From contig NZ_JAHLSY010000004.1 in NCBI RefSeq assembly GCF_019049855.1, forward strand, positions 1 to 64,000: DNA of 64,000 nucleotides, in the 5' to 3' direction. Both the position numbers and the translations under genes were made by a program. Position 1 is the first letter of the stretch, and each line of letters starts with the position of its first letter. Of the stretch, positions 1-64,000 are shown piece after piece. The DNA comes from Hydrogenophilus thiooxidans (GTDB lineage: Bacteria > Pseudomonadota > Gammaproteobacteria > Burkholderiales > Rhodocyclaceae). The notes under the pieces were generated by a model. That model was not told where the DNA came from. It was given only the letters and a program-made list of their open reading frames with translations, and did not search any database.

Positions 1-107
1 ACGAAGTCGTGCGCTATGCCGAAAAGCAAGGGCTTTATGTGCTCGTGCAAGCGGACGACGACGTGGTGGTGTGTAACCAGCCGGGATTTACGCCAAGGAC
101 GTGGTGA
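1..107 (+). CDS. C-terminal end of an unrecognised protein (partial)
   Basis: The frame is open from the window edge and ends at TGA 105-107. The last residues read YAEKQGLYVLVQADDD and then NQPGFTPRTW. This kind of ending (aromatic and valine-rich strand, then a FxPRxW tail) is familiar from proteins of the DUF3782/COG5493 kind, but too little is visible to assign the family. The gene starts upstream of the window. It runs toward the minus-strand gene that ends at 153. Confidence 0.45.
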   Translation, partial: EVVRYAEKQGLYVLVQADDDVVVCNQPGFTPRTW

Positions 108-152
108 GCACCCTACCTTCAAGGCCGAAATGTCGGCCGAAAGTTTCCCGCT

Positions 153-692
153 TCAGGCGGACGCCACCGGTTCTGAAGTGGCTGGCGAGTGCGCCAACAA
201 GTACGCGGCAACCAAGCCGTTTGCCAAACCAAAGAGCGTTGCAGTAGAGAGAAACACCGGCAGCAACCACCAGATCCCATCGTGGGGAACGAGCCAAAGG
301 CGCGCTAGGATCAGTTGCCCCCAGATGTGCGCCCACGCCATGAGGAGCGACGCGGTAACCGGGCCAAAGAGGTGCCGCGGAAGCCCCAGCGCAACGGCAA
401 GCGCCGCAAGGCTTGCGATCGCACCGGCTAGCGCAAGGAAAAACCCCGGCGCGAAGAGTTGCCCCAAGGCGATACTCGCGGCGAAGACGCGCAAGAGGCT
501 CACCCAAGCTGCCGCTTGCCAGCCGTGTCGCCAGCCTACCCAGAGTACAACGATGTTCGCCACTCCCGGTTTGACGCCGGGGATGGGAAGCGGAATCGCG
601 GCTTCGGCGATGGAAAGGGCGATTGCTGCACCGCTCCAGCGCGCGATGCGGCGGTCTTCTGCGGTCGGGGTGAGGTGTGGGCCGGTGGTCAC
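153..692 (-). CDS. Gx transporter family / heptaprenyl diphosphate synthase component I-like membrane protein
   Basis: A 179-residue, very hydrophobic protein with about five membrane segments. The first segment contains IPLPIPGVKPGVANIVVL, the signature stretch of the Hpre_diP_synt_I family (Pfam PF07456), in which PGxKxGxAN is highly conserved. Despite the old family name, single-subunit members are thought to be membrane transport or coupling proteins, often next to NusG-II or ApbE/Rnf-type genes. No such partner is in view, so the substrate is unknown. The start at 692 is the only methionine before the first membrane segment. It is transcribed divergently from the MNT gene. Confidence 0.75.
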   Translation of the reverse strand: MTTGPHLTPTAEDRRIARWSGAAIALSIAEAAIPLPIPGVKPGVANIVVLWVGWRHGWQAAAWVSLLRVFAASIALGQLFAPGFFLALAGAIASLAALAVALGLPRHLFGPVTASLLMAWAHIWGQLILARLWLVPHDGIWWLLPVFLSTATLFGLANGLVAAYLLAHSPATSEPVASA

Positions 693-746
693 GCGCTTTG
701 GTTTGCTATAGAATGGTTTCAGTTGAAAAAGCGGTAACTGTCAATT

Positions 747-1064
747 GTGATGATAGCAACGTTTCCGCGTCTTTCTGATCATTATCGGGCAACGATCCGT
801 GCAACCGTCCGTGAGGTGTTTGGCCCGGAGGTGCGGGTGTGGCTTTTTGGTTCTCGGGTTGATGCCACTGCGCGGGGAGGCGATATCGATTTGCTGGTGG
901 AGTCGCCTACGCCTATTGCCGATCGCGAACGCAAGACGTTGCGTTGTTTGGCTCGGTTGCAGATGCGGTTAGGAGAGCAACCGATCGATCTTTTGGTTCT
1001 CGATCCTCTGGTTGCTCGCCTCCCGATTCATGCCGAGGCTTTGCGGACAGGGCTGATGTTGTGA
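747..1064 (+). CDS. MNT-type nucleotidyltransferase (MntA-like antitoxin)
   Basis: A 105-residue minimal nucleotidyltransferase. The motif WLFGSR, nine residues, then DID at about residues 33-49 is the GSx(9-10)DxD metal and nucleotide site of the Pol-beta-like MNT fold, and a later IDLLVLD supplies the third acidic residue. In MntA/HepT pairs the MNT protein silences the HEPN toxin by adding AMP groups to a tyrosine. The gene overlaps the following HEPN gene by four bases, which supports a functional pair. The start can be GTG 747 or ATG 750. No strong ribosome-binding site is visible. Confidence 0.8.
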   Translation: MMIATFPRLSDHYRATIRATVREVFGPEVRVWLFGSRVDATARGGDIDLLVESPTPIADRERKTLRCLARLQMRLGEQPIDLLVLDPLVARLPIHAEALRTGLML

Positions 1065-1618
1065 CTGCGGCGTTTTTGCCCATTGACCGCTTGATCGCTA
1101 CGCTTACGATCGTCTGGCGAGAAGGAGTGCATCTCGACTTTAGCTGGAGGCGGCTCTTTCGTGAACCGATCACGGTCGATTGGGTCTTGGGGTTGACGGA
1201 TGATTGGGAACGAGCGGAACGGTTGGAAGCGTTCGTCTCGCGTTTTGGCCGGATGCAAGATACCATAGCCACGAAATTACTTCCCCGCTGGCTTTTGGCG
1301 ATAGCCGAGACGCCGGGGAGTCAGATCGAGGTGCTCAATCGTGCCGAGCGGTTGGGGGTTTTGCCAAGCACCGAGCAGTGGCTCGAGGTTCGTTTGCTGC
1401 GCAACCGGTTGATTCATGAGTATCTGGTTGATCCCGCGGTGTTTGCCGAAGATTTGCTGCTAGCCCGAGAAGGTACGTTTCTACTCTTTGCGGTCTTCAA
1501 CGCGGTTCGGCAGTTTGCCGAAACGCGCATCGGAATTGAGCAAACACTTTTGCCCCCGCCGCTAGAGCTACCCCACGAACAACGGGGCACGGATTCAGAA
1601 AATACCCCATTTCCGTAA
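1061..1618 (+). CDS. HEPN-domain protein (HepT-like toxin)
   Basis: A 185-residue, mostly helical protein starting at GTG 1061, where GTGA overlaps the stop of the MNT gene, so translation is probably coupled. Near residue 115 it carries RNRLIHEY, which fits the RX4HXY signature of HepT-type HEPN RNases: the Arg and His are catalytic and the Tyr is the residue AMPylated by the partner. It is longer than a typical HepT, with extra C-terminal residues rich in proline. Its 3' end overlaps the convergent regulator gene by 24 bases. RNase activity is inferred from the motif only. Confidence 0.75.
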   Translation: MTAAFLPIDRLIATLTIVWREGVHLDFSWRRLFREPITVDWVLGLTDDWERAERLEAFVSRFGRMQDTIATKLLPRWLLAIAETPGSQIEVLNRAERLGVLPSTEQWLEVRLLRNRLIHEYLVDPAVFAEDLLLAREGTFLLFAVFNAVRQFAETRIGIEQTLLPPPLELPHEQRGTDSENTPFP

Positions 1619-2917
1619 GCGGTAGCGCAGTTGGCTCAGCGTGATGCCCAACTGCTGCGCTGCGCGCGATTGGTTGCCGCCACACGCTGCCAACGCGGCA
1701 CGCAGCCGTTCGGGGGTGAGCGGTGGCTCGTTGGCCTGAGGGGGCTGTTCCACAGGTTGGGGCTGTGCCGCAGGGTGCGCGCGGGTGCATTGGGTGAGGC
1801 ACTGTGGCGTGATCGCGCCGTCACTGAGCGCGAGCGCACGGGCGAGTACGTTTTCCAGTTCGCGGACGTTGCCGGGCCAGGGTTGCTGCTGCAGCCACGC
1901 CAGCGCTTCCGGGGTGATGGGCGCCGGGGGGAGCTGGTCCCGTTCCGCGATGCGCTGGATCAGGTGTTCGGCCAAGAGCGGAATGTCCTCACGGCGCGCG
2001 GTCAGTGGCGGAAGATCGACCACCAGGACCGCCAGGCGGTAGTAGAGGTCTTCACGAAAGCGCCCTTCGGCCACTGCGGCAGCCAGATCGACGTGCGTTG
2101 CGGCAACGAATCGGACGTCCACGGGGCGCTCTTCGGTGCCGCCAAGCGGGCGGATGGTGCGCTCTTGGAGCACCCTCAGGAGTTTGGGTTGGAGCGGCAG
2201 CGGCAATTCGGCCACTTCGTCCAGGAAAAGGGTGCCGCCCGCTGCGCTGGCGATGAGCCCGGTGCGGTCGCTGTGGGCGCCGGTATAGGCCCCTTTTTTG
2301 ACGCCGAAGAGTTCCGCTTCGATGAGTTCTGCAGGGATCGCGCCACAGTTGACGGCAACGAATGGGCCATGGCGGCGCGGGGAGAGGGCGTGGAGGAGCC
2401 GCGCGGTGCGCTCTTTGCCGGAGCCCGAGGGCCCTTGGATGAGGACCGGCGCGAGGCTCTTTGCGAAACGGGCGATCTGCGCGCGCACGGTGGTCATCAC
2501 GGCGCTGGACCCGATCAGTTGCGTCTGGGGGTCGCTTTCGAGGGATGGTGGCGTATTCGCTGCGGGCGCGGGCACCGCATCGAGCAGTTTGGCCAACCGT
2601 TCGCGCGCGACCGGTTTGGTGAGGAAGTCGATTGCGCCGAGTTTGGTCGCGCGCACCGCGGTGTCGATGTCGCCGTACGCGGTGATCACAGCGACGGGAA
2701 GCTCCGGTTTTTCCTGGGTCAGTGCTTCGATGATCGCGATCCCGTTACCGTCCGGAAGGCGCAGGTCGGTGAGCACCAGGTCGAAGGGTTCGCGGCGGGC
2801 GCGGGCGAGCCCTTCGGCACAGGTGGCGGCGGTGACGGCTTCCCACCCCAAGCGGGCGAGCAGCCCCTTCAGGGTGAGGCGCAGATCCGGTTCGTCGTCG
2901 ATGATGAGCGCGCGCAT
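1595..2917 (-). CDS. NtrC-family sigma-54 response regulator, PilR-like
   Basis: A 440-residue three-domain regulator. The receiver domain has the acidic pair in IIDDEPD and phospho-acceptor Asp51 in LTDLRLPDG. The AAA+ domain has Walker A GPSGSGKE near residue 160, the sigma-54 contact loop GAYTGA (GAFTGA with F replaced by Y) and Walker B LFLDEV. A Fis-type helix-turn-helix lies at the C-terminus (NQSRAAQQLGIT). It should activate sigma-54 promoters on phosphorylation. The likely partner is the PilS-like kinase at 5343-6869, which lies about 2.4 kb away on the other strand beside a PP0621-type gene, the usual neighbour of pilS. The PilR assignment is inferred from that context and from its length. 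Confidence 0.85.
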   Translation of the reverse strand: MRALIIDDEPDLRLTLKGLLARLGWEAVTAATCAEGLARARREPFDLVLTDLRLPDGNGIAIIEALTQEKPELPVAVITAYGDIDTAVRATKLGAIDFLTKPVARERLAKLLDAVPAPAANTPPSLESDPQTQLIGSSAVMTTVRAQIARFAKSLAPVLIQGPSGSGKERTARLLHALSPRRHGPFVAVNCGAIPAELIEAELFGVKKGAYTGAHSDRTGLIASAAGGTLFLDEVAELPLPLQPKLLRVLQERTIRPLGGTEERPVDVRFVAATHVDLAAAVAEGRFREDLYYRLAVLVVDLPPLTARREDIPLLAEHLIQRIAERDQLPPAPITPEALAWLQQQPWPGNVRELENVLARALALSDGAITPQCLTQCTRAHPAAQPQPVEQPPQANEPPLTPERLRAALAACGGNQSRAAQQLGITLSQLRYRLRKWGIF

Positions 2918-3001
2918 GGCGCTATTGTGCCCGATTTTTGTGTCAAGGGCTCTATGCGATAATGGCTGCCTCGTTCGGAGTCAGCTAGCGGAGCAAGCAC
3001 G

Positions 3002-3895
3002 ATGGCAAACCAAAAAGTGGGTTTCATCGGTCTGGGGCTGATGGGCCGGCCCATGGCGTTGAACTTGTTGAAGGCTGGGTTCGAAGTGCATGTCTGGGCG
3101 CGGCGCGCAGAGTCGATGCAGCCGTTGCTCGATGCGGGTGCGCACGGGGCGGCGTCGCCCGCGGCGCTTGCCGAAGCGGTGCCGGTGACGATTTCGATGG
3201 TGGCCGATGCGCCGGACGTTGCCGAGGTGACGTTGGGGCCGAACGGTGTCGTGCAAGGAGCGCGAGCGGGCCATATCCACGTCGATATGAGCACGATCGC
3301 GCCGGGGGCGGCGAAGGAGATCGCCGCGCAGCTTGCGGAACGGGGAGTGCGGATGCTCGATGCGCCGGTCTCTGGCGGCGAGATCGGCGCGATCGAAGCC
3401 ACGCTCACGATCATGGTGGGTGGCGACGAGGCTGCGTTTCAGGAGGCGTTGCCCTTTTTCGAAGCGATGGGCAAGACGGTGACCTACGTGGGGGCAAGTG
3501 GCGCGGGGCAGGTGGCGAAAGCGTGCAATCAGGTGCTTACTGGGGTCACGGTGGTCGCGGTAGCGGAAGCGCTCAACTTGGCGCGCGCGGCAGGGGTCGA
3601 TCCCGCTCGGGTTCGCGAAGCGCTTTTGGGGGGTTCGGCCTACTCCAAGGTACTCGAAAACCACGGGGCACGGATGTTGGCGCGCAACTTCCGGCCTGGA
3701 TTCAAGGCGTGGATGCACCAGAAGGATATGAGAATCGTGCTCGACGAGGCGCACCGTTTGAACGTGCCGGCGCTTACGTCCGCGGTTGCGGCGCAGCTCT
3801 TCAACGCGGTGGTGGGATCGGGCAAAGGGGAAGAGGATTCGATCGCGGTGCTGCAAATCTTGGAGGTGATGAGTGGTGCCAACCCCGAAGCCTGA
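3002..3895 (+). CDS. NAD(P)-dependent beta-hydroxyacid dehydrogenase (3-hydroxyisobutyrate/tartronate semialdehyde reductase family)
   Basis: A 297-residue two-domain oxidoreductase. The N-terminal Rossmann motif is GFIGLGLMGRPMA. The substrate-binding signature DAPVSGGEIGA lies near residue 120, and the catalytic lysine is in GAGQVAKACNQ near residue 170. Members reduce or oxidise short 3-hydroxy acids such as tartronate semialdehyde, succinic semialdehyde or 3-hydroxyisobutyrate; the sequence does not decide which. The ATG at 3002 follows a purine-rich stretch. The gene overlaps the aminotransferase by 23 bases, so the two are probably one operon. Confidence 0.88.
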   Translation: MANQKVGFIGLGLMGRPMALNLLKAGFEVHVWARRAESMQPLLDAGAHGAASPAALAEAVPVTISMVADAPDVAEVTLGPNGVVQGARAGHIHVDMSTIAPGAAKEIAAQLAERGVRMLDAPVSGGEIGAIEATLTIMVGGDEAAFQEALPFFEAMGKTVTYVGASGAGQVAKACNQVLTGVTVVAVAEALNLARAAGVDPARVREALLGGSAYSKVLENHGARMLARNFRPGFKAWMHQKDMRIVLDEAHRLNVPALTSAVAAQLFNAVVGSGKGEEDSIAVLQILEVMSGANPEA

Positions 3896-5090
3896 ACGGG
3901 GCGGTGCGCGGCTTACCGCAACGGTGGCACCGCGCAGTAAGCTCCCCGAGGTGGGTACGACCATCTTCACCGTGATGAGCGCACTCGCGCAGGCGCATGG
4001 GGCGATCAACCTGTCGCAGGGGTTTCCCGATTTCGACCCCGACCCGGCGCTGTTGGAGCGGGTGGCGTATTGGCTGGGTGCGGGTAAGAATCAATATCCG
4101 CCAATGGCTGGGGTGCCGGCATTGCGTGAGGCGATCGCGGCGAAGCTCGCCCGCTGTTATGGGTTGAGCGTGGACCCTGAGAGTGAAATCACGGTGACCG
4201 CCGGGGCGACGCAGGCGCTCTTTTCGGCGATCCACGCCTTGGTTCATCCGGGCGACGAGGTGATCCTTTTTGAGCCGGCGTACGACTCCTACGCGCCTGC
4301 GGTGCGTCTCGCGGGTGGTGTGGTGCGCTACGTGCCGCTGCTTCCCCCTACCTATACACCCGATTGGGGGACGTTCGATCGCTGCTTCTCCGCGCGGACA
4401 CGCCTCGTGGTGGTGAATACGCCGCACAACCCCACGGGTGCGATCTGGCGCGAAGCCGATTGGGCGGCGCTTGCCGAGCGGCTCGACGGCAGTGACGCGA
4501 TGGTGCTTGCCGACGAAGTCTATGAACACATCGTTTTCGATGGAGCGCGACACGAGAGCGTATTGCGGCAACCGGGGCTTGCGGGGCGGGCGCTGGCGGT
4601 ATTCAGTTTTGGCAAGACGTTTCACGTCACCGGTTGGAAGATCGGGTACGTGGTGGGCGCGGCGCCACTGATGGCGGAATTTCGCCGCGTGCATCAGTTC
4701 GACGTCTTTACGGTGAGCCACGCGGAGCAGTGGGCGTTGGCCGACTATCTGGCCGAACCGGCGCACTATGAGGGGTTGGCGGCGTTTTACCAGCAAAAAC
4801 GGGACCGTTTGCGGGGTTGGCTGACGCAAGCGGGGTTCAACCTGCTGCCCGCACAGGGAACCTACTTTCAGTTGGCGCACCATCCCGATTTCCGGCACGA
4901 ACCCGATACGGCGTTTGTCCGCTGGCTGACCGAGACGGTAGGGGTTGCGGCGATCCCGGTTTCGGCGTTTTACCACGACCACCGCGACGACGGCGTCATC
5001 CGATTTTGTTTCGCGAAGCGCGATGAAACGCTTGATGCCGCGGGGCAGCGGTTGGTTGCCGGTTGTGGCCGGAAAGGCAAGGAAGCGTGA
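3873..5090 (+). CDS. Methionine-type aminotransferase (YbdL/KAT family)
   Basis: A 405-residue class I PLP aminotransferase. It has the family start INLSQGFPDF, the substrate stretch VVVNTPHNPTGA, the DEVYEH loop that holds the cofactor Asp, and the PLP lysine in SFGKTFHVTGWKIG near residue 250. In this subgroup the enzyme usually transaminates methionine or other hydrophobic amino acids with 2-oxo acids, often to close the methionine salvage pathway. The start GTG 3873 lies inside the end of the dehydrogenase gene, 7 bases after GGAGG, which supports translational coupling. The stop overlaps the next start (TGATG). Confidence 0.88.
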   Translation: MVPTPKPERGGARLTATVAPRSKLPEVGTTIFTVMSALAQAHGAINLSQGFPDFDPDPALLERVAYWLGAGKNQYPPMAGVPALREAIAAKLARCYGLSVDPESEITVTAGATQALFSAIHALVHPGDEVILFEPAYDSYAPAVRLAGGVVRYVPLLPPTYTPDWGTFDRCFSARTRLVVVNTPHNPTGAIWREADWAALAERLDGSDAMVLADEVYEHIVFDGARHESVLRQPGLAGRALAVFSFGKTFHVTGWKIGYVVGAAPLMAEFRRVHQFDVFTVSHAEQWALADYLAEPAHYEGLAAFYQQKRDRLRGWLTQAGFNLLPAQGTYFQLAHHPDFRHEPDTAFVRWLTETVGVAAIPVSAFYHDHRDDGVIRFCFAKRDETLDAAGQRLVAGCGRKGKEA

Positions 5091-5371
5091 TGAAATACTT
5101 GGTTTTGCTCGTGGTGGTGGCGGGCGTACTCTGGTGGATCCAACGCCGTTGGCAGGCGCCGCAAGCGCCGAGGCAGGAGCGCCCATGGGGCTGGCGGTGG
5201 GGTCGGACGCAAGAACCCCCTGCTGCAGCGGACGCGCCGGAAAATGCGGTGCGGGAAGATGCGTTGGTGGCATGCGCCCGTTGTGGTGTGCTGATCCCCA
5301 AGAGCGAAGCCAAAATGCGGAACGGGCGTTACTTCTGTTGTGATGAACACCGCCAACTTGGCTCCCAGTGA
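5090..5371 (+). CDS. PP0621 family small membrane-anchored zinc-ribbon-like protein
   Basis: A 93-residue protein: a single membrane helix at residues 3-17 (YLVLLVVVAGVLWW), a basic tryptophan-rich linker, and a C-terminal C-x2-C ... C-C arrangement (ACARCGVLIP ... YFCCDEH) that looks like a metal-binding ribbon. Proteins of this type are a conserved neighbour upstream of pilS in many beta- and gammaproteobacteria; their function is unknown. The start ATG 5090 overlaps the stop of the aminotransferase, and the gene overlaps the kinase by 29 bases. Confidence 0.75.
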   Translation: MKYLVLLVVVAGVLWWIQRRWQAPQAPRQERPWGWRWGRTQEPPAAADAPENAVREDALVACARCGVLIPKSEAKMRNGRYFCCDEHRQLGSQ

Positions 5372-6869
5372 CGGCGGCTCTCTGTCGCGCTTCTGGACGC
5401 TGAAACGCGCCAGCGACGCGCTGCGGTTGGTCATTGCCGGGTTGCTCTTGGTCGGTGGCCCGACGATGGGGTTGGGGCGGGAGGCGCCTTCGCTCTTTTT
5501 CTTCACCGCGGCGTGTTATCTGGCTGTTGCGGTGGCACTGACGGTCTGGCCCAGTGCGACACTCGTTGCCGCGCACAAGGCGGTGGCGGCCGCGGTGGTC
5601 GATGCCCTTGCGTTTGCCGCGTTGCTGGCGACAAGCGGCGGGTTCGCCTCTGGGTTGCCGACGCTGTTGTTCGTGCTGGTTGTGGTGGCGGCGCTCGAAG
5701 CGGTGCCGAAAATCGCGCTCTTTCATGCCGCGGTCGCGGCGCTCGCTTTGCTCGGGGAGAACCTGTGGCGGCTCTGGCAAGGGTGGGCGGCAACCGATCC
5801 GTTTTTGGTCGGTGCGGCGGGTGGAGCGCTTTTCGTTGCGGCGTGGTTGGCGCAGCGGTTGGGGACGCGGCTGCGGCAAACCGAGGCGGCGCACCAGGCG
5901 CAACAGGCGTTGCTCGCGTGGCAGCGTACGGTAAACGATCGCATCGTTCAGGAGCTCGCGGACGGAGTGTTGTGGATCGATGCGCAGGGGGTGGTCCGCT
6001 ACGCCTCCCCCCGCGTCGTGGCGTGGTTGGGGGAAGACCCGAGTGACAAGCCGCTTACCGAAGTCCTGCCTGAGCCGATTCATCCTGGTGAGGAGCGGTG
6101 GTGGCGCCAGAACGGGCGTTTGTGGCGGCTGAAAGGCGGGATGCCGGATCGCAACGGGGTGTGGTTGCTCTTTCTCTCCGATTTTGCCGGAGTGCAGCGC
6201 GCGTTCCGGCAGGAGCGGCTGGCGTCACTGGGTTTGCTGCTTGCCGGGGTGGCGCATGAGGTGCGCAATCCCCTGGCCGGGGTGATGCAGGCGCTCGACC
6301 TCTTGCGCGATGCCGCAACGAGCAGCGAGCGCGGGGAGCTGGTTGCGTTGGCCGAGCGCAACGCGGCGCGCATCGCCCATCTGATCGACGAGGTGCTGCT
6401 GCTGGGAAGACAGCAGCCCCCAAACCCTGAGGCGGTTCCGTTGGTAGCGTGGCTACGCCGTTGGTGTTCGGAGTTGCCCCAGCCGGAGCAAACGCGCGTT
6501 TCGGTGCAGGGCAGCGACGCGATCGCGGCGTGGGTGGATGTGCGCCACCTCCAGACGATCGTCGACAATTTGGTCCGCAACGCGTTGGCCTTTGCCTCGG
6601 CGCAACCGGGCGCGGTGCAGGTGACCGTCTCGGCAGCGAACGAGCAGGTGTGCCTCACGGTGGCCGACGACGGACCCGGTGTAGCCGACGAGCTCGCCGA
6701 GCGGCTGTTCGAGCCGTTCGTCTCCGGCCGCGCCAACGGCACGGGGTTGGGTCTCTATCTGGTGCATGAGCTGGTGCGCGTAAACGGCGGTGAAGTTCGC
6801 TATCGACGTGGCCCCAAAGGGGGGGCCGTCTTTACCGTGCTGTTGCCGCAAGCGGCGCGTTGCGGGTAA
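5343..6869 (+). CDS. PilS-like sensor histidine kinase
   Basis: About 508 residues. The N-terminal 180 residues form roughly six membrane helices, as in PilS. A PAS-like segment (DGVLWIDAQGVVRYAS) follows, then a HisKA domain with phospho-acceptor His in GVAHEVRNPLAG near residue 305, and an ATPase domain with N box (NLVRNAL), G1 (DDGPGV) and G2 (GTGLGLYLV). It would sense a membrane signal and phosphorylate the NtrC-type regulator at 1595-2917. The start can be GTG 5340 or ATG 5343, both inside the PP0621 gene. Its last 38 bases overlap the convergent mltA gene. Confidence 0.85.
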   Translation: MNTANLAPSDGGSLSRFWTLKRASDALRLVIAGLLLVGGPTMGLGREAPSLFFFTAACYLAVAVALTVWPSATLVAAHKAVAAAVVDALAFAALLATSGGFASGLPTLLFVLVVVAALEAVPKIALFHAAVAALALLGENLWRLWQGWAATDPFLVGAAGGALFVAAWLAQRLGTRLRQTEAAHQAQQALLAWQRTVNDRIVQELADGVLWIDAQGVVRYASPRVVAWLGEDPSDKPLTEVLPEPIHPGEERWWRQNGRLWRLKGGMPDRNGVWLLFLSDFAGVQRAFRQERLASLGLLLAGVAHEVRNPLAGVMQALDLLRDAATSSERGELVALAERNAARIAHLIDEVLLLGRQQPPNPEAVPLVAWLRRWCSELPQPEQTRVSVQGSDAIAAWVDVRHLQTIVDNLVRNALAFASAQPGAVQVTVSAANEQVCLTVADDGPGVADELAERLFEPFVSGRANGTGLGLYLVHELVRVNGGEVRYRRGPKGGAVFTVLLPQAARCG

Positions 6870-8151
6870 CCGGCGGATTGGCGCCCCGAGGCCAAAGCAG
6901 CCACCAGGTGGCGTCTGCTTTGGTGCGTCCCGCGCGTGCGCCCGCCGCGTGCCCACTCCCCCAGTAGAAGTCGCCGCGCAGAGGCCCTTGGATCGCGCCG
7001 CCGGTGTCGAGCGCGACGACCAATTGCGCGAGCGGTTGGGGCGCGTTCGGGGCGTAGAGCCACAGCGGTGCGCCAAGCGGCAGAAACCGCGGGTCGACCG
7101 CGACGCTGCGTTGCGCAACGAGCGGCACGCCGAGCGCGCCTACGGGACCGTCGGCGGGGTCGCTACTTGGGGGCGGAAGTTCGCGGAAAAAGACGTAGCT
7201 GGGGTTTTCCGCTAGGAGCGCATCGCGCGCGTGCGGGTGGGTTTCGAGCCACGCGCGGATTCCAGTCAATGACGCGCGTTCGAGGGGCAGTTCGCCGCGC
7301 GCGACCAAGAGCTGTCCGATCGAACGGTAGGGGTGGCCGTTGTGGTCGGCATAGCCGATGCGCGCTTCGCCTCCTTCCGCCAAGCGCAAGCGCCCCGAGC
7401 CTTGGATGTGGAGGAAGAAGAGGTCGAGCGGGTCTTTCGCCCAAAAGAGGACGGGAGCAGGAAACCGTGTGCCCATCGCGATGATTTCGCCGCGACTGTA
7501 GTACGGCACGACGCGGTTGCCGACCAGCCGTCCTTTGAGACGAAGGTGGCGGGTTGCGGGTACGACGCTTTCGAGCGCGACGGTGACCAGGTCCGGCGGC
7601 GGAGCGTGGATCGGAAAGGGGTAGTCCGGGCGTGGCGTGCGGCTTGCGGCGATCACCGGTTCGAAATAGCCGGTCAGGAGTCCCGTCGTGCGCTGGCCAT
7701 CGGCGGTGTGGGCTGTGAGTTGCCACGGTTGCAGGTGGGTCTGGAGCCACGCCCGCTGCTCGGGTAACGGGGCGTTCGTGGGCAAACCCGCGCACAGAGG
7801 CTGCCATTCGCGGTACCGGTTGCTGAGGGTGGGGCAGGCGCGGGCCAACGCGGTGAGTGCGCCTTCTAGGGTGTCGTGCGCGGTGCCGGGAAGTTCCGCC
7901 CAGTCGCTGGGCTGTGCGGTGAGCGTGCCCGGAACCGGTTTGGGTGCCGCAGGCTGCTCGATGGGTGCGTGCGCCGTTTCGGGGAGGCAAAGCGGTGGCT
8001 GTTGAGCCGTTTGACAGCCGGTGAGCGCCGTCGCGACAAAGAGGAGGGGCGCAAGGAAGCGGCGTGCACGCGGAAAGCGCTGGGGCGGGAAACGGCGAAT
8101 GCGTAGGCGAAAAGGCCCCTTTTGCGGTTCGATTGCGCGGCGTCGTATCAC
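6832..8151 (-). CDS. mltA: Membrane-bound lytic murein transglycosylase A (lipoprotein)
   Basis: A 439-residue outer-membrane lipoprotein. The signal ends in the lipobox LTGC (Cys46). The MltA domain follows, with YFEPVI, a central FFLHIQGSGR stretch, and a C-terminal 3D barrel containing VALDTGGAI with the expected catalytic aspartate, then GDFYWG. It cleaves the glycan strand between MurNAc and GlcNAc, leaving anhydro-MurNAc ends. No ATG precedes the signal; GTG 8151 is the only plausible start and gives an unusually long basic N-region of about 30 residues. Convergent with the kinase. Confidence 0.88.
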   Translation of the reverse strand: MIRRRAIEPQKGPFRLRIRRFPPQRFPRARRFLAPLLFVATALTGCQTAQQPPLCLPETAHAPIEQPAAPKPVPGTLTAQPSDWAELPGTAHDTLEGALTALARACPTLSNRYREWQPLCAGLPTNAPLPEQRAWLQTHLQPWQLTAHTADGQRTTGLLTGYFEPVIAASRTPRPDYPFPIHAPPPDLVTVALESVVPATRHLRLKGRLVGNRVVPYYSRGEIIAMGTRFPAPVLFWAKDPLDLFFLHIQGSGRLRLAEGGEARIGYADHNGHPYRSIGQLLVARGELPLERASLTGIRAWLETHPHARDALLAENPSYVFFRELPPPSSDPADGPVGALGVPLVAQRSVAVDPRFLPLGAPLWLYAPNAPQPLAQLVVALDTGGAIQGPLRGDFYWGSGHAAGARAGRTKADATWWLLWPRGANPPVTRNAPLAATAR

Positions 8152-8176
8152 GGTTCGGGTTCCCAAACGGTTGGGT

Positions 8177-8204
8177 TTGTGGCGTATGATCGGGGCAGTA
8201 TAAA
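8177..8204 (+). promoter_or_regulatory. Sigma-70-like promoter candidate
   Basis: TTGTGG (8177-8182), a 16-base spacer and TATAAA (8199-8204) precede the short membrane peptide gene and the DUF815 gene. The spacing is slightly short and the -35 is a partial match, so this is tentative. Confidence 0.4.
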
Positions 8205-8226
8205 CGAACGCGGGGAGGATTGTGCG

Positions 8227-8307
8227 ATGTGGGTGGCTGGGATCGAGTTGCTCGTGGTCGCGGTGCTGGTTGGGATCGTGTGGTGGGCGACGCGGCGGCG
8301 GCCGTAG
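8227..8307 (+). CDS. 26-residue single-pass membrane peptide
   Basis: A very short frame with a strong ribosome-binding site (GGGGAGGA, 7 bases before ATG 8227). It encodes one hydrophobic helix (IELLVVAVLVGIVWW) ending in TRRRP, the positive-inside anchor of a membrane peptide. It lies between a promoter candidate and the DUF815 gene. No family was recognised; it could be a real small membrane protein or a leader. Confidence 0.45.
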   Translation: MWVAGIELLVVAVLVGIVWWATRRRP

Positions 8308-8362
8308 CGCGTCACATGCGCCGGGATCGGTACAATGCGGCGTGTTCGTGTGGAGGAACGCA

Positions 8363-9277
8363 ATGGTTTTCGATCGCAACATGATGGCATGGGAAGCGAT
8401 GGTTCCCATTTTGGAGCGGATCGCGGTGGCGCTCGAAGCGACGAACCCTGGGGCCCCGCTCGTAGCGCCCGACTGGGCCGCTGCCGACGCTTTTTGGTTG
8501 CGGAGGGTTGGGGTTCGGGTGAGCTTGGAGCCCGTGCGCCATCCACACCGACTCCGTTTGGCCGATCTGCGTGAGATCGACGCGCAAAAAGCGCGTGTGG
8601 TGGCGAACACCGAGCAGTTTTTGCGCGGGTTGCCTGCGAACAACGTGTTGCTGACCGGAGCGCGCGGGTGCGGCAAGTCGTCGCTTGTCAAAGCGCTCTT
8701 GACCGAATATGCCGCGCAGGGGTTGCGCTTGATCGAGATCGAAAAAGGGGATCTCGTCGAACTGCCCCGTTTGTTGGAGCGGGTTGCAGACGCCCCGTGG
8801 CGCTTCGTGCTCTTCATCGACGATCTGTCGTTCGAGCCGGGAGAGGCAGCGTACAAGACGTTGAAGAGCGTGCTCGACGGTTCGGTTTGGGCGCAGCCCG
8901 AGAATGTGCTGATTTACGCGACGTCGAACCGCCGCCACCTGATGCCGGAGTATTTCAGCGAAAACGAAGCGACCCGACACGTAGGCGGCGAGGTGCATCC
9001 CGCCGAGGCAACGGAAGAGAAGATTTCGCTTTCGGAGCGCTTCGGGCTCTGGGTGTCGTTCTATCCCTTTTCCCAAGCGGCATACTTGGAGATCGTGGCG
9101 ACGTGGCTGCGCCATTTTGGTGCGAGCGACGCCCAGATCGCGGCGGCACGGCAAGAGGCGCTGGTCTGGGCGATCGAGCGCGGGTCGCGTTCTGGCCGGG
9201 TGGCGTGGCAATTCGCGCGCGATTGGGCGGGACGGCATGGACTGGGTGCAGACCGAACGGAAGGGCACGCGCGATGA
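8363..9277 (+). CDS. DUF815-family AAA ATPase
   Basis: 304 residues. The DUF815 type ATPase core has Walker A GARGCGKSSLVK near residue 100, Walker B FVLFIDDLSFE near residue 155, and a sensor-1 like ATSNRRHL followed by MPEYFSENE. The C-terminal part is an AAA lid. Its cellular role is unknown. The start ATG 8363 is preceded by GGAGGA. Its stop is overlapped by the start of the Nudix-ThiE gene (ATGA), and this pairing suggests a shared transcript. Confidence 0.85.
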   Translation: MVFDRNMMAWEAMVPILERIAVALEATNPGAPLVAPDWAAADAFWLRRVGVRVSLEPVRHPHRLRLADLREIDAQKARVVANTEQFLRGLPANNVLLTGARGCGKSSLVKALLTEYAAQGLRLIEIEKGDLVELPRLLERVADAPWRFVLFIDDLSFEPGEAAYKTLKSVLDGSVWAQPENVLIYATSNRRHLMPEYFSENEATRHVGGEVHPAEATEEKISLSERFGLWVSFYPFSQAAYLEIVATWLRHFGASDAQIAAARQEALVWAIERGSRSGRVAWQFARDWAGRHGLGADRTEGHAR

Positions 9278-10311
9278 AGCGCGTGGCGGTTGCCGCGGCC
9301 GTGCTGTGGAACGAGTCGGGTTCGGTGCTCCTCGGGCAACGTGCGCCGGACACCTTCTATCCCGGTTATTGGGAGTTTCCTGGCGGGAAAATCGAAGCGG
9401 GGGAAACGCCGCGTGAGGCGCTCATTCGCGAACTGCGCGAAGAGTTGGGGCTTGAGCTAACCGCAGCGCGCATCGCCCCCTGGTTGTGTCGCCGCCACCG
9501 CTACGCGCACGCCGATGTGACCTTGCACTTTTTCCAGGTCTGGGGGTGGCGTGGTACGCCGCAACCGCACGTCCATGCGGCGCTAACGTGGCAGACGCCC
9601 GGCGCGTGGTCGGTGGCGCCGATGCTTCCGGCGAACACGCCGGTAGCCGAGGCGCTTGTGCTGCCGCGGTTGATGGTGGTCTCTCAGGTTACCGCCGCAT
9701 CGAGAGGAGCGCCGGTGGGGTCGCCTGCGTGGCACGACGCTGCGGCGCGATGGGCCGCGTCGATTCGGGCGGCGCGTGCCCACGGTGCGGTGATCGCGCA
9801 AATTCGGGAAAAGCGGCCCGACCCGGGGGCGGAGGCGGGGGATAATGCGGCCGCGGAGTGGTCACGGTTGGGAATCGCGCAGTTGGTGGCGATCGCACGC
9901 GAGGCGGGTGCGGAACGGGTCGTCGTCAATGGGCCGCCCGAATGGGCGGATGCGGTTGGCGCCGACGGCTGCCACCTCTCGGCGCAAGCAGCGCGCACGC
10001 TGTTGGCACGCGGTGCAAAGCGGCCCGTACTGCGGTACGGGTTGCTGTTGGGCGTGTCAGTCCATGATGCTTCGGAACGGGCGGTTGCGGAGGCGCTAAA
10101 CGCCGACTACTGGGTGGTGGGGCCGGTTGCAGCGACCCAAAGCCATCCGGAGCGCGCGCCGCTTGGTTGGTCGCGCTTTTCCGCGTTGATCGCGGCGCCT
10201 CCCGTGCCGGTCTTTGCGATCGGGGGGCTTACGGCAGCCGAATTGCCGCATGCGCTCAGCGCCGGGGCGCACGGGATCGCGGCGATCCGCGGTTGGTTGC
10301 ATGGTCAATAG
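9274..10311 (+). CDS. MutT-type Nudix hydrolase fused to a ThiE-like domain
   Basis: 345 residues in two parts. Residues 1-130 are a Nudix domain with a full Nudix box at 38-60 (G-x5-E-x7-REL-x-EE-x-GL) and a MutT-like start, expected to hydrolyse oxidised nucleotides such as 8-oxo-dGTP. From about residue 155 the chain resembles thiamine-phosphate synthase (GVSVHDASE, GPVAATQSHP, FAIGGLTAAELP), but several phosphate and Mg-binding features of true ThiE are not obvious, so the second domain may not make thiamine phosphate. This fusion is a recurrent gammaproteobacterial and betaproteobacterial architecture. It overlaps convergent zapD by 7 bases. Confidence 0.87.
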   Translation: MKRVAVAAAVLWNESGSVLLGQRAPDTFYPGYWEFPGGKIEAGETPREALIRELREELGLELTAARIAPWLCRRHRYAHADVTLHFFQVWGWRGTPQPHVHAALTWQTPGAWSVAPMLPANTPVAEALVLPRLMVVSQVTAASRGAPVGSPAWHDAAARWAASIRAARAHGAVIAQIREKRPDPGAEAGDNAAAEWSRLGIAQLVAIAREAGAERVVVNGPPEWADAVGADGCHLSAQAARTLLARGAKRPVLRYGLLLGVSVHDASERAVAEALNADYWVVGPVAATQSHPERAPLGWSRFSALIAAPPVPVFAIGGLTAAELPHALSAGAHGIAAIRGWLHGQ

Positions 10312-11069
10312 CAGAGCGTAAGCGCGAAGGGAACCGTTTGGGTGCTCACCGCTTCCGTGCCGATGCCGCCTTCGTCGGTCACGGGGATGAAGTGGAGGTT
10401 GAACTGGTATTTGTTCGCGGAAACCTTGGGAACGACGCGATGCGCGGAGTCGATCCACACTTGGATGAGGCGCGGCAGTCTTCCGTCGAGTGGTTGCTGG
10501 TAGCAGCCGTTGGCTGCGGTATGGGTCTGCGGCGTGCTTTGTGCCCGCAGGTGCGCCAAGACGCAGGCAATCGCGTCCAGGAGGGGGTGCAACGGTTGCG
10601 CCCAGGCGTCGAGATCGGCGCGGCGCTTTTCGGCGCTCAGTTTGAGCCAGAAGTGGTAGGTCGGGAGGTCGAACGCGCAGACGCCGCCTGAGACGTGCGC
10701 GCGAGTGCGCAGCGCGTTCAAAAGCGGCTGCGTGCGCATCACGTGGTCGATCCGTCCGGGTTGCTGGCGCAACGCGTCGATCAGTGCCAACGCCTGGGCA
10801 ACCGGTTCGTGCAGCGCGATGCGGCGCGGCCGTTGGCTCGTCGTTTCCTGAGCGGTCGGTGCGGCACAGAGGGCCTCCAACGCGGCGATGAGGTGCCGCT
10901 TGAGGTCGCTGCGTCCGGCGATATCGACGCATTCGAAGAGCGCCATCAGGGCGGCGTGGTGGTCGTCCGGGGTGTTCGCTTGAGCGAAGTGGCGCCAACG
11001 GCTCCACGTGGCCTCCAGTCGCAACCAGGTGCGTACCTGTTCGGTGAGCGGGAATTCGAAACGGATCAT
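10305..11069 (-). CDS. zapD: Cell division protein ZapD
   Basis: A 254-residue, alpha-helical protein of the ZapD/YacF family. The start IRFEFPLTEQVRTWLRLE and the later CAFDLPTYHFWL match the family. ZapD crosslinks FtsZ protofilaments at the division ring in the cytoplasm. It sits directly downstream of coaE, overlapping it by four bases; coaE-zapD is a standard pairing in proteobacteria. pilD, often found nearby, is absent. Confidence 0.9.
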   Translation of the reverse strand: MIRFEFPLTEQVRTWLRLEATWSRWRHFAQANTPDDHHAALMALFECVDIAGRSDLKRHLIAALEALCAAPTAQETTSQRPRRIALHEPVAQALALIDALRQQPGRIDHVMRTQPLLNALRTRAHVSGGVCAFDLPTYHFWLKLSAEKRRADLDAWAQPLHPLLDAIACVLAHLRAQSTPQTHTAANGCYQQPLDGRLPRLIQVWIDSAHRVVPKVSANKYQFNLHFIPVTDEGGIGTEAVSTQTVPFALTLCY

Positions 11070-11749
11070 CGTACGGCTCCCCGCGTAGCGCCTTCTGCTG
11101 CTACGCCGCCTGGCGCTGCGCCTTCTGCCACAGTACCTCCCGCTGCAGCGAGGTATTGCCGGTGCAGCGCTTCGATCTGCGCTTCGAGGTAGGCGCGGTC
11201 GCCGCTATTGTCGATCACATCGTGCGCCGCGGCCAGCCGCTCGGCGCGCGAGGCTTGTGCCGCCAAAATTGCGGCGATCTGTTCCTCAGGTAACCCCGAA
11301 CGCGCTTTGACCCGGCTGATCTGCTGTTCCTGCGGGCAATCGACCACCAGAAGGCGGTCGATGAGCGTTTGGTACGCCCCGGTTTCGACAAGAAGCGGCA
11401 CAACCAAGATGAGGTACGGGTGGTGGGGCGCCAATGCGTCGATCCGATGGGTGACAGTATCACGGATCATCGGGTGCAGGATCGCTTCCAGCCGTTTGCG
11501 CGCAGCCGGATCGGAAAAAGCAAGCGCACGCATCGCTGCTCGGTGCAACGCGCCCTCTGGGGTGAGCACCTGGGAGCCGAACGCCCGGCGAATCGCAGGG
11601 ATCGCCGCGCCATTTGCGGCGGTGAGTTCGTGGGCGATCGCGTCGGTGTCGATCACACCCGCGCCCAAGTGCGCAAAGTATTCGGCTGCCGTGCTTTTGC
11701 CCGAACCGATGCCGCCAGTGAGACCGACAAGGTAAGGGCGGGTCGTCAT
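11066..11749 (-). CDS. coaE: Dephospho-CoA kinase
   Basis: 227 residues from ATG 11749. The P-loop GLTGGIGSGKST is at residues 9-20, and the family motif VIDTDAIAHEL with the substrate-binding Asp follows. It catalyses the last step of coenzyme A synthesis, phosphorylating the 3'-hydroxyl of dephospho-CoA. A GTG six bases upstream is a possible alternative start, but the chosen ATG overlaps the stop of the SPOR gene as ATGA, the arrangement also used with zapD. Confidence 0.95.
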   Translation of the reverse strand: MTTRPYLVGLTGGIGSGKSTAAEYFAHLGAGVIDTDAIAHELTAANGAAIPAIRRAFGSQVLTPEGALHRAAMRALAFSDPAARKRLEAILHPMIRDTVTHRIDALAPHHPYLILVVPLLVETGAYQTLIDRLLVVDCPQEQQISRVKARSGLPEEQIAAILAAQASRAERLAAAHDVIDNSGDRAYLEAQIEALHRQYLAAAGGTVAEGAAPGGVAAEGATRGAVR

Positions 11750-12819
11750 CGGCACGCCTCCCAGGTTTGGTGGGGCAAGCGGGCTTTGGCACGACTGAGG
11801 AAGCGTTCGAGAGCTGCCTCAGGCCCTTTGGCAAGGAGGGTGAAGCGCTCAGAAGAGGGGCGGGGCAGAATCTCGATGTGGGTCACTCCTTTTTGCCGCA
11901 ATTGTGCGGCCAGTGTTTCTGCGCGGTCGCGGGTGCGGAAAATCCCCAAGGAGATGCGCCACTGATGGGGTCCAGCGTCCCGCACGATGAAAAGATCGCT
12001 CACCCCTTTTTGTCGCAGGGTTTCGGCAAGTTGTTGCGCCCGTTTTTCGTTTTCTGCTCTTGGGGTTGCGACCCACCACGCTTCAACCCCCCGTTCGGCC
12101 GTTGCGGTAAGTTGCACGCCAGGAACCGTTTGGGCTAGTTCGGTCAAAATGCGACGTTCCTCCGCAGAAGCGGAGGTTTGGCGGCAAAGCAGCACGGGGG
12201 TTTTGGCTGCTGGTGGTTGTGTCGTTTGCAAAGCCATGGTGCTGGAAGCGGAGTGCGTTTCGCGCGCGAAGCGCCCGGGCAAAGGGGGGTCGGGCTGAGT
12301 TGGCGTAGGGGGGGGTTCCGGTGCTGAAGTAGCGGTCGGTTCTTGTGCCGGCGTGTGTGTGGGTTGCGGCGCCAGAGTCGGCGTCTCTTGTTGGGCCCGC
12401 GCTACCGCTTCGAGCGGGGGTTGCGGCTTTTTCGGCGCCATCGGATCGGGCGCAATCGCCGAAGGAGAGTGGGCAGCGGTAGGAGCGGCCGGTGCGGCTG
12501 CTTCGGTTTCCGGCGCTGCGCCAGCCAGTACCGCAGTGACCGGATCGGCGGGGCGCGCAGCCGCTTGCGTTTGCACGGTGGCAGGGGACGTTTGGGTGGC
12601 CGTTGGGGGCGATTGGGCTGCCGCTACGGCGTCGTTATGGGCACGCGCGCCCTCCGGCGTATATTCGACTATCGTTGCGGCGACGAGTTGGAGCGCGTCG
12701 CTGCGCAGGGGCTGCGGCAGCGGTTGTGGCCGCGGCGGTTCCGGAAGCGAGACGAGTCCGCTTTGCGCAGCGAAAAGCAGCGCGTTGATCACCAAAAGAA
12801 GCGCGATCGCAAACCGCAT
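11746..12819 (-). CDS. SPOR-domain membrane protein
   Basis: 357 residues from ATG 12819. It has an N-terminal membrane anchor (FAIALLLVINALLFAAQ), then about 200 residues rich in proline, alanine and threonine that should span the periplasm, then a C-terminal domain with the SPOR pattern (WRISLGIFRTRDRAETLAAQL) that binds glycan strands lacking stem peptides. In related genomes a SPOR gene follows birA-coaX, as here, except that the TrpB2 gene is placed between. It is probably a cell-envelope or division-site protein. A TTG start 18 bases upstream is possible but less likely. Confidence 0.8.
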   Translation of the reverse strand: MRFAIALLLVINALLFAAQSGLVSLPEPPRPQPLPQPLRSDALQLVAATIVEYTPEGARAHNDAVAAAQSPPTATQTSPATVQTQAAARPADPVTAVLAGAAPETEAAAPAAPTAAHSPSAIAPDPMAPKKPQPPLEAVARAQQETPTLAPQPTHTPAQEPTATSAPEPPPTPTQPDPPLPGRFARETHSASSTMALQTTQPPAAKTPVLLCRQTSASAEERRILTELAQTVPGVQLTATAERGVEAWWVATPRAENEKRAQQLAETLRQKGVSDLFIVRDAGPHQWRISLGIFRTRDRAETLAAQLRQKGVTHIEILPRPSSERFTLLAKGPEAALERFLSRAKARLPHQTWEACR

Positions 12820-12843
12820 CGTTTCCGCCCGCCGCAACTGCGG

Positions 12844-14223
12844 TTACGCGGTCGGCGCAGCGACCTTGGGGAGATGCGCCAGCGACGCTTCGATTGCCTC
12901 GGCGGGGTATTCGAAGTCTTCGAGTTCGCCGCGTAGGTATTTGTCGTACGCAGAGAGGTCGAAGTGGCCGTGTCCGGTGAGGTTGAAGAGGATCACTTTC
13001 GGCGCTCCGCTCTCTTTGCACGCCAGCGCTTCGTCGATCGCAGCGCGAATCGCGTGGCACGACTCCGGCGCGGGGAGGATCCCTTCGGTGCGGGCAAAGA
13101 GGACCCCTGCTTCGAACGTCGCAACTTGCGGCACCGCACGCGCTTCGAGCAACCCTTCGTGGTAGAGCTGGGAGACAAGGGGCGAATCGCCGTGGTAGCG
13201 AAGACCGCCCGCGTGGATGCCCGGGGGCATGAAGTCGTGCCCGAGCGTATACATCCGCATGAGCGGCGTGAATCCGGAAGCGTCGCCGTAATCGTACGCA
13301 TAAACCCCTTTCGTGAGGGTGGGGCAGGAGGTAGGCTCGACCGCGACGCAGCGCAGGTGCTCCGCCCGTTTGTCTCCTGCGATCTTGTCGGCCAAGAACG
13401 GGAAGGCAATGCCGCCGAAGCTCGAACCACCGCCGCACGGACCCAAGATCACGTCGGGATAAAGCCCCAGCAGTTCGAACTGTTTTTTGGCTTCCAGTCC
13501 GATCACGGTTTGGTGCAGGAGCACGTGGTTGAGGACCGACCCCAAGGTGTAGTTGGTGTCAGCGCGGCTTGCGGCCTCTTCCACCGCTTCGGAGATCGCG
13601 ATGCCGAGCGAGCCGGGGTTGTCGGGTTCGCGTTCGAGGATTGCTCGCCCCGTCTGCGTGTGGGGCGAGGGGCTGGGAAAGACCTCGGCGCCCCACGTCT
13701 GCATGAGGATGCGGCGGTAGGGTTTCTGCTCGTAACTCACTTTCACCATATAGACCCGCACTTCGAGGCCAAATTTCTGGCCGGCGAACGCGATCGAGCT
13801 CCCCCATTGACCGGCACCGGTTTCGGTCGTGAGCCGCTTGATGCCGACCAGTTGGTTGTAGTAGGCCTGAGGAACCGCAGAGTTGGGTTTGTGCGAGCCG
13901 GACGGCGAGACGCCTTCATACTTGAAGAAGAGTTTGGCTGGGGTGCCCAGCGCTTGTTCGAGCCGTACCGCGCGCACAAGCGGTGAAGGGCGCCAGATCC
14001 GGTAGGTTTCGCGTACCGCCTCTGGGATTGGAATCCAGCGCTCGCTGCTCATCTCCTGCGCAAGGAGCGGTTCGGGAAAGATTGCACCCATCTGTTCGGG
14101 CGTCACCGGCTTGCCATCTGGCCCAAGCGGTGGTGCGGGGGGGTTGGGCATGTCGGCGACGATGTTGTACCAGTGAGTCGGGATCTCGTTTTCGGGGAGC
14201 AGGATGCGGGTGGGTTCGGTCAT
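12844..14223 (-). CDS. TrpB-like PLP enzyme (TrpB2 type tryptophan synthase beta subunit)
   Basis: 459 residues from ATG 14223, preceded by GAGGAGA. The PLP lysine lies in GSHKPNSA, the phosphate cradle is [11 protein letters not shown], and the N-terminal extension plus RPSPLVRA are typical of the TrpB2/TIGR01415 group (about 450 residues against 400 for TrpB1). TrpB2 condenses indole and serine to tryptophan, often working without TrpA; some members use phosphoserine. No trpA or other trp gene is next to it. It overlaps the birA-coaX gene by four bases, so it is probably co-translated with cofactor genes. Confidence 0.9.
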
Positions 14224-15809
14224 GATGTCTCCTCGTTGTGTGTTGACGGTGCAGAGGGGCCGGTCGGTGGTTCGGGCGGTGTCTGAGGGGGGTGCGACTC
14301 CGGCTGCGCGCACGCAAGCGCGGCAAGGCCCAGGAAAAGTAAATTATCGCGCACCTCATGCGGGATGTCTACGTGGGGGGAGAGGAGCGGTGCGGCGCCG
14401 CCGTGCAGGATCACGCGCGGCAGGATCGAAGTCTGTTTGGCTACCTGCGCCGTGAATGCCGCGATCGCCCCCTTTTGCGCCAGCCAGACACCGGTGGCGA
14501 TCGCGGTTTCGGTATCGGTGGGGGGAAACGGAGCCGTCGCGATCTGGTCGACGGCGCGGCGCGGGTCGAGCTGTGGGAGTCGCGCGGTGCGGGCTGCGAG
14601 CGCAGCGAACATCGCGTCGATGCCAGGCAGAATCGCGCCACCGCGAAACGCGCCGGTTTCGTCGAGCCAGTCGAGCGTGGTCGCGGTGCCACAACCGACG
14701 ATCACCGCTGGCGCCAACCCAGCGTGCCATGCTCCAACTGCGGTGACCCAGCGATCGGCGCCCAGCTGTTGGGGATTGCGGTACTGGTTAAGGACGCCCG
14801 CACCGTGCTGGCTCGGCGCGATCCAATGGCATGGGATGCGATGCGCGGCAAAGCGGGCAGTGATCGCCTGGGTACGGGACGGTGTGGTGACGCTGACACC
14901 GACGACGCACGGAATCGTGGACAGCAACGGGGTGAGCTGCTGCCACCATGCTTCGAGTGCCGTGTCGTCGTACGCAAACGCCCCTTGCGCGTCGTCCCGC
15001 CAATACCATTTGCCGCGACTGTTTCCCAGATCGAGGAGGAGCGGCACAGGGCGTATGCGCGCGGCGGCGGAGGTCAGCGTCTGGTGTGCCCCTGCCGCAG
15101 TGGTGACCTGGAGTTCCCCCCGGGCGTTGACGCCGCTCAAGCGGACGAGATGCGGTTCTGTCGTTTCGTGCGCGGGCAGCAGTTGCAACCAACGGTCGCG
15201 CCACGCGGCACGGGCCCACCACGCCGCTTGCCAAGGGGTGAAGCCTGCGCCGCAGCGGAAGTCTTCGAGTACGGCAACCACTGCGCCGACCAGCGTCTGC
15301 AGCAGGGTTTCAGCAGGGGGAACGAGCGTGAGGTGCTCGGCAAGCGCGGTGGGGGGCAATGTCCAGGGATCTCGGTCGTCGAGTCGTGGTGCCGCACGAT
15401 GGTTCAGACCGACGCCGACGACGACGATCGGCGGCGCTTGCCCCCGCCATTGCGCTTCGACGAGGATCCCGCCGAGTTTGCGCTCCGCAACGAGCAGATC
15501 GTTCGGCCATTTGAGGCGAACGGGGAGGTCGAGCAGTTCCAATCGTTCGGCAAGCGCCGCGCCCACCGCAAGCGAAAGGCCTTCGAGGTTCGTCTGGGGC
15601 GGGAGGCGGGTTGCCACCGAGAATGCGATTCCGGCACCCTCCGGCATCGTCCAGCGTCGGCCGCTTTGACCGCGGCCCGCGGTCTGCCGTTGGGCGGTGA
15701 CGGCCAGGTAATGGCCGGGAGCGAGGGATTCGGCCTGCTGTCCGGCAACGTCGTTGGTCGACGCGCACGCGTCGAGCGCGAGCCAGTGCAGCGTAGGTGC
15801 GGTTGGCAT
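14220..15809 (-). CDS. birA-coaX: Bifunctional biotin-protein ligase / type III pantothenate kinase fusion
   Basis: 529 residues from ATG 15809. Residues 1-245 are a biotin protein ligase with the biotinyl-AMP loop GRGQSGRRW near residue 45 and KWPNDLLV. The N-terminal DNA-binding helix-turn-helix of E. coli BirA is missing, so it should not act as a repressor. From about residue 255 a CoaX domain begins ([14 protein letters not shown]), with GADRWV and [11 protein letters not shown] as its ATP and substrate motifs. It joins biotin attachment to the first step of CoA synthesis. coaE lies three genes downstream on the same strand. Confidence 0.93.
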
Positions 15810-15852
15810 GGGGTTTGCTATTTGTTCGAACGGATGGGAACAGGAGATAGCG

Positions 15853-16563
15853 ATGAAACAGATTGCGATTGTACGCTTTTCCCCGATCGAAGGGCCGGGA
15901 ACCTTTGCCGATTTCGTCGCAGCGCAAGGAGGGGAAACGCACCTCATCGCGATCGATCAAGGGGCACCGCTTCCGAGGGATCCGGAACAGTATGACGGTT
16001 GGTGCTTGATGGGTGGGCCGATGAGCGTCAATGATCCGTTGCCGTGGATCGAACCCCTCCTTGGGTTGCTCCGCCAGGCGGTGGCCAGTGGGGTGCCCGT
16101 TATCGGTCACTGTCTCGGTGGCCAGCTGTTGGCAAAGGCTTTAGGGGCAACCGTCACGCGCAACCCAACGAAGGAGATTGGATGGGGCGAGGTGTGGGTG
16201 ACCAACCGATCGGAGGGACGACGTTGGCTCGGCGATTGCGAACGCTTTGTGGCGTTTCATTGGCATGGCGAGACTTTTTCACTCCCTGAAGGCGCAATCG
16301 GGTGGCTGGCTAGCGCCCATTGTTCCCAGCAAGCCTTTGCGCTGGGACCGCATTTGGCATTGCAGTGCCACGTGGAGATGACCGAAGCGATGATTGAGCG
16401 CTGGTGCGCCGATTGGGCGAAAGAGGGAGTTGGAGCGAGCGCGTCGGTGCAGACGCCCGAGGCGATCGTCGCGGCGATCCCCGACCATTTACCGCAGCTC
16501 ACGGCGACGGCGATGCGGCTTTACCGGGAATGGTGGCGGGGGGTGTCCGATGTCCGTGCATGA
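15853..16563 (+). CDS. Class I glutamine amidotransferase (GATase1, GMP-synthase-like)
   Basis: 236 residues from ATG 15853, preceded by AGGAGA. The triad is visible: nucleophile Cys87 in GHCLGGQLLAKALG, and His and Glu in CHVEMTE near residue 177. A further FHWHGE motif matches the family of stand-alone GuaA-like amidotransferases (YfeJ type). These hydrolyse glutamine or a gamma-glutamyl compound; the partner or substrate is not known here. Divergent from birA-coaX. Its last bases overlap the EAL remnant. Confidence 0.85.
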   Translation: MKQIAIVRFSPIEGPGTFADFVAAQGGETHLIAIDQGAPLPRDPEQYDGWCLMGGPMSVNDPLPWIEPLLGLLRQAVASGVPVIGHCLGGQLLAKALGATVTRNPTKEIGWGEVWVTNRSEGRRWLGDCERFVAFHWHGETFSLPEGAIGWLASAHCSQQAFALGPHLALQCHVEMTEAMIERWCADWAKEGVGASASVQTPEAIVAAIPDHLPQLTATAMRLYREWWRGVSDVRA

Positions 16564-16738
16564 GCTGACACTGACCAGTTTCGCGCAACCGATTTGGAGC
16601 GTGCCCCACGGTCGTGTGGTGGGATGGGAGGCGCTGTTGCGTGTGCAGGACGGAGCGTGTGTTGGTGCAGTGTGTGCATTTTTTGGGCGCACGGATTCTC
16701 GTCATGCACCGTTTTGGTGCAATGGTGCATCGCAATAA
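16550..16738 (+). pseudogene. Remnant of an EAL-domain gene (N-terminal piece)
   Basis: A 62-codon frame beginning at ATG 16550 reads FAQPIWSVPHGRVVGWEALLR, shown here in part as QPIW and GWEALLR. This is the standard opening of an EAL cyclic-di-GMP phosphodiesterase domain (QPI ... GRVVGxEALLR, with the Glu of EAL as metal ligand). After about 33 residues the likeness stops, and the frame ends at TAA 16736-16738, so over 85 percent of the domain is missing. The NtrC-type site of the next operon lies inside the non-EAL tail. It may be a deletion scar. The identification rests on one motif. Confidence 0.6.
16705..16721. promoter_or_regulatory. NtrC-type binding site (upstream activator)
   Basis: TGCACCGTTTTGGTGCA is a perfect 17-base dyad and matches the NtrC consensus TGCACC-N5-GGTGCA in both halves. 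It lies about 100 bases upstream of the sigma-54 promoter, the usual enhancer distance. A further GGTGCA half-site follows at once (about 16724-16729). Confidence 0.85.
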
Positions 16739-16803
16739 AAGCGGTGCGCTTCATCTGCGCGCACGCTGTGGCGAAATTCGTTGATTTCTCATCATTTTTT
16801 CTT

Positions 16804-16819
16804 TGGCACGCCACTTGCT
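16804..16819 (+). promoter_or_regulatory. Sigma-54 promoter
   Basis: TGGCACG-CCAC-TTGCT fits the RpoN consensus exactly, with GG (16805-16806) and GC (16817-16818) at the required -24/-12 spacing. Transcription would start near 16830 and run into the porin, glnK and amtB genes. Confidence 0.88.
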
Positions 16820-16857
16820 CACCTGAAGTTGCGATTCATGCAACTGAGGAGAAAACC

Positions 16858-17589
16858 ATGAAAGCGAAGGCTTTGGTTCTGGGATGCGGTGCCGTCGCGG
16901 TGGCCGCAGCGCTGTTTTCCCATGGTGCGGCGGCGCAAAGCGCGGTCACCGGCAATGTGGCGTTGGTGAGCGATTACGTCTACCGTGGCTTTTCGCAGAC
17001 CAACGAGAAAGTGGCGTTGCAAGCCAGTGTCGATTGGGTAGGTGCCGACGGTTGGTACGTTGGTCTTTGGGGAACGAACGTTTCCTGGCTCTCCGACGCT
17101 GCGCCGGGCAGTTCCAACAGTGTCGAGCTCGATCTCTACGGCGGCAAGCGCTGGTCGATGGGGGACCTTGCTTTCGACGTCGGCCTGCTCCAGTACTACT
17201 ACCCGGGAAGTTACTCGGTGGCGTGGAAAGCAGCCTCTGGGCTCAAGACGCCTCATACCACCGAGGTCTATGGGGCAGTGGGATACGGGCCGGCGACTTT
17301 CAAAATCTCTTATGCGCTCACCGATCTCTTCGGCGCGCCCCATTCCGATGGCAGTCAATATTACGACCTCACCGTGGCGCCTGAGGTAATGCCTGGCGTG
17401 AAATTGCTGGCCCACGTCGGACGGCAGGTGGTTCGCGGCACAGGCAACGCCGACTATACCGACTGGAAGGTAGGGGTGAGTGCCAGCTACGGCGGATTCG
17501 ATTGGGGGCTTTATTACGTCGACACCAACGTCAGCGGTTCGAAACTTGCCGATTCGCGTGTGGTGTTCAGTGTTGGCAAAACTTTTTGA
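16858..17589 (+). CDS. TorF-family putative outer-membrane porin
   Basis: 243 residues from ATG 16858, preceded by GAGGAG. A signal peptide of about 26 residues ends in GAAAQS. The mature chain is a beta-barrel with alternating aromatic strands, opening with the family motif VTGNVALVSDYVYRGFSQT and closing on Phe (GKTF), the usual outer-membrane insertion signal. This is the TIGR02001 type. Its place at the head of a sigma-54/NtrC-controlled glnK-amtB operon suggests it lets ammonium or small nitrogen compounds cross the outer membrane under nitrogen limitation; that role is inferred from context. Confidence 0.85.
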   Translation: MKAKALVLGCGAVAVAAALFSHGAAAQSAVTGNVALVSDYVYRGFSQTNEKVALQASVDWVGADGWYVGLWGTNVSWLSDAAPGSSNSVELDLYGGKRWSMGDLAFDVGLLQYYYPGSYSVAWKAASGLKTPHTTEVYGAVGYGPATFKISYALTDLFGAPHSDGSQYYDLTVAPEVMPGVKLLAHVGRQVVRGTGNADYTDWKVGVSASYGGFDWGLYYVDTNVSGSKLADSRVVFSVGKTF

Positions 17590-17940
<351 letters not shown>

Positions 17941-17961
17941 GGAATGGATAGGAGCGAAACG

Positions 17962-19200
17962 ATGGAAATGGTGAACAAAGGGGATGTGGCGTGGATGCTC
18001 ACGTCGACGCTTCTGGTGTTGATGATGGTGATGCCTGGGCTCGCACTCTTTTATGGCGGGATGGTGCGGGCGAAAAATGTCCTTTCGGTGCTGATGCAGG
18101 TGATGACCACCTTTGCCCTTGCAGTGGTGCTGTGGGCCATTTATGGCTATTCGCTCGCTTTCACCGAAGGTAACCCGTATTTTGGGTCGTTCGCGAAACT
18201 CTTTTTGAGCGGCGTTACGCTCGAAAGCCTAGCGGATACCTTCAGCGAGGGGGTGAAGCTGCCGGAGATGGCCTTCATCGCGTTTCAAGGAACGTTCGCG
18301 GGCATTACCGCGGCGCTGATCGTCGGCGGGTTTGCGGAACGGATGCGTTTTTCCGCGGTGCTCGTCTTCACGGCGATCTGGCTTACGTTTGCCTATCTGC
18401 CGATCGCCCACATGGTGTGGGGACCAGGTGGTTGGTTGCTGGGCGACGGTGCGCTCGATTTCGCGGGGGGTACGGTCGTGCATATCAACGCGGGGATCGC
18501 CGGTTTGGTCGGCGCGTATCTCGTGGGTAAGCGCATTGGGTACGGCCGTGAGGCGCTGACGCCCCACTCTTTGCCCCTGACGATGGTCGGCGCTTCGCTG
18601 CTTTGGGTGGGCTGGTTCGGGTTCAACGCTGGTTCGGCGCTGGAGGCGAACAGCACCGCAGCGCTCGCGTTCCTGAACACCCTGTTTGCAACCGCAGCGG
18701 CAATTCTCCTCTGGTTGGCGGGTGAGGCGCTCCTCAAGGGGAAACCCTCGATGTTGGGCGGCGCTTCGGGCGCGGTGGCTGGGTTGGTGGCGATCACACC
18801 CGCGGCGGGCACCGTTGGCCCGATGGGCGCACTCGTCATCGGTGCGGCAGCCGGCGTGGTGGGGCTCTGGGGCGTCAACCAGCTGAAGCGGTGGTTGGGT
18901 GTTGACGACGCGCTGGACGTCTTCGGTGTGCATGGGGTTTGTGGGATCGTCGGTGCATTACTCACAGGGGTGTTTACCGCACCGTCGCTGGGTGGTACCG
19001 GTAGCGCCGATTTTTCGATTGCGTCGCAACTCGTAATCCAGGCCAAAGGGGTAATCGTCACATTGGTTTGGTCCGGCGTGGTCTCGTTCGTTGCTTACAA
19101 AATCGCGGCGGCGCTTACGGGTGGTTTGCGCGTCGCGGAAGAGGAGGAGCGCGAAGGGCTCGATATCGTGGCGCACGGGGAAAGCGGCTACCGCTTCTGA
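17962..19200 (+). CDS. amtB: Ammonium transporter
   Basis: 412 residues with eleven predicted membrane helices. The pore histidines are in YLPIAHMVWGP and DVFGVHGVCGIVGALLTGVF, matching the twin-His site of Amt/Rh channels, and the first helix includes LFYGGMVRAKN. ATG 17962 has AGGAGCG seven bases upstream and is preferred over ATG 17944. Expected product: inner-membrane trimer importing ammonium, gated by GlnK encoded just upstream. A strong terminator follows. Confidence 0.95.
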   Translation: MEMVNKGDVAWMLTSTLLVLMMVMPGLALFYGGMVRAKNVLSVLMQVMTTFALAVVLWAIYGYSLAFTEGNPYFGSFAKLFLSGVTLESLADTFSEGVKLPEMAFIAFQGTFAGITAALIVGGFAERMRFSAVLVFTAIWLTFAYLPIAHMVWGPGGWLLGDGALDFAGGTVVHINAGIAGLVGAYLVGKRIGYGREALTPHSLPLTMVGASLLWVGWFGFNAGSALEANSTAALAFLNTLFATAAAILLWLAGEALLKGKPSMLGGASGAVAGLVAITPAAGTVGPMGALVIGAAAGVVGLWGVNQLKRWLGVDDALDVFGVHGVCGIVGALLTGVFTAPSLGGTGSADFSIASQLVIQAKGVIVTLVWSGVVSFVAYKIAAALTGGLRVAEEEEREGLDIVAHGESGYRF

Positions 19201-19224
19201 TTCCTCCTCTGCAGCGAGCAGAGT

Positions 19225-20205
19225 TCATTCTCGTTGCGTTTGCCCCTTGCGGGATTCCCCGCAAGGGGCTTTTTCGTGGAGCGCACGGTGGCGGACCAGT
19301 ACCCGTGCCGATGGGATGAACCGGGCGGCCAAGCGTTCGACGAGGTAAACCGAGCGGTGTTGTCCCCCGGTGCACCCGATCGCGACGGTGAGATAGCTGC
19401 GCTGTTCTGCGGTGTAATGGGGAAGCCAGCGGGTGATGAAATCCGCAATATCCGCTTCCATCCGGGTGACCAAAGGCTGCGCGGCAAGAAACGCCTGAAC
19501 CGGTGCATCGCACCCCGTGAGCGGGCGCAGTGTCGGATCGTAATAGGGGTTGGGGAGACAGCGGGCGTCGAAGAGCAGATCGGCGTCGAGCGGCACGCCT
19601 TGTTTGAACGCGAACGATTCGAAGGTAAGGGTGAGCGGCGCGCGCGGGGCGCCGTCGGGGGGGAGCCATTCCCGCAGATATCGGCGCAACTGTTGCGCGG
19701 AGAGGTGACTGGTGTCGAGGCGTTGGGCGGCTTGCGCGATGGGTTCCAGACGATGCCGTTCGCGTGCGATCGCTTCTTCGACGGTCATCGTGCCCGTGGC
19801 GAGCGGATGCGCACGGCGGGTTTCCGAAAAGCGGGCAAGCAACACGTCGTCGCGTGCGTCGAGAAAGAGCGCGTCTGGGGCGATACCGGTGCGCTGCGTC
19901 AGTTCGGCGAGCGCTTCGGGGAGCGCGTCGAGGTTGCCGCTGCGGATGTCGACCGCGACTGCGATCCCTTCCCGCCGCTCCGCCGAAGGGGTAGCGAGCG
20001 CGTGGTGGAGGATGTGGGTCACCACCGGAACGAGGAACGGAACCGGCAAGTTGTCGAGCGCGATGAAACCGCTGTCTTCGAGCGCGCGCAGCGCGACCGT
20101 CTTGCCGGCACCGGAGACGCCGCTCACGACGACGATACGCGGTGGCCGCGGCGCCGTGGTCGCGGCTAAGCCGTTTGCTGAAACATTCACTGCGGTTCGC
20201 GCCAT
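19225..20205 (-). CDS. rapZ: RNase adapter protein RapZ
   Basis: 326 residues. The N-terminal kinase-like domain has Walker A VSGVSGAGKT and the motif ALDNLPVPF. The C-terminal domain has SFAFKQGVP, DARCLPNP, YDPTLRPLTG and GCTGGQHRSV, all hallmark RapZ stretches. In enterobacteria RapZ senses glucosamine-6-phosphate and delivers sRNA GlmZ to RNase E; in betaproteobacteria the target is less clear. No hprK or ptsN gene is adjacent. The last codons read through the amtB terminator stem. The start overlaps the end of the upstream thioredoxin-like gene by 19 bases. Confidence 0.93.
   Translation of the reverse strand: MARTAVNVSANGLAATTAPRPPRIVVVSGVSGAGKTVALRALEDSGFIALDNLPVPFLVPVVTHILHHALATPSAERREGIAVAVDIRSGNLDALPEALAELTQRTGIAPDALFLDARDDVLLARFSETRRAHPLATGTMTVEEAIARERHRLEPIAQAAQRLDTSHLSAQQLRRYLREWLPPDGAPRAPLTLTFESFAFKQGVPLDADLLFDARCLPNPYYDPTLRPLTGCDAPVQAFLAAQPLVTRMEADIADFITRWLPHYTAEQRSYLTVAIGCTGGQHRSVYLVERLAARFIPSARVLVRHRALHEKAPCGESRKGQTQRE
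19243..19274 (+). terminator. Rho-independent terminator after amtB
   Basis: An 11-base perfect stem (CCCCTTGCGGG / CCCGCAAGGGG), loop ATTC, then CTTTTTC. It lies inside the 3' end of the convergent rapZ gene and ends the porin-glnK-amtB unit. Confidence 0.85.
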
Positions 20206-20747
20206 TTGATCGAGCAGCCGATCGATGGGGTCTGGTCACGCGGCCCTTGACCGGTCTGGGCGATCTGGACCATCGCTTCGAAGAGTTCGCGGCGCGCATC
20301 GGGTGGTGCGGGTTGCCGCCCCGAGGCGTCGAGTCGTCCGCGGTATTGCAGTTCGAGGTCTTTGTTGAAGCCGAAGAAGTCCGGGGTGCAGACCGCGCCG
20401 TAGGCTTTTGCGACCTCTTGCGTTTCGTCCCAGAGATAGGGAAATGGAAACGCCTTTTCCTGGGCGATGCGCTGCATGTTTTCGAACGAGTCCTCCGGGT
20501 AGTCGGCCGGGTCGTTGCTCATGATTGCTACCGAGCCAATGCCGTAGGCCTTGAGCTCGCGGGCATCCCGGATGATCCGGTCGAGCACCGCTTTGACGTA
20601 GGGGCAGTGGTTGCAGATGAACATTACCAATAGGCCGTTTTCGCCGCGCACGTCGGCAAGCGTGTAGCGTTTGCCATCGACACCGATGAGGTCGAAGTCG
20701 ACCGCTTTCCAGCCAAAATCACAGACGGGGGTGTTGAGGGCGACCAT
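20187..20747 (-). CDS. Thioredoxin-family protein (AhpC/TSA-like, CNHC motif)
   Basis: 186 residues from ATG 20747, preceded by AGGAG. The fold matches thioredoxin/peroxiredoxin-like proteins with active site FICNHCPYVKAV (CNHC at about residues 47-50), followed by SNDPADYPED and YGAVCTPDFFGF. Members of this group are cytosolic and of unknown substrate; a disulfide or peroxide role is likely. It precedes rapZ on the same strand. Confidence 0.85.
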   Translation of the reverse strand: MVALNTPVCDFGWKAVDFDLIGVDGKRYTLADVRGENGLLVMFICNHCPYVKAVLDRIIRDARELKAYGIGSVAIMSNDPADYPEDSFENMQRIAQEKAFPFPYLWDETQEVAKAYGAVCTPDFFGFNKDLELQYRGRLDASGRQPAPPDARRELFEAMVQIAQTGQGPRDQTPSIGCSIKWREPQ

Positions 20748-20775
20748 CGCGAACTCCTTGTGGTGGTGGATCGCT

Positions 20776-22191
20776 TTATTGTAGCGAACCGCACGGAAAA
20801 GTGACGCGTACCCGGGTGCCGCGCCCGAAGGGTGGCTCGGTGATCGTGATCGTGGCTTGGTGCTGTTCGGCGATTTCGCGTGCGATCGCAAGGCCCAAGC
20901 CAGAACCCTCGCCCAATCGCTCCGAATCCAGAAGCCGGAAGAAAGGTTCGAAGACGCGCGCGCGCGCCTCCGGTGGGATGCCCGGGCCGGTGTCGTCGAC
21001 GGCGACATGGATCGTTGCGCCCTCCTGCCAGACGCGGATCGTCACGTCGCCGCCGGGTGGCGTATAGGTGATCGCGTTGTCGATCACGTTCTTGAAGAGC
21101 TCCCCGAGCATGAGCGCATTGGCGTCGATGGTGCACGGGGTCTGTCCTTCTTCCAGCGCCAATGCGATCCGTTTGCGGTGCGCTTTCGGGTAGAGATCGG
21201 CAACGACCTCACGCAGCAGCGCGACCAGATCGGTGGGCTGGAAGCGGTGGACCTGTTCCGAGCTCGATTCGGTGCGGGCAAGCGTCAGCAGCTGATTGAT
21301 GAGGCGGGCGGTGCGCTCCGCAGCGGCGATGATCTTTTCGAGGTCGGCACGCAGCTCTTCCGGGGTTTCGGCTTCCCGGGCGAGTTCTGCTTGCATTTTG
21401 AGCCCCGTGATCGGGGTCCGCATTTGGTGCGCCGCATCGGCAATGAAGCGGCGTTGCGCCGCCAAGTTTTCCTCGAGGCGCGCCATCAGGCGGTTGAACG
21501 CTTCGATGAGCGGGCGAATCTCTTCGGGTACCCGCTCCAGGTCGATCGGCGAAAGGTCCGTTGGGCGACGCCGGGTCAGGTGTGCCTGCAGGCGCCTGAG
21601 CGGTGCGAGTCCTTTGGTGAGGCCGAACCACACCAGCACGACGGCGATCGGGATCACGATGAATTGCGGCATCATCACGCCGGTGATCACCTCGGTGACG
21701 AGCGCCTGGCGCTGTTTTACCGTTTCCGCGACCTGTACCGCGACGAGTGTCTGCCCGCCGTCGCGGTGTTTGCGTTCTACCAAGGTGGCCAGCCGCAACG
21801 GTTCGCCGTGGTAGTCGATGTCTTGGAAGCGCACGTCGATGTCGGCCAGCCACGAGGGGGTAGGCAGTTGCGCGTTGCCCGCAAGGCGGGCTTCCGGGGT
21901 ACGGACTTCGTAGTAGAGCGTGGCGTTGGTGCCCGCATGCAAGATCCATTGCGCCGGTGCTGGCAAGGTGAAACTGGGTTTTCCGTCGGCAAAGAGGACG
22001 AAACGCATCAAGAAACGGGCGCGTTCGGCAAGGGCCTGATCGTACGGCCGGTGGGCGATCTCCGTGGCGATCTGATAGGTGATGAAGATGGTGATCGGCC
22101 ACAAGAGGAGCAGCGGCGCGAGCATCCAGTCGAGAATCTCACCGAAGAGCGAGTTGGGTTCGGTGCGTCGTTTAGGAATCAGAAACGGCAT
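20776..22191 (-). CDS. Two-component sensor histidine kinase (TctE/QseC type)
   Basis: 471 residues from ATG 22191. Helix 1 (about 30-50) and helix 2 (about 180-205) flank a periplasmic sensor of roughly 130 residues. A HAMP region follows, then the H box FIADAAHQMRTPITG, N box NVIDNAITYTP, G1 DDTGPGIP, F box FEPFFRL and G2 GSGLGLAIA. It pairs with the response regulator gene that overlaps its start by 20 bases. TctE-like kinases often respond to tricarboxylates; the signal here is unknown. Confidence 0.9.
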   Translation of the reverse strand: MPFLIPKRRTEPNSLFGEILDWMLAPLLLLWPITIFITYQIATEIAHRPYDQALAERARFLMRFVLFADGKPSFTLPAPAQWILHAGTNATLYYEVRTPEARLAGNAQLPTPSWLADIDVRFQDIDYHGEPLRLATLVERKHRDGGQTLVAVQVAETVKQRQALVTEVITGVMMPQFIVIPIAVVLVWFGLTKGLAPLRRLQAHLTRRRPTDLSPIDLERVPEEIRPLIEAFNRLMARLEENLAAQRRFIADAAHQMRTPITGLKMQAELAREAETPEELRADLEKIIAAAERTARLINQLLTLARTESSSEQVHRFQPTDLVALLREVVADLYPKAHRKRIALALEEGQTPCTIDANALMLGELFKNVIDNAITYTPPGGDVTIRVWQEGATIHVAVDDTGPGIPPEARARVFEPFFRLLDSERLGEGSGLGLAIAREIAEQHQATITITEPPFGRGTRVRVTFPCGSLQ

Positions 22192-22852
22192 GGTCGCTGT
22201 CGAGACAATAGCCAACGCCGCGTACGGTCCGGATCACCGCACCGCTGCCGTCGATCTTTTTGCGCAACCGATGGAGGTAGACTTCGATCGCGTTGGTCGA
22301 GACCTCTTCGTGCCAGCCGCAGAGGTGCTCCAGGAGCTGCTCTTTGCTAACCAACCGCCCGGGACGCAACAGGAGGTATTCCAGAATCGCCAGCTCTCGT
22401 GCCGAGAGTTCGAGCGGTTCGTCGTCGAGATAGGCGCGGCGGGCGCCGGTGTCGAACGTGAGCCGCCCCACTTTGACTCGGGTGGGTGCCGCGGCGCCGC
22501 GGCGCGTGAGCGCACGCACGCGCGCTTCGAGTTCGCGCAGGTCGAACGGTTTCGTGAGGTAGTCGTCGGCGCCCGCGTCGAGCCCGCGTACGCGGTCTTC
22601 GATGCCGTCTTGGGCGGTCAGGATGAGGACCGGGGTGGTGTTTTGCCGCGCGCGCAACCGTTTGAGGACCTCGATTCCGGGTAATTTCGGCAATCCGAGG
22701 TCGAGGATCACGCAATCGAATTCGGTCGCGGCCAGGGCAGCATCGGCAGCGGAGCCGTCGGCGACGAGGTCGATGGCGTATCCCGCGCGTTTGAGTGCCC
22801 GCGCCAACCCTTCGGCGATCACCGGGTCGTCTTCGACGATCAAAATGCGCAT
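22172..22852 (-). CDS. OmpR-family response regulator (TctD/QseB type)
   Basis: 226 residues. The receiver domain has EDD at 7-9, phospho-acceptor Asp51 in VILDLGLPKLPG and Lys in LTKPFDLREL. The C-terminal winged helix has LSARELAILEYLL and the recognition stretch STNAIEVYLHRLRKKI. First gene of the pair; the kinase follows with a 20-base overlap. Divergent from hemA, only 70 bases away, so the two promoters may overlap. Confidence 0.92.
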   Translation of the reverse strand: MRILIVEDDPVIAEGLARALKRAGYAIDLVADGSAADAALAATEFDCVILDLGLPKLPGIEVLKRLRARQNTTPVLILTAQDGIEDRVRGLDAGADDYLTKPFDLRELEARVRALTRRGAAAPTRVKVGRLTFDTGARRAYLDDEPLELSARELAILEYLLLRPGRLVSKEQLLEHLCGWHEEVSTNAIEVYLHRLRKKIDGSGAVIRTVRGVGYCLDSDHAVSDS

Positions 22853-22909
22853 GAACCGATTGTAATGGGGTTGTCGGGTTCGAACAACGGGAGCCGCTTG
22901 GCGATTCGC

Positions 22910-22915
22910 TATAAT
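22910..22915 (+). promoter_or_regulatory. -10 element of the hemA promoter
   Basis: A consensus TATAAT ends seven bases before the hemA ATG at 22923. No good -35 is visible at the usual distance. The spacing puts the start of transcription at or next to the start codon. Confidence 0.6.
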
Positions 22916-22922
22916 GCGCCCC

Positions 22923-24182
22923 ATGCCCTTTTTCGCGATTGGCCTCAACCACCACTCTGCGCCGGTGCCGGTGCGTGAACAACTTGCGGTTGCTCCGTCC
23001 GAGCTACCCGAGCTGTTGCGCGCGCTCGTCGCTGCGGGGATCGGCGTTCACGAAGCGGCGCTCTTATCGACGTGCAACCGAACCGAATGTTACGTCGCGG
23101 CGAGCGACCCGCACGCGGTCTTCGCGTGGCTCTGTGCCCACCGCCACGCCGATCTGGCGCAGGTCACACCCCACCTCTTCATTCATCGGGATAGCGAAGG
23201 GGTGCGACACCTCTTTCGTGTCGCTTCGGGCCTCGATTCGATGGTCCTGGGCGAGACCCAGATCGTCGGGCAATTCAAAGAGGCGCTGCGTCTTGCGAAA
23301 GCGGCGGGGACGCTCGGCAAGCACGTCCAGACCGTGATGCAGATGGCGCTTTCGGTCGCGAAAGAGGTGCGCAGCCAAACCGCGATCGGTGCCAACGTCG
23401 TCTCGATGGCCGCCGCCGCTGTTCGCCTTTCCCAACGGGTTTTCGGGCCGGTGGCGGAGCAGCGGGTGCTCTTCGTCGGTGCAGGGGAGATGATCGAAAC
23501 GTGCGTCGCCCATTTCGCCGCAGGGCAGCCGCAGCGGATCGCGATCGTGAACCGGACGGTGGCGCGGGCCGAGCAACTGGCTGCTCGTTTTGCCGCCGAG
23601 GCGCATCCGCTCGATCGGTTGCCCGAACTGTTGCCGGAGTTCGATACGGTCGTCGCCAGTACCGCCAGCCCGTTGCCGTTGATCGGGTTGGGGATGGTCG
23701 AGCGGGCGCTCAAGCAGCGGCGCCACCGTCCATTCGTGATGGTCGACCTCGCGGTGCCGCGCGACATCGAGCCGGAAGTGGGCGCGCTGCAGGACGTCTT
23801 CCTCTACGCGGTCGACGATCTGGCGCAAATCGTGCAGGAGGGACGGGAAAGCCGCGCGCAGGCGGTTCGGGACGCCGAAGCGATCATCGACGCCCGCCTG
23901 GCCGAGTTTGCCCAGTGGGTGAGCGCGCAAGAGATGGTGCCGCTCATTCGCCAGTTGCGCACCCACGCAGAGACGATCGCCACCGCAGAACGCGAGCGGG
24001 CATTGGCGAAATTGCGGGCGGGCGGGGATCCGGAAGCGGTGATCGCGGCGCTCACCCACGCGCTGACGAACAAATGGTTGCATGCGCCAACCACCTTTTT
24101 TCGGCAAGCTCCACCAGAAGCACGCCAGGCGTTGAGCCGCTGGGCGCCACAACTCTTTGGTTGGGAGAAGACGCAACGATGA
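22923..24182 (+). CDS. hemA: Glutamyl-tRNA reductase
   Basis: 419 residues. Catalytic Cys51 is in [11 protein letters not shown], and the N-terminal [12 protein letters not shown] and the NADPH-domain GAGEMIETC are classical. It makes glutamate-1-semialdehyde, the first committed step of tetrapyrrole synthesis. ATG 22923 matches the family start; an in-frame ATG at 22914 overlaps the -10 box and is rejected. No ribosome-binding site precedes 22923, consistent with a leaderless mRNA. hemA, prfA and prmC overlap in sequence and form an operon, as in many proteobacteria. Confidence 0.96.
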
Positions 24183-25276
24183 AGGCGTCGTGGATCGAAC
24201 GCTTCCAACGCATGGCTGATGCGCTCGACGAGCTCGACCGGGCGTTGAGCGACCCGGAAACCGCGGCCAACCCCGAGCGACTTCGTGCGCTCATGCAGCA
24301 GCGGGCGCAGTTGGAAGAACCGGTGGCACTGTGGCAACGCTACCAGGCCCTTACCGACGAGATCGCCACGACGGAAAAGTTGGCCGCAAGCGGCGACGAC
24401 CCGGAGCTTGCCGCGCTGGCGCGAGAAGAGTTGGCCGCGCTCAACTCGGAGCGCGAACGGCTCGAAGCGCAACTAGCCGAAGCGTTGGTGCCCGTGGATC
24501 CCCTCGATGCGCGCGACGTCTACCTCGAGATTCGCGCGGGAACAGGGGGTGAGGAGGCCGCACTCTTTGCTGCCGATCTTTTCCGAATGTACGCCCGCTA
24601 CGCGGAAGCGCAAGGCTGGCAGGTCGAGATCGTCTCGGCGAGCGAATCCGATTTGGGGGGATATAAAGAGCTCATCGCCCACGTTCGCGGCGAAGGGGTC
24701 TATGGGCGGTTGAAGTTCGAATCGGGCGGGCATCGCGTGCAGCGCGTGCCGGTGACCGAAAGCCAGGGGCGGATTCACACGTCGGCGTGCACGGTCGCGG
24801 TGTTGCCGGAGGAGGATCCCGAAGCGGTTGCCGAAATCGACCCGAAAGAGCTGCGCATCGACGTCTTTCGCGCTTCTGGCGCTGGCGGCCAGCACGTGAA
24901 CCGGACCGAGTCGGCGGTGCGCATCACCCACCTCCCCACTGGCATCGTGGTCGAATGCCAAGACGATCGCTCGCAACACCGCAACAAAGCGAAAGCGCTC
25001 GCGGTGCTTGCGGCGCGGTTGGCGGAGCGGCGCCGTGCCGAACAACAAGCGGCCACCGCAGCGATGCGGCGGCAGCTCGTCGGCAGCGGGGATCGCTCCG
25101 ACCGGATCCGCACCTACAACTTTCCGCAGGGACGGGTGACCGACCACCGGATCGATTTGACCCTCTACCAATTGCCGCAGATTCTCGACGGTGCGCTCGA
25201 TCTGGTGATCGAGCCGCTGCGCCGTGAGGCGCGTGCCGAAGCGCTCGCGGCCTGGGAAGCGAACGAAAATGGCTGA
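24179..25276 (+). CDS. prfA: Peptide chain release factor 1
   Basis: 365 residues from ATG 24179, which overlaps the hemA stop (ATGA). The GGQ motif in [16 protein letters not shown] near residue 235 is the catalytic loop that is methylated by PrmC. The chain has the usual RF1 length and the [10 protein letters not shown] region. It terminates translation at UAA and UAG. Followed at once by prmC, its own methylase. Confidence 0.96.
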
Positions 25277-26132
25277 CGCGGCGCACGATATTGCGTTGCC
25301 CACGTTGGGCGAGGCGTTGGCGTGGGCGCGGCAACGGATCGATCCGCTGGACGCACGCATACTCCTTGCGCATGCGGCGCGGGTGCGTACCGCGACGCTT
25401 TTGGCCTATCCCGAACGGCGGCTGCCCGAAACGGTGTGGCGGCTTTTTCGCACTCTCGTGACCCGCCGTGCTGCTGGGGAGCCAGTGGCCTATTTGACGG
25501 GCGAGCGGGAGTTCTACGGCCGCACCTTCTGCGTTTCGCCCGCGGTGCTGATCCCGCGCCCCGACACCGAAACCCTGGTCGATGTCGCGCTTTCTGTCGC
25601 CGATCAGCGCCCTGGGGCTGCGTTGCGGATCCTTGATCTGGGCACCGGCAGCGGCTGTATCGCGATCACCCTGGCGTTGGAACTGCCCCACGCGGAGGTG
25701 GTTGCGGTCGATCGCTCGCGCGCGGCGCTTGCCGTTGCGCTCAACAACGCGCAGCGGCTGGGTGCCAGCGTCTCATTCGTCGAAAGCGACTGGTTTTCTC
25801 GGCTGGGGTTGGAGCTTTTCGACCTCATCGTCGCCAACCCCCCCTACCTAGCCGAGGATGATCCCCACCTCAACGCTGGCGACCTGCGTTTCGAGCCGCG
25901 GCAGGCGCTGGTGGAGCAGCACGAAGGCCTTGCGGCGATCGCCCGGATCGTTGCCGAAGCGCCGCGCTATCTTGCACCCGGCGGGTGGCTGTTGTGCGAA
26001 CACGGCTATAGCCAAGGACACGCGGTTCGTGGTCGGCTTCTCGATGCCGGATTCCTGCACGTTCAGACGTGGCGCGATCTGGCCGGCCACGAGCGGGTGA
26101 GCGGCGGGCGTAAACGGCGCCCGAACGAGTAG
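25269..26132 (+). CDS. prmC: Release factor glutamine methyltransferase
   Basis: 287 residues from ATG 25269, overlapping prfA by eight bases. The SAM-binding motif [12 protein letters not shown] and the catalytic NPPY at about residue 190 ([11 protein letters not shown]) identify an N5-glutamine methylase. It methylates the GGQ glutamine of RF1 and RF2, here encoded by the gene directly before it. Confidence 0.95.
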
Positions 26133-26200
26133 AATAAGAAACACGGCTCCCGTGCCGAAACGGTGGGCCCTTTTTGCGGCAATTCCCAATGGAGAGTACG

Positions 26201-26530
26201 ATGAGTGACGTCCAAGAGACCATCCGCCAACAGATCGCTTCGCACCCTGTGGTGCTCTACATGAAAGGAACTCCACAATTTCCGATGTGCGGTTTTTCCG
26301 CAACGGTCGTCCATATCCTCGACCTCTGCGGCGTCAAGGACTATTTAGCGGTGAACGTCCTCGAGGATGAGTCGATCCGGCAAGGGATCAAAGAGTACTC
26401 CAATTGGCCGACGATCCCGCAGCTCTATATCAACGGCGAATTCATCGGCGGGTGTGACATCACGCGCGAGCTCTACCAAAGCGGCGAATTGCAAAAACTG
26501 TTGCAAGAGGCGGGGGTGGTCGCCAACTGA
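26201..26530 (+). CDS. grxD: Monothiol glutaredoxin (Grx4/GrxD type)
   Basis: 109 residues from ATG 26201, with GGAGAG just upstream. The active site CGFS at residues 30-33, [16 protein letters not shown] and CDI are the signature of class II monothiol glutaredoxins, which carry [2Fe-2S] clusters with glutathione and BolA partners. It follows hemA-prfA-prmC with a 68-base gap, a common order in gamma- and betaproteobacteria; an ATG 12 bases upstream is less likely. Confidence 0.93.
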
Positions 26531-26540
26531 ACCGCAACGC

Positions 26541-26577
26541 GCTGATCCCGGACGGCGCCAGCGCGCCGTTCATCAGC
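26541..26577. terminator. Hairpin between convergent genes
   Basis: A long interrupted stem: GCTGAT pairs with ATCAGC on the outside, and ACGGCGC pairs with GCGCCGT inside, loop CAGC. It sits where grxD and the fructosamine-kinase gene meet tail to tail. There is no T-run, so intrinsic termination is uncertain. Confidence 0.35.
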
Positions 26578-27454
26578 CACCGGTGAGCCGCGCGATCAAC
26601 CGCTCCGCCTCGCGCGCGTACCCGCCGCCGAAGAGGTTGAAGTGGTTGAGGATGTGGTAGAGCGCATAAAGGGGCTTTCGCCGTTCGTAGTCGCGGTGAA
26701 GCCCCGAAAGCTTGCGATAGGCGGCGTAAAAAGCGGGCGGGAACCCGCCGAAGAGCTCCATCATCGCCAATTCGCTTTCGTGGTCGCCTTGATGGACCGC
26801 CGGGTCGATCAGCACCACCTCACCTGTGGCGCTCTCGGCGATGTTGCCGTACCACAGGTCGCCGTGCAGGAGCGCCGCTCGAGGGGCATATTCGAGAAAG
26901 AGTGCCGGCAGCCCCTCCAGCGCTTCTTCGAGGCGCGCCGCTGCGTCCCGGGAAAAGCCGTTGCGTTTGGCCCAGGAAAGCTGCGGTTTGATGCGCCGCG
27001 TTACGAAAAAGTGGGCCCAATTGGGTTCCCAACCGTTTTGCTGCGGCGTTGCCCCTAAATAATTGTCCCGATGCCAGCCGAAGCGGTCGGGAAAAGGGGC
27101 TGCTTCGTGCAACGCCACCAACGCCCGTGCCGCCGCTTCGGCGCGCGCTGCGGAAAGCGGCCGAAGGTCGAGCCACGTCAGGATCAAGTACGCCGTATCG
27201 CTGTCGGCATCGACTCCGTGCGCAATCACCTCCGGCACCCGCACCGCACCGGTTTGCGCGAGTGCCGAGAGACCATCGGCTTCGGCGGCAAAGCGGTCGG
27301 CCGCCGCCGCAGGGGCCGTTTTGGCGAACCACCGCGTTCCGTCCTGAAGGGTCAGGCGCCAATGGCGGTCGAACTGCCCGCCAAGCGCAGTGGCTTCGGC
27401 GACTTGGGTAGCGTGGCCGAACAGGGCGGGAAGGTATGTGGACCAGTCGATCAT
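26573..27454 (-). CDS. Fructosamine-kinase family protein (YniA-like)
   Basis: 293 residues from ATG 27454. It has ATP-dependent sugar-kinase features: GGQFDRHWRLTLQDG at the N-lobe, the catalytic loop ALLHGDLWYGN near residue 190 and VLIDPAVHQGDHE as the metal-binding DPA motif. Family members phosphorylate ketosamines such as ribulosamines, a protein-deglycation or repair function. It lies 38 bases after argH on the same strand and may be co-transcribed. Confidence 0.87.
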   Translation of the reverse strand: MIDWSTYLPALFGHATQVAEATALGGQFDRHWRLTLQDGTRWFAKTAPAAAADRFAAEADGLSALAQTGAVRVPEVIAHGVDADSDTAYLILTWLDLRPLSAARAEAAARALVALHEAAPFPDRFGWHRDNYLGATPQQNGWEPNWAHFFVTRRIKPQLSWAKRNGFSRDAAARLEEALEGLPALFLEYAPRAALLHGDLWYGNIAESATGEVVLIDPAVHQGDHESELAMMELFGGFPPAFYAAYRKLSGLHRDYERRKPLYALYHILNHFNLFGGGYAREAERLIARLTGG

Positions 27455-27492
27455 GACGGCTTGCCGTTTCTTCTCCCAAGCCCAATCGCGGG

Positions 27493-28890
27493 CTACCCGC
27501 GCTGCGCGATTCGTGCCCGCGCGTGCGCGATCGCCGCTTGCACCGCCTCGGGTGCGGTGCCACCGATATGGGCGCGTGCTGCAAGCGACCCTTCGATGGT
27601 GAGCACCTCGTACACGTCCTCTTCGATCTGGGGACAAAACTGCTGCAGTGTGGTGAGCGGGAGCTCGGCAAGGTCGACTCCCTGCCGTTCCGCGGCGCGC
27701 ACGGCGCGCGCGACGATTTCGTGGGCATCGCGAAACGGCACCCCTTTTTTCACCAGGTAGTCCGCAAGATCGGTTGCGGTGGCGAACCCTTCTTGGAGCG
27801 CGGCGCGCATCGCTTCGGGCTTCACCCGGATACCCGCGACCATCTCGGCGTAGATCGCGAGCGTATCGTTCAGCGTATCCACGGCGTCGAAGAGCGGCTC
27901 CTTGTCCTCTTGGTTGTCTTTGTTGTACGCGAGCGGCTGCCCCTTCATCAGCGTGAGCATCGCGACGAGGTGGCCATAGACGCGTCCGGTTTTGCCCCGC
28001 ACCAGTTCGGGAACGTCTGGGTTCTTCTTCTGCGGCATGATCGAGCTGCCGGTGCAGAAGCGGTCCGCCAAGTCGATGAAACCGAAGCGGGGCGTCATCC
28101 ACAGGATCAATTCTTCGGAAAAGCGCGAGAGATGCATCATCACCAGACTGGCCGCACTCAAGAATTCGATCGCGAAATCGCGGTCGCTCACCGCATCGAG
28201 CGAATTGCGACACAACTCTTCGAACCCAAGCGTTTCGGCAACGGCCCACCGATCGATCGGGTAGGTGGTGCCGGCAAGTGCGGCAGCGCCCAGAGGCAAG
28301 CGGTTGGTGCGGCGGCGGCAATCGGTGAGCCGCTCCCAGTCGCGCTCCAGCATCTCCACGTAGGCCATGAGGTGGTGGCCGAAGGTGACCGGTTGTGCCA
28401 CCTGCAGATGGGTGAATCCGGGCATCGGCGTCGCCGCATGCTGTTCGGCAAGGTCCAAGAGTGCCGTTTGCAGCGTGCGAATGCGGCTGCGGATCTCGTC
28501 GATCGCGTCGCGCAACCAGAGACGGATGTCGGTCGCCACCTGGTCGTTGCGGCTACGCCCGGTATGAAGCCGCTTCCCTGCATCTCCTACCAGCGCAGTC
28601 AATCGCCGTTCGATGTTGAGGTGGATGTCTTCGTCGTCGAGCGACCATTCGAACGCACCGCTTTCGATCTCTTGCGCGATTTGCGCCATACCGCGTTCGA
28701 TCGCGGCAAGATCCTCGGTGCTGATGATCCCTTGCTTGGCGAGCATCCTCGCGTGTGCGAGCGACCCTTGGATGTCGTGGCGCCACAAACGCCAGTCAAA
28801 CGGGATGCTCGCCGTGTACCGTTTGACCCGTTCCGAGACCGGTTCGTCGAAACGGCCCGACCAGGTCTTTTGCGATGCGTCATTCTCCAT
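27493..28890 (-). CDS. argH: Argininosuccinate lyase
   Basis: 465 residues, normal for the family. [12 protein letters not shown] is the flexible signature loop with the catalytic serine, and HTGRSRNDQ and [10 protein letters not shown] line the active site. It splits argininosuccinate into arginine and fumarate. Start ATG 28890. It is followed at the 3' side by the fructosamine-kinase gene and preceded by about 120 bases, after which the defence operon ends. Confidence 0.96.
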
Positions 28891-29011
28891 CTGCGTTTCC
28901 TAGGGCGTAGGTCTAGAGACATAAGTCTACCGCAGCGGAAACACTTTGCACTGCGCGGCGCAAACTGCCGCGCGCTTCACTTCTTGCGGCGGGTGCGACT
29001 TTTACCTTCTC

Positions 29012-32000
29012 CTATTCAATGCATACACGTTCGCCGTAGGTGAGTTCAAACACCGTATCCGCAAGCCAGCGCCGGAACGACTCGTTGTCGCTGAACTGCT
29101 TAAACAGCTCGGTGTCATCCTGGAGCAGCGCGAGTATCACCCGCTGAAGCGCCTTGTCGTGCTCGATGCGGGCGTTCTGCTTGTCGGAGTACTTACGGGC
29201 ATTTTGGTAAGCGGCGTCAGCCGCGACGCGGGCAGGAATCTCCTCGGTAATTAGCTTGCGCACCCGGTCCGCGTCAGTCCACGGAATGTTGCCGAACTGA
29301 TCGTTAAAAGCCTTGATGATGTTCGAGAGACGGTCAAGCTCCGGTTCGGGCTTGTGGCCACCGCCCGCAGTAGGCAGCGGCTTAATCTCGGCATCCGCAT
29401 CGGTAAGTGTGATCCTCATGGTCGCCTGCTTTTCCACCCGGTAGCTGTCCATGTCAATCGCTGCGAGGATGCCCTTGGAGAGGTCCTCCTCCTTTGGCGC
29501 TGGCAGCTTGGGAACCAGGAACTCGAGGAATATGGATAATTTTTCCCACTCGGCATTGTTGTAAGGCAGGATCGAAGCCAGAAAGTTATAGGTTCGTAAG
29601 AATGCCCTGGCTTTCCCCTTGAAATCAACCTGCCCGTCCTCGTCGAGATGCTCCAGGTAGGTGGCGACGCAGGCGTCGAGGATGGGATCGAGCTGGTCGC
29701 GGTCTGCGCCGCTGAGGTAGAGCCGTACCAGGTCATCAACTTGCTTAAGTGAGTACACCTGGTACCTGTCCAGGTCGGCCTTGAGGTTGTGCAGCTTGTT
29801 CGGGTCGGTCTCGTCAGCGAGGATGGTCGTCCGGTAGTAGGGCTCGAAGGCTATTCGGATCGTCTCCGGGTCGTTGACGAAATCGAGGACAAAGGTGTCA
29901 TGCTTCTGGGGGTGGGCGCGATTGAGGCGCGAAAGGGTTTGCACGGCCTTGACCCCAGAGAGCACCTTGTCCACGTACATCGTGTGCAAGAGCGGCTCGT
30001 CATAGCCGGTCTGGAACTTGTCGGCGCAGATCAAAAACCGATACGGGTCCTCCCGAATCTTGTCGGGGATCTGGTTTGAGGGAAAGCCGTTCAGGCTGGC
30101 CTCGGTGACCTTTTGCCCGCCATACTCGTGCTCACCCGAGAAGGCCACAATCGCCCGATAGGGGCTTTTGCGCTCGGCAAGGTACGACTGAAACGCATGG
30201 AAGTAGTGAATGGCTCGCTCGACACTGCCGGTCACCACCATGGACCGCGCCTGACCGCCGATCTTCCCTTTAGCGATCACCTGCTCGTGAAAGTGGTCCA
30301 CCATGATCTCTGCCTTGAGCCGGATGGCGTGTTCGTGCCCCTCGACGAAGCGGCGCAGCTTTTTCTGCGCCTTCTTGACGTCAAATTCCGGGTCGTCCTC
30401 GATCTTCTTGATGAGCTTGTAGTAGCTTTTGACCGGCGTGTAGTTGGCCAGCACATCCAGGATGAAGCCTTCCTGAATGGCCTGTTTCATGGTGTAGGCG
30501 TGAAATGGCCGATGTTTCACCGTGCCATCGAGCTGTGGATCGGCTGTGCCGAAAATTTCCAGCGTCTTGTTCTTGGGCGTGGCGGTGAAGGCGAAATAGC
30601 TCGCATTCGGCAGCAGCTTCCGGGCCTCCATGAGCCGGTTAATCTGGTCTTCGAAGGTCTCGTCTTCTTCCTCGGCGCCAGCCTCCGACAAGGCCATGCT
30701 CATCTTGGCCGCGGTGCGGCCGCCCTGACTCGAATGCGCCTCATCAATGATGATCGCGAAACGGCGCCCGCGGTGTTCGTTGCCGATTTCGTCGAGGATG
30801 AAAGGAAACTTCTGCAGCGTCGTGATGATGATCTTCTTGCCGCCCTCGATGAAGCGCCGCAGGTCGCCGGAATGCTCGGCATGCCCCACGGTCGCGCTCA
30901 CCTGGGCGAACTGCTTGACCGTGTCCCGGATCTGCTGATCCAGGATGCGGCGATCGGTCACCACGATAATGGAATCGAAAACGGGCTTGCCGTCTTTCGC
31001 CAGGCCGATCAACTGATGGGCCAGCCAGGCAATGGAGTTGGATTTGCCGCTGCCGGCGGAATGCTGGATCAAATAGCGCCGCCCCACGCCGTGCGCCGCC
31101 GCGTCTGCCAAAAGTTTTCGCACCACGTCGAGCTGGTGATAGCGGGGGAAGATCTGACGTCGCCGTTTCTTGCCGGTCCTGAGGTCTTTCTCCTCAACGA
31201 GTTGCGCGTAGTTTTCCAGGATGTCGGTCAGGCTCTCGCGGGTGAGGATTTCCCGCCACAGGTAGTCGGTCTTGAGACCTTGCGGGTTGGGAGGATTGCC
31301 CGCGCCGTCATTGTAGCCTTTGTTGAAAGGCAGAAACCACGACGCCTTGCCCTGAAGGTGCGTGCAGAACCAGGCTTCGCTATCGTCCAAGGCGAAGTGC
31401 GCCACGCAGCGGCCCAACTCGAAGAGCTTTTCGCGCGGGTTGCGGTCGCGCCTGTACTGCTCGATGGCGTCATGCACCGTCTGTTTGGTGAGGCGGTTCT
31501 TGAGCTCGAAAGTGAAAACCGGCAGGCCGTTGATGAAGAGCACCAAATCCAGCGCCCGTTGCGTCTCGTCATTGCTGTACCGGAGCTGGCGCGTGACGGT
31601 AAAGCGGTTCTGCTCATAGAGCGCCTGCGCTTGCTCGTTTCCCGCCGATGGCGTGCCGTAGAAAAGCTCGATGCGGTGCGGCCCGTGCTGAATCCCATTG
31701 CGCAATACATCCACCACCCCGCGCTTGCTCACCTCACCCTGAAGGCGCGCCAAAAACTTGCGCCGGGTGGGGCTGTCGTGATCCTGTAGGGGCAAATCAT
31801 GATTTGCCCCTACGGCCTCGGCAACCTCGGGCTGCGTCGCCCGCAGAAACGCCGCAAGCTGAACGATGTCCACGCAGTATTCGCGATCGTAATCGGCCGG
31901 GTCACCGGGGAGCCAACCCACGCCACCATAGGGTGCCGGCGTCTCGGCCACGAACGCCGGGGGACCCGCAGGCCGGGGCGCGCAGTCGCTGCCCGCCAGC

Positions 32001-32053
32001 GCCCGGCAGATCAGCGTTTCAAGCCCGGCTTCGCTGGTGTCGGTGGGCTTCAT
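29012..32053 (-). CDS. hsdR: Type I restriction endonuclease, R subunit
   Basis: 1013 residues. A PD-(D/E)xK nuclease domain lies at about 160-185 (LDLVLF, then FELKN); motor motifs follow: Walker A SAGSGKSNS near 335, IIIDEAHSSQGG near 439, FTATPKN near 490. The HsdR family name and gene order agree. It translocates DNA and cleaves when the HsdM-HsdS complex meets an unmethylated target. It is the last gene of the operon and overlaps the RhuM-Fic gene by four bases. Near residue 85 the in-frame palindrome at 31786-31813 encodes a short insert including NHDLPLQ. Confidence 0.93.
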   Translation of the reverse strand: MKPTDTSEAGLETLICRALAGSDCAPRPAGPPAFVAETPAPYGGVGWLPGDPADYDREYCVDIVQLAAFLRATQPEVAEAVGANHDLPLQDHDSPTRRKFLARLQGEVSKRGVVDVLRNGIQHGPHRIELFYGTPSAGNEQAQALYEQNRFTVTRQLRYSNDETQRALDLVLFINGLPVFTFELKNRLTKQTVHDAIEQYRRDRNPREKLFELGRCVAHFALDDSEAWFCTHLQGKASWFLPFNKGYNDGAGNPPNPQGLKTDYLWREILTRESLTDILENYAQLVEEKDLRTGKKRRRQIFPRYHQLDVVRKLLADAAAHGVGRRYLIQHSAGSGKSNSIAWLAHQLIGLAKDGKPVFDSIIVVTDRRILDQQIRDTVKQFAQVSATVGHAEHSGDLRRFIEGGKKIIITTLQKFPFILDEIGNEHRGRRFAIIIDEAHSSQGGRTAAKMSMALSEAGAEEEDETFEDQINRLMEARKLLPNASYFAFTATPKNKTLEIFGTADPQLDGTVKHRPFHAYTMKQAIQEGFILDVLANYTPVKSYYKLIKKIEDDPEFDVKKAQKKLRRFVEGHEHAIRLKAEIMVDHFHEQVIAKGKIGGQARSMVVTGSVERAIHYFHAFQSYLAERKSPYRAIVAFSGEHEYGGQKVTEASLNGFPSNQIPDKIREDPYRFLICADKFQTGYDEPLLHTMYVDKVLSGVKAVQTLSRLNRAHPQKHDTFVLDFVNDPETIRIAFEPYYRTTILADETDPNKLHNLKADLDRYQVYSLKQVDDLVRLYLSGADRDQLDPILDACVATYLEHLDEDGQVDFKGKARAFLRTYNFLASILPYNNAEWEKLSIFLEFLVPKLPAPKEEDLSKGILAAIDMDSYRVEKQATMRITLTDADAEIKPLPTAGGGHKPEPELDRLSNIIKAFNDQFGNIPWTDADRVRKLITEEIPARVAADAAYQNARKYSDKQNARIEHDKALQRVILALLQDDTELFKQFSDNESFRRWLADTVFELTYGERVCIE
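31786..31813. repeat. 28-base perfect palindrome inside hsdR
   Basis: GTAGGGGCAAATCAT is followed at once by its own complement, GATTTGCCCCTAC. The whole is self-complementary, 28 bases, and lies in frame in hsdR near codon 85. It resembles short REP-like palindromes scattered through other bacterial genomes. Only one copy was noticed in this window. Confidence 0.8.
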
Positions 32054-33096
32054 GTTTTTTCCTTCGACAGACGATTGAGCAAAGCCACCACCAGGCGCGT
32101 GAGCGCCTCCTTGTCGCCGGCGCGGCTTTCCGCAAGCAACAGCGTCAGTGCCACAAGAGCTTCATCCGAGATTCGCCGCATACCATTGGCAGTGTAGAGC
32201 AAATGATTCTTGTCCAGAAAACGGAGAAACAGCGCTGCGCCGATGCGCTTGTTGCCGTCAACGAAGGGATGATCCTTGACCACAAAATAGAGCAGGTGGG
32301 CGGCTTTCTCTTCCAGTGTGGGGTAGGCATCCCGACCGAAAACCGTCTGGAACAAGGCCGCAAGGATGCCTTCGAGCCGGCCCGGTTCCCGCTCACGTCC
32401 GAACAGCTCGCCGGCGCCAAACTGGTTTCTCAGCGTGGCAATGAGTTGCCGCGCTTCATCCACCGCAAGCGGCTGTGCCCCGCTCGTGCGTCCCACCACT
32501 GCTGCCAGCCGCCCGTGGTCGTAGTCATCGAGCAGCACGAGCGAATCGGCATAATCGCCCACCAGCCGTAGCAGAGCTGCCGCCTCATCCCCGCTCAGCA
32601 GGCGCTGTTCGGTCATGCTGGCCACCACCTGGATGGTCTGGCACAGCTCCTGCAGGCGACGGGCGTTGGCGGTGTAGCCTTTGACCAGATGCTCGCGCAG
32701 CACCTGTGTAGCCCAGATGCGAAATTGCGTACCCCGTCTGGAATTTACCCGATAGCCTACGGAAATGATGGCATCGAGGTTGTAGTACTCTACCTGCCGC
32801 ACGACCTCCCGATAGCCTTCCAGTTGAACTGTTGCAAATTTTGCAACAGTTGCCTGCCGGTCAAGTTCCCCTTCCCGGTAAATGTTGCGCAGATGGCGGG
32901 AAATGACCGACTTGTCGCGCCCGAACAATGCTGCCATCTGGTTAAGGTTGAGCCACACCGTCTCTTGCTCCAGGCGCACATCGAGCGCGATGCTGCCATC
33001 GGGGGCACGGTAGAGGACGATCTCGCCGCGTGCCGCAGGTTCCTTCGGCGCGGTGTCGGCACGGAGAAAAGGTTTGTCAGTCCTCGGTTTCTTCAT
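32050..33096 (-). CDS. RhuM-family protein with C-terminal Fic/Doc domain
   Basis: 348 residues. The N-terminal half is RhuM-like (TVWLNLNQMAALFGRDKSVISRH, a helix-turn-helix-like start, then ISVGYRVNSRRGTQFR). The C-terminal half has a complete Fic motif, HPFVDGNKRIGA, near residue 280, which should allow AMP transfer to a protein target. No inhibitory motif was identified. It lies between hsdS and hsdR, overlapping them by 20 and 4 bases, a placement seen in other type I loci. Its job in defence is unknown; a regulatory or toxin role is inferred. Confidence 0.85.
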   Translation of the reverse strand: MKKPRTDKPFLRADTAPKEPAARGEIVLYRAPDGSIALDVRLEQETVWLNLNQMAALFGRDKSVISRHLRNIYREGELDRQATVAKFATVQLEGYREVVRQVEYYNLDAIISVGYRVNSRRGTQFRIWATQVLREHLVKGYTANARRLQELCQTIQVVASMTEQRLLSGDEAAALLRLVGDYADSLVLLDDYDHGRLAAVVGRTSGAQPLAVDEARQLIATLRNQFGAGELFGREREPGRLEGILAALFQTVFGRDAYPTLEEKAAHLLYFVVKDHPFVDGNKRIGAALFLRFLDKNHLLYTANGMRRISDEALVALTLLLAESRAGDKEALTRLVVALLNRLSKEKT

Positions 33097-34540
33097 CGGC
33101 GCTCATAGTTTCAGTGGTTTCTTCGCTTTCGTCGGTTACAGAGTTGATCTCCTCCTCGGGCAGATCCGGCTCCTCGGATTCCTCTGGCAGCCGCGCCGCC
33201 ACCTCGCGCACATCCAGTTTGCCGGTGACCACATCGGCAATCAAGCGCTCGCGGTATTCGCGCAAGAGTTCGATCTCGCGGCGGGCAGCGGCAATGGCAG
33301 CGTCGAGCTTGGCGGTTTGGGCGTCGAGGTATTCGACGATGGCGGTTTGTTCGGGGAGGGGGGGAAGAGGGACCGACACCGACTTAATAGCGTCGTGCGA
33401 AAGTCCGTAACGCGTTACCCCCTTTGCTTCAACATGAAATTGGTATGCGACCTGAGGATTCTGAAGCGCACGAAGTAAGAACGCACCTTCGACCACTTGC
33501 TTTGGGCGCAAAAGGGCGAGATGGTAGCCGCTGATTAGGTCCGGCGCCGAGGACTCGACCAGCGCGGGTACCCCAATGTCATCCCAGGCTTCTGAATCCT
33601 TCGTGATCAGCACGTCACCTTGTTCTAGGCGGAACCGCTCGATTTCTTCTGCGGATGCCGTCGCTTTCATGAATTCCATGTTGGCACGGATTCGCTCGTG
33701 CTTGTACACATCCACGTAGTTACAGAGGCGAACGGGTTCCTCGCCCTCCTTTGAGTGCTTGTCAACATTGCTGACTCGCATCTTCACGATGTTGCGTAGT
33801 CGCCGCACCTCCCAGTGCTCCGGCACCTCGCCCAGCCACGGCACGCCGGAGTCTTTGTAGGCGGGGTAGGGCTGGCCGGTGCGGACATCTATCTTGCCAG
33901 TGACGGCCTGGTGGATGAGGGCCTGCTTGTACTCTTCCAGCAGCTTGATGAGCTTCTGCTTGGCTCGGATGTAGCGCCGAATCCGCCGGTCCACCCAGTC
34001 CAGGAAGCGGACGATGGCGGTTTGTTCGGGGAGGGGGGGAAGTGAGAAGTAGATACACTTGAATTCCTCTGCCCGCAGACTCCACTGATCCGAAGTAATG
34101 CCATACGACCATCGCTCGGCCTCCGAAGCGAAAAGGGGTGTACGAAGAAGAAAGTGCATGTAGCGAGGCAAGTTCTCAGCGCTTCTTAGCCGCTGAACGA
34201 TGTAAGCCGGGCTCACGATCCCCCGGTAAGCCGAGACGCCCACCGCCCCCTGCCAGGCTCGCATCTTGTTGTATACCAGGTCACCCGGTTGAACGAGTTT
34301 GTAGTTGGACTTGTCCTCGTTCGATGAGTCCTTCCTAGAACTGTCCGCGAGCAAGTCTGCCTGACGCAGTACGCCGCGTGTGATGGTTACCGACAGCATC
34401 AGTTCGTCAGGGTGACCACGGTCTTTGCATTCACGAAACACCGCACGGCCGGGTAACACCTCCCAGTGCTCTGGCACCTGGCCGAGCCACGGCACGCCGG
34501 AGTGTTTGTAGGCGGGGTAGGGTTGGAGGTTGCTGATCAT
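33077..34540 (-). CDS. hsdS: Type I restriction-modification specificity subunit
   Basis: 487 residues with two target-recognition domains, each opened by a PAYK-x-SGVPWLG-x-VPEHWEV stretch and each closed by a conserved helix opening LPPLPEQTAIV (about residues 165 and 395). The symmetrical layout means the two halves read the two halves of a split DNA target. The repeat pairs listed separately lie in these borders. The last residues are very acidic. It overlaps herA by four bases and the RhuM-Fic gene by 20. Confidence 0.93.
   Translation of the reverse strand: MISNLQPYPAYKHSGVPWLGQVPEHWEVLPGRAVFRECKDRGHPDELMLSVTITRGVLRQADLLADSSRKDSSNEDKSNYKLVQPGDLVYNKMRAWQGAVGVSAYRGIVSPAYIVQRLRSAENLPRYMHFLLRTPLFASEAERWSYGITSDQWSLRAEEFKCIYFSLPPLPEQTAIVRFLDWVDRRIRRYIRAKQKLIKLLEEYKQALIHQAVTGKIDVRTGQPYPAYKDSGVPWLGEVPEHWEVRRLRNIVKMRVSNVDKHSKEGEEPVRLCNYVDVYKHERIRANMEFMKATASAEEIERFRLEQGDVLITKDSEAWDDIGVPALVESSAPDLISGYHLALLRPKQVVEGAFLLRALQNPQVAYQFHVEAKGVTRYGLSHDAIKSVSVPLPPLPEQTAIVEYLDAQTAKLDAAIAAARREIELLREYRERLIADVVTGKLDVREVAARLPEESEEPDLPEEEINSVTDESEETTETMSADEETED
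33335..33367. repeat. hsdS internal direct repeat 1b
   Basis: 33 bases identical to 34010-34042, about 675 bases apart. It encodes the LPPLPEQTAIV linker that ends the second target-recognition domain. Confidence 0.85.
33807..33874. repeat. hsdS internal direct repeat 2b
   Basis: About 68 bases nearly identical to 34458-34525, about 650 bases apart. It encodes the PAYKDSGVPWLGEVPEHWEV border at the start of the second target-recognition domain. Confidence 0.85.
34010..34042. repeat. hsdS internal direct repeat 1a
   Basis: 33 bases identical to 33335-33367. It encodes LPPLPEQTAIV at the end of the first target-recognition domain. Confidence 0.85.
34458..34525. repeat. hsdS internal direct repeat 2a
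   Basis: About 68 bases nearly identical to 33807-33874. It encodes the PAYKHSGVPWLGQVPEHWEV border at the start of the first target-recognition domain. Confidence 0.85.
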
Positions 34541-36642
34541 AACTCGTTCCCACTTCTTTCAGTTAAACCTTGCTGCCAGACCTCTGCAACCGTTTTCCAG
34601 TCTATCTCGCGCGTTACAGTTTCGCCTTTCTCATTCTTGCCAGTCCACACATCCCAGAAGTCCGGGTCGTCGGAGCGCGGCCGCTGGGATTCAGGCAGGT
34701 CGTGCATCTTGACTAGAACCGGCAGTTCTGACGCCCATCCCAATAGAATTGCGTGTTGGGACGGCAGCGACGGAAGTTCGCGCAACAATCCCCGGAGGTT
34801 GTCCGGTACAAGACGATGGACCAGTTCCTGGTCACGATCGTTGCTGATGCGATGAAGCAAAAAGGTATTGCATTGCGATAGGACCGTGGGAGAGAGTTCA
34901 GACGGGCGCTGAGAGGATAGAACGAGGCCTAGGCCAAACTTCCGACCTTCGCGGGCGATCCGCTCGAAGACCTGGCAGCAAATAGCTGCGGCATCCTGGA
35001 AGTCGAGATCTTCCTTGTATCGTTTGATGAATGTGTGCGCCTCCTCCATCACAAGCACCGTGGGAAGCGGTCTGCCGTTCAACTTGACGTAGCGTTGCAG
35101 AGCTTCAAAAACCATACGTGCAACAACAGCCGTGACAACGTGCACGATATCGGTAGGCACCAGGGAAAGATCGATGACAGACACACAGCTGCTTTCACCA
35201 TAGTTTCCACCGATATAGTCGTTGAGCCACTGTTCGAGCGTGACGCCCTCGCTATCAGCAATAACCGCTTTCATTCTCGGGTCTGCGAGAAATGTGCGGA
35301 TACGGGCAACTAAAAAATCAATAAATTGGCTTTGGTTGTCTTGTTGACCGAGAAACCACAGATGATCTGCAAGATCGGTCCCATTGAATGGTAAGGGCAC
35401 ATCCTCGTCCGGGCCTTCTTGGTAAATGATTCCCCCTAAGAGATTCAAGGACGCATTGAGCGCTTCTGCTATCGCATTAACTTGGTCCTCGGTAAACGCA
35501 CGGTAGTATTCAATCTTCTTACCGTCCTTCTCGAAACTATTGTATGTTTCGTCCAGCGCGTTTTTGATAGCCTCCTTAACTTCCTGAAGTCGATATCCCG
35601 GAAACTCGCTGAGCTTTTTTTCCAGATCGCTCATAATAGCTTTCAGTCGAAAACCAAACTTGTTTTCATCCGTTTTAATGTTGTTCGATCGTATGTCGCG
35701 CTGAATGGACCTCAGTTGGGACGATAGGTATCTACGTAGCTCAAGTTTTTTCTCCTCCTCGGTTGGCACGGGAGTGCCGGTACGTCCAGCCTTGACTTCG
35801 CGTAGTGCCCGTCTAAGCAACGGCCGTTGTGTCTTCGCGCTCGCCTGGGTGAACGCGCACCATTCAGTGCTGTTCCAGAACCACAATGGCACCTTCAGCG
35901 GTGCTTCGCCCTCTCCAGGGTTTATTTTGAAAATTCGCGCAGTAATGGTAGGGTCACCCTTCGGAAACGCCCGTGAATACTCACCATTAGGGTCGAGAAT
36001 GATAAAACGGGCGTTCGGACGACCTGAGCGCTCCCGCTGGGCCGCCTCAATGCTCCAGCGGACCAGCCCGGCGACGGTACAAGACTTGCCGCTGCCGGTG
36101 TTCCCGAGGACGGCGAGGTGGCGGCCGAATAGCCGATCCGGATCGACATATACTTTTGCATCGTTCGCCACAGGGCTTGTACCGATGCAGACACGCTTCT
36201 TTTCGCCAGACTCAACGATTGCTCGGAGCTGTTCATCGGTAGGGAGCAGAGCCGGAGCGCCCACCGATGGCAGAATATCGCTACCTCGGCTGAACACAAA
36301 GCCCTTGTCATCGCGATGCGCACGCAGTATGCCGAGTGGATTTAAACTGACGCGCCGGAGTGGATAGGGTAAATCCACCAAACCAAAATCTTGCATCCCG
36401 CGCCTCTTCGGAAACGGCGAGCGTTCAACCGTGATCCACTCTACCTGACCTACAAGAAACCCTTGATCGACGGGAATTAAAAGGTATCCGTTTACCCTGG
36501 GGAACGGTCTTGGCCCTCCTGTGTTGAGTGCCACCGACTCTGGCGCCTCGATATCAATAGCAATTTTAATTTCGTCAGGGGAGACGAACTCTACCGTCCC
36601 AATCTGAAGAGTGCTGGCTTGTTCGAATAGGGTCTGTCTCAT
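34537..36642 (-). CDS. HerA-family (DUF87) ATPase, defence-associated
   Basis: 701 residues. An N-terminal beta-rich HAS-barrel-like part (IGTVEFVSPDEIKIAID) precedes Walker A GNTGSGKSCTVAG near residue 180; Walker B TVLVMEEAHTF lies near 530 and SSQRPSELSP near 585. These are hallmarks of the FtsK/HerA hexameric helicase family. HerA paired with a SIR2 protein forms large complexes that act as an anti-phage abortive system (SIR2-HerA, also called Nezha). Here the gene overlaps the SIR2 gene by four bases. The region is visibly more AT-rich than the flanking chromosome, suggesting acquisition. Confidence 0.88.
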   Translation of the reverse strand: MRQTLFEQASTLQIGTVEFVSPDEIKIAIDIEAPESVALNTGGPRPFPRVNGYLLIPVDQGFLVGQVEWITVERSPFPKRRGMQDFGLVDLPYPLRRVSLNPLGILRAHRDDKGFVFSRGSDILPSVGAPALLPTDEQLRAIVESGEKKRVCIGTSPVANDAKVYVDPDRLFGRHLAVLGNTGSGKSCTVAGLVRWSIEAAQRERSGRPNARFIILDPNGEYSRAFPKGDPTITARIFKINPGEGEAPLKVPLWFWNSTEWCAFTQASAKTQRPLLRRALREVKAGRTGTPVPTEEEKKLELRRYLSSQLRSIQRDIRSNNIKTDENKFGFRLKAIMSDLEKKLSEFPGYRLQEVKEAIKNALDETYNSFEKDGKKIEYYRAFTEDQVNAIAEALNASLNLLGGIIYQEGPDEDVPLPFNGTDLADHLWFLGQQDNQSQFIDFLVARIRTFLADPRMKAVIADSEGVTLEQWLNDYIGGNYGESSCVSVIDLSLVPTDIVHVVTAVVARMVFEALQRYVKLNGRPLPTVLVMEEAHTFIKRYKEDLDFQDAAAICCQVFERIAREGRKFGLGLVLSSQRPSELSPTVLSQCNTFLLHRISNDRDQELVHRLVPDNLRGLLRELPSLPSQHAILLGWASELPVLVKMHDLPESQRPRSDDPDFWDVWTGKNEKGETVTREIDWKTVAEVWQQGLTERSGNEL

Positions 36643-38039
36643 GACAACGCTCCACCTTCATTCTCCGGGGTAGGGGCTTGGCTTACCTGAACCTGAGCGC
36701 CCAACCGCGCTTTGATCAAATCTGCCATTCGGATTGTCGTTCGGTCGATTGCAGGTTTCGGTAGATAGTGATCGACAAGCGTTTTAAGATCGCCGAGATG
36801 GTCGCCGAGCAAAAGCGTGACTTGAGCGCCTCGGCCCAACCTCTCGTACGTTCGCATGATCCGACCGAGGGGATCGCTGTACGAGATGATCACCAAGTGC
36901 GCTGACGGTATCGTCAGCATGTCTTCGATGATTCGATTGATGTGTTCATCACCGAAGCTGTAGCCGTAGCAGAACAGCGTGCTATTCGGTCGACAGATCG
37001 CCGCAGCGAAGTCTCGGAATAGTTCACTGTAAGGGTAGAAGAGCGTCTCCACATCCTTCGCCGGGTTGGGGTAAATCATCAGTTGCAATGCTGTTGCGCT
37101 CTTCAGGCCTGGGGCTTTAAGGTAGGGGTCTATATCGTCTGCACCGAATGGCAGGCCTATGCGGCGAATTTCGCCGTTGCAATGAACCCAATCCACTGAA
37201 CCGTGTAGTTTGGTAAAGCGGGCTACGCCCTCCAAATAGCGTGGTTCGCCCCGAATGCCTGGCGGGTTGTAGTGCAAGTCAACATCAAGGCGCGATGCCC
37301 GGAATATTGGCGCAAGGGTGCCGACGAATCGATCGACCAATCGAAGACCTGCTACATCCGCACCGATTTCGATATAGCGATCATAATTTGTGGTGAAGAG
37401 ATGAAGACGGTCGCGGGTTCCCGATCGGCTTGCGAAAGTCATAAGGAAGCTAACGAGGTAGGTGAAAGCATGTTCGCGTTTGTCATCCGGTGCAGAAGCC
37501 AGGTTGTTCTCACCTTGCAGGATGGAGGCGGCGAAGGATTGAAGAGCCTCGCTCAACTCTCGCCGCAAGTCCTCGACGTGCTTTCGCTCTTGGGCATCCT
37601 TTGCTTTTGTTGCTGCAAGTATTTGCAAACCACGGAGCAACTCGTTGACCACGCGGATTTGGTCTTCAATGTTTCCTTCACCGCGTTCCAGCTCTTTCGC
37701 TGTGCGCTTCACCTCTGCTTTGATTACATCTCCCAGAGTTTTGAAGTCTACGGTATTCATTCCTGGAAGGGATGCGCCCGTTGCCAGCCTGTGAACGGCG
37801 TGAGTGAGCCCCGACCCTACAAGCAGGGATAAATGCTCGGACTGACAAAGTGCCGTCAGCCACGGTTCTATCCGTTCGCGTAGTTTCTCAGGACCAAATT
37901 CCTCGTCGGCTTTTGCCCAAGAGCAACTCACGCCCTCTGCCAGTTTAAATCGATCATTAGCCGGCGGAATCGGGGCGAGAGTCAGCCGCTCAGGGTCGTC
38001 TCGCGTCTTGATGATCTGTTGTCCATTTTGAAGGCTCAT
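36639..38039 (-). CDS. SIR2-family NADase-like defence protein
   Basis: 466 residues. The SIR2 fold (SIR2_2-like) is seen in LLVGSGLTHAV near residue 72, FTTNYDRYIE near 216 with the expected active-site Asn, KLHGSVDW near 278 with the catalytic His, and YGYSFGDEHINRI near 360. Defence SIR2 proteins usually deplete NAD+ when triggered, killing the infected cell. It lies between hsdM and herA, overlapping each by four bases, so the three should be made together. NADase activity is inferred from the family. Confidence 0.87.
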   Translation of the reverse strand: MSLQNGQQIIKTRDDPERLTLAPIPPANDRFKLAEGVSCSWAKADEEFGPEKLRERIEPWLTALCQSEHLSLLVGSGLTHAVHRLATGASLPGMNTVDFKTLGDVIKAEVKRTAKELERGEGNIEDQIRVVNELLRGLQILAATKAKDAQERKHVEDLRRELSEALQSFAASILQGENNLASAPDDKREHAFTYLVSFLMTFASRSGTRDRLHLFTTNYDRYIEIGADVAGLRLVDRFVGTLAPIFRASRLDVDLHYNPPGIRGEPRYLEGVARFTKLHGSVDWVHCNGEIRRIGLPFGADDIDPYLKAPGLKSATALQLMIYPNPAKDVETLFYPYSELFRDFAAAICRPNSTLFCYGYSFGDEHINRIIEDMLTIPSAHLVIISYSDPLGRIMRTYERLGRGAQVTLLLGDHLGDLKTLVDHYLPKPAIDRTTIRMADLIKARLGAQVQVSQAPTPENEGGALS

Positions 38040-40063
38040 CGCGTCTGACCTCCAAAAATATCGTCCAGCAGCCCCTCCGCCTCCTTCTCCACCGCCATAA
38101 GATCAGCGCGGATCTCTTCGAGGCTGCGCAGGGCCTTGGGCTTGTAGAAGTAGCGGTTGAAGTTGATCTCGTAGCCCACCTTGACGCTACTCGGGTCGTA
38201 CCAGGCGTCCGGCGCGTAGGGCAGCACTTCGCGGCGCAGGAAAGTTTCGATGGCTGTGCGCGCATCAATCGGGCTCGGCAGGTAGCCGGGCTGCTGGCAT
38301 GCGGGGCACTCGAGGAACGGGATCTGCTCGCTGTCGCGCAGTTCGGTGTCGGGTTCATACTCCACCACGCGCAGCTTGCCGTGAATGTGAACCTCAAACA
38401 GCCCCCGCAGCGGATCGGGCGCGGTGCCGGGTTTGTGGATCTTTTTGATCACCGGCGGGGCATCGTCGGCGCGCTCGGTCGTTTCCCGAAGCCCTTTGAT
38501 CTCCTTGGCACTGTACTCGCGCTCGGGGTCGATGCCTTTCAGGCGCAGGGGGCGCTCCACCGTCACCTTCCAGTAGCCGAAGGCCGCGTTGGGGAAGATT
38601 TTGGACTGCTCAGTCTCCTCGAATTTGAGGAAGGTATCCACAATGCGGCGGATATCCTCTTCGGACAGTTCACAATTCTTCTTGCCCAGGTTCTTGCGCA
38701 GGGGCCTGTACCACTCGGTGGCGTTAATGAGCTGCACGCGGCCTTTGCGGTGATCGGGCTTGCGGTTCGTGAGCACCCACACGTAGGTGGCGATGTCGGT
38801 GTTGTAGAACATGTTGAGCGGCAGGGCCACGATCGCCTCGAGCCAGTCGTTCTCGATGATCCAGCGGCGGATGTTGCTCTCGCCTTGGCCGGCGTCCCCC
38901 GTGAACAGCGACGAGCCGTTGTGCACTTCGGCGATCCGGCTGCCGAGCAGGGTGTCATGCTTCATCTTGGAGAGCATGTTGACCAGAAACAGCATCTGGC
39001 CGTCGCTCGAGCGGGTGATGAGCGACAGCTCCTCGCCGCGGTGCTGCACAACAAAGCGCGGGTCCCTAATTCCAGCCTTGCCGCCCATGCGCTCCAGGTC
39101 GCTCTTCCAACTCTTCCCGTAGGGCGGATTGGAGAGCATGAAGTCGAACTCGCGGCCCGGGAAGGCGTCGTTCGATAGGGTCGAATGCTCCGGCCCGCCG
39201 ACGATGTTGTCAGCGGCTTCGCCCTCGCCCTTGAGCAACAGGTCAGCCTTGCAAATGGCGTAGGTCTCGGCGTTGATCTCCTGGCCGAAAAGGTGTACGG
39301 AAACCTGTTTGCCACGCTCTTTCGCCAATTGCAATAGGGTCTCCTCGGCCACGGTGAGCATCCCACCGGTGCCGCAGGCGCCGTCGTAGAGCAGGTAGGT
39401 GCCATCCGTGATCCGGTCGGCAATTGGCTCGAAGATCAGCCGGGCCATCAGCCGCACAGCGTCGCGCGGCGTCCAGTGTTCGCCCGCTTCTTCGTTGTTT
39501 TCCTCGTTGAAGCGGCGCACCAGCTCCTCGAAGAGGGTGCCCATGGCATGGTTGTCGAGACTGGGCAGGCGGACGGTGCCGTCGCTGTTAAGCACAGGGT
39601 AAGGGCTCAGGTTGATGGTGGGGTCGAGGAACTTCTCGATGAGCGTGCCCAGGGCGTCGGCTTTGGCCAGGCGCGGGATTTGGTTACGAAACTCGAAGTT
39701 GTCGATGATCTCCTGTACGTTGGGCGAGAACCCATCGAGGTAGGCGCGAAAATCGGCTTCCAGTTGCTGGCGGCTGGCACGCGCCCTGAGGTCGCGCAGG
39801 GTGAAGGGCGAAGTGTTATAGAACGACTGTCCAGCTGCCTTGCGCAGGGCGGCGTCCTGATGTACGATGCCTGGCTTGTCGAGCGAGGCCTTCATGTCGA
39901 GCACGGCCTGCTTGGTGGGCTCCAGCACTGCGTCCAGACGGCGGATCACCGTCATCGGAAGAATGACGTCGCGATACTTGCCACGGACGTACAGGTCGCG
40001 CAGAACATCGTCGGCAATGCCCCAGATAAAGTTGGTGATCCAGGTCAGTTGGCCGTTTTCCAT
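38036..40063 (-). CDS. hsdM: Type I restriction-modification DNA methyltransferase subunit
   Basis: 675 residues from ATG 40063, which has GGGAGGA seven bases upstream and matches the usual start ENGQLTWITNFIWGIAD; an upstream in-frame extension is rejected. The SAM-binding motif DGACGTGGM lies near residue 226, and the catalytic NPPY (LSNPPYGKSW) near 312, as in N6-adenine methylases. A long C-terminal extension beyond residue 540 includes a CPAC pair. First gene of the six-gene operon; overlaps the SIR2 gene by four bases. Confidence 0.94.
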   Translation of the reverse strand: MENGQLTWITNFIWGIADDVLRDLYVRGKYRDVILPMTVIRRLDAVLEPTKQAVLDMKASLDKPGIVHQDAALRKAAGQSFYNTSPFTLRDLRARASRQQLEADFRAYLDGFSPNVQEIIDNFEFRNQIPRLAKADALGTLIEKFLDPTINLSPYPVLNSDGTVRLPSLDNHAMGTLFEELVRRFNEENNEEAGEHWTPRDAVRLMARLIFEPIADRITDGTYLLYDGACGTGGMLTVAEETLLQLAKERGKQVSVHLFGQEINAETYAICKADLLLKGEGEAADNIVGGPEHSTLSNDAFPGREFDFMLSNPPYGKSWKSDLERMGGKAGIRDPRFVVQHRGEELSLITRSSDGQMLFLVNMLSKMKHDTLLGSRIAEVHNGSSLFTGDAGQGESNIRRWIIENDWLEAIVALPLNMFYNTDIATYVWVLTNRKPDHRKGRVQLINATEWYRPLRKNLGKKNCELSEEDIRRIVDTFLKFEETEQSKIFPNAAFGYWKVTVERPLRLKGIDPEREYSAKEIKGLRETTERADDAPPVIKKIHKPGTAPDPLRGLFEVHIHGKLRVVEYEPDTELRDSEQIPFLECPACQQPGYLPSPIDARTAIETFLRREVLPYAPDAWYDPSSVKVGYEINFNRYFYKPKALRSLEEIRADLMAVEKEAEGLLDDIFGGQTR

Positions 40064-40515
40064 CTCAAATTCCTCCCCAGATCGGCTTTTCATTCTTCGA
40101 GAAAGTAGCCGTTGATTTTGTTGCAAGGTTCCATACACTTGTTCTAGCAACTCCTCTGGCGACGCCGTATTGTTCGAAGGCGGGTTTGTGTTCTTCGCCG
40201 TGGCGGTGTTGTCGTTCTGCGCTTTGAAACTCGGTTGTCAAAAACCAGCTGCTCGCCGCTTGGTAAGCGCTCCCTTCGCTCAGCATCGGTAAGCGAGAAT
40301 TCCTGGGCTAATTGGTCGATCAGGTTGCGGTTGCTGTGCTCTTTACCATCCTCATCTATCTGCGCCCGTTATTGTAGCGGCCGTTGTAGCGTCCACCCAC
40401 ATCATCATCACCGCAATTTAGTCTGTCGTGGCGCGTAACGTTGATCTCATGGCGCAGTGCGTGGTGAGCGTGGGCTGCATCCGTCGCGGTGACGCGCCGA
40501 GCGTGCGTGGTGTGG

Positions 40516-40623
40516 TTAAGTTACAAGGCGCCCTTTGTCTGGCCCATCGGCGCCGTCCAGGCTGTGTGCAAGCAACGCCGCGTAGGCATCCTTCAGAGGA
40601 TTCGTTGCAATGCGTATCGCCAT
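40516..40623 (-). CDS. Short 35-residue frame with good ribosome-binding site
   Basis: ATG 40623 is preceded by AAGGAG ten bases away. The product begins MAIRIATNPLKDAYAALLAH and ends GRLVT, and has no recognised family. It could be a small protein, the N-terminal rest of a lost gene, or chance. Confidence 0.3.
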   Translation of the reverse strand: MAIRIATNPLKDAYAALLAHSLDGADGPDKGRLVT

Positions 40624-40761
40624 GAGGGGCCACTCCTTTCTCGAAATCAGGGCGCTAGCCTTACCGTCGCGCCGCCTGCTGGGTGGGAACCTTCGGTGCT
40701 GCGCACCTGCGGTCGTCGCCCGACGGAAAACGGGCAAAACAGAATTGACAAAAAAGCGATG

Positions 40762-40788
40762 TGCAACTGGGAGCGGAGCACAGTTGCA
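40762..40788. repeat. Inverted repeat, possible operator
   Basis: TGCAACTG (40762-40769) and CAGTTGCA (40781-40788) form perfect 8-base arms with an 11-base spacer. It lies in the gene-poor stretch, nearer to the phaJ-like gene than to hsdM. Confidence 0.45.
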
Positions 40789-40884
40789 TTGACTAGCGAT
40801 CGCCTAAAGAGTGCTGCGATCTTACGGCTGCAAAGCAGGTTAGGCGGGAGGTTCGAGAGGATAGCCGTCGCTAGCTTTAGGGCA

Positions 40885-40893
40885 TGCTAGAAT
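40885..40893 (+). promoter_or_regulatory. Extended -10 of the phaJ-accA-tilS unit
   Basis: TGC followed by TAGAAT is an extended -10 element, 34 bases before ATG 40928. No clear -35 was seen, as expected for this promoter type. Confidence 0.45.
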
Positions 40894-40927
40894 TTTTAAA
40901 GTAACTACCGCCGATCGGGAGAACGCG

Positions 40928-41371
40928 ATGGCGCGCAATTTCGCAGCCACTTTGGGGTACGACATCGCCGATTTGCAACCCGGAATGGTTGCCGAAATCG
41001 GCCGTACCGTTTCGGAAGCCGATATCTTGGCTTTCGCAGGGGTCTCTGGGGATACCAACCCGGTGCATCTCGACGCGGAGTTCGCAGCGCAAACCCAATT
41101 CAAAGAGCGGATCGCGCACGGGATGCTCTCGGCGGCCTTCATTTCTGCGGTATTGGGCACCAAGCTTCCAGGGCCCGGGGCGATCTACCTCAGTCAATCG
41201 CTCCGTTTCCGCGCGCCGGTCCATGTGGGCGATACCGTCGTCGCCCGGGTCACCGTGAAAGAGGTGGTGCCTGAAAAGCGCCGCGTCGTCCTCGAGACCC
41301 TCTGTCTGGTTGGCGAGACGGTCGTGGTCGAAGGAGAGGCGACGATCTATATCCCGCCACGGCAGGGGTGA
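40928..41371 (+). CDS. MaoC-type (R)-specific enoyl-CoA hydratase (PhaJ-like)
   Basis: 147 residues from ATG 40928, preceded by GGGAGA. The hydratase-2 motif [12 protein letters not shown] contains the catalytic Asp and His pair, and RIAHGML follows. It hydrates enoyl-CoA to (R)-3-hydroxyacyl-CoA, feeding polyhydroxyalkanoate or fatty-acid metabolism. It lies seven bases before accA, which supports a lipid-metabolism role. A wider MaoC-family function cannot be excluded. Confidence 0.85.
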
Positions 41372-41378
41372 GTCACTC

Positions 41379-42350
41379 ATGAGCGAGATGAAGCGGGTCT
41401 TTCTCGAATTCGAACGCCCAGTGGTTGAACTGGAAGAGCGCATCGGGGAGCTGCGCCGTACCCAGGAGGAGAGCGCGGTCGACCTCAGCGAAGAGATCGA
41501 GAAGCTGGAAAAGAAGGCGCGCAAACTCCTCGAAGAGCTCTACCGGAAGCTCGACGCGTGGCAGACGACCCAGGTGGCGCGCCATCCGCTTCGCCCCTAT
41601 ACGCTCGATTATGTAGCGGCGCTCTTTACCGATTTCGTCGAGCTCAAAGGGGACCGCCACGTCGCCGACGATCCGGCGATCGTGGGGGGATTGGCGCGCT
41701 TTCGCGGCCAGCCGTGTGTCGTGATCGGCCACCAGAAAGGGCGAGACACCAAAGAGAAGATCCGTCGCAACTTTGGGATGCCGCGCCCGGAAGGGTACCG
41801 CAAGGCAGTCCGCCTGATGAAATTGGCGGAGAAGTTCCGTTTGCCGCTTTTTACCTTCGTCGATACGCCTGGCGCCTTTCCGGGAATCGACGCCGAGGAG
41901 CGCAACCAATCGGAAGCGATTGGGCGCGCGATCTACGAGATGGCGCAGCTCAAAACCCCAACGATCGTCACCATAATCGGGGAAGGCGGCTCGGGCGGGG
42001 CGCTCGCGATCGCGGTGGGCGACCACGTCGCGATGCTCTCTCACAGCATCTATTCGGTGATCTCGCCCGAAGGGTGTGCGTCGATTCTCTGGAAGAGTGC
42101 CGAAAAGGCGCCTGAGGCTGCGGAGATTCTAGGAATCACCGCGCCACGACTCAAAGAGCTGGGGGTGATCGACGCGGTGGTGCCCGAACCGGTAGGTGGG
42201 GCACACCGCTACCCCGAAGAGATGTACGCGACGCTGGGCGCGCATCTGGCGCAGACGTTGTCCGAACTCCAAGCCCTTTCGCTCGAAGCCTTGTTGGCGC
42301 GCCGTCAAGAGCGGCTAGCCGCGTATGGGCGCTTCCAGGTCGCCGCGTAG
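41379..42350 (+). CDS. accA: Acetyl-CoA carboxylase, carboxyltransferase subunit alpha
   Basis: 323 residues from ATG 41379, the family length. It has a coiled N-terminal stretch, then [33 protein letters not shown] and [16 protein letters not shown], the carboxyltransferase core. With AccD it moves carboxyl from biotin to acetyl-CoA, the first committed step of fatty-acid synthesis. A second ATG at 41388 is possible. Overlaps tilS by 26 bases. Confidence 0.95.
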
Positions 42351-43494
42351 GCGCCCCTCCCCGTTGCCACCGTGGGCGGCGCTTGAGGCCGCGCAGCAAG
42401 AAAGCGACGCGTTCTTGGTCGCGTTTTCCGGCGGTGCCGACAGTACCGCACTGTTGCACCGCCTTATGGAAGCGCGCCGCGCAGGGAAACCACCTTTTCA
42501 TCGCCGAACGTTGCCGCTTGCCGCTGCGCACGTCCATCACGGTCTGCAAGCGCAAGCAGACGCGTGGCTGGCCCATTGCGCCGAGCAGTGCGCCGCATGG
42601 GGTGTCCCTTTCTTTGCCGCGCGCGTCACGGTCGATGCGCGCCTGTGCGCCCGTCTGGGATTAGAGGCAGCGGCGCGTCGTGCGCGCTATCGGGCGCTTG
42701 CAACGATCGCGCACGAATGGGCGGCGAAGTTGGTGCGTTCCAAAAATGGGCCAACGCCGTTGCGCGTGACCGTCGTCACCGCGCACCACCGAGACGATCA
42801 AGTGGAAACCTTTTGGTTCCGTCTGTTGCGTGGCAGCGGCGTCTTGGGGTTGGGCGCAATGCGCCCATGGGGCCCCTATCCCCAGGGGGGCTCAGAACCG
42901 GAGTCCAGTACGGTGTGCGACCCGTGCCTTGCGGCGCATGACGGTCGCACGGTTCGTCTCAATCTGTGGCGGCCGCTCCTGACCACCCCCAAAAGCGCAC
43001 TCGTTGCCTATCTGCGCGCCCAGGGCATCGCGTGGCACGAAGACCCCAGCAACCAGACGTTCGACACAGAGGCCCACGGCGGGATGCGGCGCAACGCGCT
43101 GCGCCATGCGTTGTTGCCCGCGCTGCGCCGTACCTGGCCAGGGGTCGATGCAGTGACTGTGCGCACCGCTACCGTGATGCAGGAGGCGCACGCGTGCCTC
43201 ATGGACCTGGCCGAAATCGATGCCGCTGCGCTTGCAGACGGTGCGGGGCGGTGGCGACTCGATCCGTTTGGTGCCCTTCCAGCGCATCGCCAGCGCAATC
43301 TGCTGCGCTGGGCGCTACAGGCAAACGGTTGGCAGCCACCGCCTGAGGCGCGCCTTGACGAAGCGCTGCGGCAGCTCGCTGCGCACCGCAGTGCGCGAAA
43401 GCACGCTCCTTGGACGTTCAGGCTGACGGCGCAGGCGTTGCTGTGTGCGGATCGGCAGGGGGTGTGGTTGACGCCACCTCGTCCAACGCCGTGA
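42325..43494 (+). CDS. tilS: tRNA(Ile)-lysidine synthase
   Basis: 389 residues. The PP-loop motif SGGADS is at residues 35-40, with HVHHGL and [12 protein letters not shown] downstream as expected for the ATPase domain. It converts the wobble cytidine of tRNA-Ile(CAU) to lysidine so that AUA is read as isoleucine. accA followed by tilS is a common order in proteobacteria. The start lies inside accA. Confidence 0.93.
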
Positions 43495-43583
43495 CTGCTT
43501 TAGGCGCTAGCAGGACAGCTACCATCCAGGCAGCGCCAGGCGCTGCCGATTGCGCTGAGCAAACGCAACGGTTGCGCGACGGG

Positions 43584-43611
43584 AAAACCCCCGCCCGGAG
43601 GGCGAGGGTTT
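43584..43611 (-). terminator. Terminator of the ilv operon
   Basis: On the minus strand a 12-base stem with one mismatch (AAACCCTCGCCC / GGGCGGGGGTTT, loop TCC) is followed by a short T-run. It lies 28 bases past the ilvC stop and could also end tilS transcripts. Confidence 0.65.
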
Positions 43612-43639
43612 CGGTCTGTGGCAAATCGCGATGGGGCGA

Positions 43640-44692
<1,053 letters not shown>

Positions 44693-45184
44693 TCAGGCTT
44701 TCAACATACGCTCGCCACGGGCAATGCCGCAGACGCCGCTACGCACCGTCTCCAGGATGAGACCGGGCGAGATCGCCGCCAGAAACGCGTTGAGCTTCTG
44801 CTGGTTGCCGGTGAGTTCGATCACGTAGGTGGTGTCGGTGACGTCGATGATCCGGGCGCGGAAGATGTCGGCCAGGCGTTTGAGCTCTTCGCGGTCTGGC
44901 CCCACGGCCCGGACCTTCACCATCATCAGTTCCCGTTCGATGTGGGGCGACTCGGAGATATCGACCACCTTGACCGTATCGATCAGTTTGTTGAGCTGCT
45001 TGGTGATCTGTTCGATCACGTCATCCGAACCGGTAGTGACGATCGTCATCCGCGACAGGCTCTCGTCTTCGGTCGGCGCGACGGTGAGCGATTCGATGTT
45101 GTAGCCACGCGCCGAAAAGAGCCCGGCGATGCGCGACAACGCGCCCGATTCGTTTTCCACCAGCAGTGCAATCACGTGTCTCAT
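44693..45184 (-). CDS. ilvH: Acetolactate synthase small subunit
   Basis: 163 residues. It opens with the ACT domain stretch IALLVENESGALSRIAGLFSARGYNI, the valine-binding regulatory part. It binds the large subunit encoded immediately upstream (10-base gap) and confers valine feedback control. ilvN is an alternative name; the length and class favour ilvH. Confidence 0.94.
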   Translation of the reverse strand: MRHVIALLVENESGALSRIAGLFSARGYNIESLTVAPTEDESLSRMTIVTTGSDDVIEQITKQLNKLIDTVKVVDISESPHIERELMMVKVRAVGPDREELKRLADIFRARIIDVTDTTYVIELTGNQQKLNAFLAAISPGLILETVRSGVCGIARGERMLKA

Positions 45185-45194
45185 GGTCTGATCC

Positions 45195-46925
45195 TCACAA
45201 TTCTTCCGAACCGAGAATCATCTCGGTGAGCCCTTTCCCGCCCTGAATCATCGGGTAGACGTTTTCCCGCGGGTCGACTTGGATGTCGAGGAAGACGAGT
45301 TCGTCTTTGTGGGTGGTAAACGCCGCTTCGAGGGCGGGAACGACCTCCTCGGGACGGTCGACACGAATCCCGACATGGCCGTAACTGCGGGCGAGCGCCG
45401 CAAAATCGGGGAGCGAATCCATGTACGATTCACTGTAGCGGCCGCTATAAAAGAGCTCTTGCCACTGCCGAACCATCCCCAAATAGCGGTTGTTGAGGTT
45501 GACGATCTTGATCGGCAGCCGGAATTGCTTGCAGGTGGAGAGTTCTTGGATGCACATCTGGATCGACGCTTCGCCGGTGACGCAGACCACAGGCATCTGC
45601 GGGAATGCCAATTTCGCGCCCATCGCGTACGGCAACCCGACGCCCATCGTCCCCAGCCCCCCGGAGTTGAGCCAGCGACGCGGTTCGTCGAAACGGTAGT
45701 ACTGCGCGGCCCACATCTGGTGTTGGCCCACGTCGGAGGTGACGATCGCTTCGCCTTTCGTGACTTCCCAGAGCTTTTCGATCACGAATTGCGGTTTGAT
45801 CACGGTGTCGCTTGGCGTGTACGCGAGACAGTTGCGCGCGCGCCACGCTTCGATCTGTTGCCACCATGCGGTAAGCGCTGCCTCGTCCGGGCGACGATCG
45901 AGCGCTTCGAGCGCCGCGAGGAGATCACTCAGCACCGCTTTGACGTCGCCGACGATCGGGATGTCGACCGGAACCCGTTTACTGATCGAGCTGGGGTCGA
46001 CGTCGATGTGGATGATGGTGCGCGGTTCTTGCAGGAAATGGGGGACGTTACCGACCACGCGGTCGTCGAAGCGTGCGCCAACCGCCAAGAGGACGTCGCA
46101 GTGGTGCAGCGCCATGTTCGCCTCATAAGTGCCGTGCATCCCGGGCATCCCCAGGAACTGCTTGTCGCTTCCGGGGAACGCGCCCAACCCCATCAGCGTC
46201 TGGGTGATCGGGTAGCCGAGCTTCTTCACCAACGCGCGCAGCTCGGGTGCCGCGTTGCCCAGCACGACACCGCCGCCGGTGTAGATCATCGGCCGTTTCG
46301 CGGCAAGGAGCGCCTGCGCCGCTTTGCGAATCTGCCCCGGATGGCCTTTCACCACCGGGTTGTACGAACGCATCGCGACCGTCTTCGGATAGTGGAATTC
46401 CGCCAATTGCGCGGTGACGTCTTTCGGAATGTCGACGAGCACCGGGCCGGGACGCCCCGTGCGGGCGATGTGAAACGCCTTCTTGATCGTTTCGGCCAGT
46501 TGGTTGACGTCCTTGACCAGAAAGTTGTGTTTCACACACGGACGGGTGATCCCGACGGTATCGACCTCTTGGAACGCGTCTTCCCCGATCACCGGGGTGG
46601 GCACCTGACCCGAAAGGATCACGACCGGGATCGAGTCCATGTACGCGGTGGCAATCCCCGTCACCGCGTTGGTTGCGCCAGGCCCCGACGTGACGAGCGC
46701 AACCCCCACTTCGCCCGTCGCCCGTGCGTAGCCGTCTGCGGCATGGACCGCGGCTTGCTCGTGGCGCACGAGCACGTGGCGGATTTCTCGCTCCGGTTCG
46801 GCTTGGTTGATCTGAAAGAGCGCGTCATAGATATGCAGCACCGCGCCGCCGGGGTAACCAAAGACGAAGCGCACCCCTTCTTCTTGCAGGCTGCGGATCA
46901 CGATCTCTGCGCCGGTGAGTTGCAT
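45195..46925 (-). CDS. ilvI: Acetolactate synthase large subunit
   Basis: 576 residues from ATG 46925, where the family start MQLTGAEI occurs; upstream in-frame ATG 46970 lies in the promoter and is rejected. It has the ThDP Glu in FVFGYPGGAVLHIYD and the cofactor motif beginning VTGEASIQM and ending LNNRYLGM. The usual GDG/GEG reads GEA here, with Glu as in many betaproteobacteria and Ala at the last place. It condenses pyruvate to acetolactate. Confidence 0.95.
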   Translation of the reverse strand: MQLTGAEIVIRSLQEEGVRFVFGYPGGAVLHIYDALFQINQAEPEREIRHVLVRHEQAAVHAADGYARATGEVGVALVTSGPGATNAVTGIATAYMDSIPVVILSGQVPTPVIGEDAFQEVDTVGITRPCVKHNFLVKDVNQLAETIKKAFHIARTGRPGPVLVDIPKDVTAQLAEFHYPKTVAMRSYNPVVKGHPGQIRKAAQALLAAKRPMIYTGGGVVLGNAAPELRALVKKLGYPITQTLMGLGAFPGSDKQFLGMPGMHGTYEANMALHHCDVLLAVGARFDDRVVGNVPHFLQEPRTIIHIDVDPSSISKRVPVDIPIVGDVKAVLSDLLAALEALDRRPDEAALTAWWQQIEAWRARNCLAYTPSDTVIKPQFVIEKLWEVTKGEAIVTSDVGQHQMWAAQYYRFDEPRRWLNSGGLGTMGVGLPYAMGAKLAFPQMPVVCVTGEASIQMCIQELSTCKQFRLPIKIVNLNNRYLGMVRQWQELFYSGRYSESYMDSLPDFAALARSYGHVGIRVDRPEEVVPALEAAFTTHKDELVFLDIQVDPRENVYPMIQGGKGLTEMILGSEEL

Positions 46926-46950
46926 GGAACGATCCCTTGCTGATATGGAT

Positions 46951-46964
46951 ACGGGTAAACCCGT
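46951..46964. repeat. Small palindrome at the ilv transcription start
   Basis: ACGGGTAAACCCGT contains ACGGGT and ACCCGT arms around two bases. It covers the predicted start of ilv transcription, an operator-like place. No regulator was identified. Confidence 0.4.
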
Positions 46965-46965
46965 A

Positions 46966-46994
46966 ACCATAACGGTTCCGCGTCGTTTGGTCAA
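46966..46994 (-). promoter_or_regulatory. Sigma-70-like promoter of the ilv operon
   Basis: On the minus strand TTGACC, a 17-base spacer and TATGGT, about 41 bases before ATG 46925. It overlaps the -35 of the divergent RDD-gene promoter. No T-box or leader peptide was found between it and ilvI. Confidence 0.5.
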
Positions 46995-47016
46995 TCCCTG
47001 AAGGTTGCGGCATAAT
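46987..47016 (+). promoter_or_regulatory. Sigma-70-like promoter of the RDD-pepN unit
   Basis: TTGGTC, an 18-base spacer and CATAAT (47011-47016). It overlaps the ilv promoter, so the two directions may compete. Confidence 0.4.
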
Positions 47017-47044
47017 CGATCGGTTGCGTTCGCAAGAAGTGATC

Positions 47045-47491
47045 GTGCCTGAGCCTATCCCAACCCAAGAAGCGGTGCTGGCGTCGCGCAGCCGACGCAT
47101 CGCCGCGATGCTCTATGAGCTGCTGCTTTTGATCGGCGTGGTCGGTGGCGGCGTGTTGTTGCCGTGGATCGTCGTGGGTGTGGTGCGCCATGTTACGCCG
47201 CCTGGCTGGCTCCTCTGGGTGCACCTCTTTGCGGTGCTTGCCCTCTATTTCATTTGGCATTGGCGGCGGCGCGGCGCAACGCTCGCGATGAAGACCTGGA
47301 AATTGCGCATCCTCTCGGCCGACGGACACCCGCCGTCCTGGGGGCAGTGCTGGCTCCGTTTTCTCTTGGCTTGGTTTAGCGTCGGCACCGGTGTGGGGAT
47401 TCTCTGGTCGTGGTTCGATCCGGACGGGCTCTTTCTCCACGACCGCTTGGCAAAGACGCGGATCGTCCAGTGGGACTGGAAGGTGGGGTGA
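47045..47491 (+). CDS. RDD-family membrane protein
   Basis: 148 residues from GTG 47045; a TTG at 47024 is possible. The RDD signature is present as RSRRIAAMLYELLLL, with Arg and Asp-like residues around three membrane helices, and TLAMKTWKLRI, which is characteristic of this family. Function is unknown, often linked to transport. It is followed directly by pepN (start 47492) and may be in the same transcript. Confidence 0.8.
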   Translation: MPEPIPTQEAVLASRSRRIAAMLYELLLLIGVVGGGVLLPWIVVGVVRHVTPPGWLLWVHLFAVLALYFIWHWRRRGATLAMKTWKLRILSADGHPPSWGQCWLRFLLAWFSVGTGVGILWSWFDPDGLFLHDRLAKTRIVQWDWKVG

Positions 47492-50404
47492 ATGGCGATG
47501 ACAGCAAGCGATGGCGACAAGGGGCTCGCGAACGTCGACACCCAGGCTGGCGTGGTTCGGCTCGAGGATTACCAGCCACCGGCGTGGCGGGTTCGCGACC
47601 TGGTGCTCGATTTCCGTCTCGACGCGATGGCGACAGAGGTTCGTGCGTGGCTGTCGTGCGAACGGGTCGCATCGGATCCCAGCGTTTCGTTGCGCCTCGA
47701 TTGCGATTTTTCGGCGGTGACCTTGGTCGAATTGACCGTTTGGCCTGCGGATCGAGTCTCTGTGCGTGACTTTGCGCGCTACCCATTGGCCGACGCGCAG
47801 CCTGTGGGTTCGGTGAACCGGGCGCAAGACGCCATCGAGATCACAGGCACGTTGCCCGACCGGGTCTGGGTGGAAGCACGGGTGCAGCTGAATCCTTCGG
47901 AAAACAGCGCGCTCTCGGGGCTCTACCAGTCCGCGAGCGGCCTCTTTACCCAGTGTGAGCCAGAGGGGTTTCGGCGCATCGTTCCGTTCATCGACCGACC
48001 TGATGTGCTGGCGCGTTACCAGGTGCGGCTTGCTGCGGAGAAGGCGCGTTATCCGGTGTTGCTCTCCAACGGGAATTTGGTCGCGACGGGTGATCTCGAA
48101 AACGGGTGGCATTTTGCCGTTTGGCATGATCCGTTTCCCAAACCGAGCTACCTCTTCGCCCTTGTTGCTGCGGATCTGGTCGCGACGGAAAAAACGGTGG
48201 TGCGGGCCGATGGGCGCCCTGCGCTCCTTCAGGTGTGGACCGCAGCGGCGCACCGCGACCGAGCCGAATGGGCGCTCGATTCGCTCGAAGCGGCGTTGCG
48301 CTGGGACGAACGGCGCTTTGGTCGGGTGCTCGACCTCGACCGCTATATGATCGTGGCGGTCGAAGACTTCAATATGGGCGCGATGGAAAACAAGGGGCTC
48401 AACCTCTTCAATGCCAAATATGTCTTGGTGACGCCAGAGACCGCGACCGATGCCGATTACGCCAACGTCGAAGCAATCGTGGGGCATGAGTATTTCCACA
48501 ACTGGACCGGTAACCGGGTCACCTGTCGGGATTGGTTCCAATTGACCCTGAAAGAGGGGCTTACCGTCTTTCGGGATCAGGAGTTTTCCGCGGATCGGCT
48601 CGCCGAAGCAGCGGCGACGCCAGAAGCGGCTGCGAGTGCGCGGGCGGTGAAGCGCATCGACGACGTCGCGGTGTTGAAAGCGGTGCAATTCCCCGAAGAC
48701 GATGGCCCGATGCGTCACCCCGTGCGGCCGCGGGCCTACCGCGCGATCGACAACTTTTATACCGCCACCGTCTACGAAAAAGGGGCGGAAGTGGTGCGGA
48801 TGCTCCACACGCTGGTGGGGGAGGAGGGTTTTCGCCGCGGGTTGGACACCTATTTCGAACGGCATGACGGACAAGCGGTGACGTGTGAAGATTTCGAGGC
48901 CGCGATCGCGGATGCGAACGGCCGAGACTTGTCGCAATTCTTGCACTGGTACGACGCGGCTGGGACGCCGGAAGTGGTCGCGCATTGGCGCTGGGTCGAG
49001 ACCGAGGGAGCGGCTGAGACGCCTGAGCCGTTGCACCACGGTGCCGAAAAGCGCGTGGTGTTGGAACTGACGCTCGAACAACGGCTCGCGGGGTGGGACG
49101 TTGCCGCGAAGCCGCTCGTGATTCCCGTACGCATGGGTTGGATCGATCGCAGCGGCAGGGCGTTGCCGTTTACTGCCGAAAGTCCGGGCGAAGCGTCGCT
49201 TGCCGCTTCGGGACGCGACGCAAGCGCCGTGTTGGTGCTCGATCGCCCGCGCAAGCAGTGGCGCATCGTGGGGCCCATGCCAGAGGATGACCCAGTGCCG
49301 TCGTTGCTGCGCGGCTTTTCGGCGCCCGTGCGGGTACGCTGGGCGGAAACGGCCGACGGTCGGGAACCGATTGCGTGGCTGCTGCGTCGTTTTGCCCACG
49401 ACCCCGACCCCTTCAACCGCTGGCAAGCCGGTGAGGTGCTGCACCTTGCGGCGCAGGGTGCGATCGACGACCATGGCCGTTTCTCCGCCGAGTGGGGCAG
49501 CTCGTTCCTCAACGCCTGGCACGCGGCGCTATGCGACGCGTCACTGGACGCCAATTACCGTGTGCGCCTCTTGACGCCACCCAGTGAAGCGGTGGTTCGG
49601 GACGAAACGCCGCGGCCAGTCGATCCGGTGGCCGTCCGCGCGCGGCTCATGGCGTGGTGGCGAATCCTGGCGCAGGCCATCCCCGCGGAGACGTTGTGGG
49701 CGCTTCTCGAACGCCAGGACACGACGGGACCCTACCGCTTTGAGCCGCAAGCGGCAGGCCGTCGTGCGTTGGTGGCGTTCGTGCTTAAATTGTTGGCGAT
49801 TCGCAGTGGCAGCCCGACGGCGAGCGCGGCGGATGGTGCCGCGAGTGCCGTCGCCGCGCACCTTTCGGCGCGATGGCACGCGGCAACGAATTTGAGCGAT
49901 CGGCTCGCCGTGCTCGACGCCGCACTGGCGCACCCCGACGAAGCGGTGGCCGAGAGCATCCTCGCGGCATTTGCCAAGCACTATGAGGACGATGCGATCG
50001 TCTTCGACAAATGGTTGCAGCGGCACGCGACGCGCTGGGCGTGGCAAGGGCAGTCGCCCGAAACCCTCTTTGCGCGCGTCCGGGACTTGACCCACCACCC
50101 GCGTTTTCGGTGGAGCAACCCCAACAAGGTCTATGCGTTGGTTTTGGCGTTTTTTGCGCACAACTTGCCGGTATGTGCCGCGACAGGCGAGGCGGCTTGG
50201 GCTTGGTGGACGGACGTGGTGCGCACGCTCGATGCGCGCAACCCGCTCGTTGCCGCGCGCATTGCGCGGACGCTCGAACACGCCGCAACCTGGTGCGAAC
50301 CGTACCGGAGCGCCGCACTTGCCGCGGTGCAGCATGTTGTCCCCATGGTCCGCTCGAACGAAGTGCGCGAAGTCCTCGAACGGATCTTAGCGACGGCGCG
50401 GTAA
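47492..50404 (+). CDS. pepN: Aminopeptidase N (alanyl aminopeptidase)
   Basis: 970 residues. The M1 zinc site HEYFHNW lies near residue 331, with the distal Glu in LKEGLTVFRDQEF and the GAMEN exopeptidase motif (NMGAMENKGLN) near 296. It is a cytosolic aminopeptidase of broad specificity. It is about 100 residues longer than E. coli PepN, with the surplus spread over both ends. ATG 47492 starts right at the RDD stop; ATG 47498 is an alternative. Confidence 0.94.
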   Translation: MAMTASDGDKGLANVDTQAGVVRLEDYQPPAWRVRDLVLDFRLDAMATEVRAWLSCERVASDPSVSLRLDCDFSAVTLVELTVWPADRVSVRDFARYPLADAQPVGSVNRAQDAIEITGTLPDRVWVEARVQLNPSENSALSGLYQSASGLFTQCEPEGFRRIVPFIDRPDVLARYQVRLAAEKARYPVLLSNGNLVATGDLENGWHFAVWHDPFPKPSYLFALVAADLVATEKTVVRADGRPALLQVWTAAAHRDRAEWALDSLEAALRWDERRFGRVLDLDRYMIVAVEDFNMGAMENKGLNLFNAKYVLVTPETATDADYANVEAIVGHEYFHNWTGNRVTCRDWFQLTLKEGLTVFRDQEFSADRLAEAAATPEAAASARAVKRIDDVAVLKAVQFPEDDGPMRHPVRPRAYRAIDNFYTATVYEKGAEVVRMLHTLVGEEGFRRGLDTYFERHDGQAVTCEDFEAAIADANGRDLSQFLHWYDAAGTPEVVAHWRWVETEGAAETPEPLHHGAEKRVVLELTLEQRLAGWDVAAKPLVIPVRMGWIDRSGRALPFTAESPGEASLAASGRDASAVLVLDRPRKQWRIVGPMPEDDPVPSLLRGFSAPVRVRWAETADGREPIAWLLRRFAHDPDPFNRWQAGEVLHLAAQGAIDDHGRFSAEWGSSFLNAWHAALCDASLDANYRVRLLTPPSEAVVRDETPRPVDPVAVRARLMAWWRILAQAIPAETLWALLERQDTTGPYRFEPQAAGRRALVAFVLKLLAIRSGSPTASAADGAASAVAAHLSARWHAATNLSDRLAVLDAALAHPDEAVAESILAAFAKHYEDDAIVFDKWLQRHATRWAWQGQSPETLFARVRDLTHHPRFRWSNPNKVYALVLAFFAHNLPVCAATGEAAWAWWTDVVRTLDARNPLVAARIARTLEHAATWCEPYRSAALAAVQHVVPMVRSNEVREVLERILATAR

Positions 50405-50481
50405 CGTCTTTTGCGGTAGGGAAGCGGTGTCGGTCGCTTCCCGGACCGGCGCCAGTTCCGCGCGTGCGCCGTAGCCCGCGA

Positions 50482-51819
50482 TCACCGTTGCGTCTGACGG
50501 TGTGGTGTTGATGGACAGACCACGTTTTCGTTGGTGAGCGCGGCGCGCGTTCGCGCGTCGGGCCAACCGCTCGCGGCGGGATCGCCTAAGCATTCGAGTT
50601 GGAAACGGCGCAGGGCTTCGCGTGTGGTGGCGCCCATTACGCCGTCGACTGGTCCGGGATCGTACCCAAGGGCGGTCAATCGGGATTGGATCGATTCGGT
50701 TTCGCTTCGCGTCAATGGGGGTTCGTCCGTCGGCCATGGCGTCCGAAACGGCTGCTTGGGGTCGAAATGGGCGGCTCGCTCTGGATCGCGCAGCGCGTCG
50801 AAGAGTAACCCTACCGCCAAGGTATAGCTTTCGGCCGCATTGTAGCGGTAAAGCACGTCGTAATTGGGAAAAACGAGGATCGCTGGACCGTTGCTGCCCG
50901 CGGGAAGCAGAAGCGCGGCGCGTTCCGGGAGCGTCGTGGGATCCCACGGCTTGCCGTCGGCACGGGTGAGCCCCAGCTCCAGCCATTCGCGTGTGGTGCG
51001 TTTCACTCGGCGACCGGTCGCCGTGCTCTGCCAGTGGGAGGGCAACCGCACTTCGATGCCCCACGGTTCCCCGTACCGCCATCCCGAGCGTTTGAGGAAA
51101 TTGGCGGTCGAAGCGAAGACGTCGGCAAGCGACCCGTAGAGGTCGCGTACGCCATCGCCGTCGCCGTCCACCGCATACGCATCAAAGGTGCTCGGCATGA
51201 ACTGAGTGTGTCCCAAAGCGCCCGCCCAGGATCCCCGCGGTGGTAACGAGGTGATGTCTCCTTTCGCGATAATTTCGGCCAGCGTCAAGAATTCGTCGCG
51301 AAAGTACGCTTGCCGTCGCCCGAAGCACGCCAGTGTGGCGAGTGACTGGATGAGGTCGTATCGCCCCAAATTGCGTCCCAAATTGCTCTCGACGGCCCAA
51401 AAAGCGACGATCAACTCTGCTTCGACCCCGAAGCGTTGTTCGGTCTGGCGCAGCAGCGCTTCGTTTGCCGCAAGGGCCTCTTGTGCCTCGCCGATGCGCC
51501 GGCGGTCGACGAGGTTTGCCAAGTACTGCCAAATCGGTGTGACGAACTCGGGCTGGCGATCGAGGAGCGCGAGCACCCGCACGTCGGGCGCCAAGCGCGC
51601 GGTGAGGCGGTCAAAGAGCGCCGCGGGAACCCCACGCGCTGCTGCGGTCGGTTTGAGCTCGGCAAGACAGCGCTGTAAAGCGCTTTGCGAAGGTGCGTCA
51701 GGCACCGCTTGGGCCACCGCTCCGGGTGTGGCCAACAGGGCAACTGTGCACGCCAGCGCGGCAAGACGCATGCAGTGGCGCTGGATCCGGGATGGGTCCC
51801 GAGCGCGAAAAGGAATCAT
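50482..51819 (-). CDS. MltB-type lytic murein transglycosylase with peptidoglycan-binding domain
   Basis: 445 residues from ATG 51819 (overlapping the CitE-like gene as ATGA). A signal sequence runs to AVAQA at about residue 38. The SLT_2 catalytic domain has the Glu in FWAVESNLGR near residue 142 and the stretch ALGHTQFMPSTF. A C-terminal PG_binding_1 domain begins near 370 (LTALGYDPGPVDGVMG). It should cleave peptidoglycan in the periplasm. Confidence 0.9.
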   Translation of the reverse strand: MIPFRARDPSRIQRHCMRLAALACTVALLATPGAVAQAVPDAPSQSALQRCLAELKPTAAARGVPAALFDRLTARLAPDVRVLALLDRQPEFVTPIWQYLANLVDRRRIGEAQEALAANEALLRQTEQRFGVEAELIVAFWAVESNLGRNLGRYDLIQSLATLACFGRRQAYFRDEFLTLAEIIAKGDITSLPPRGSWAGALGHTQFMPSTFDAYAVDGDGDGVRDLYGSLADVFASTANFLKRSGWRYGEPWGIEVRLPSHWQSTATGRRVKRTTREWLELGLTRADGKPWDPTTLPERAALLLPAGSNGPAILVFPNYDVLYRYNAAESYTLAVGLLFDALRDPERAAHFDPKQPFRTPWPTDEPPLTRSETESIQSRLTALGYDPGPVDGVMGATTREALRRFQLECLGDPAASGWPDARTRAALTNENVVCPSTPHRQTQR

Positions 51820-52814
51820 CGTGACGACTCCGCAACGAACCACGCCGCGATCGTTTCCGGCAGCGTTACCCCAACCTGATGCGCCCGCGCCAGTACCATC
51901 CAATAGTACCGGTACGAGGCGCGGTCGTGCAAGCGTCCGTGGTCGCGGATCGGTCCCCAGTTGGCCGCAGCGGCCGCAAGCAAGATCCGTTCGGCATCGC
52001 GAATCTCCTCGGCGCTCGGCGTAAAGGCCTCTACGATCGGCCCGATCTGACTGGGATGAATGCTCCACATCCGCGTAAACCCGAATTCGTCACGCGCGCG
52101 GCGGGCATCTTGGTAGGCGAGGTTCGAGTCGTCGAGCACGACGCAGACGTTGTGCGCAGCCACTTTGCCGGCTGCGTGCGCCGCTGCTGCTACCGTGGTT
52201 TTGGCGCGCCGAATGAGCGGGTGTTCGAATTGCAGCGGCGAGCGCATCGCGTCGGCGGGAATTGCGCCCAGGTGTTCGGAGACGAAATCCATCAACCCGA
52301 AGTCGAGGCACTCGACGAGCGGGTGCGCAGCGATTGGATAGGCGTCTCGGAGCGCGCCATGGGTTTCGATGAGTACGTGAAGTGGCGGGGTGCGTGCCGC
52401 GTTGCGGCACAGGAACGCGATGGCGTCAGCGACGACCGCAACGTCCTCATAGGCGCGCGCCTTGGGGAGCGTCACGAAAGCGATCCGTTCGGCGGTTACT
52501 GGGAGCAGCGTCGTCAAGTCACGCCACCAATGGGGATGGGTCCGGTCGTGGATGCGTACGCCGACGCGGCCAAAACGGTTCGCTGCGCTCATCACGTATT
52601 CGACCGCGCGCGCGGCGTGCGCCGCTTCGTCGCCTGCCGGCGCGCCATCTTCGAGATCGAACGCGATATCAAAGCGCGGTCCTTCGTGCGCTTGTAACGC
52701 GAGCGCTTTCTCGAGGAAACGGGGTTGGCCACAATAGTGGACCACCGGCGGAATGGGGTGTGGCCGGCGGGTGGCGCCAAAGAGGATCGTGGCGGGGTTG
52801 GTGTTTGCGGTCAT
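51816..52814 (-). CDS. HpcH/HpaI-family CitE-like lyase
   Basis: 332 residues. The TIM-barrel family motif FDLEDGAP near residue 50 has the metal-binding Glu and Asp, and the later IHPSQIGPI near 265 is the C-terminal signature of citrate-lyase beta-like enzymes such as malyl-CoA lyase or thioesterase. CoA-ester substrates are likely, but which one is not shown. No citD/citF genes are near, so it is not a classical citrate lyase. It overlaps the MltB-type gene by four bases. Confidence 0.85.
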   Translation of the reverse strand: MTANTNPATILFGATRRPHPIPPVVHYCGQPRFLEKALALQAHEGPRFDIAFDLEDGAPAGDEAAHAARAVEYVMSAANRFGRVGVRIHDRTHPHWWRDLTTLLPVTAERIAFVTLPKARAYEDVAVVADAIAFLCRNAARTPPLHVLIETHGALRDAYPIAAHPLVECLDFGLMDFVSEHLGAIPADAMRSPLQFEHPLIRRAKTTVAAAAHAAGKVAAHNVCVVLDDSNLAYQDARRARDEFGFTRMWSIHPSQIGPIVEAFTPSAEEIRDAERILLAAAAANWGPIRDHGRLHDRASYRYYWMVLARAHQVGVTLPETIAAWFVAESSR

Positions 52815-52882
52815 CGCTTGTGCTTGCGGTCGACAGTCATGCCGTCAATGAGCGAAAATCGTACCATAGGGTGCTGTGAACG

Positions 52883-52915
52883 AAAAAAAGCAGAAGGGAA
52901 GCCCCCTTCTGCTTT
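52883..52915 (-). terminator. Terminator of mdh
   Basis: A long stem (AAAAGCAGAAGGG / CCCTTCTGC with A/T extensions) with an eight-T run on the minus strand. It lies 23 bases past the mdh stop and may act in both directions. Confidence 0.88.
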
Positions 52916-52937
52916 TATAGGGAAACACCCGTCCCGA

Positions 52938-53930
52938 TTAGCCCAAGAGCTCTTTTACGCCGTTACGCTCCTCTTCGAGCTCCGCAAGCGTCTTGTTGAT
53001 CCGTTCTTGCGAAAACGCATCGATCGGCAACCCTTGCACGATTCGGTATTCGCCGTTTTCGCAGACGCAGGGGAAGCCAAAGACGATGCCTTCCGGAATC
53101 CCGTACGAACCGTCCGAAGGAACGCCCATGGTCACCCATTCCCCGTTCGAACCCAGCCACCAGTCACGGACATGGTCGATCGCAGCGTTTGCAGCCGACG
53201 CTGCTGAAGAGAGGCCACGCGCTTCGATGATCGCGGCACCGCGCTTGCCCACGGTGGGGATGAAGACGTCACGGTTCCACGCTTCGTCGTTGATGAGGTC
53301 TTTCACCGATTCGCCGTTCGACGTGCAGAAGCGATAATCGGGGTACATCGTTGGCGAATGGTTGCCCCAGACGGCCAGGTGTTTGAACGAGTCGACCGGA
53401 CGCCCCGTTTTTTTCGCCAACTGCGCCAGCGCCCGGTTGTGGTCGAGGCGCAGCATCGCAGTGAAGTTTTTCGCCGGCACCCGACCATATTTTTCTGCGG
53501 TTTTCATCGCGATGTAGGCATTGGTGTTGCACGGGTTGCCCACCACCAACACTTTGCAGTTCGGGTCGGCGTGCTGTCCGATCGCGGCGCCTTGCACCGT
53601 GAAGATTTTGGCGTTTTCTGAGAGCAGGTCTTTGCGTTCCATCCCGGGACCACGCGGTTTTGCGCCGACGAGCAGGGCCACTTGAGCATCTTTGAACGCC
53701 ACGTTCGGGTCGTCGGTGGCGATCATATCCTTGAGGAGCGGAAACGCGCAGTCCTCGAGCTCCATCATCACCCCGTAGACCGCTTTTTGCGCTTGCGGAA
53801 GGTCGAGGAGCTGCAAAATCACCGGTTGGTCGCGACCGAGCATTTCGCCGGCAGCGATGCGGAACAACAGGCTGTAACCGATTTGACCGGCTGCGCCAGT
53901 GACGGCGACACGAACAGGGGCTTTGGCCAT
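52938..53930 (-). CDS. mdh: Malate dehydrogenase (NAD-dependent, type 2)
   Basis: 330 residues. The NAD motif is [13 protein letters not shown], the Arg loop lies in [16 protein letters not shown], and catalytic His is in [11 protein letters not shown] near residue 191. The type-2 length and GAAGQIGY start mark it as the bacterial/cytosolic-like form. It oxidises malate to oxaloacetate, feeding gltA in this cluster. Divergent from the gntR gene and sharing its intergenic palindrome. Confidence 0.96.
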
Positions 53931-54023
53931 GGTCTACTCCCTTTTTGCGTGGACAGAATGGAACGAAAACGGTGAATCTACGCTATGATAGGCGGAAGGG
54001 GTACCGATGTCAATTGTAACTTA

Positions 54024-54039
54024 TGTCTTATATAAGACA
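54024..54039. promoter_or_regulatory. Palindromic operator candidate for the GntR regulator
   Basis: TGTCTTATATAAGACA is a perfect 16-base palindrome between divergent mdh and gntR. Further AGACA half-sites follow within 25 bases. GntR/HutC regulators bind GTCT-AT-rich-AGAC sites of this form, often in their own promoters. Confidence 0.7.
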
Positions 54040-54085
54040 CAAGACATAGTAGACAACGCGTTTTTTTTGTGGTCCAATTCGCGCT

Positions 54086-54811
54086 ATGGCACCGTCACCC
54101 GCATTCAGTCCCCTCTATCGCCAGATCAAGGCGCTGCTCTTGAAGTCGCTCGAAGCGCGCGAGTGGCGCCCAGGTGAGGCCATTCCCAGCGAGCAAGAGC
54201 TCGCGGCGCGGTTTGGTGTCTCGCAAGGTACGGTGCGCAAAGCGATCGATGAGCTCGTTGCGGAAAATCTGCTCGTGCGCAAACAGGGCAAGGGAACGTT
54301 CGTTGTCTCGCACAGCGACCCTCGGCAGTTTTATCGTTTCTTGCGCTTGCGGCGCGACGACGGCGAATGGGTGCAGGCCACGAGTGTCCCCATCGATTGT
54401 TGGCGCGCCAAAGCGGGGCAAGAGGCCTCCCGGGTCTTACAGATTCCGTTGGGATCGCCGATCGTGATCTTTCGGCGGGTGTTGCGCTTTGCCCAAAAGC
54501 CGCTCGTGCTGGACGAGATCTATCTCCCCGGCGATCTCTTTGCGGCGTTTTCGCTCGATGCGCTCAAGGAGTGGCGCGGTTCGCTCTACAGCTTTTTCGA
54601 AACCCGGTTCGGTGTGCGCATGGTGCGTGCCGAAGAGCGATTGAAGGCGGTCGCAGCGGACCGGGTGACCGCCGAGGTGCTGGGGGTTGCGGAGCGTTCG
54701 CCGCTCCTTTTCGTCGAACGGGTCACCTACACCTACCACGATCGGCCGGTCGAGTGGCGCAAAGGTTTTTATGCTACCGATTCCTACCACTACTACAATG
54801 AATTGACCTGA
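54086..54811 (+). CDS. GntR-family transcriptional regulator (HutC/UTRA subfamily)
   Basis: 241 residues. The N-terminal winged helix has IPSEQELAARFGVSQGTVRKAIDEL and QGKGTFV, the GntR hallmark. The remainder is a UTRA ligand-binding domain, as shown by LFVERVTYTYHDRPVEW. It is the first gene ahead of sdhC-sdhD-sdhA-sdhB and probably regulates that operon, itself or mdh in response to a small metabolite. The ligand is not known. Start ATG 54086. Confidence 0.9.
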   Translation: MAPSPAFSPLYRQIKALLLKSLEAREWRPGEAIPSEQELAARFGVSQGTVRKAIDELVAENLLVRKQGKGTFVVSHSDPRQFYRFLRLRRDDGEWVQATSVPIDCWRAKAGQEASRVLQIPLGSPIVIFRRVLRFAQKPLVLDEIYLPGDLFAAFSLDALKEWRGSLYSFFETRFGVRMVRAEERLKAVAADRVTAEVLGVAERSPLLFVERVTYTYHDRPVEWRKGFYATDSYHYYNELT

Positions 54812-54845
54812 GCGATTTTGGGGGGCGTTCGAATGAGCGCTCGAG

Positions 54846-54867
54846 TTGTGTAACCTGGGGAGTGACG
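54846..54867 (+). promoter_or_regulatory. Leader element shared with sucA
   Basis: The 22 bases right before sdhC (TTGTGTAACCTGGGGAGTG, then ACG) match those at 59804-59825 upstream of sucA with only two mismatches. It contains the sdhC ribosome-binding site. Confidence 0.5.
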
Positions 54868-55254
54868 ATGATGCAGACCCAAGTGAAAAAACGGCCAAAA
54901 TTTCTTGACCTTAGAGAAATTCGGCTGCCGTTGCCCGGGATCGTTTCGATCCTGCACCGCATTAGCGGGGGAGGCCTCTTTCTCTTTTTGCCGTTTTTGA
55001 TCTATCTCTTCGACCTGAGTTTGACCTCGCCGGAAACGTTCGCCACCTATCAGGCGATCGTCGGGCACTGGTTCGTGAAATTGATCCTGCTCGGGCTCCT
55101 CTGGGCCTATCTCCACCACTTTTGCGCCGGGATTCGCTTCTTGCTCCTCGATCTGCACAAAGGGGTCGAGCTGGAACCGGCACGGCAGAGTGCGCGCGTG
55201 GTCTTGATGGTGAGTCTGGCGCTCACCGTGATTTTGGGAGTCTGGCTATGGTGA
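54868..55254 (+). CDS. sdhC: Succinate dehydrogenase cytochrome b subunit
   Basis: 128 residues from ATG 54868, with GGGGAG upstream. Three membrane helices. SILHRISGGGLFLF is the quinone-site region, and the later HHFCAGIRFLLLDL carries the heme-ligand His. It anchors the dehydrogenase to the inner membrane. Overlaps sdhD by seven bases. Confidence 0.93.
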   Translation: MMQTQVKKRPKFLDLREIRLPLPGIVSILHRISGGGLFLFLPFLIYLFDLSLTSPETFATYQAIVGHWFVKLILLGLLWAYLHHFCAGIRFLLLDLHKGVELEPARQSARVVLMVSLALTVILGVWLW

Positions 55255-55595
55255 AGCGACTGGTGGTGGGTGCCCATTACGGCATCAAGGATTGGCTGAT
55301 CCAGCGGATCACGGCCGCCTACATGGCGCTTTATACCGTGATTTTCGCGTTTGCGGCGCTGACGTTGCCAGCGATGACCCATGAACACTGGCAGGCGCTC
55401 TTTTCGGGGCGGCTCATGCAGTTGCTCACCTTCCTCTTTTTCGCGTCGCTCTGCTACCACGCGTGGATCGGCGTGCGCGACATTTGGATGGACTACATCA
55501 AGCCACTCGGAATCCGGATCGCGCTCCATGTGGCAACCGCACTGTTACTCATCGGCTATCTGGCATGGGTGGCCCGCGTGCTTTGGAGGCTGTAA
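55248..55595 (+). CDS. sdhD: Succinate dehydrogenase membrane anchor subunit
   Basis: 115 residues from ATG 55248. Three helices; LIQRITAAYMALYT near the start and the GVRDIWMDYIKP motif with the Asp-Tyr pair at the quinone site. It forms the membrane anchor with SdhC. Very short gap to sdhA (three bases), so all four sdh genes are one operon. Confidence 0.92.
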   Translation: MVKRLVVGAHYGIKDWLIQRITAAYMALYTVIFAFAALTLPAMTHEHWQALFSGRLMQLLTFLFFASLCYHAWIGVRDIWMDYIKPLGIRIALHVATALLLIGYLAWVARVLWRL

Positions 55596-55598
55596 ACG

Positions 55599-57392
55599 AT
55601 GAACGTCGAAACGTATACGTTTGATGCCGTGATCGTCGGCGCGGGTGGCGCGGGGCTTCGTGCGGCGTTGCAACTGGCCGAAGCGGGGTTGCGCACCGCG
55701 GTGCTGACCAAAGTCTTTCCCACTCGTTCCCATACGGTTGCCGCGCAAGGGGGGGTTGCGGCTTCGCTCGGAAACTCCACTCCTGACCACTGGCACTGGC
55801 ACATGTACGATACCGTGAAGGGGTCCGACTGGCTCGGCGACCAGGACGCGATCGAATTCATGTGCCGCAAGGCAAACGAAGTCGTGATCGAACTCGAGCA
55901 CTACGGGATGCCGTTCGACCGCACCGACGAAGGGAAGATCTACCAGCGGCCGTTCGGGGGCCATTCGATGAATTACGGCGAAGCGCCGGTGATGCGCTCC
56001 TGCGCTGCGGCAGACCGCACCGGCCATGCGATGTTGCATGCGCTTTATCAGCGCAACGTGCGCGCGCGTACCCAGTTCTTCGTCGAATGGATGGCGCTCG
56101 ATCTCATCCGTGACCAGGATGGCGATGTGCTGGGCGTCACCGCGATGGAGATGGAGACCGGCAAAGTCGCGATCTTCCACGCGAAAGCGACCATTTTCGC
56201 GACCGGCGGCGCGGGACGGATCTACTACTCTTCGACCAACGCGTTCATCAACACGGGTGACGGGTTGGGCATGGCCGCGCGTGCGGGAATTCCGCTCGAA
56301 GACATGGAATTCTGGCAGTTCCACCCCACTGGTGTCGCGGGTGCAGGCGTGCTCATCACCGAAGGGGTGCGGGGGGAAGGTGGCATCCTGCGCAACTGCA
56401 ACGGCGAGCGGTTCATGGAGCGCTACGCGCCGAACCTCAAGGATCTGGCAAGCCGCGACGTCGTCTCGCGCGCGATGGTGACCGAGATCAACGAAGGGCG
56501 TGGCTGCGGTCCGAACAAAGACTACGTGCTCTTGGACATCACCCATCTGCCGCCGGAAACGATCCTGAAACGGCTGCCGGGGATTCGCGAGATCGCGATT
56601 CAATTCGCTGGGGTCGACCCGATCAACGAACCGATCCCGGTGGTGCCGACCGTGCACTACCAGATGGGCGGCATCCCCACCAACTACAAGGGGCAAGTGG
56701 TGGTGCCAAAAGGGGATGACCTCGAGGTGCCGGTGGTCGGCTTCTACGCCGCAGGGGAGTGCGCGTGCGCTTCCGTCCACGGCGCGAACCGCCTTGGCAC
56801 CAACTCGCTCCTGGACCTCCTGGTCTTCGGCAAAGCGTCGGGTGAGACCGTGATCGAAGACATCCAAAGCGGCAACCTGCGTCTGAAGCCGTTGCCGAAA
56901 GATGCGGCCGATCTGTCGCTTGCGCGGATCAATCGCCTCAACACCGCAACGAGCGGCGAGACAGTGGCCGACGTGTTGCTCGACATGCAGCGGACGATGC
57001 AAAAGCATGCGGGCGTTTTCCGTTTCGCGCACCTCCTCAAGGAGGGGGTGGCGCGCATCCTGCAGGTCGAGGAACGGGTCAAGCACACCTTCATCAACGA
57101 CAAGTCGATGGTGTGGAACACCGCGCGCATCGAGGCGCTCGAGCTCGAAAACATGATCGAGGTCGCGAAAGCGACGATGATTTCGGCCGAGGCGCGCAAA
57201 GAGTCGCGTGGCGCGCATGTGCGCGACGACTGCCCCGATACGCCGGAATTTCCGAACGGCCGCAACGACAAAGAGTGGCTCAAGCACACGCTGTGGTATC
57301 GCGAAGGGAATCGTTTGACTTACAAACCGGTGCATCTCAAGCCGTTGCACCCCGATACCCAGCCGATTGCGCTCGCGAAACGCACCTACTGA
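55599..57392 (+). CDS. sdhA: Succinate dehydrogenase flavoprotein subunit
   Basis: 597 residues. FAD motif VIVGAGGAGLRAALQL and His45 in RSHTVAAQGG, the covalent FAD site, are both present. HPTGVAGAGVLITEG and the C-terminal GECACASVHGANRLG are standard. It oxidises succinate to fumarate and passes electrons to SdhB. Confidence 0.96.
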   Translation: MNVETYTFDAVIVGAGGAGLRAALQLAEAGLRTAVLTKVFPTRSHTVAAQGGVAASLGNSTPDHWHWHMYDTVKGSDWLGDQDAIEFMCRKANEVVIELEHYGMPFDRTDEGKIYQRPFGGHSMNYGEAPVMRSCAAADRTGHAMLHALYQRNVRARTQFFVEWMALDLIRDQDGDVLGVTAMEMETGKVAIFHAKATIFATGGAGRIYYSSTNAFINTGDGLGMAARAGIPLEDMEFWQFHPTGVAGAGVLITEGVRGEGGILRNCNGERFMERYAPNLKDLASRDVVSRAMVTEINEGRGCGPNKDYVLLDITHLPPETILKRLPGIREIAIQFAGVDPINEPIPVVPTVHYQMGGIPTNYKGQVVVPKGDDLEVPVVGFYAAGECACASVHGANRLGTNSLLDLLVFGKASGETVIEDIQSGNLRLKPLPKDAADLSLARINRLNTATSGETVADVLLDMQRTMQKHAGVFRFAHLLKEGVARILQVEERVKHTFINDKSMVWNTARIEALELENMIEVAKATMISAEARKESRGAHVRDDCPDTPEFPNGRNDKEWLKHTLWYREGNRLTYKPVHLKPLHPDTQPIALAKRTY

Positions 57393-57411
57393 TTGCGAAG
57401 GAGCCTTAGCC

Positions 57412-58122
57412 ATGACCAACCGTGTGGTCCATTTCCGCATCTATCGCTACGACCCGGACAAGGACGAAAAACCGTACATGCAGGAGATCTCGGTCGAAAT
57501 CGAACCGACCGACAAAAAACTCCTGCAAGCGCTGGTGAAAGTGAAAGCCAAAGACGATTCGCTGGCGTTTCGCCGCTCCTGCCGCGAAGGGGTCTGCGGG
57601 TCGGACGCGATGAACATCAATGGCAAGAATGGCTTGGCGTGTCTCACGGACCTCGATTCGCTCGAACAGCCGATCGTCCTGCGTCCGCTGCCTGGTTTGC
57701 CGGTGATCCGCGACCTCATCGTCGACATGACGCAGTTCTTCAAGCAGTATCACTCGATTACACCGTACCTCATCAACAACGATCCGCCACCCGAGCGCGA
57801 ACGGTTGCAGTCGCCGCAGGATCGCGAAGAGTTGAACGGCTTGTACGAGTGCATCCTCTGCGCGTGTTGTTCGACTTCGTGCCCGTCGTTCTGGTGGAAC
57901 CCGGACAAATTCGTCGGGCCGGCAGGGTTACTCGCGGCATACCGCTTCATCGCCGATACCCGCGACCAGGCAACCAACGAGCGGCTGGACAATTTGAACG
58001 ATCCGTATCGGTTGTTCCGCTGCCACACGATCATGAACTGTGTCGATGTCTGTCCGAAACACCTCAATCCGACGAAGGCGATCGGCAAGATCAAAGACCT
58101 GATGGTCTCGCGGATGGTGTGA
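57412..58122 (+). CDS. sdhB: Succinate dehydrogenase iron-sulfur subunit
   Basis: 236 residues. Cysteines for the [2Fe-2S] cluster lie in SCREGVCGSDAMNI; those for the [4Fe-4S] and [3Fe-4S] clusters in CILCACCSTSCPSFWW and CVDVCPKHLNP. It passes electrons from FAD to quinone. Good ribosome-binding site (AAGGAG) before ATG 57412. Followed by sdhE. Confidence 0.96.
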   Translation: MTNRVVHFRIYRYDPDKDEKPYMQEISVEIEPTDKKLLQALVKVKAKDDSLAFRRSCREGVCGSDAMNINGKNGLACLTDLDSLEQPIVLRPLPGLPVIRDLIVDMTQFFKQYHSITPYLINNDPPPERERLQSPQDREELNGLYECILCACCSTSCPSFWWNPDKFVGPAGLLAAYRFIADTRDQATNERLDNLNDPYRLFRCHTIMNCVDVCPKHLNPTKAIGKIKDLMVSRMV

Positions 58123-58132
58123 GGTGCCGGCG

Positions 58133-58417
58133 ATGGAGAAAGGGCGAATTCGATGGCGGTGCCGCAGGGCGTTGCTCGAGCTCGACCTCGTTTTTCGCCC
58201 CTTTCTTGCCGAAGGCTTCGACCAGCTGAGCGATGCCGAGTTGGCGGCGCTGGTCGAAATGCTCGCGCTCGAAGACCACGACCTCTGGCCGATGGTCCAT
58301 GGCACCAAACCCGCGCCGCGTAGCGATTGGCAAGCGCTGATCGCGAAGATTCAGGCGGCACATCGTCGCCAAACGCAGGAGCTCCTGGGGACACCAGGGG
58401 GTGAGACAAACGCATAA
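58133..58417 (+). CDS. sdhE: SdhE-family flavin assembly factor with altered RGxxE motif
   Basis: 94 residues from ATG 58133. SdhE attaches FAD to SdhA. The conserved helix normally reads RRGxxELD, but here reads CRRALLELD: the glycine of RGxxE is alanine (codons AGG GCG). The rest of the family pattern (FRPFLAEGFDQLSDAEL, EDHDLWP) is present. The position between sdhB and gltA is classical. GTG 58124 is a possible start, but GAGGTG favours ATG 58133. Confidence 0.88.
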   Translation: MEKGRIRWRCRRALLELDLVFRPFLAEGFDQLSDAELAALVEMLALEDHDLWPMVHGTKPAPRSDWQALIAKIQAAHRRQTQELLGTPGGETNA

Positions 58418-58431
58418 AGGAGTGAAGTATC

Positions 58432-59724
58432 ATGACGCAACAACGCACCGCAACGGTGACCATCGACGGTAAAAGCTACGAGTTCCCGATCATGACCCCG
58501 ACCTACGGGAACGAAGTGATCGATATTCGTAAGCTCGGGTCCGAAGCGAAAGTGTTCACCTATGACCCGGGGTTCCTCTCGACCGCGAGCTGTCGCTCGA
58601 CCATCACCTATATCGACGGAGAAAAGGGTGAGTTGCTCTACCGCGGTTACCCGATCGAACAGTTGGCCGAACAGTGCTCGTTCCTGGAAGTCGCCTATCT
58701 CCTGAAGAAAGGGGAGCTGCCGAAGGCTGACGAACTCGCGAAATTCGAGCGCGACGTGATGCAGCACACGATGCTGCACGACCAGATGAACCACTTCTTC
58801 CGGGGCTTCCGGCGCGATGCCCACCCGATGGCCGTGATGGTCGGTGTCGTAGGGGCGCTTTCGGCGTTCTATCACGACGTGATGGACTTCTCCGATCAAG
58901 AGCACCGCGATCTTTCGTTCATCCGTCTGATCGCGAAGATGCCGACGATCGTCGCGATGGCCTACAAATACAACATCGGCCATCCCTTCATGTACCCGCG
59001 CAACGACCTCGGCTATACCGCGAACTTCCTCCACATGATGTTCGGCACGCCGTGTGAGCGGTACGAGCCGAATCCGGTGCTGGTGCGCGCGATGGACGTG
59101 ATCTTCACGCTGCACGCCGACCACGAGCAGAACGCATCGACCTCGACGGTGCGCCTTGCGGGCTCCTCCGGCGCGAACCCCTTTGCGTGTATCTCGGCAG
59201 GGATCGCCTGCCTGTGGGGGCCGGCGCATGGCGGGGCGAACGAAGCGTGCTTGCGCATGCTCGAAGAGATCGGCGACGTCTCGCGCGTCGGCGAATACAT
59301 CAAACGTGCGAAAGACAAGAACGATCCGTTCAAGCTCATGGGCTTCGGGCACCGCGTCTACAAGAACTACGATCCGCGCGCGAAGCTGATGCGCAAGATC
59401 TGCCACGAAGTTTTGGGCGAACTGGGGCTCGAAAACGACCGGCTCTTCAAATTGGCGATGGCGCTCGAGAAAATCGCGCTCGAGGACGAATACTTCGTCG
59501 AGAAGAAACTCTACCCCAACGTCGATTTTTACTCTGGGATCGTGCAGCGTGCGATCGGTATCCCCACTTCGATGTTTACCTGCATCTTCGCGCTCGCGCG
59601 TGCGGTGGGTTGGTATGTGCAGTGGGAAGAGATGATCACCGACCCCGAATACAAGATCGGACGTCCGCGGCAGCTCTACGTCGGTTCGCCGCGCCGCGAC
59701 GTCGTTCCGATGAGTGAGCGGTGA
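58432..59724 (+). CDS. gltA: Citrate synthase
   Basis: 430 residues, type I/II bacterial length. Catalytic residues are in [11 protein letters not shown] and [14 protein letters not shown] (His near 307) with the Asp in the C-terminal part. It condenses acetyl-CoA with oxaloacetate. ATG 58432 is preceded by AAAGGAG. Followed by a hairpin before sucA. Confidence 0.96.
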
Positions 59725-59767
59725 TGCCAGACGAACCCAGGAGAAGAACGCCGTTTGACGGTTGACG

Positions 59768-59806
59768 ACAAGGCGCCGCCCGCTGGGGGGCGCCTTGTGC
59801 CTTTTG
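59768..59806 (+). terminator. Hairpin terminator after gltA
   Basis: A 10-base perfect stem (ACAAGGCGCC / GGCGCCTTGT) is followed by GCCTTTTG. The T-run is short, so it may attenuate rather than stop transcription into sucA. Confidence 0.55.
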
Positions 59807-59825
59807 TGTAACCAGGGAAGTGACG
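59804..59825 (+). promoter_or_regulatory. Leader element shared with sdhC
   Basis: TTGTGTAACCAGGGAAGTG followed by ACG differs at two positions from the element before sdhC. It begins in the hairpin's T-run and ends 18 bases before sucA ATG 59844. Confidence 0.5.
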
Positions 59826-59843
59826 CAACGAGAGAGACCTGCC

Positions 59844-62675
59844 ATGTATCGTGATTTTTTGGCGAACTCCGCCCTTTTTGGCAGCAACGCCCCGTTCGTG
59901 GAAGCGCTCTACGAACATTTCCTCGCCGACCCGATGTCGGTTCCGGAAACGTGGCGCGCCTATTTCGAACAGATTCGTGCCCAAGGACCGCAAGTGGAAG
60001 AGCGGCCCCATTCGCCGATCGTCGCCGCGTTCGAGCAGCTCGGGCGGATGGGCCCGGTCCGCTTCGTCAAAACGGGCTCGGATGATGGGCAGTACCAGGT
60101 GGCGACGCTGCAGCTCATCAACGCCCACCGCTTCATGGGGCACCGCATCGCCGATCTCGACCCGCTGAAGCGCTTCGAAAAACCGGCGGTTGCCGAGCTC
60201 GAACCTTCGACCTATGGCTTTACCGAAGCGGACCTCAACCGCGAATTCAACGTCGGTTCGTTCCAGGGGTTGGGGAAACAGACCGGGACGCTGCGTGAGA
60301 TCCTCGACGCGCTGCGGCAAACCTACTGCAGCACCATCGGCGTCGAATATATGTACCTCACCAGCACCGCGGAAAAGCGGTGGCTGCAGGCGCGTATGGA
60401 GCCGATCCGCAACCGGCCGAAGTTCGACGCCGACCAGAAGAAGCGGATCTTGGAGCGGTTGACCGCGGCAGAGACCTTGGAGCGTTACCTCCACACCCGT
60501 TATGTCGGTCAGAAACGGTTCTCCCTCGAAGGGGGCGAATCGGCGATCGTCGCGCTCGACGAAGCCATTCGTACTGCCGGGCGGAACGGGGCGCAAGAGA
60601 TCGTGATCGGGATGGCCCACCGGGGGCGGCTCAACGTACTCGTCAATGTGCTCGGGAAGTCTCCAAAAATGCTCTTCGACGAGTTCGAAGGGAAGAAGGC
60701 CTCCGACCTCTCATCGGGTGACGTCAAATACCACATGGGTTTTTCGAGCGACGTCTTGACCCCGGGTGGTCCGGTCCATCTCTCGTTGGCGTTCAACCCG
60801 TCACACCTCGAAATCGTGAACCCTGTGGTCTTGGGGTCGGTCTATGCGCGGCAAGTGCGGCGTGGCACTCCGACTGCGAAAGACGAAGTGTTGCCGATCC
60901 TCATCCATGGAGACGCTGCGGTTGCGGGGCAGGGGGTCAACCAAGAGGTGCTCAACTTCTCGCAAACGCGGGGTTATGGCGTGGGTGGCACGGTCCATAT
61001 CGTGATCAACAACCAGATCGGGTTTACCACCTCGGACCCACGCGATTTGCGATCGACCACCTACTGCACCGACGTCTTCAAGATGGTCGAAGCGCCGATC
61101 TTCCACGTCAATGGCGACGACCCGGAAGCGGTAGCGTTCGTCACGCAGCTTGCGCTCGAATTCCGCAAGGAGTTCAAGAAAGATGTCGTGATCGACATCG
61201 TCTGCTTCCGGAAACTCGGTCACAACGAGCAGGATGAACCGGCGGTGACGCAACCGCTGATGTACCGCAAGGTACGGCAGCATCCGGGTACACGCGCACG
61301 CTATGCCGAAAAACTGGTGCAAGAGGGGGTGATTCCGCAAGACGAACCCGACGCGTTCATCGCCCGCTATCGCGACGCACTCGATCGTGGTGAATTGTTG
61401 TATAACCCAGTGGTCAATAACGTCGTGCGCAAACACGCGGTCGATTGGACGCCGTTCCTTGGTCAGCCCTATACCGACGAGTGCGACACCGCAATCCCCG
61501 TTTCCGAAGTCGAACGTCTTGCGGAACGACTGACGGCCATTCCTGAAGGGTTTGCACTCCACCCGCGGGTGCAGAAGATCATCGAAGACCGCAAAGCGAT
61601 GGGGCGCGGCGAAATTCCGGCCGACTGGGGGTTTGGGGAAAACCTGGCGTATGCGTCGCTCGTCGCGCAAGGATTTGGCATTCGCCTCTCCGGGGAAGAC
61701 GTGGGGCGCGGCACTTTCTTCCACCGCCATGCGGTGTTGCACGACCAGAATCGCGAGCGCTGGGACGCCGGTACCTATGTGCCGCTGCAGAATATCCAGG
61801 AGGGGCAAGGGCCGTTTTACGTGTTCGATTCCACCCTCTCGGAAGAAGGGACGCTCGGTTTCGATTACGGCTATTCGCTCACCGAACCGAACCAACTGAC
61901 GATCTGGGAAGCGCAGTTCGGGGATTTCGCCAACGGCGCGCAGGTCGTGATCGACCAGTTCATCTCTTCGGCCGAATCGAAGTGGGGACGACTGAGCGGC
62001 ATCACCCTGTTGTTGCCACACGGCTACGAAGGGCAGGGGCCGGAGCACTCCTCGGCGCGCATCGAGCGCTACCTCCAGCTTTCGGCCGAGCTCAACTGGC
62101 AGGTGTGCCAACCCACCACCGCAGCGCAAATCTTCCATCTGCTGCGTCGGCAGATGCTGCGCCGGCTCCGCAAACCGTTGGTCGTTTTCACGCCGAAGTC
62201 GCTATTGCGCTTGAAAGAAGCGGCGTCGCCGCGTGAGGCCTTCACCCAAGGGGGCTTTCAGACGGTGATCGGCGAGGTCGAAGACCTCAATCCGAAGAAG
62301 GTGAAACGGGTACTCTTCTGTTCGGGTAAGGTCTATTACGAACTCGCCGCGTATCGCCGAGAGAAAGGGGTCGAGGACGTCGCGATCATTCGGCTCGAGC
62401 AGTTCTATCCCTTCCCGGCGAAAGCGCTCGAGGCGGCGCTCGCGCCCTTTACCCAGTTGAAAGAGTACGTCTGGGTGCAAGAGGAGCCCCGCAACCAGGG
62501 CGCATGGTACTGGCTGCTGTCGCGTCAGCATCTCGACAACATGCTCGGGAAAGGCAAGCGGCTGCTCCTCGTGGCACGGCCGGCTTCGTCGTCGCCCGCG
62601 GTCGGGTACCTCGCCAAACACGTCCAGCAACAGAAAGCCCTCATCGAAAACGCCTTTGGACCCATCGACGCCTAA
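59844..62675 (+). CDS. sucA: 2-oxoglutarate dehydrogenase E1 component
   Basis: 943 residues from ATG 59844, close to E. coli SucA. The N-terminal YRDFLANSALFGSNAPFVE, the core GMAHRGRLNVLVNVLGK, HGDAAVAGQGV and NNQIGFTTSDP (ThDP/Mg) are all family features. It decarboxylates 2-oxoglutarate and loads succinyl onto SucB. GTG 59820 is an alternative start, in the shared leader element. Confidence 0.95.
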   Translation: MYRDFLANSALFGSNAPFVEALYEHFLADPMSVPETWRAYFEQIRAQGPQVEERPHSPIVAAFEQLGRMGPVRFVKTGSDDGQYQVATLQLINAHRFMGHRIADLDPLKRFEKPAVAELEPSTYGFTEADLNREFNVGSFQGLGKQTGTLREILDALRQTYCSTIGVEYMYLTSTAEKRWLQARMEPIRNRPKFDADQKKRILERLTAAETLERYLHTRYVGQKRFSLEGGESAIVALDEAIRTAGRNGAQEIVIGMAHRGRLNVLVNVLGKSPKMLFDEFEGKKASDLSSGDVKYHMGFSSDVLTPGGPVHLSLAFNPSHLEIVNPVVLGSVYARQVRRGTPTAKDEVLPILIHGDAAVAGQGVNQEVLNFSQTRGYGVGGTVHIVINNQIGFTTSDPRDLRSTTYCTDVFKMVEAPIFHVNGDDPEAVAFVTQLALEFRKEFKKDVVIDIVCFRKLGHNEQDEPAVTQPLMYRKVRQHPGTRARYAEKLVQEGVIPQDEPDAFIARYRDALDRGELLYNPVVNNVVRKHAVDWTPFLGQPYTDECDTAIPVSEVERLAERLTAIPEGFALHPRVQKIIEDRKAMGRGEIPADWGFGENLAYASLVAQGFGIRLSGEDVGRGTFFHRHAVLHDQNRERWDAGTYVPLQNIQEGQGPFYVFDSTLSEEGTLGFDYGYSLTEPNQLTIWEAQFGDFANGAQVVIDQFISSAESKWGRLSGITLLLPHGYEGQGPEHSSARIERYLQLSAELNWQVCQPTTAAQIFHLLRRQMLRRLRKPLVVFTPKSLLRLKEAASPREAFTQGGFQTVIGEVEDLNPKKVKRVLFCSGKVYYELAAYRREKGVEDVAIIRLEQFYPFPAKALEAALAPFTQLKEYVWVQEEPRNQGAWYWLLSRQHLDNMLGKGKRLLLVARPASSSPAVGYLAKHVQQQKALIENAFGPIDA

Positions 62676-62693
62676 TAAAAGAGGAGAGTCACC

Positions 62694-63938
62694 ATGTTGA
62701 TCGAAGTGAAAGTTCCGCAATTGTCCGAATCGGTTTCTGAAGCCTCGCTGGTCACCTGGCACAAGAAGGAGGGGGAAGCGGTCAAGCGCGACGAAAACCT
62801 GGTCGATATCGAAACCGACAAAGTGGTGCTCGAAACGCCAGCACCTGCTGATGGCGTGCTGGTGCGCATCATCAAAAAAGATGGTGAGGCGGTGACCTCG
62901 GGTGAAGTGATTGCCGAAATCGACACCGAAGCCCAAGCGGCAGCCACCACCGACGCCGTTTCGGCTGAGCCCGCAGCAGCACCCGCTGCGGCGCCTGCTC
63001 CATCAGTACCGGCGGCCGAGCCTGCGGCAGCTGCGCCTGCTGCCGCTGCGCCTGCTGCCGCGGGTGTTGCCAGTCCCGCCGCGCGCAAGATCCTCGAAGA
63101 GAAGGGGCTCTCGGCGACCGACGTGACCGGAACGGGCCGTGGGGGGCGTGTCACCAAAGAGGACGCGCTTCAAGCTGCGCCGAAGGCAGCAGCGGCGGCG
63201 CCTGTAGCGGCGCCGGTCGCGGCGATGCCGGCGGGCGAGCGTCCTGAGCAGCGGGTTCCGATGACCAAAATCCGCAAGCGGATCGCGGAGCGCTTGCTGC
63301 AGTCGAAGCAAGAGACCGCGATGCTCACCACCTTCAACGAAGTGAACATGTTGCCGGTGATCGAACTGCGCAAGAAGTACGGTGAGCAGTTCGAGAAAGA
63401 GTACGGCGTGCGGCTGGGTTTCATGAGCTTCTTCGTGAAAGCGGCGTGCGCAGCGCTCAAAAAATTCCCGATCCTCAACGCGTCGGTCGACGGCGACGAC
63501 ATCATCTACCACGGTTATATCGACATCGGTATCGCGGTGGGGTCGCCACGCGGATTGGTCGTGCCGATTCTCCGTGACGCGGATCAAATGAGTTTTGCCG
63601 AAATCGAAAAGAAAATCGCCGAATTCGGGCAACGGGCGAAAGATGGACGGCTCACCGTGGAAGAGCTCACCGGCGGTACCTTCTCGATCTCCAACGGGGG
63701 GGTTTTCGGTTCGATGCTCTCGACGCCGATCATCAACCCGCCGCAGTCGGCGATCCTGGGGATTCACGCCACCAAGGATCGCCCAGTGGTCGAGAACGGT
63801 CAGATCGTGATTCGCCCGATCAACTACTTGGCGCTTTCGTATGACCACCGCATCATCGACGGGCGCGAAGCCGTACTCGGGCTCAGAACCATCAAAGAGG
63901 CGCTGGAAGATCCAGCACGCCTCCTTCTCAACCTCTAA
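62694..63938 (+). CDS. sucB: 2-oxoglutarate dehydrogenase E2 component (dihydrolipoyl succinyltransferase)
   Basis: 414 residues. One lipoyl domain with the lipoyl-lysine in ETDKVVLE, an Ala/Pro-rich linker of about 60 residues, the E1/E3-binding domain near 128-160, and a catalytic domain ending in [16 protein letters not shown]. It transfers the succinyl group to CoA. RBS GAGGAG before ATG 62694, 18 bases after sucA. Confidence 0.95.
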
Positions 63939-63978
63939 AAGCCAGCGGGGCCAACACCAAGACAGGGAGTGAACAACA

Positions 63979-64000
63979 ATGAGCCAACCATCAGAGCAGT
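63979..64000 (+). CDS. Start of the next gene, probably dihydrolipoyl dehydrogenase (partial)
   Basis: ATG 63979 follows GGGAG by nine bases; the first residues are MSQPSEQ. Too little to identify from sequence. The lpd gene commonly follows sucB in betaproteobacteria; this is an inference from place only. Confidence 0.35.

Follow-up and report, generated by a model that had tools for sequence, protein, structure and literature searches.

A predicted NtrC/sigma-54 promoter precedes a TorF porin gene, glnK and amtB in Hydrogenophilus thiooxidans

Background

The enterobacterial glnK-amtB operon is under the control of NtrC and sigma-54. In Herbaspirillum seropedicae these two genes are reportedly preceded by a third, in an nlmA(orf1)-glnK-amtB operon described by Noindorf in 2006. 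In the main text of a paper on this organism (PMC3023670), nlmA-glnK-amtB is given as NtrC-dependent and amtB::lacZ as 21-fold higher under nitrogen limitation; the NlmA product was detected in membrane extracts, and NlmA is drawn in the periplasm and judged most probably periplasmic, without any use of the word 'porin'. In a second paper (PMC6646362), the three genes are placed at 98251:99039 (Hsero_0083), 99052:99390 (glnK) and 99406:100938 (amtB), and a table lists them as up 15-, 43- and 20-fold, respectively, in rice roots; Hsero_0083 is described there as a membrane protein of unknown function.

Here we analyzed a stretch of 64,000 nucleotides from Hydrogenophilus thiooxidans (assembly GCF_019049855.1, contig NZ_JAHLSY010000004.1, positions 1 to 64,000 of the forward strand; below, the window), in which a TorF-family porin gene stands before glnK and amtB. 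This arrangement is already known: it recurs, and it is of the published nlmA-glnK-amtB kind.

Results

Promoter and genes of the locus

The features of the locus are collected in Table 1. An earlier note, made from the sequence alone, had described a perfect 17-base NtrC dyad and a perfect -24/-12 element in the correct spacing, and both are borne out. The dyad matches all 12 fixed bases of TGCACC-N5-GGTGCA, the -24/-12 element matches every base of TGGCAC-N5-TTGCW, and 92 bp lie between the dyad centre and the -24 GG. Relative to a transcript start estimated near 16830, the dyad centre lies at about -117, which falls within about 100-150 bp upstream of the estimated start, as for NtrC-activated sigma-54 promoters. 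The second, weaker NtrC-like site is also present in several homologous promoters. In the leader of the genus-mate both main elements are unchanged and other positions differ. The porin ATG begins at 16858; the end coordinate of the promoter region in the earlier note was the first base of this start codon. No sigma-70-like site was found, with 0.6 expected, so that its absence says little, and no Rfam family reached its gathering score within 16400-19400.

Table 1. Coordinates of the promoter elements, genes and flanking features (positions of the window)
Feature	Positions	Strand	Description
EAL-domain gene remnant	16550-16738	+	62 codons; outside the operon, upstream of it and into the NtrC/promoter region
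Second NtrC-like dyad	16675-16691	.	weaker, 3 mismatches; 30 bp upstream of the main dyad
Main NtrC dyad, TGCACCGTTTTGGTGCA	16705-16721	.	perfect; identical in genus-mate L187
Sigma-54 -24/-12 element, TGGCACGCCACTTGCT	16804-16819	+	perfect; identical in genus-mate L187
TorF/Gcw_chp porin gene, NlmA counterpart	16858-17589	+	243 aa, 732 bp with stop; TIGR02001, PF09694; predicted 12-strand outer-membrane barrel
glnK, P-II protein	17602-17940	+	12 bp after the porin stop
amtB, ammonium transporter	17962-19200	+	21 bp after glnK, counted to ATG 17962
Intrinsic-terminator-like stem	19242-19269	+	12 pairs, then a T-run; likely operon end

The three genes lie on one strand with short gaps; an alternative in-frame start of amtB is the ATG at 17944. 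The assignment of the first gene to the TorF family, likewise made earlier, is supported by 176.9 bits to TIGR02001 (curated cut-off 47.15) and 165.8 bits to PF09694 (cut-off 24), together with the predicted barrel fold. In a profile search this porin was the only PF09694 gene of the genome, and three P-II genes were found. Terminator-like sites overall are at chance level (4 found, 3.9 expected), and the stem at the end of the operon has the most pairs among them.

Upstream of the operon, the genus-mate has a full-length EAL gene (about 386 aa) where the window holds a remnant; by this comparison the window is without about 1.05 kb, and the NtrC region is kept. Further upstream, on the minus strand (14220-15947), is a single long frame which we take to be a biotin-protein ligase and a type III pantothenate kinase together.

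Uniqueness of the promoter in the genome

We calculated the expected numbers of motif matches from base composition, with GC set at 0.63, for the whole genome of 2.31 Mb in 71 contigs. Perfect NtrC dyads were observed twice (about 0.26 expected) and perfect -24/-12 elements nine times (2.0 expected), and the region upstream of porin-glnK-amtB is the single place in the genome where the two stand together. NtrC-like sites with up to three mismatches were found 30-220 bp upstream of three of the nine perfect -24/-12 elements, namely those of porin-glnK-amtB, of glnA and of a gene for an NMT1_2-family solute-binding protein. The glnA promoter, with dyads of one, two and two mismatches, has the same architecture and serves as an internal positive control. 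Both regulators are encoded in the genome, RpoN as well as NtrC, the frame of the latter scoring 609.5 bits against a curated cut-off of 558.6.

The element before the solute-binding protein gene (G000:C1:156103-156118, L206) is a perfect -24/-12 match with two dyads of two mismatches each, and this gene is likely a further NtrC target.

Could the motifs before the porin gene be chance matches without function? We regard this as highly improbable, since a correctly spaced perfect pair is expected only about 2e-5 times per genome of this size and counterparts of the pair recur in homologous promoters (see below), even though two results would suit such a reading. When up to one mismatch is allowed, the -24/-12 pattern is not enriched genome-wide (44 + 47 matches against 47 + 42 for the reversed control), and for this reason the weight of our argument rests on the perfect element and the perfect pair. 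In addition, the second perfect dyad (C7:989) has no -24/-12 match with up to two mismatches within 260 bp. Of the 11 dyads with up to one mismatch, ten were retrieved with their surroundings; the eleventh, at C71:34350, has no perfect -24/-12 element nearby.

Recurrence of the gene order

Homologues of the porin were found in 132 of the 274 genomes of the class sample. Besides the window's own locus, we examined 89 class-sample loci (29, and 60 further down the ranked match list, with one overlapping row skipped); weaker and further matches lie outside this set. These loci contain 90 TorF genes, of which 88 have more than 450 bp downstream when the genes of the overlapping loci L040 and L165 are counted once, and glnK follows the TorF gene in 48 of the 88. 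In a second set, the best 80 of 344 matches, glnK follows 46 of the 75 TorF genes with enough downstream sequence. For that scan a narrower alignment of 10 sequences was used, the 26 mostly glnK-linked porins being too diverse as an alignment. Both sets come from similarity rankings and cannot be treated as independent samples, and eight loci of the second set have a protein identical to class-sample loci.

In the family of the window, 39 of 41 genomes, its own included, have a homologue. Porin-glnK-amt is the order in 15 of the 19 loci examined besides the window's own; in the other four (L188, L190, L191 and L197) amt precedes the porin in the same orientation, and glnK does not follow the porin. 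Thus amt stands beside the porin or beyond glnK in all 19. Across the order, a Noviherbaspirillum TorF query finds a match in 243 of 399 genomes. Of the 30 loci taken, 25 are glnK-linked; a Noviherbaspirillum locus (L125) reads TIGR02001-glnK-amt. In a tree of 148 proteins, a Thauera protein is sister to the window porin (SH-aLRT 96; 54% identity over 223 columns), and the glnK label requires 25 changes, compared with 46.5 in shuffles, none of 500 shuffles being as low. A scan of viral contigs with the porin gave no relative. Two Lysobacteraceae loci have glnA ahead of torF-glnK.

Promoters of homologous genes

We collected 90 unique glnK-linked TorF genes, the window's included, 87 of which have at least 300 bp upstream. 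These regions were searched for TGGCAY-N6-TGCW with no mismatch and for the NtrC dyad with up to two mismatches, using Markov shuffles as controls. A -24/-12 match was present in 74 of the 87 (0.10 in shuffles), an NtrC dyad in 71 (2.70 in shuffles), and the two together, at a start-to-start distance of 60-150 bp, in 59 (0.00 in shuffles). This distance is 110-113 bp in 22 of these 59 spaced pairs; it is 99 in the window. Conversely, 13 of the 87 glnK-linked genes are without a -24/-12 match and 28 without a spaced pair.

The same sites occur before TorF genes with neither glnK nor amt: of 59 such genes, 25 have a -24/-12 match, 14 an NtrC site and 10 a spaced pair. Because these genes also carry such sites, NtrC/sigma-54 control of TorF genes is not ammonium-specific. 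Six TorF genes have amt but no glnK, and no such sites were found in the five of them with enough upstream sequence.

Fold and conserved residues of the porin

An AlphaFold2 model built with 26 sequences (mean pLDDT 83.5, pTM 0.80) has 12 main strands and one of three residues. The best Foldseek match was an oligogalacturonate porin (8xua); other barrels were listed too, KdgM (4pr7) among them at rank 22. VIA-align gave Z scores of 17.6 for KdgM (4fqe) and 16.6 for NanC (2wjq), with an rmsd of 2.2-2.7 over 162-178 residues. A sequence search of solved structures returned a weak Porin D match only (E 0.1). The protein ends in a C-terminal Phe. On the model, it is predicted to be a 12-strand outer-membrane barrel closest to the KdgM/NanC porins; by itself, the predicted fold names no substrate.

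Residues E90 and D92 occur without exception in the three groups that we compared (89 glnK-linked, 45 other and six urt-linked TorF proteins), and E136 occurs in 98-100% of rows. The alternation of E90, D92 and Y94 with hydrophobic residues suggests that these three face the barrel lumen. An acidic, ammonium-specific constriction in glnK-linked TorF proteins was considered and dropped, E90, D92 and E136 being equally conserved in unlinked TorF; as they are family-wide, the acidic residues do not mark an ammonium channel. The net charge of the window barrel is -5, compared with a median of -22 for glnK-linked proteins and -2 for the Herbaspirillum-like barrel; these two barrels are thus among the least acidic and give no sign of cation selectivity.

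In eleven loci (L064, L065, L070, L071, L072, L074, L075, L082, L087, L141 and L160), a single frame of 444-492 aa resembles two TorF units in tandem, confirmed as two units by Pfam for L064 and L075. A -24/-12 match precedes seven of the eleven; L072 and L082 have none, and L141 and L160 are cut at the locus edge.

Relationship to NlmA

In one genome of our set (G488, 5.5 Mb in a single contig), which we infer to be a Herbaspirillum, a TorF gene begins at 95952. The two gaps of this locus, 12 and 15 bp, and the length of its glnK, 339 bp, agree exactly with the coordinates published for H. seropedicae. The TorF gene scores 161.1 bits to TIGR02001, and its protein is 41% identical to that of the window. 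Because a TIGR02001 gene occupies this place in a genome whose gene gaps equal the published ones, NlmA is very probably a TorF protein. Among the matches listed in open-access literature, we found nothing naming NlmA a TorF porin or describing a link between TorF and urt genes.

The published placement of NlmA leaves room for a different role, in which NlmA/TorF would form no pore and would assist AmtB/GlnK signalling from the periplasm or in association with a membrane. The C-terminal Phe and the 12-strand model with KdgM and NanC as nearest solved folds speak against such an accessory, as does the product reported in membrane extracts (PMC3023670), and we consider it unlikely.

Other nitrogen links of TorF genes

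Of the unique TorF genes with sufficient sequence downstream, 63 have neither glnK nor amt. Four of these (L134, L139, L166 and L178) lie directly upstream of urtA, identified by TIGR03407 over the NCBIfam cut-off, and two (L162 and L174) are divergent from a urtA-like gene that is cut by the end of the locus, leaving just 39 and 44 residues close to the N-terminus of UrtA. One two-unit TorF gene precedes glnA. All seven of these urtA-, urtA-like- or glnA-linked genes have a -24/-12 match. For most of the 63, no recognised nitrogen gene was found in the stretch read, and the nitrogen association outside glnK-amtB loci is a tendency and not a rule. At the level of sequence, the urtA and glnA links with their sigma-54 sites support, without proving, a role of TorF proteins as nitrogen-limitation outer-membrane channels.

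These links, and the listing of a Shewanella torF as 'TMAO reductase system outer membrane porin' in PMC5955497, would also suit a broader function, in which the porin is a nitrogen-starvation outer-membrane protein for other nitrogen sources such as urea, amides and amines, and has its promoter in common with glnK-amtB for no other reason than that all of them are needed at low nitrogen. Against this function, the glnK linkage is far commoner than the others in both ranked sets, although their ranking by similarity to glnK-linked proteins biases this comparison, and amt is present at all 19 family loci examined besides the window's own. We give the broader function serious weight, somewhat short of an even chance.

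Discussion

The earlier reading of the locus as porin, glnK and amtB in operon order behind an NtrC/sigma-54 promoter is supported by the sites and by the gene order, and we consider it very likely that this promoter drives all three genes as one operon. Under nitrogen limitation, phosphorylated NtrC would bind the dyad at 16705-16721, together with the weaker site upstream, and would activate sigma-54 RNA polymerase at 16804-16819. A single transcript would then encode the TorF/NlmA barrel, GlnK and AmtB and run to the stem-loop at 19242-19269. By analogy with the H. seropedicae precedent, we infer that the window operon is NtrC-dependent and induced.

The barrel may be an outer-membrane channel through which more ammonium and other small nitrogen solutes enter when these are scarce, a reading we think possible but stop short of calling probable. 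Coordinated passage of ammonium through both membranes by way of the porin and AmtB, as suggested in the earlier note, is a plausible hypothesis. More tentatively still, TorF barrels including NlmA could be dedicated channels for small nitrogen solutes that have repeatedly come under NtrC/sigma-54 next to the corresponding inner-membrane importer, AmtB in the case of ammonium and UrtABCDE in that of urea. At low concentration, ammonium would then meet a regulated barrier in the outer membrane.

As a promoter and an operon, the locus is a further example of a published system. Two additions are useful: NlmA, an unexplained membrane protein of nitrogen limitation, is very probably a TorF barrel, and members of the TorF family, with sigma-54 sites, recur in the neighbourhood of ammonium, urea and glutamine-synthetase genes. 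In Pfam, PF09694 is still labelled 'protein of unknown function'; our results turn this label into a testable claim, namely whether the outer membrane limits the entry of ammonium or urea.

Comparison with known systems

The KdgM/NanC porins share the predicted 12-strand fold with the window protein at 6-7% identity and are known for oligogalacturonate and sialic acid. The enterobacterial glnK-amtB operon has the same type of control as the window operon but no TorF gene: a profile search of an E. coli control genome gave no PF09694 match, and the barrel is therefore not needed for AmtB systems in general. The fmdCABDEF genes of Methylophilus methylotrophus resemble the window in that an outer-membrane porin is encoded together with a system that takes up a nitrogen source, and they are described as repressed by high ammonia; they differ in serving amides and urea, and the likeness concerns operon make-up. 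The H. seropedicae operon, by its published coordinates, has the same gene order and the same 12-bp gap between the first gene and glnK, with a first gene of 789 bp compared with 732 bp in the window and 780 bp in G488.
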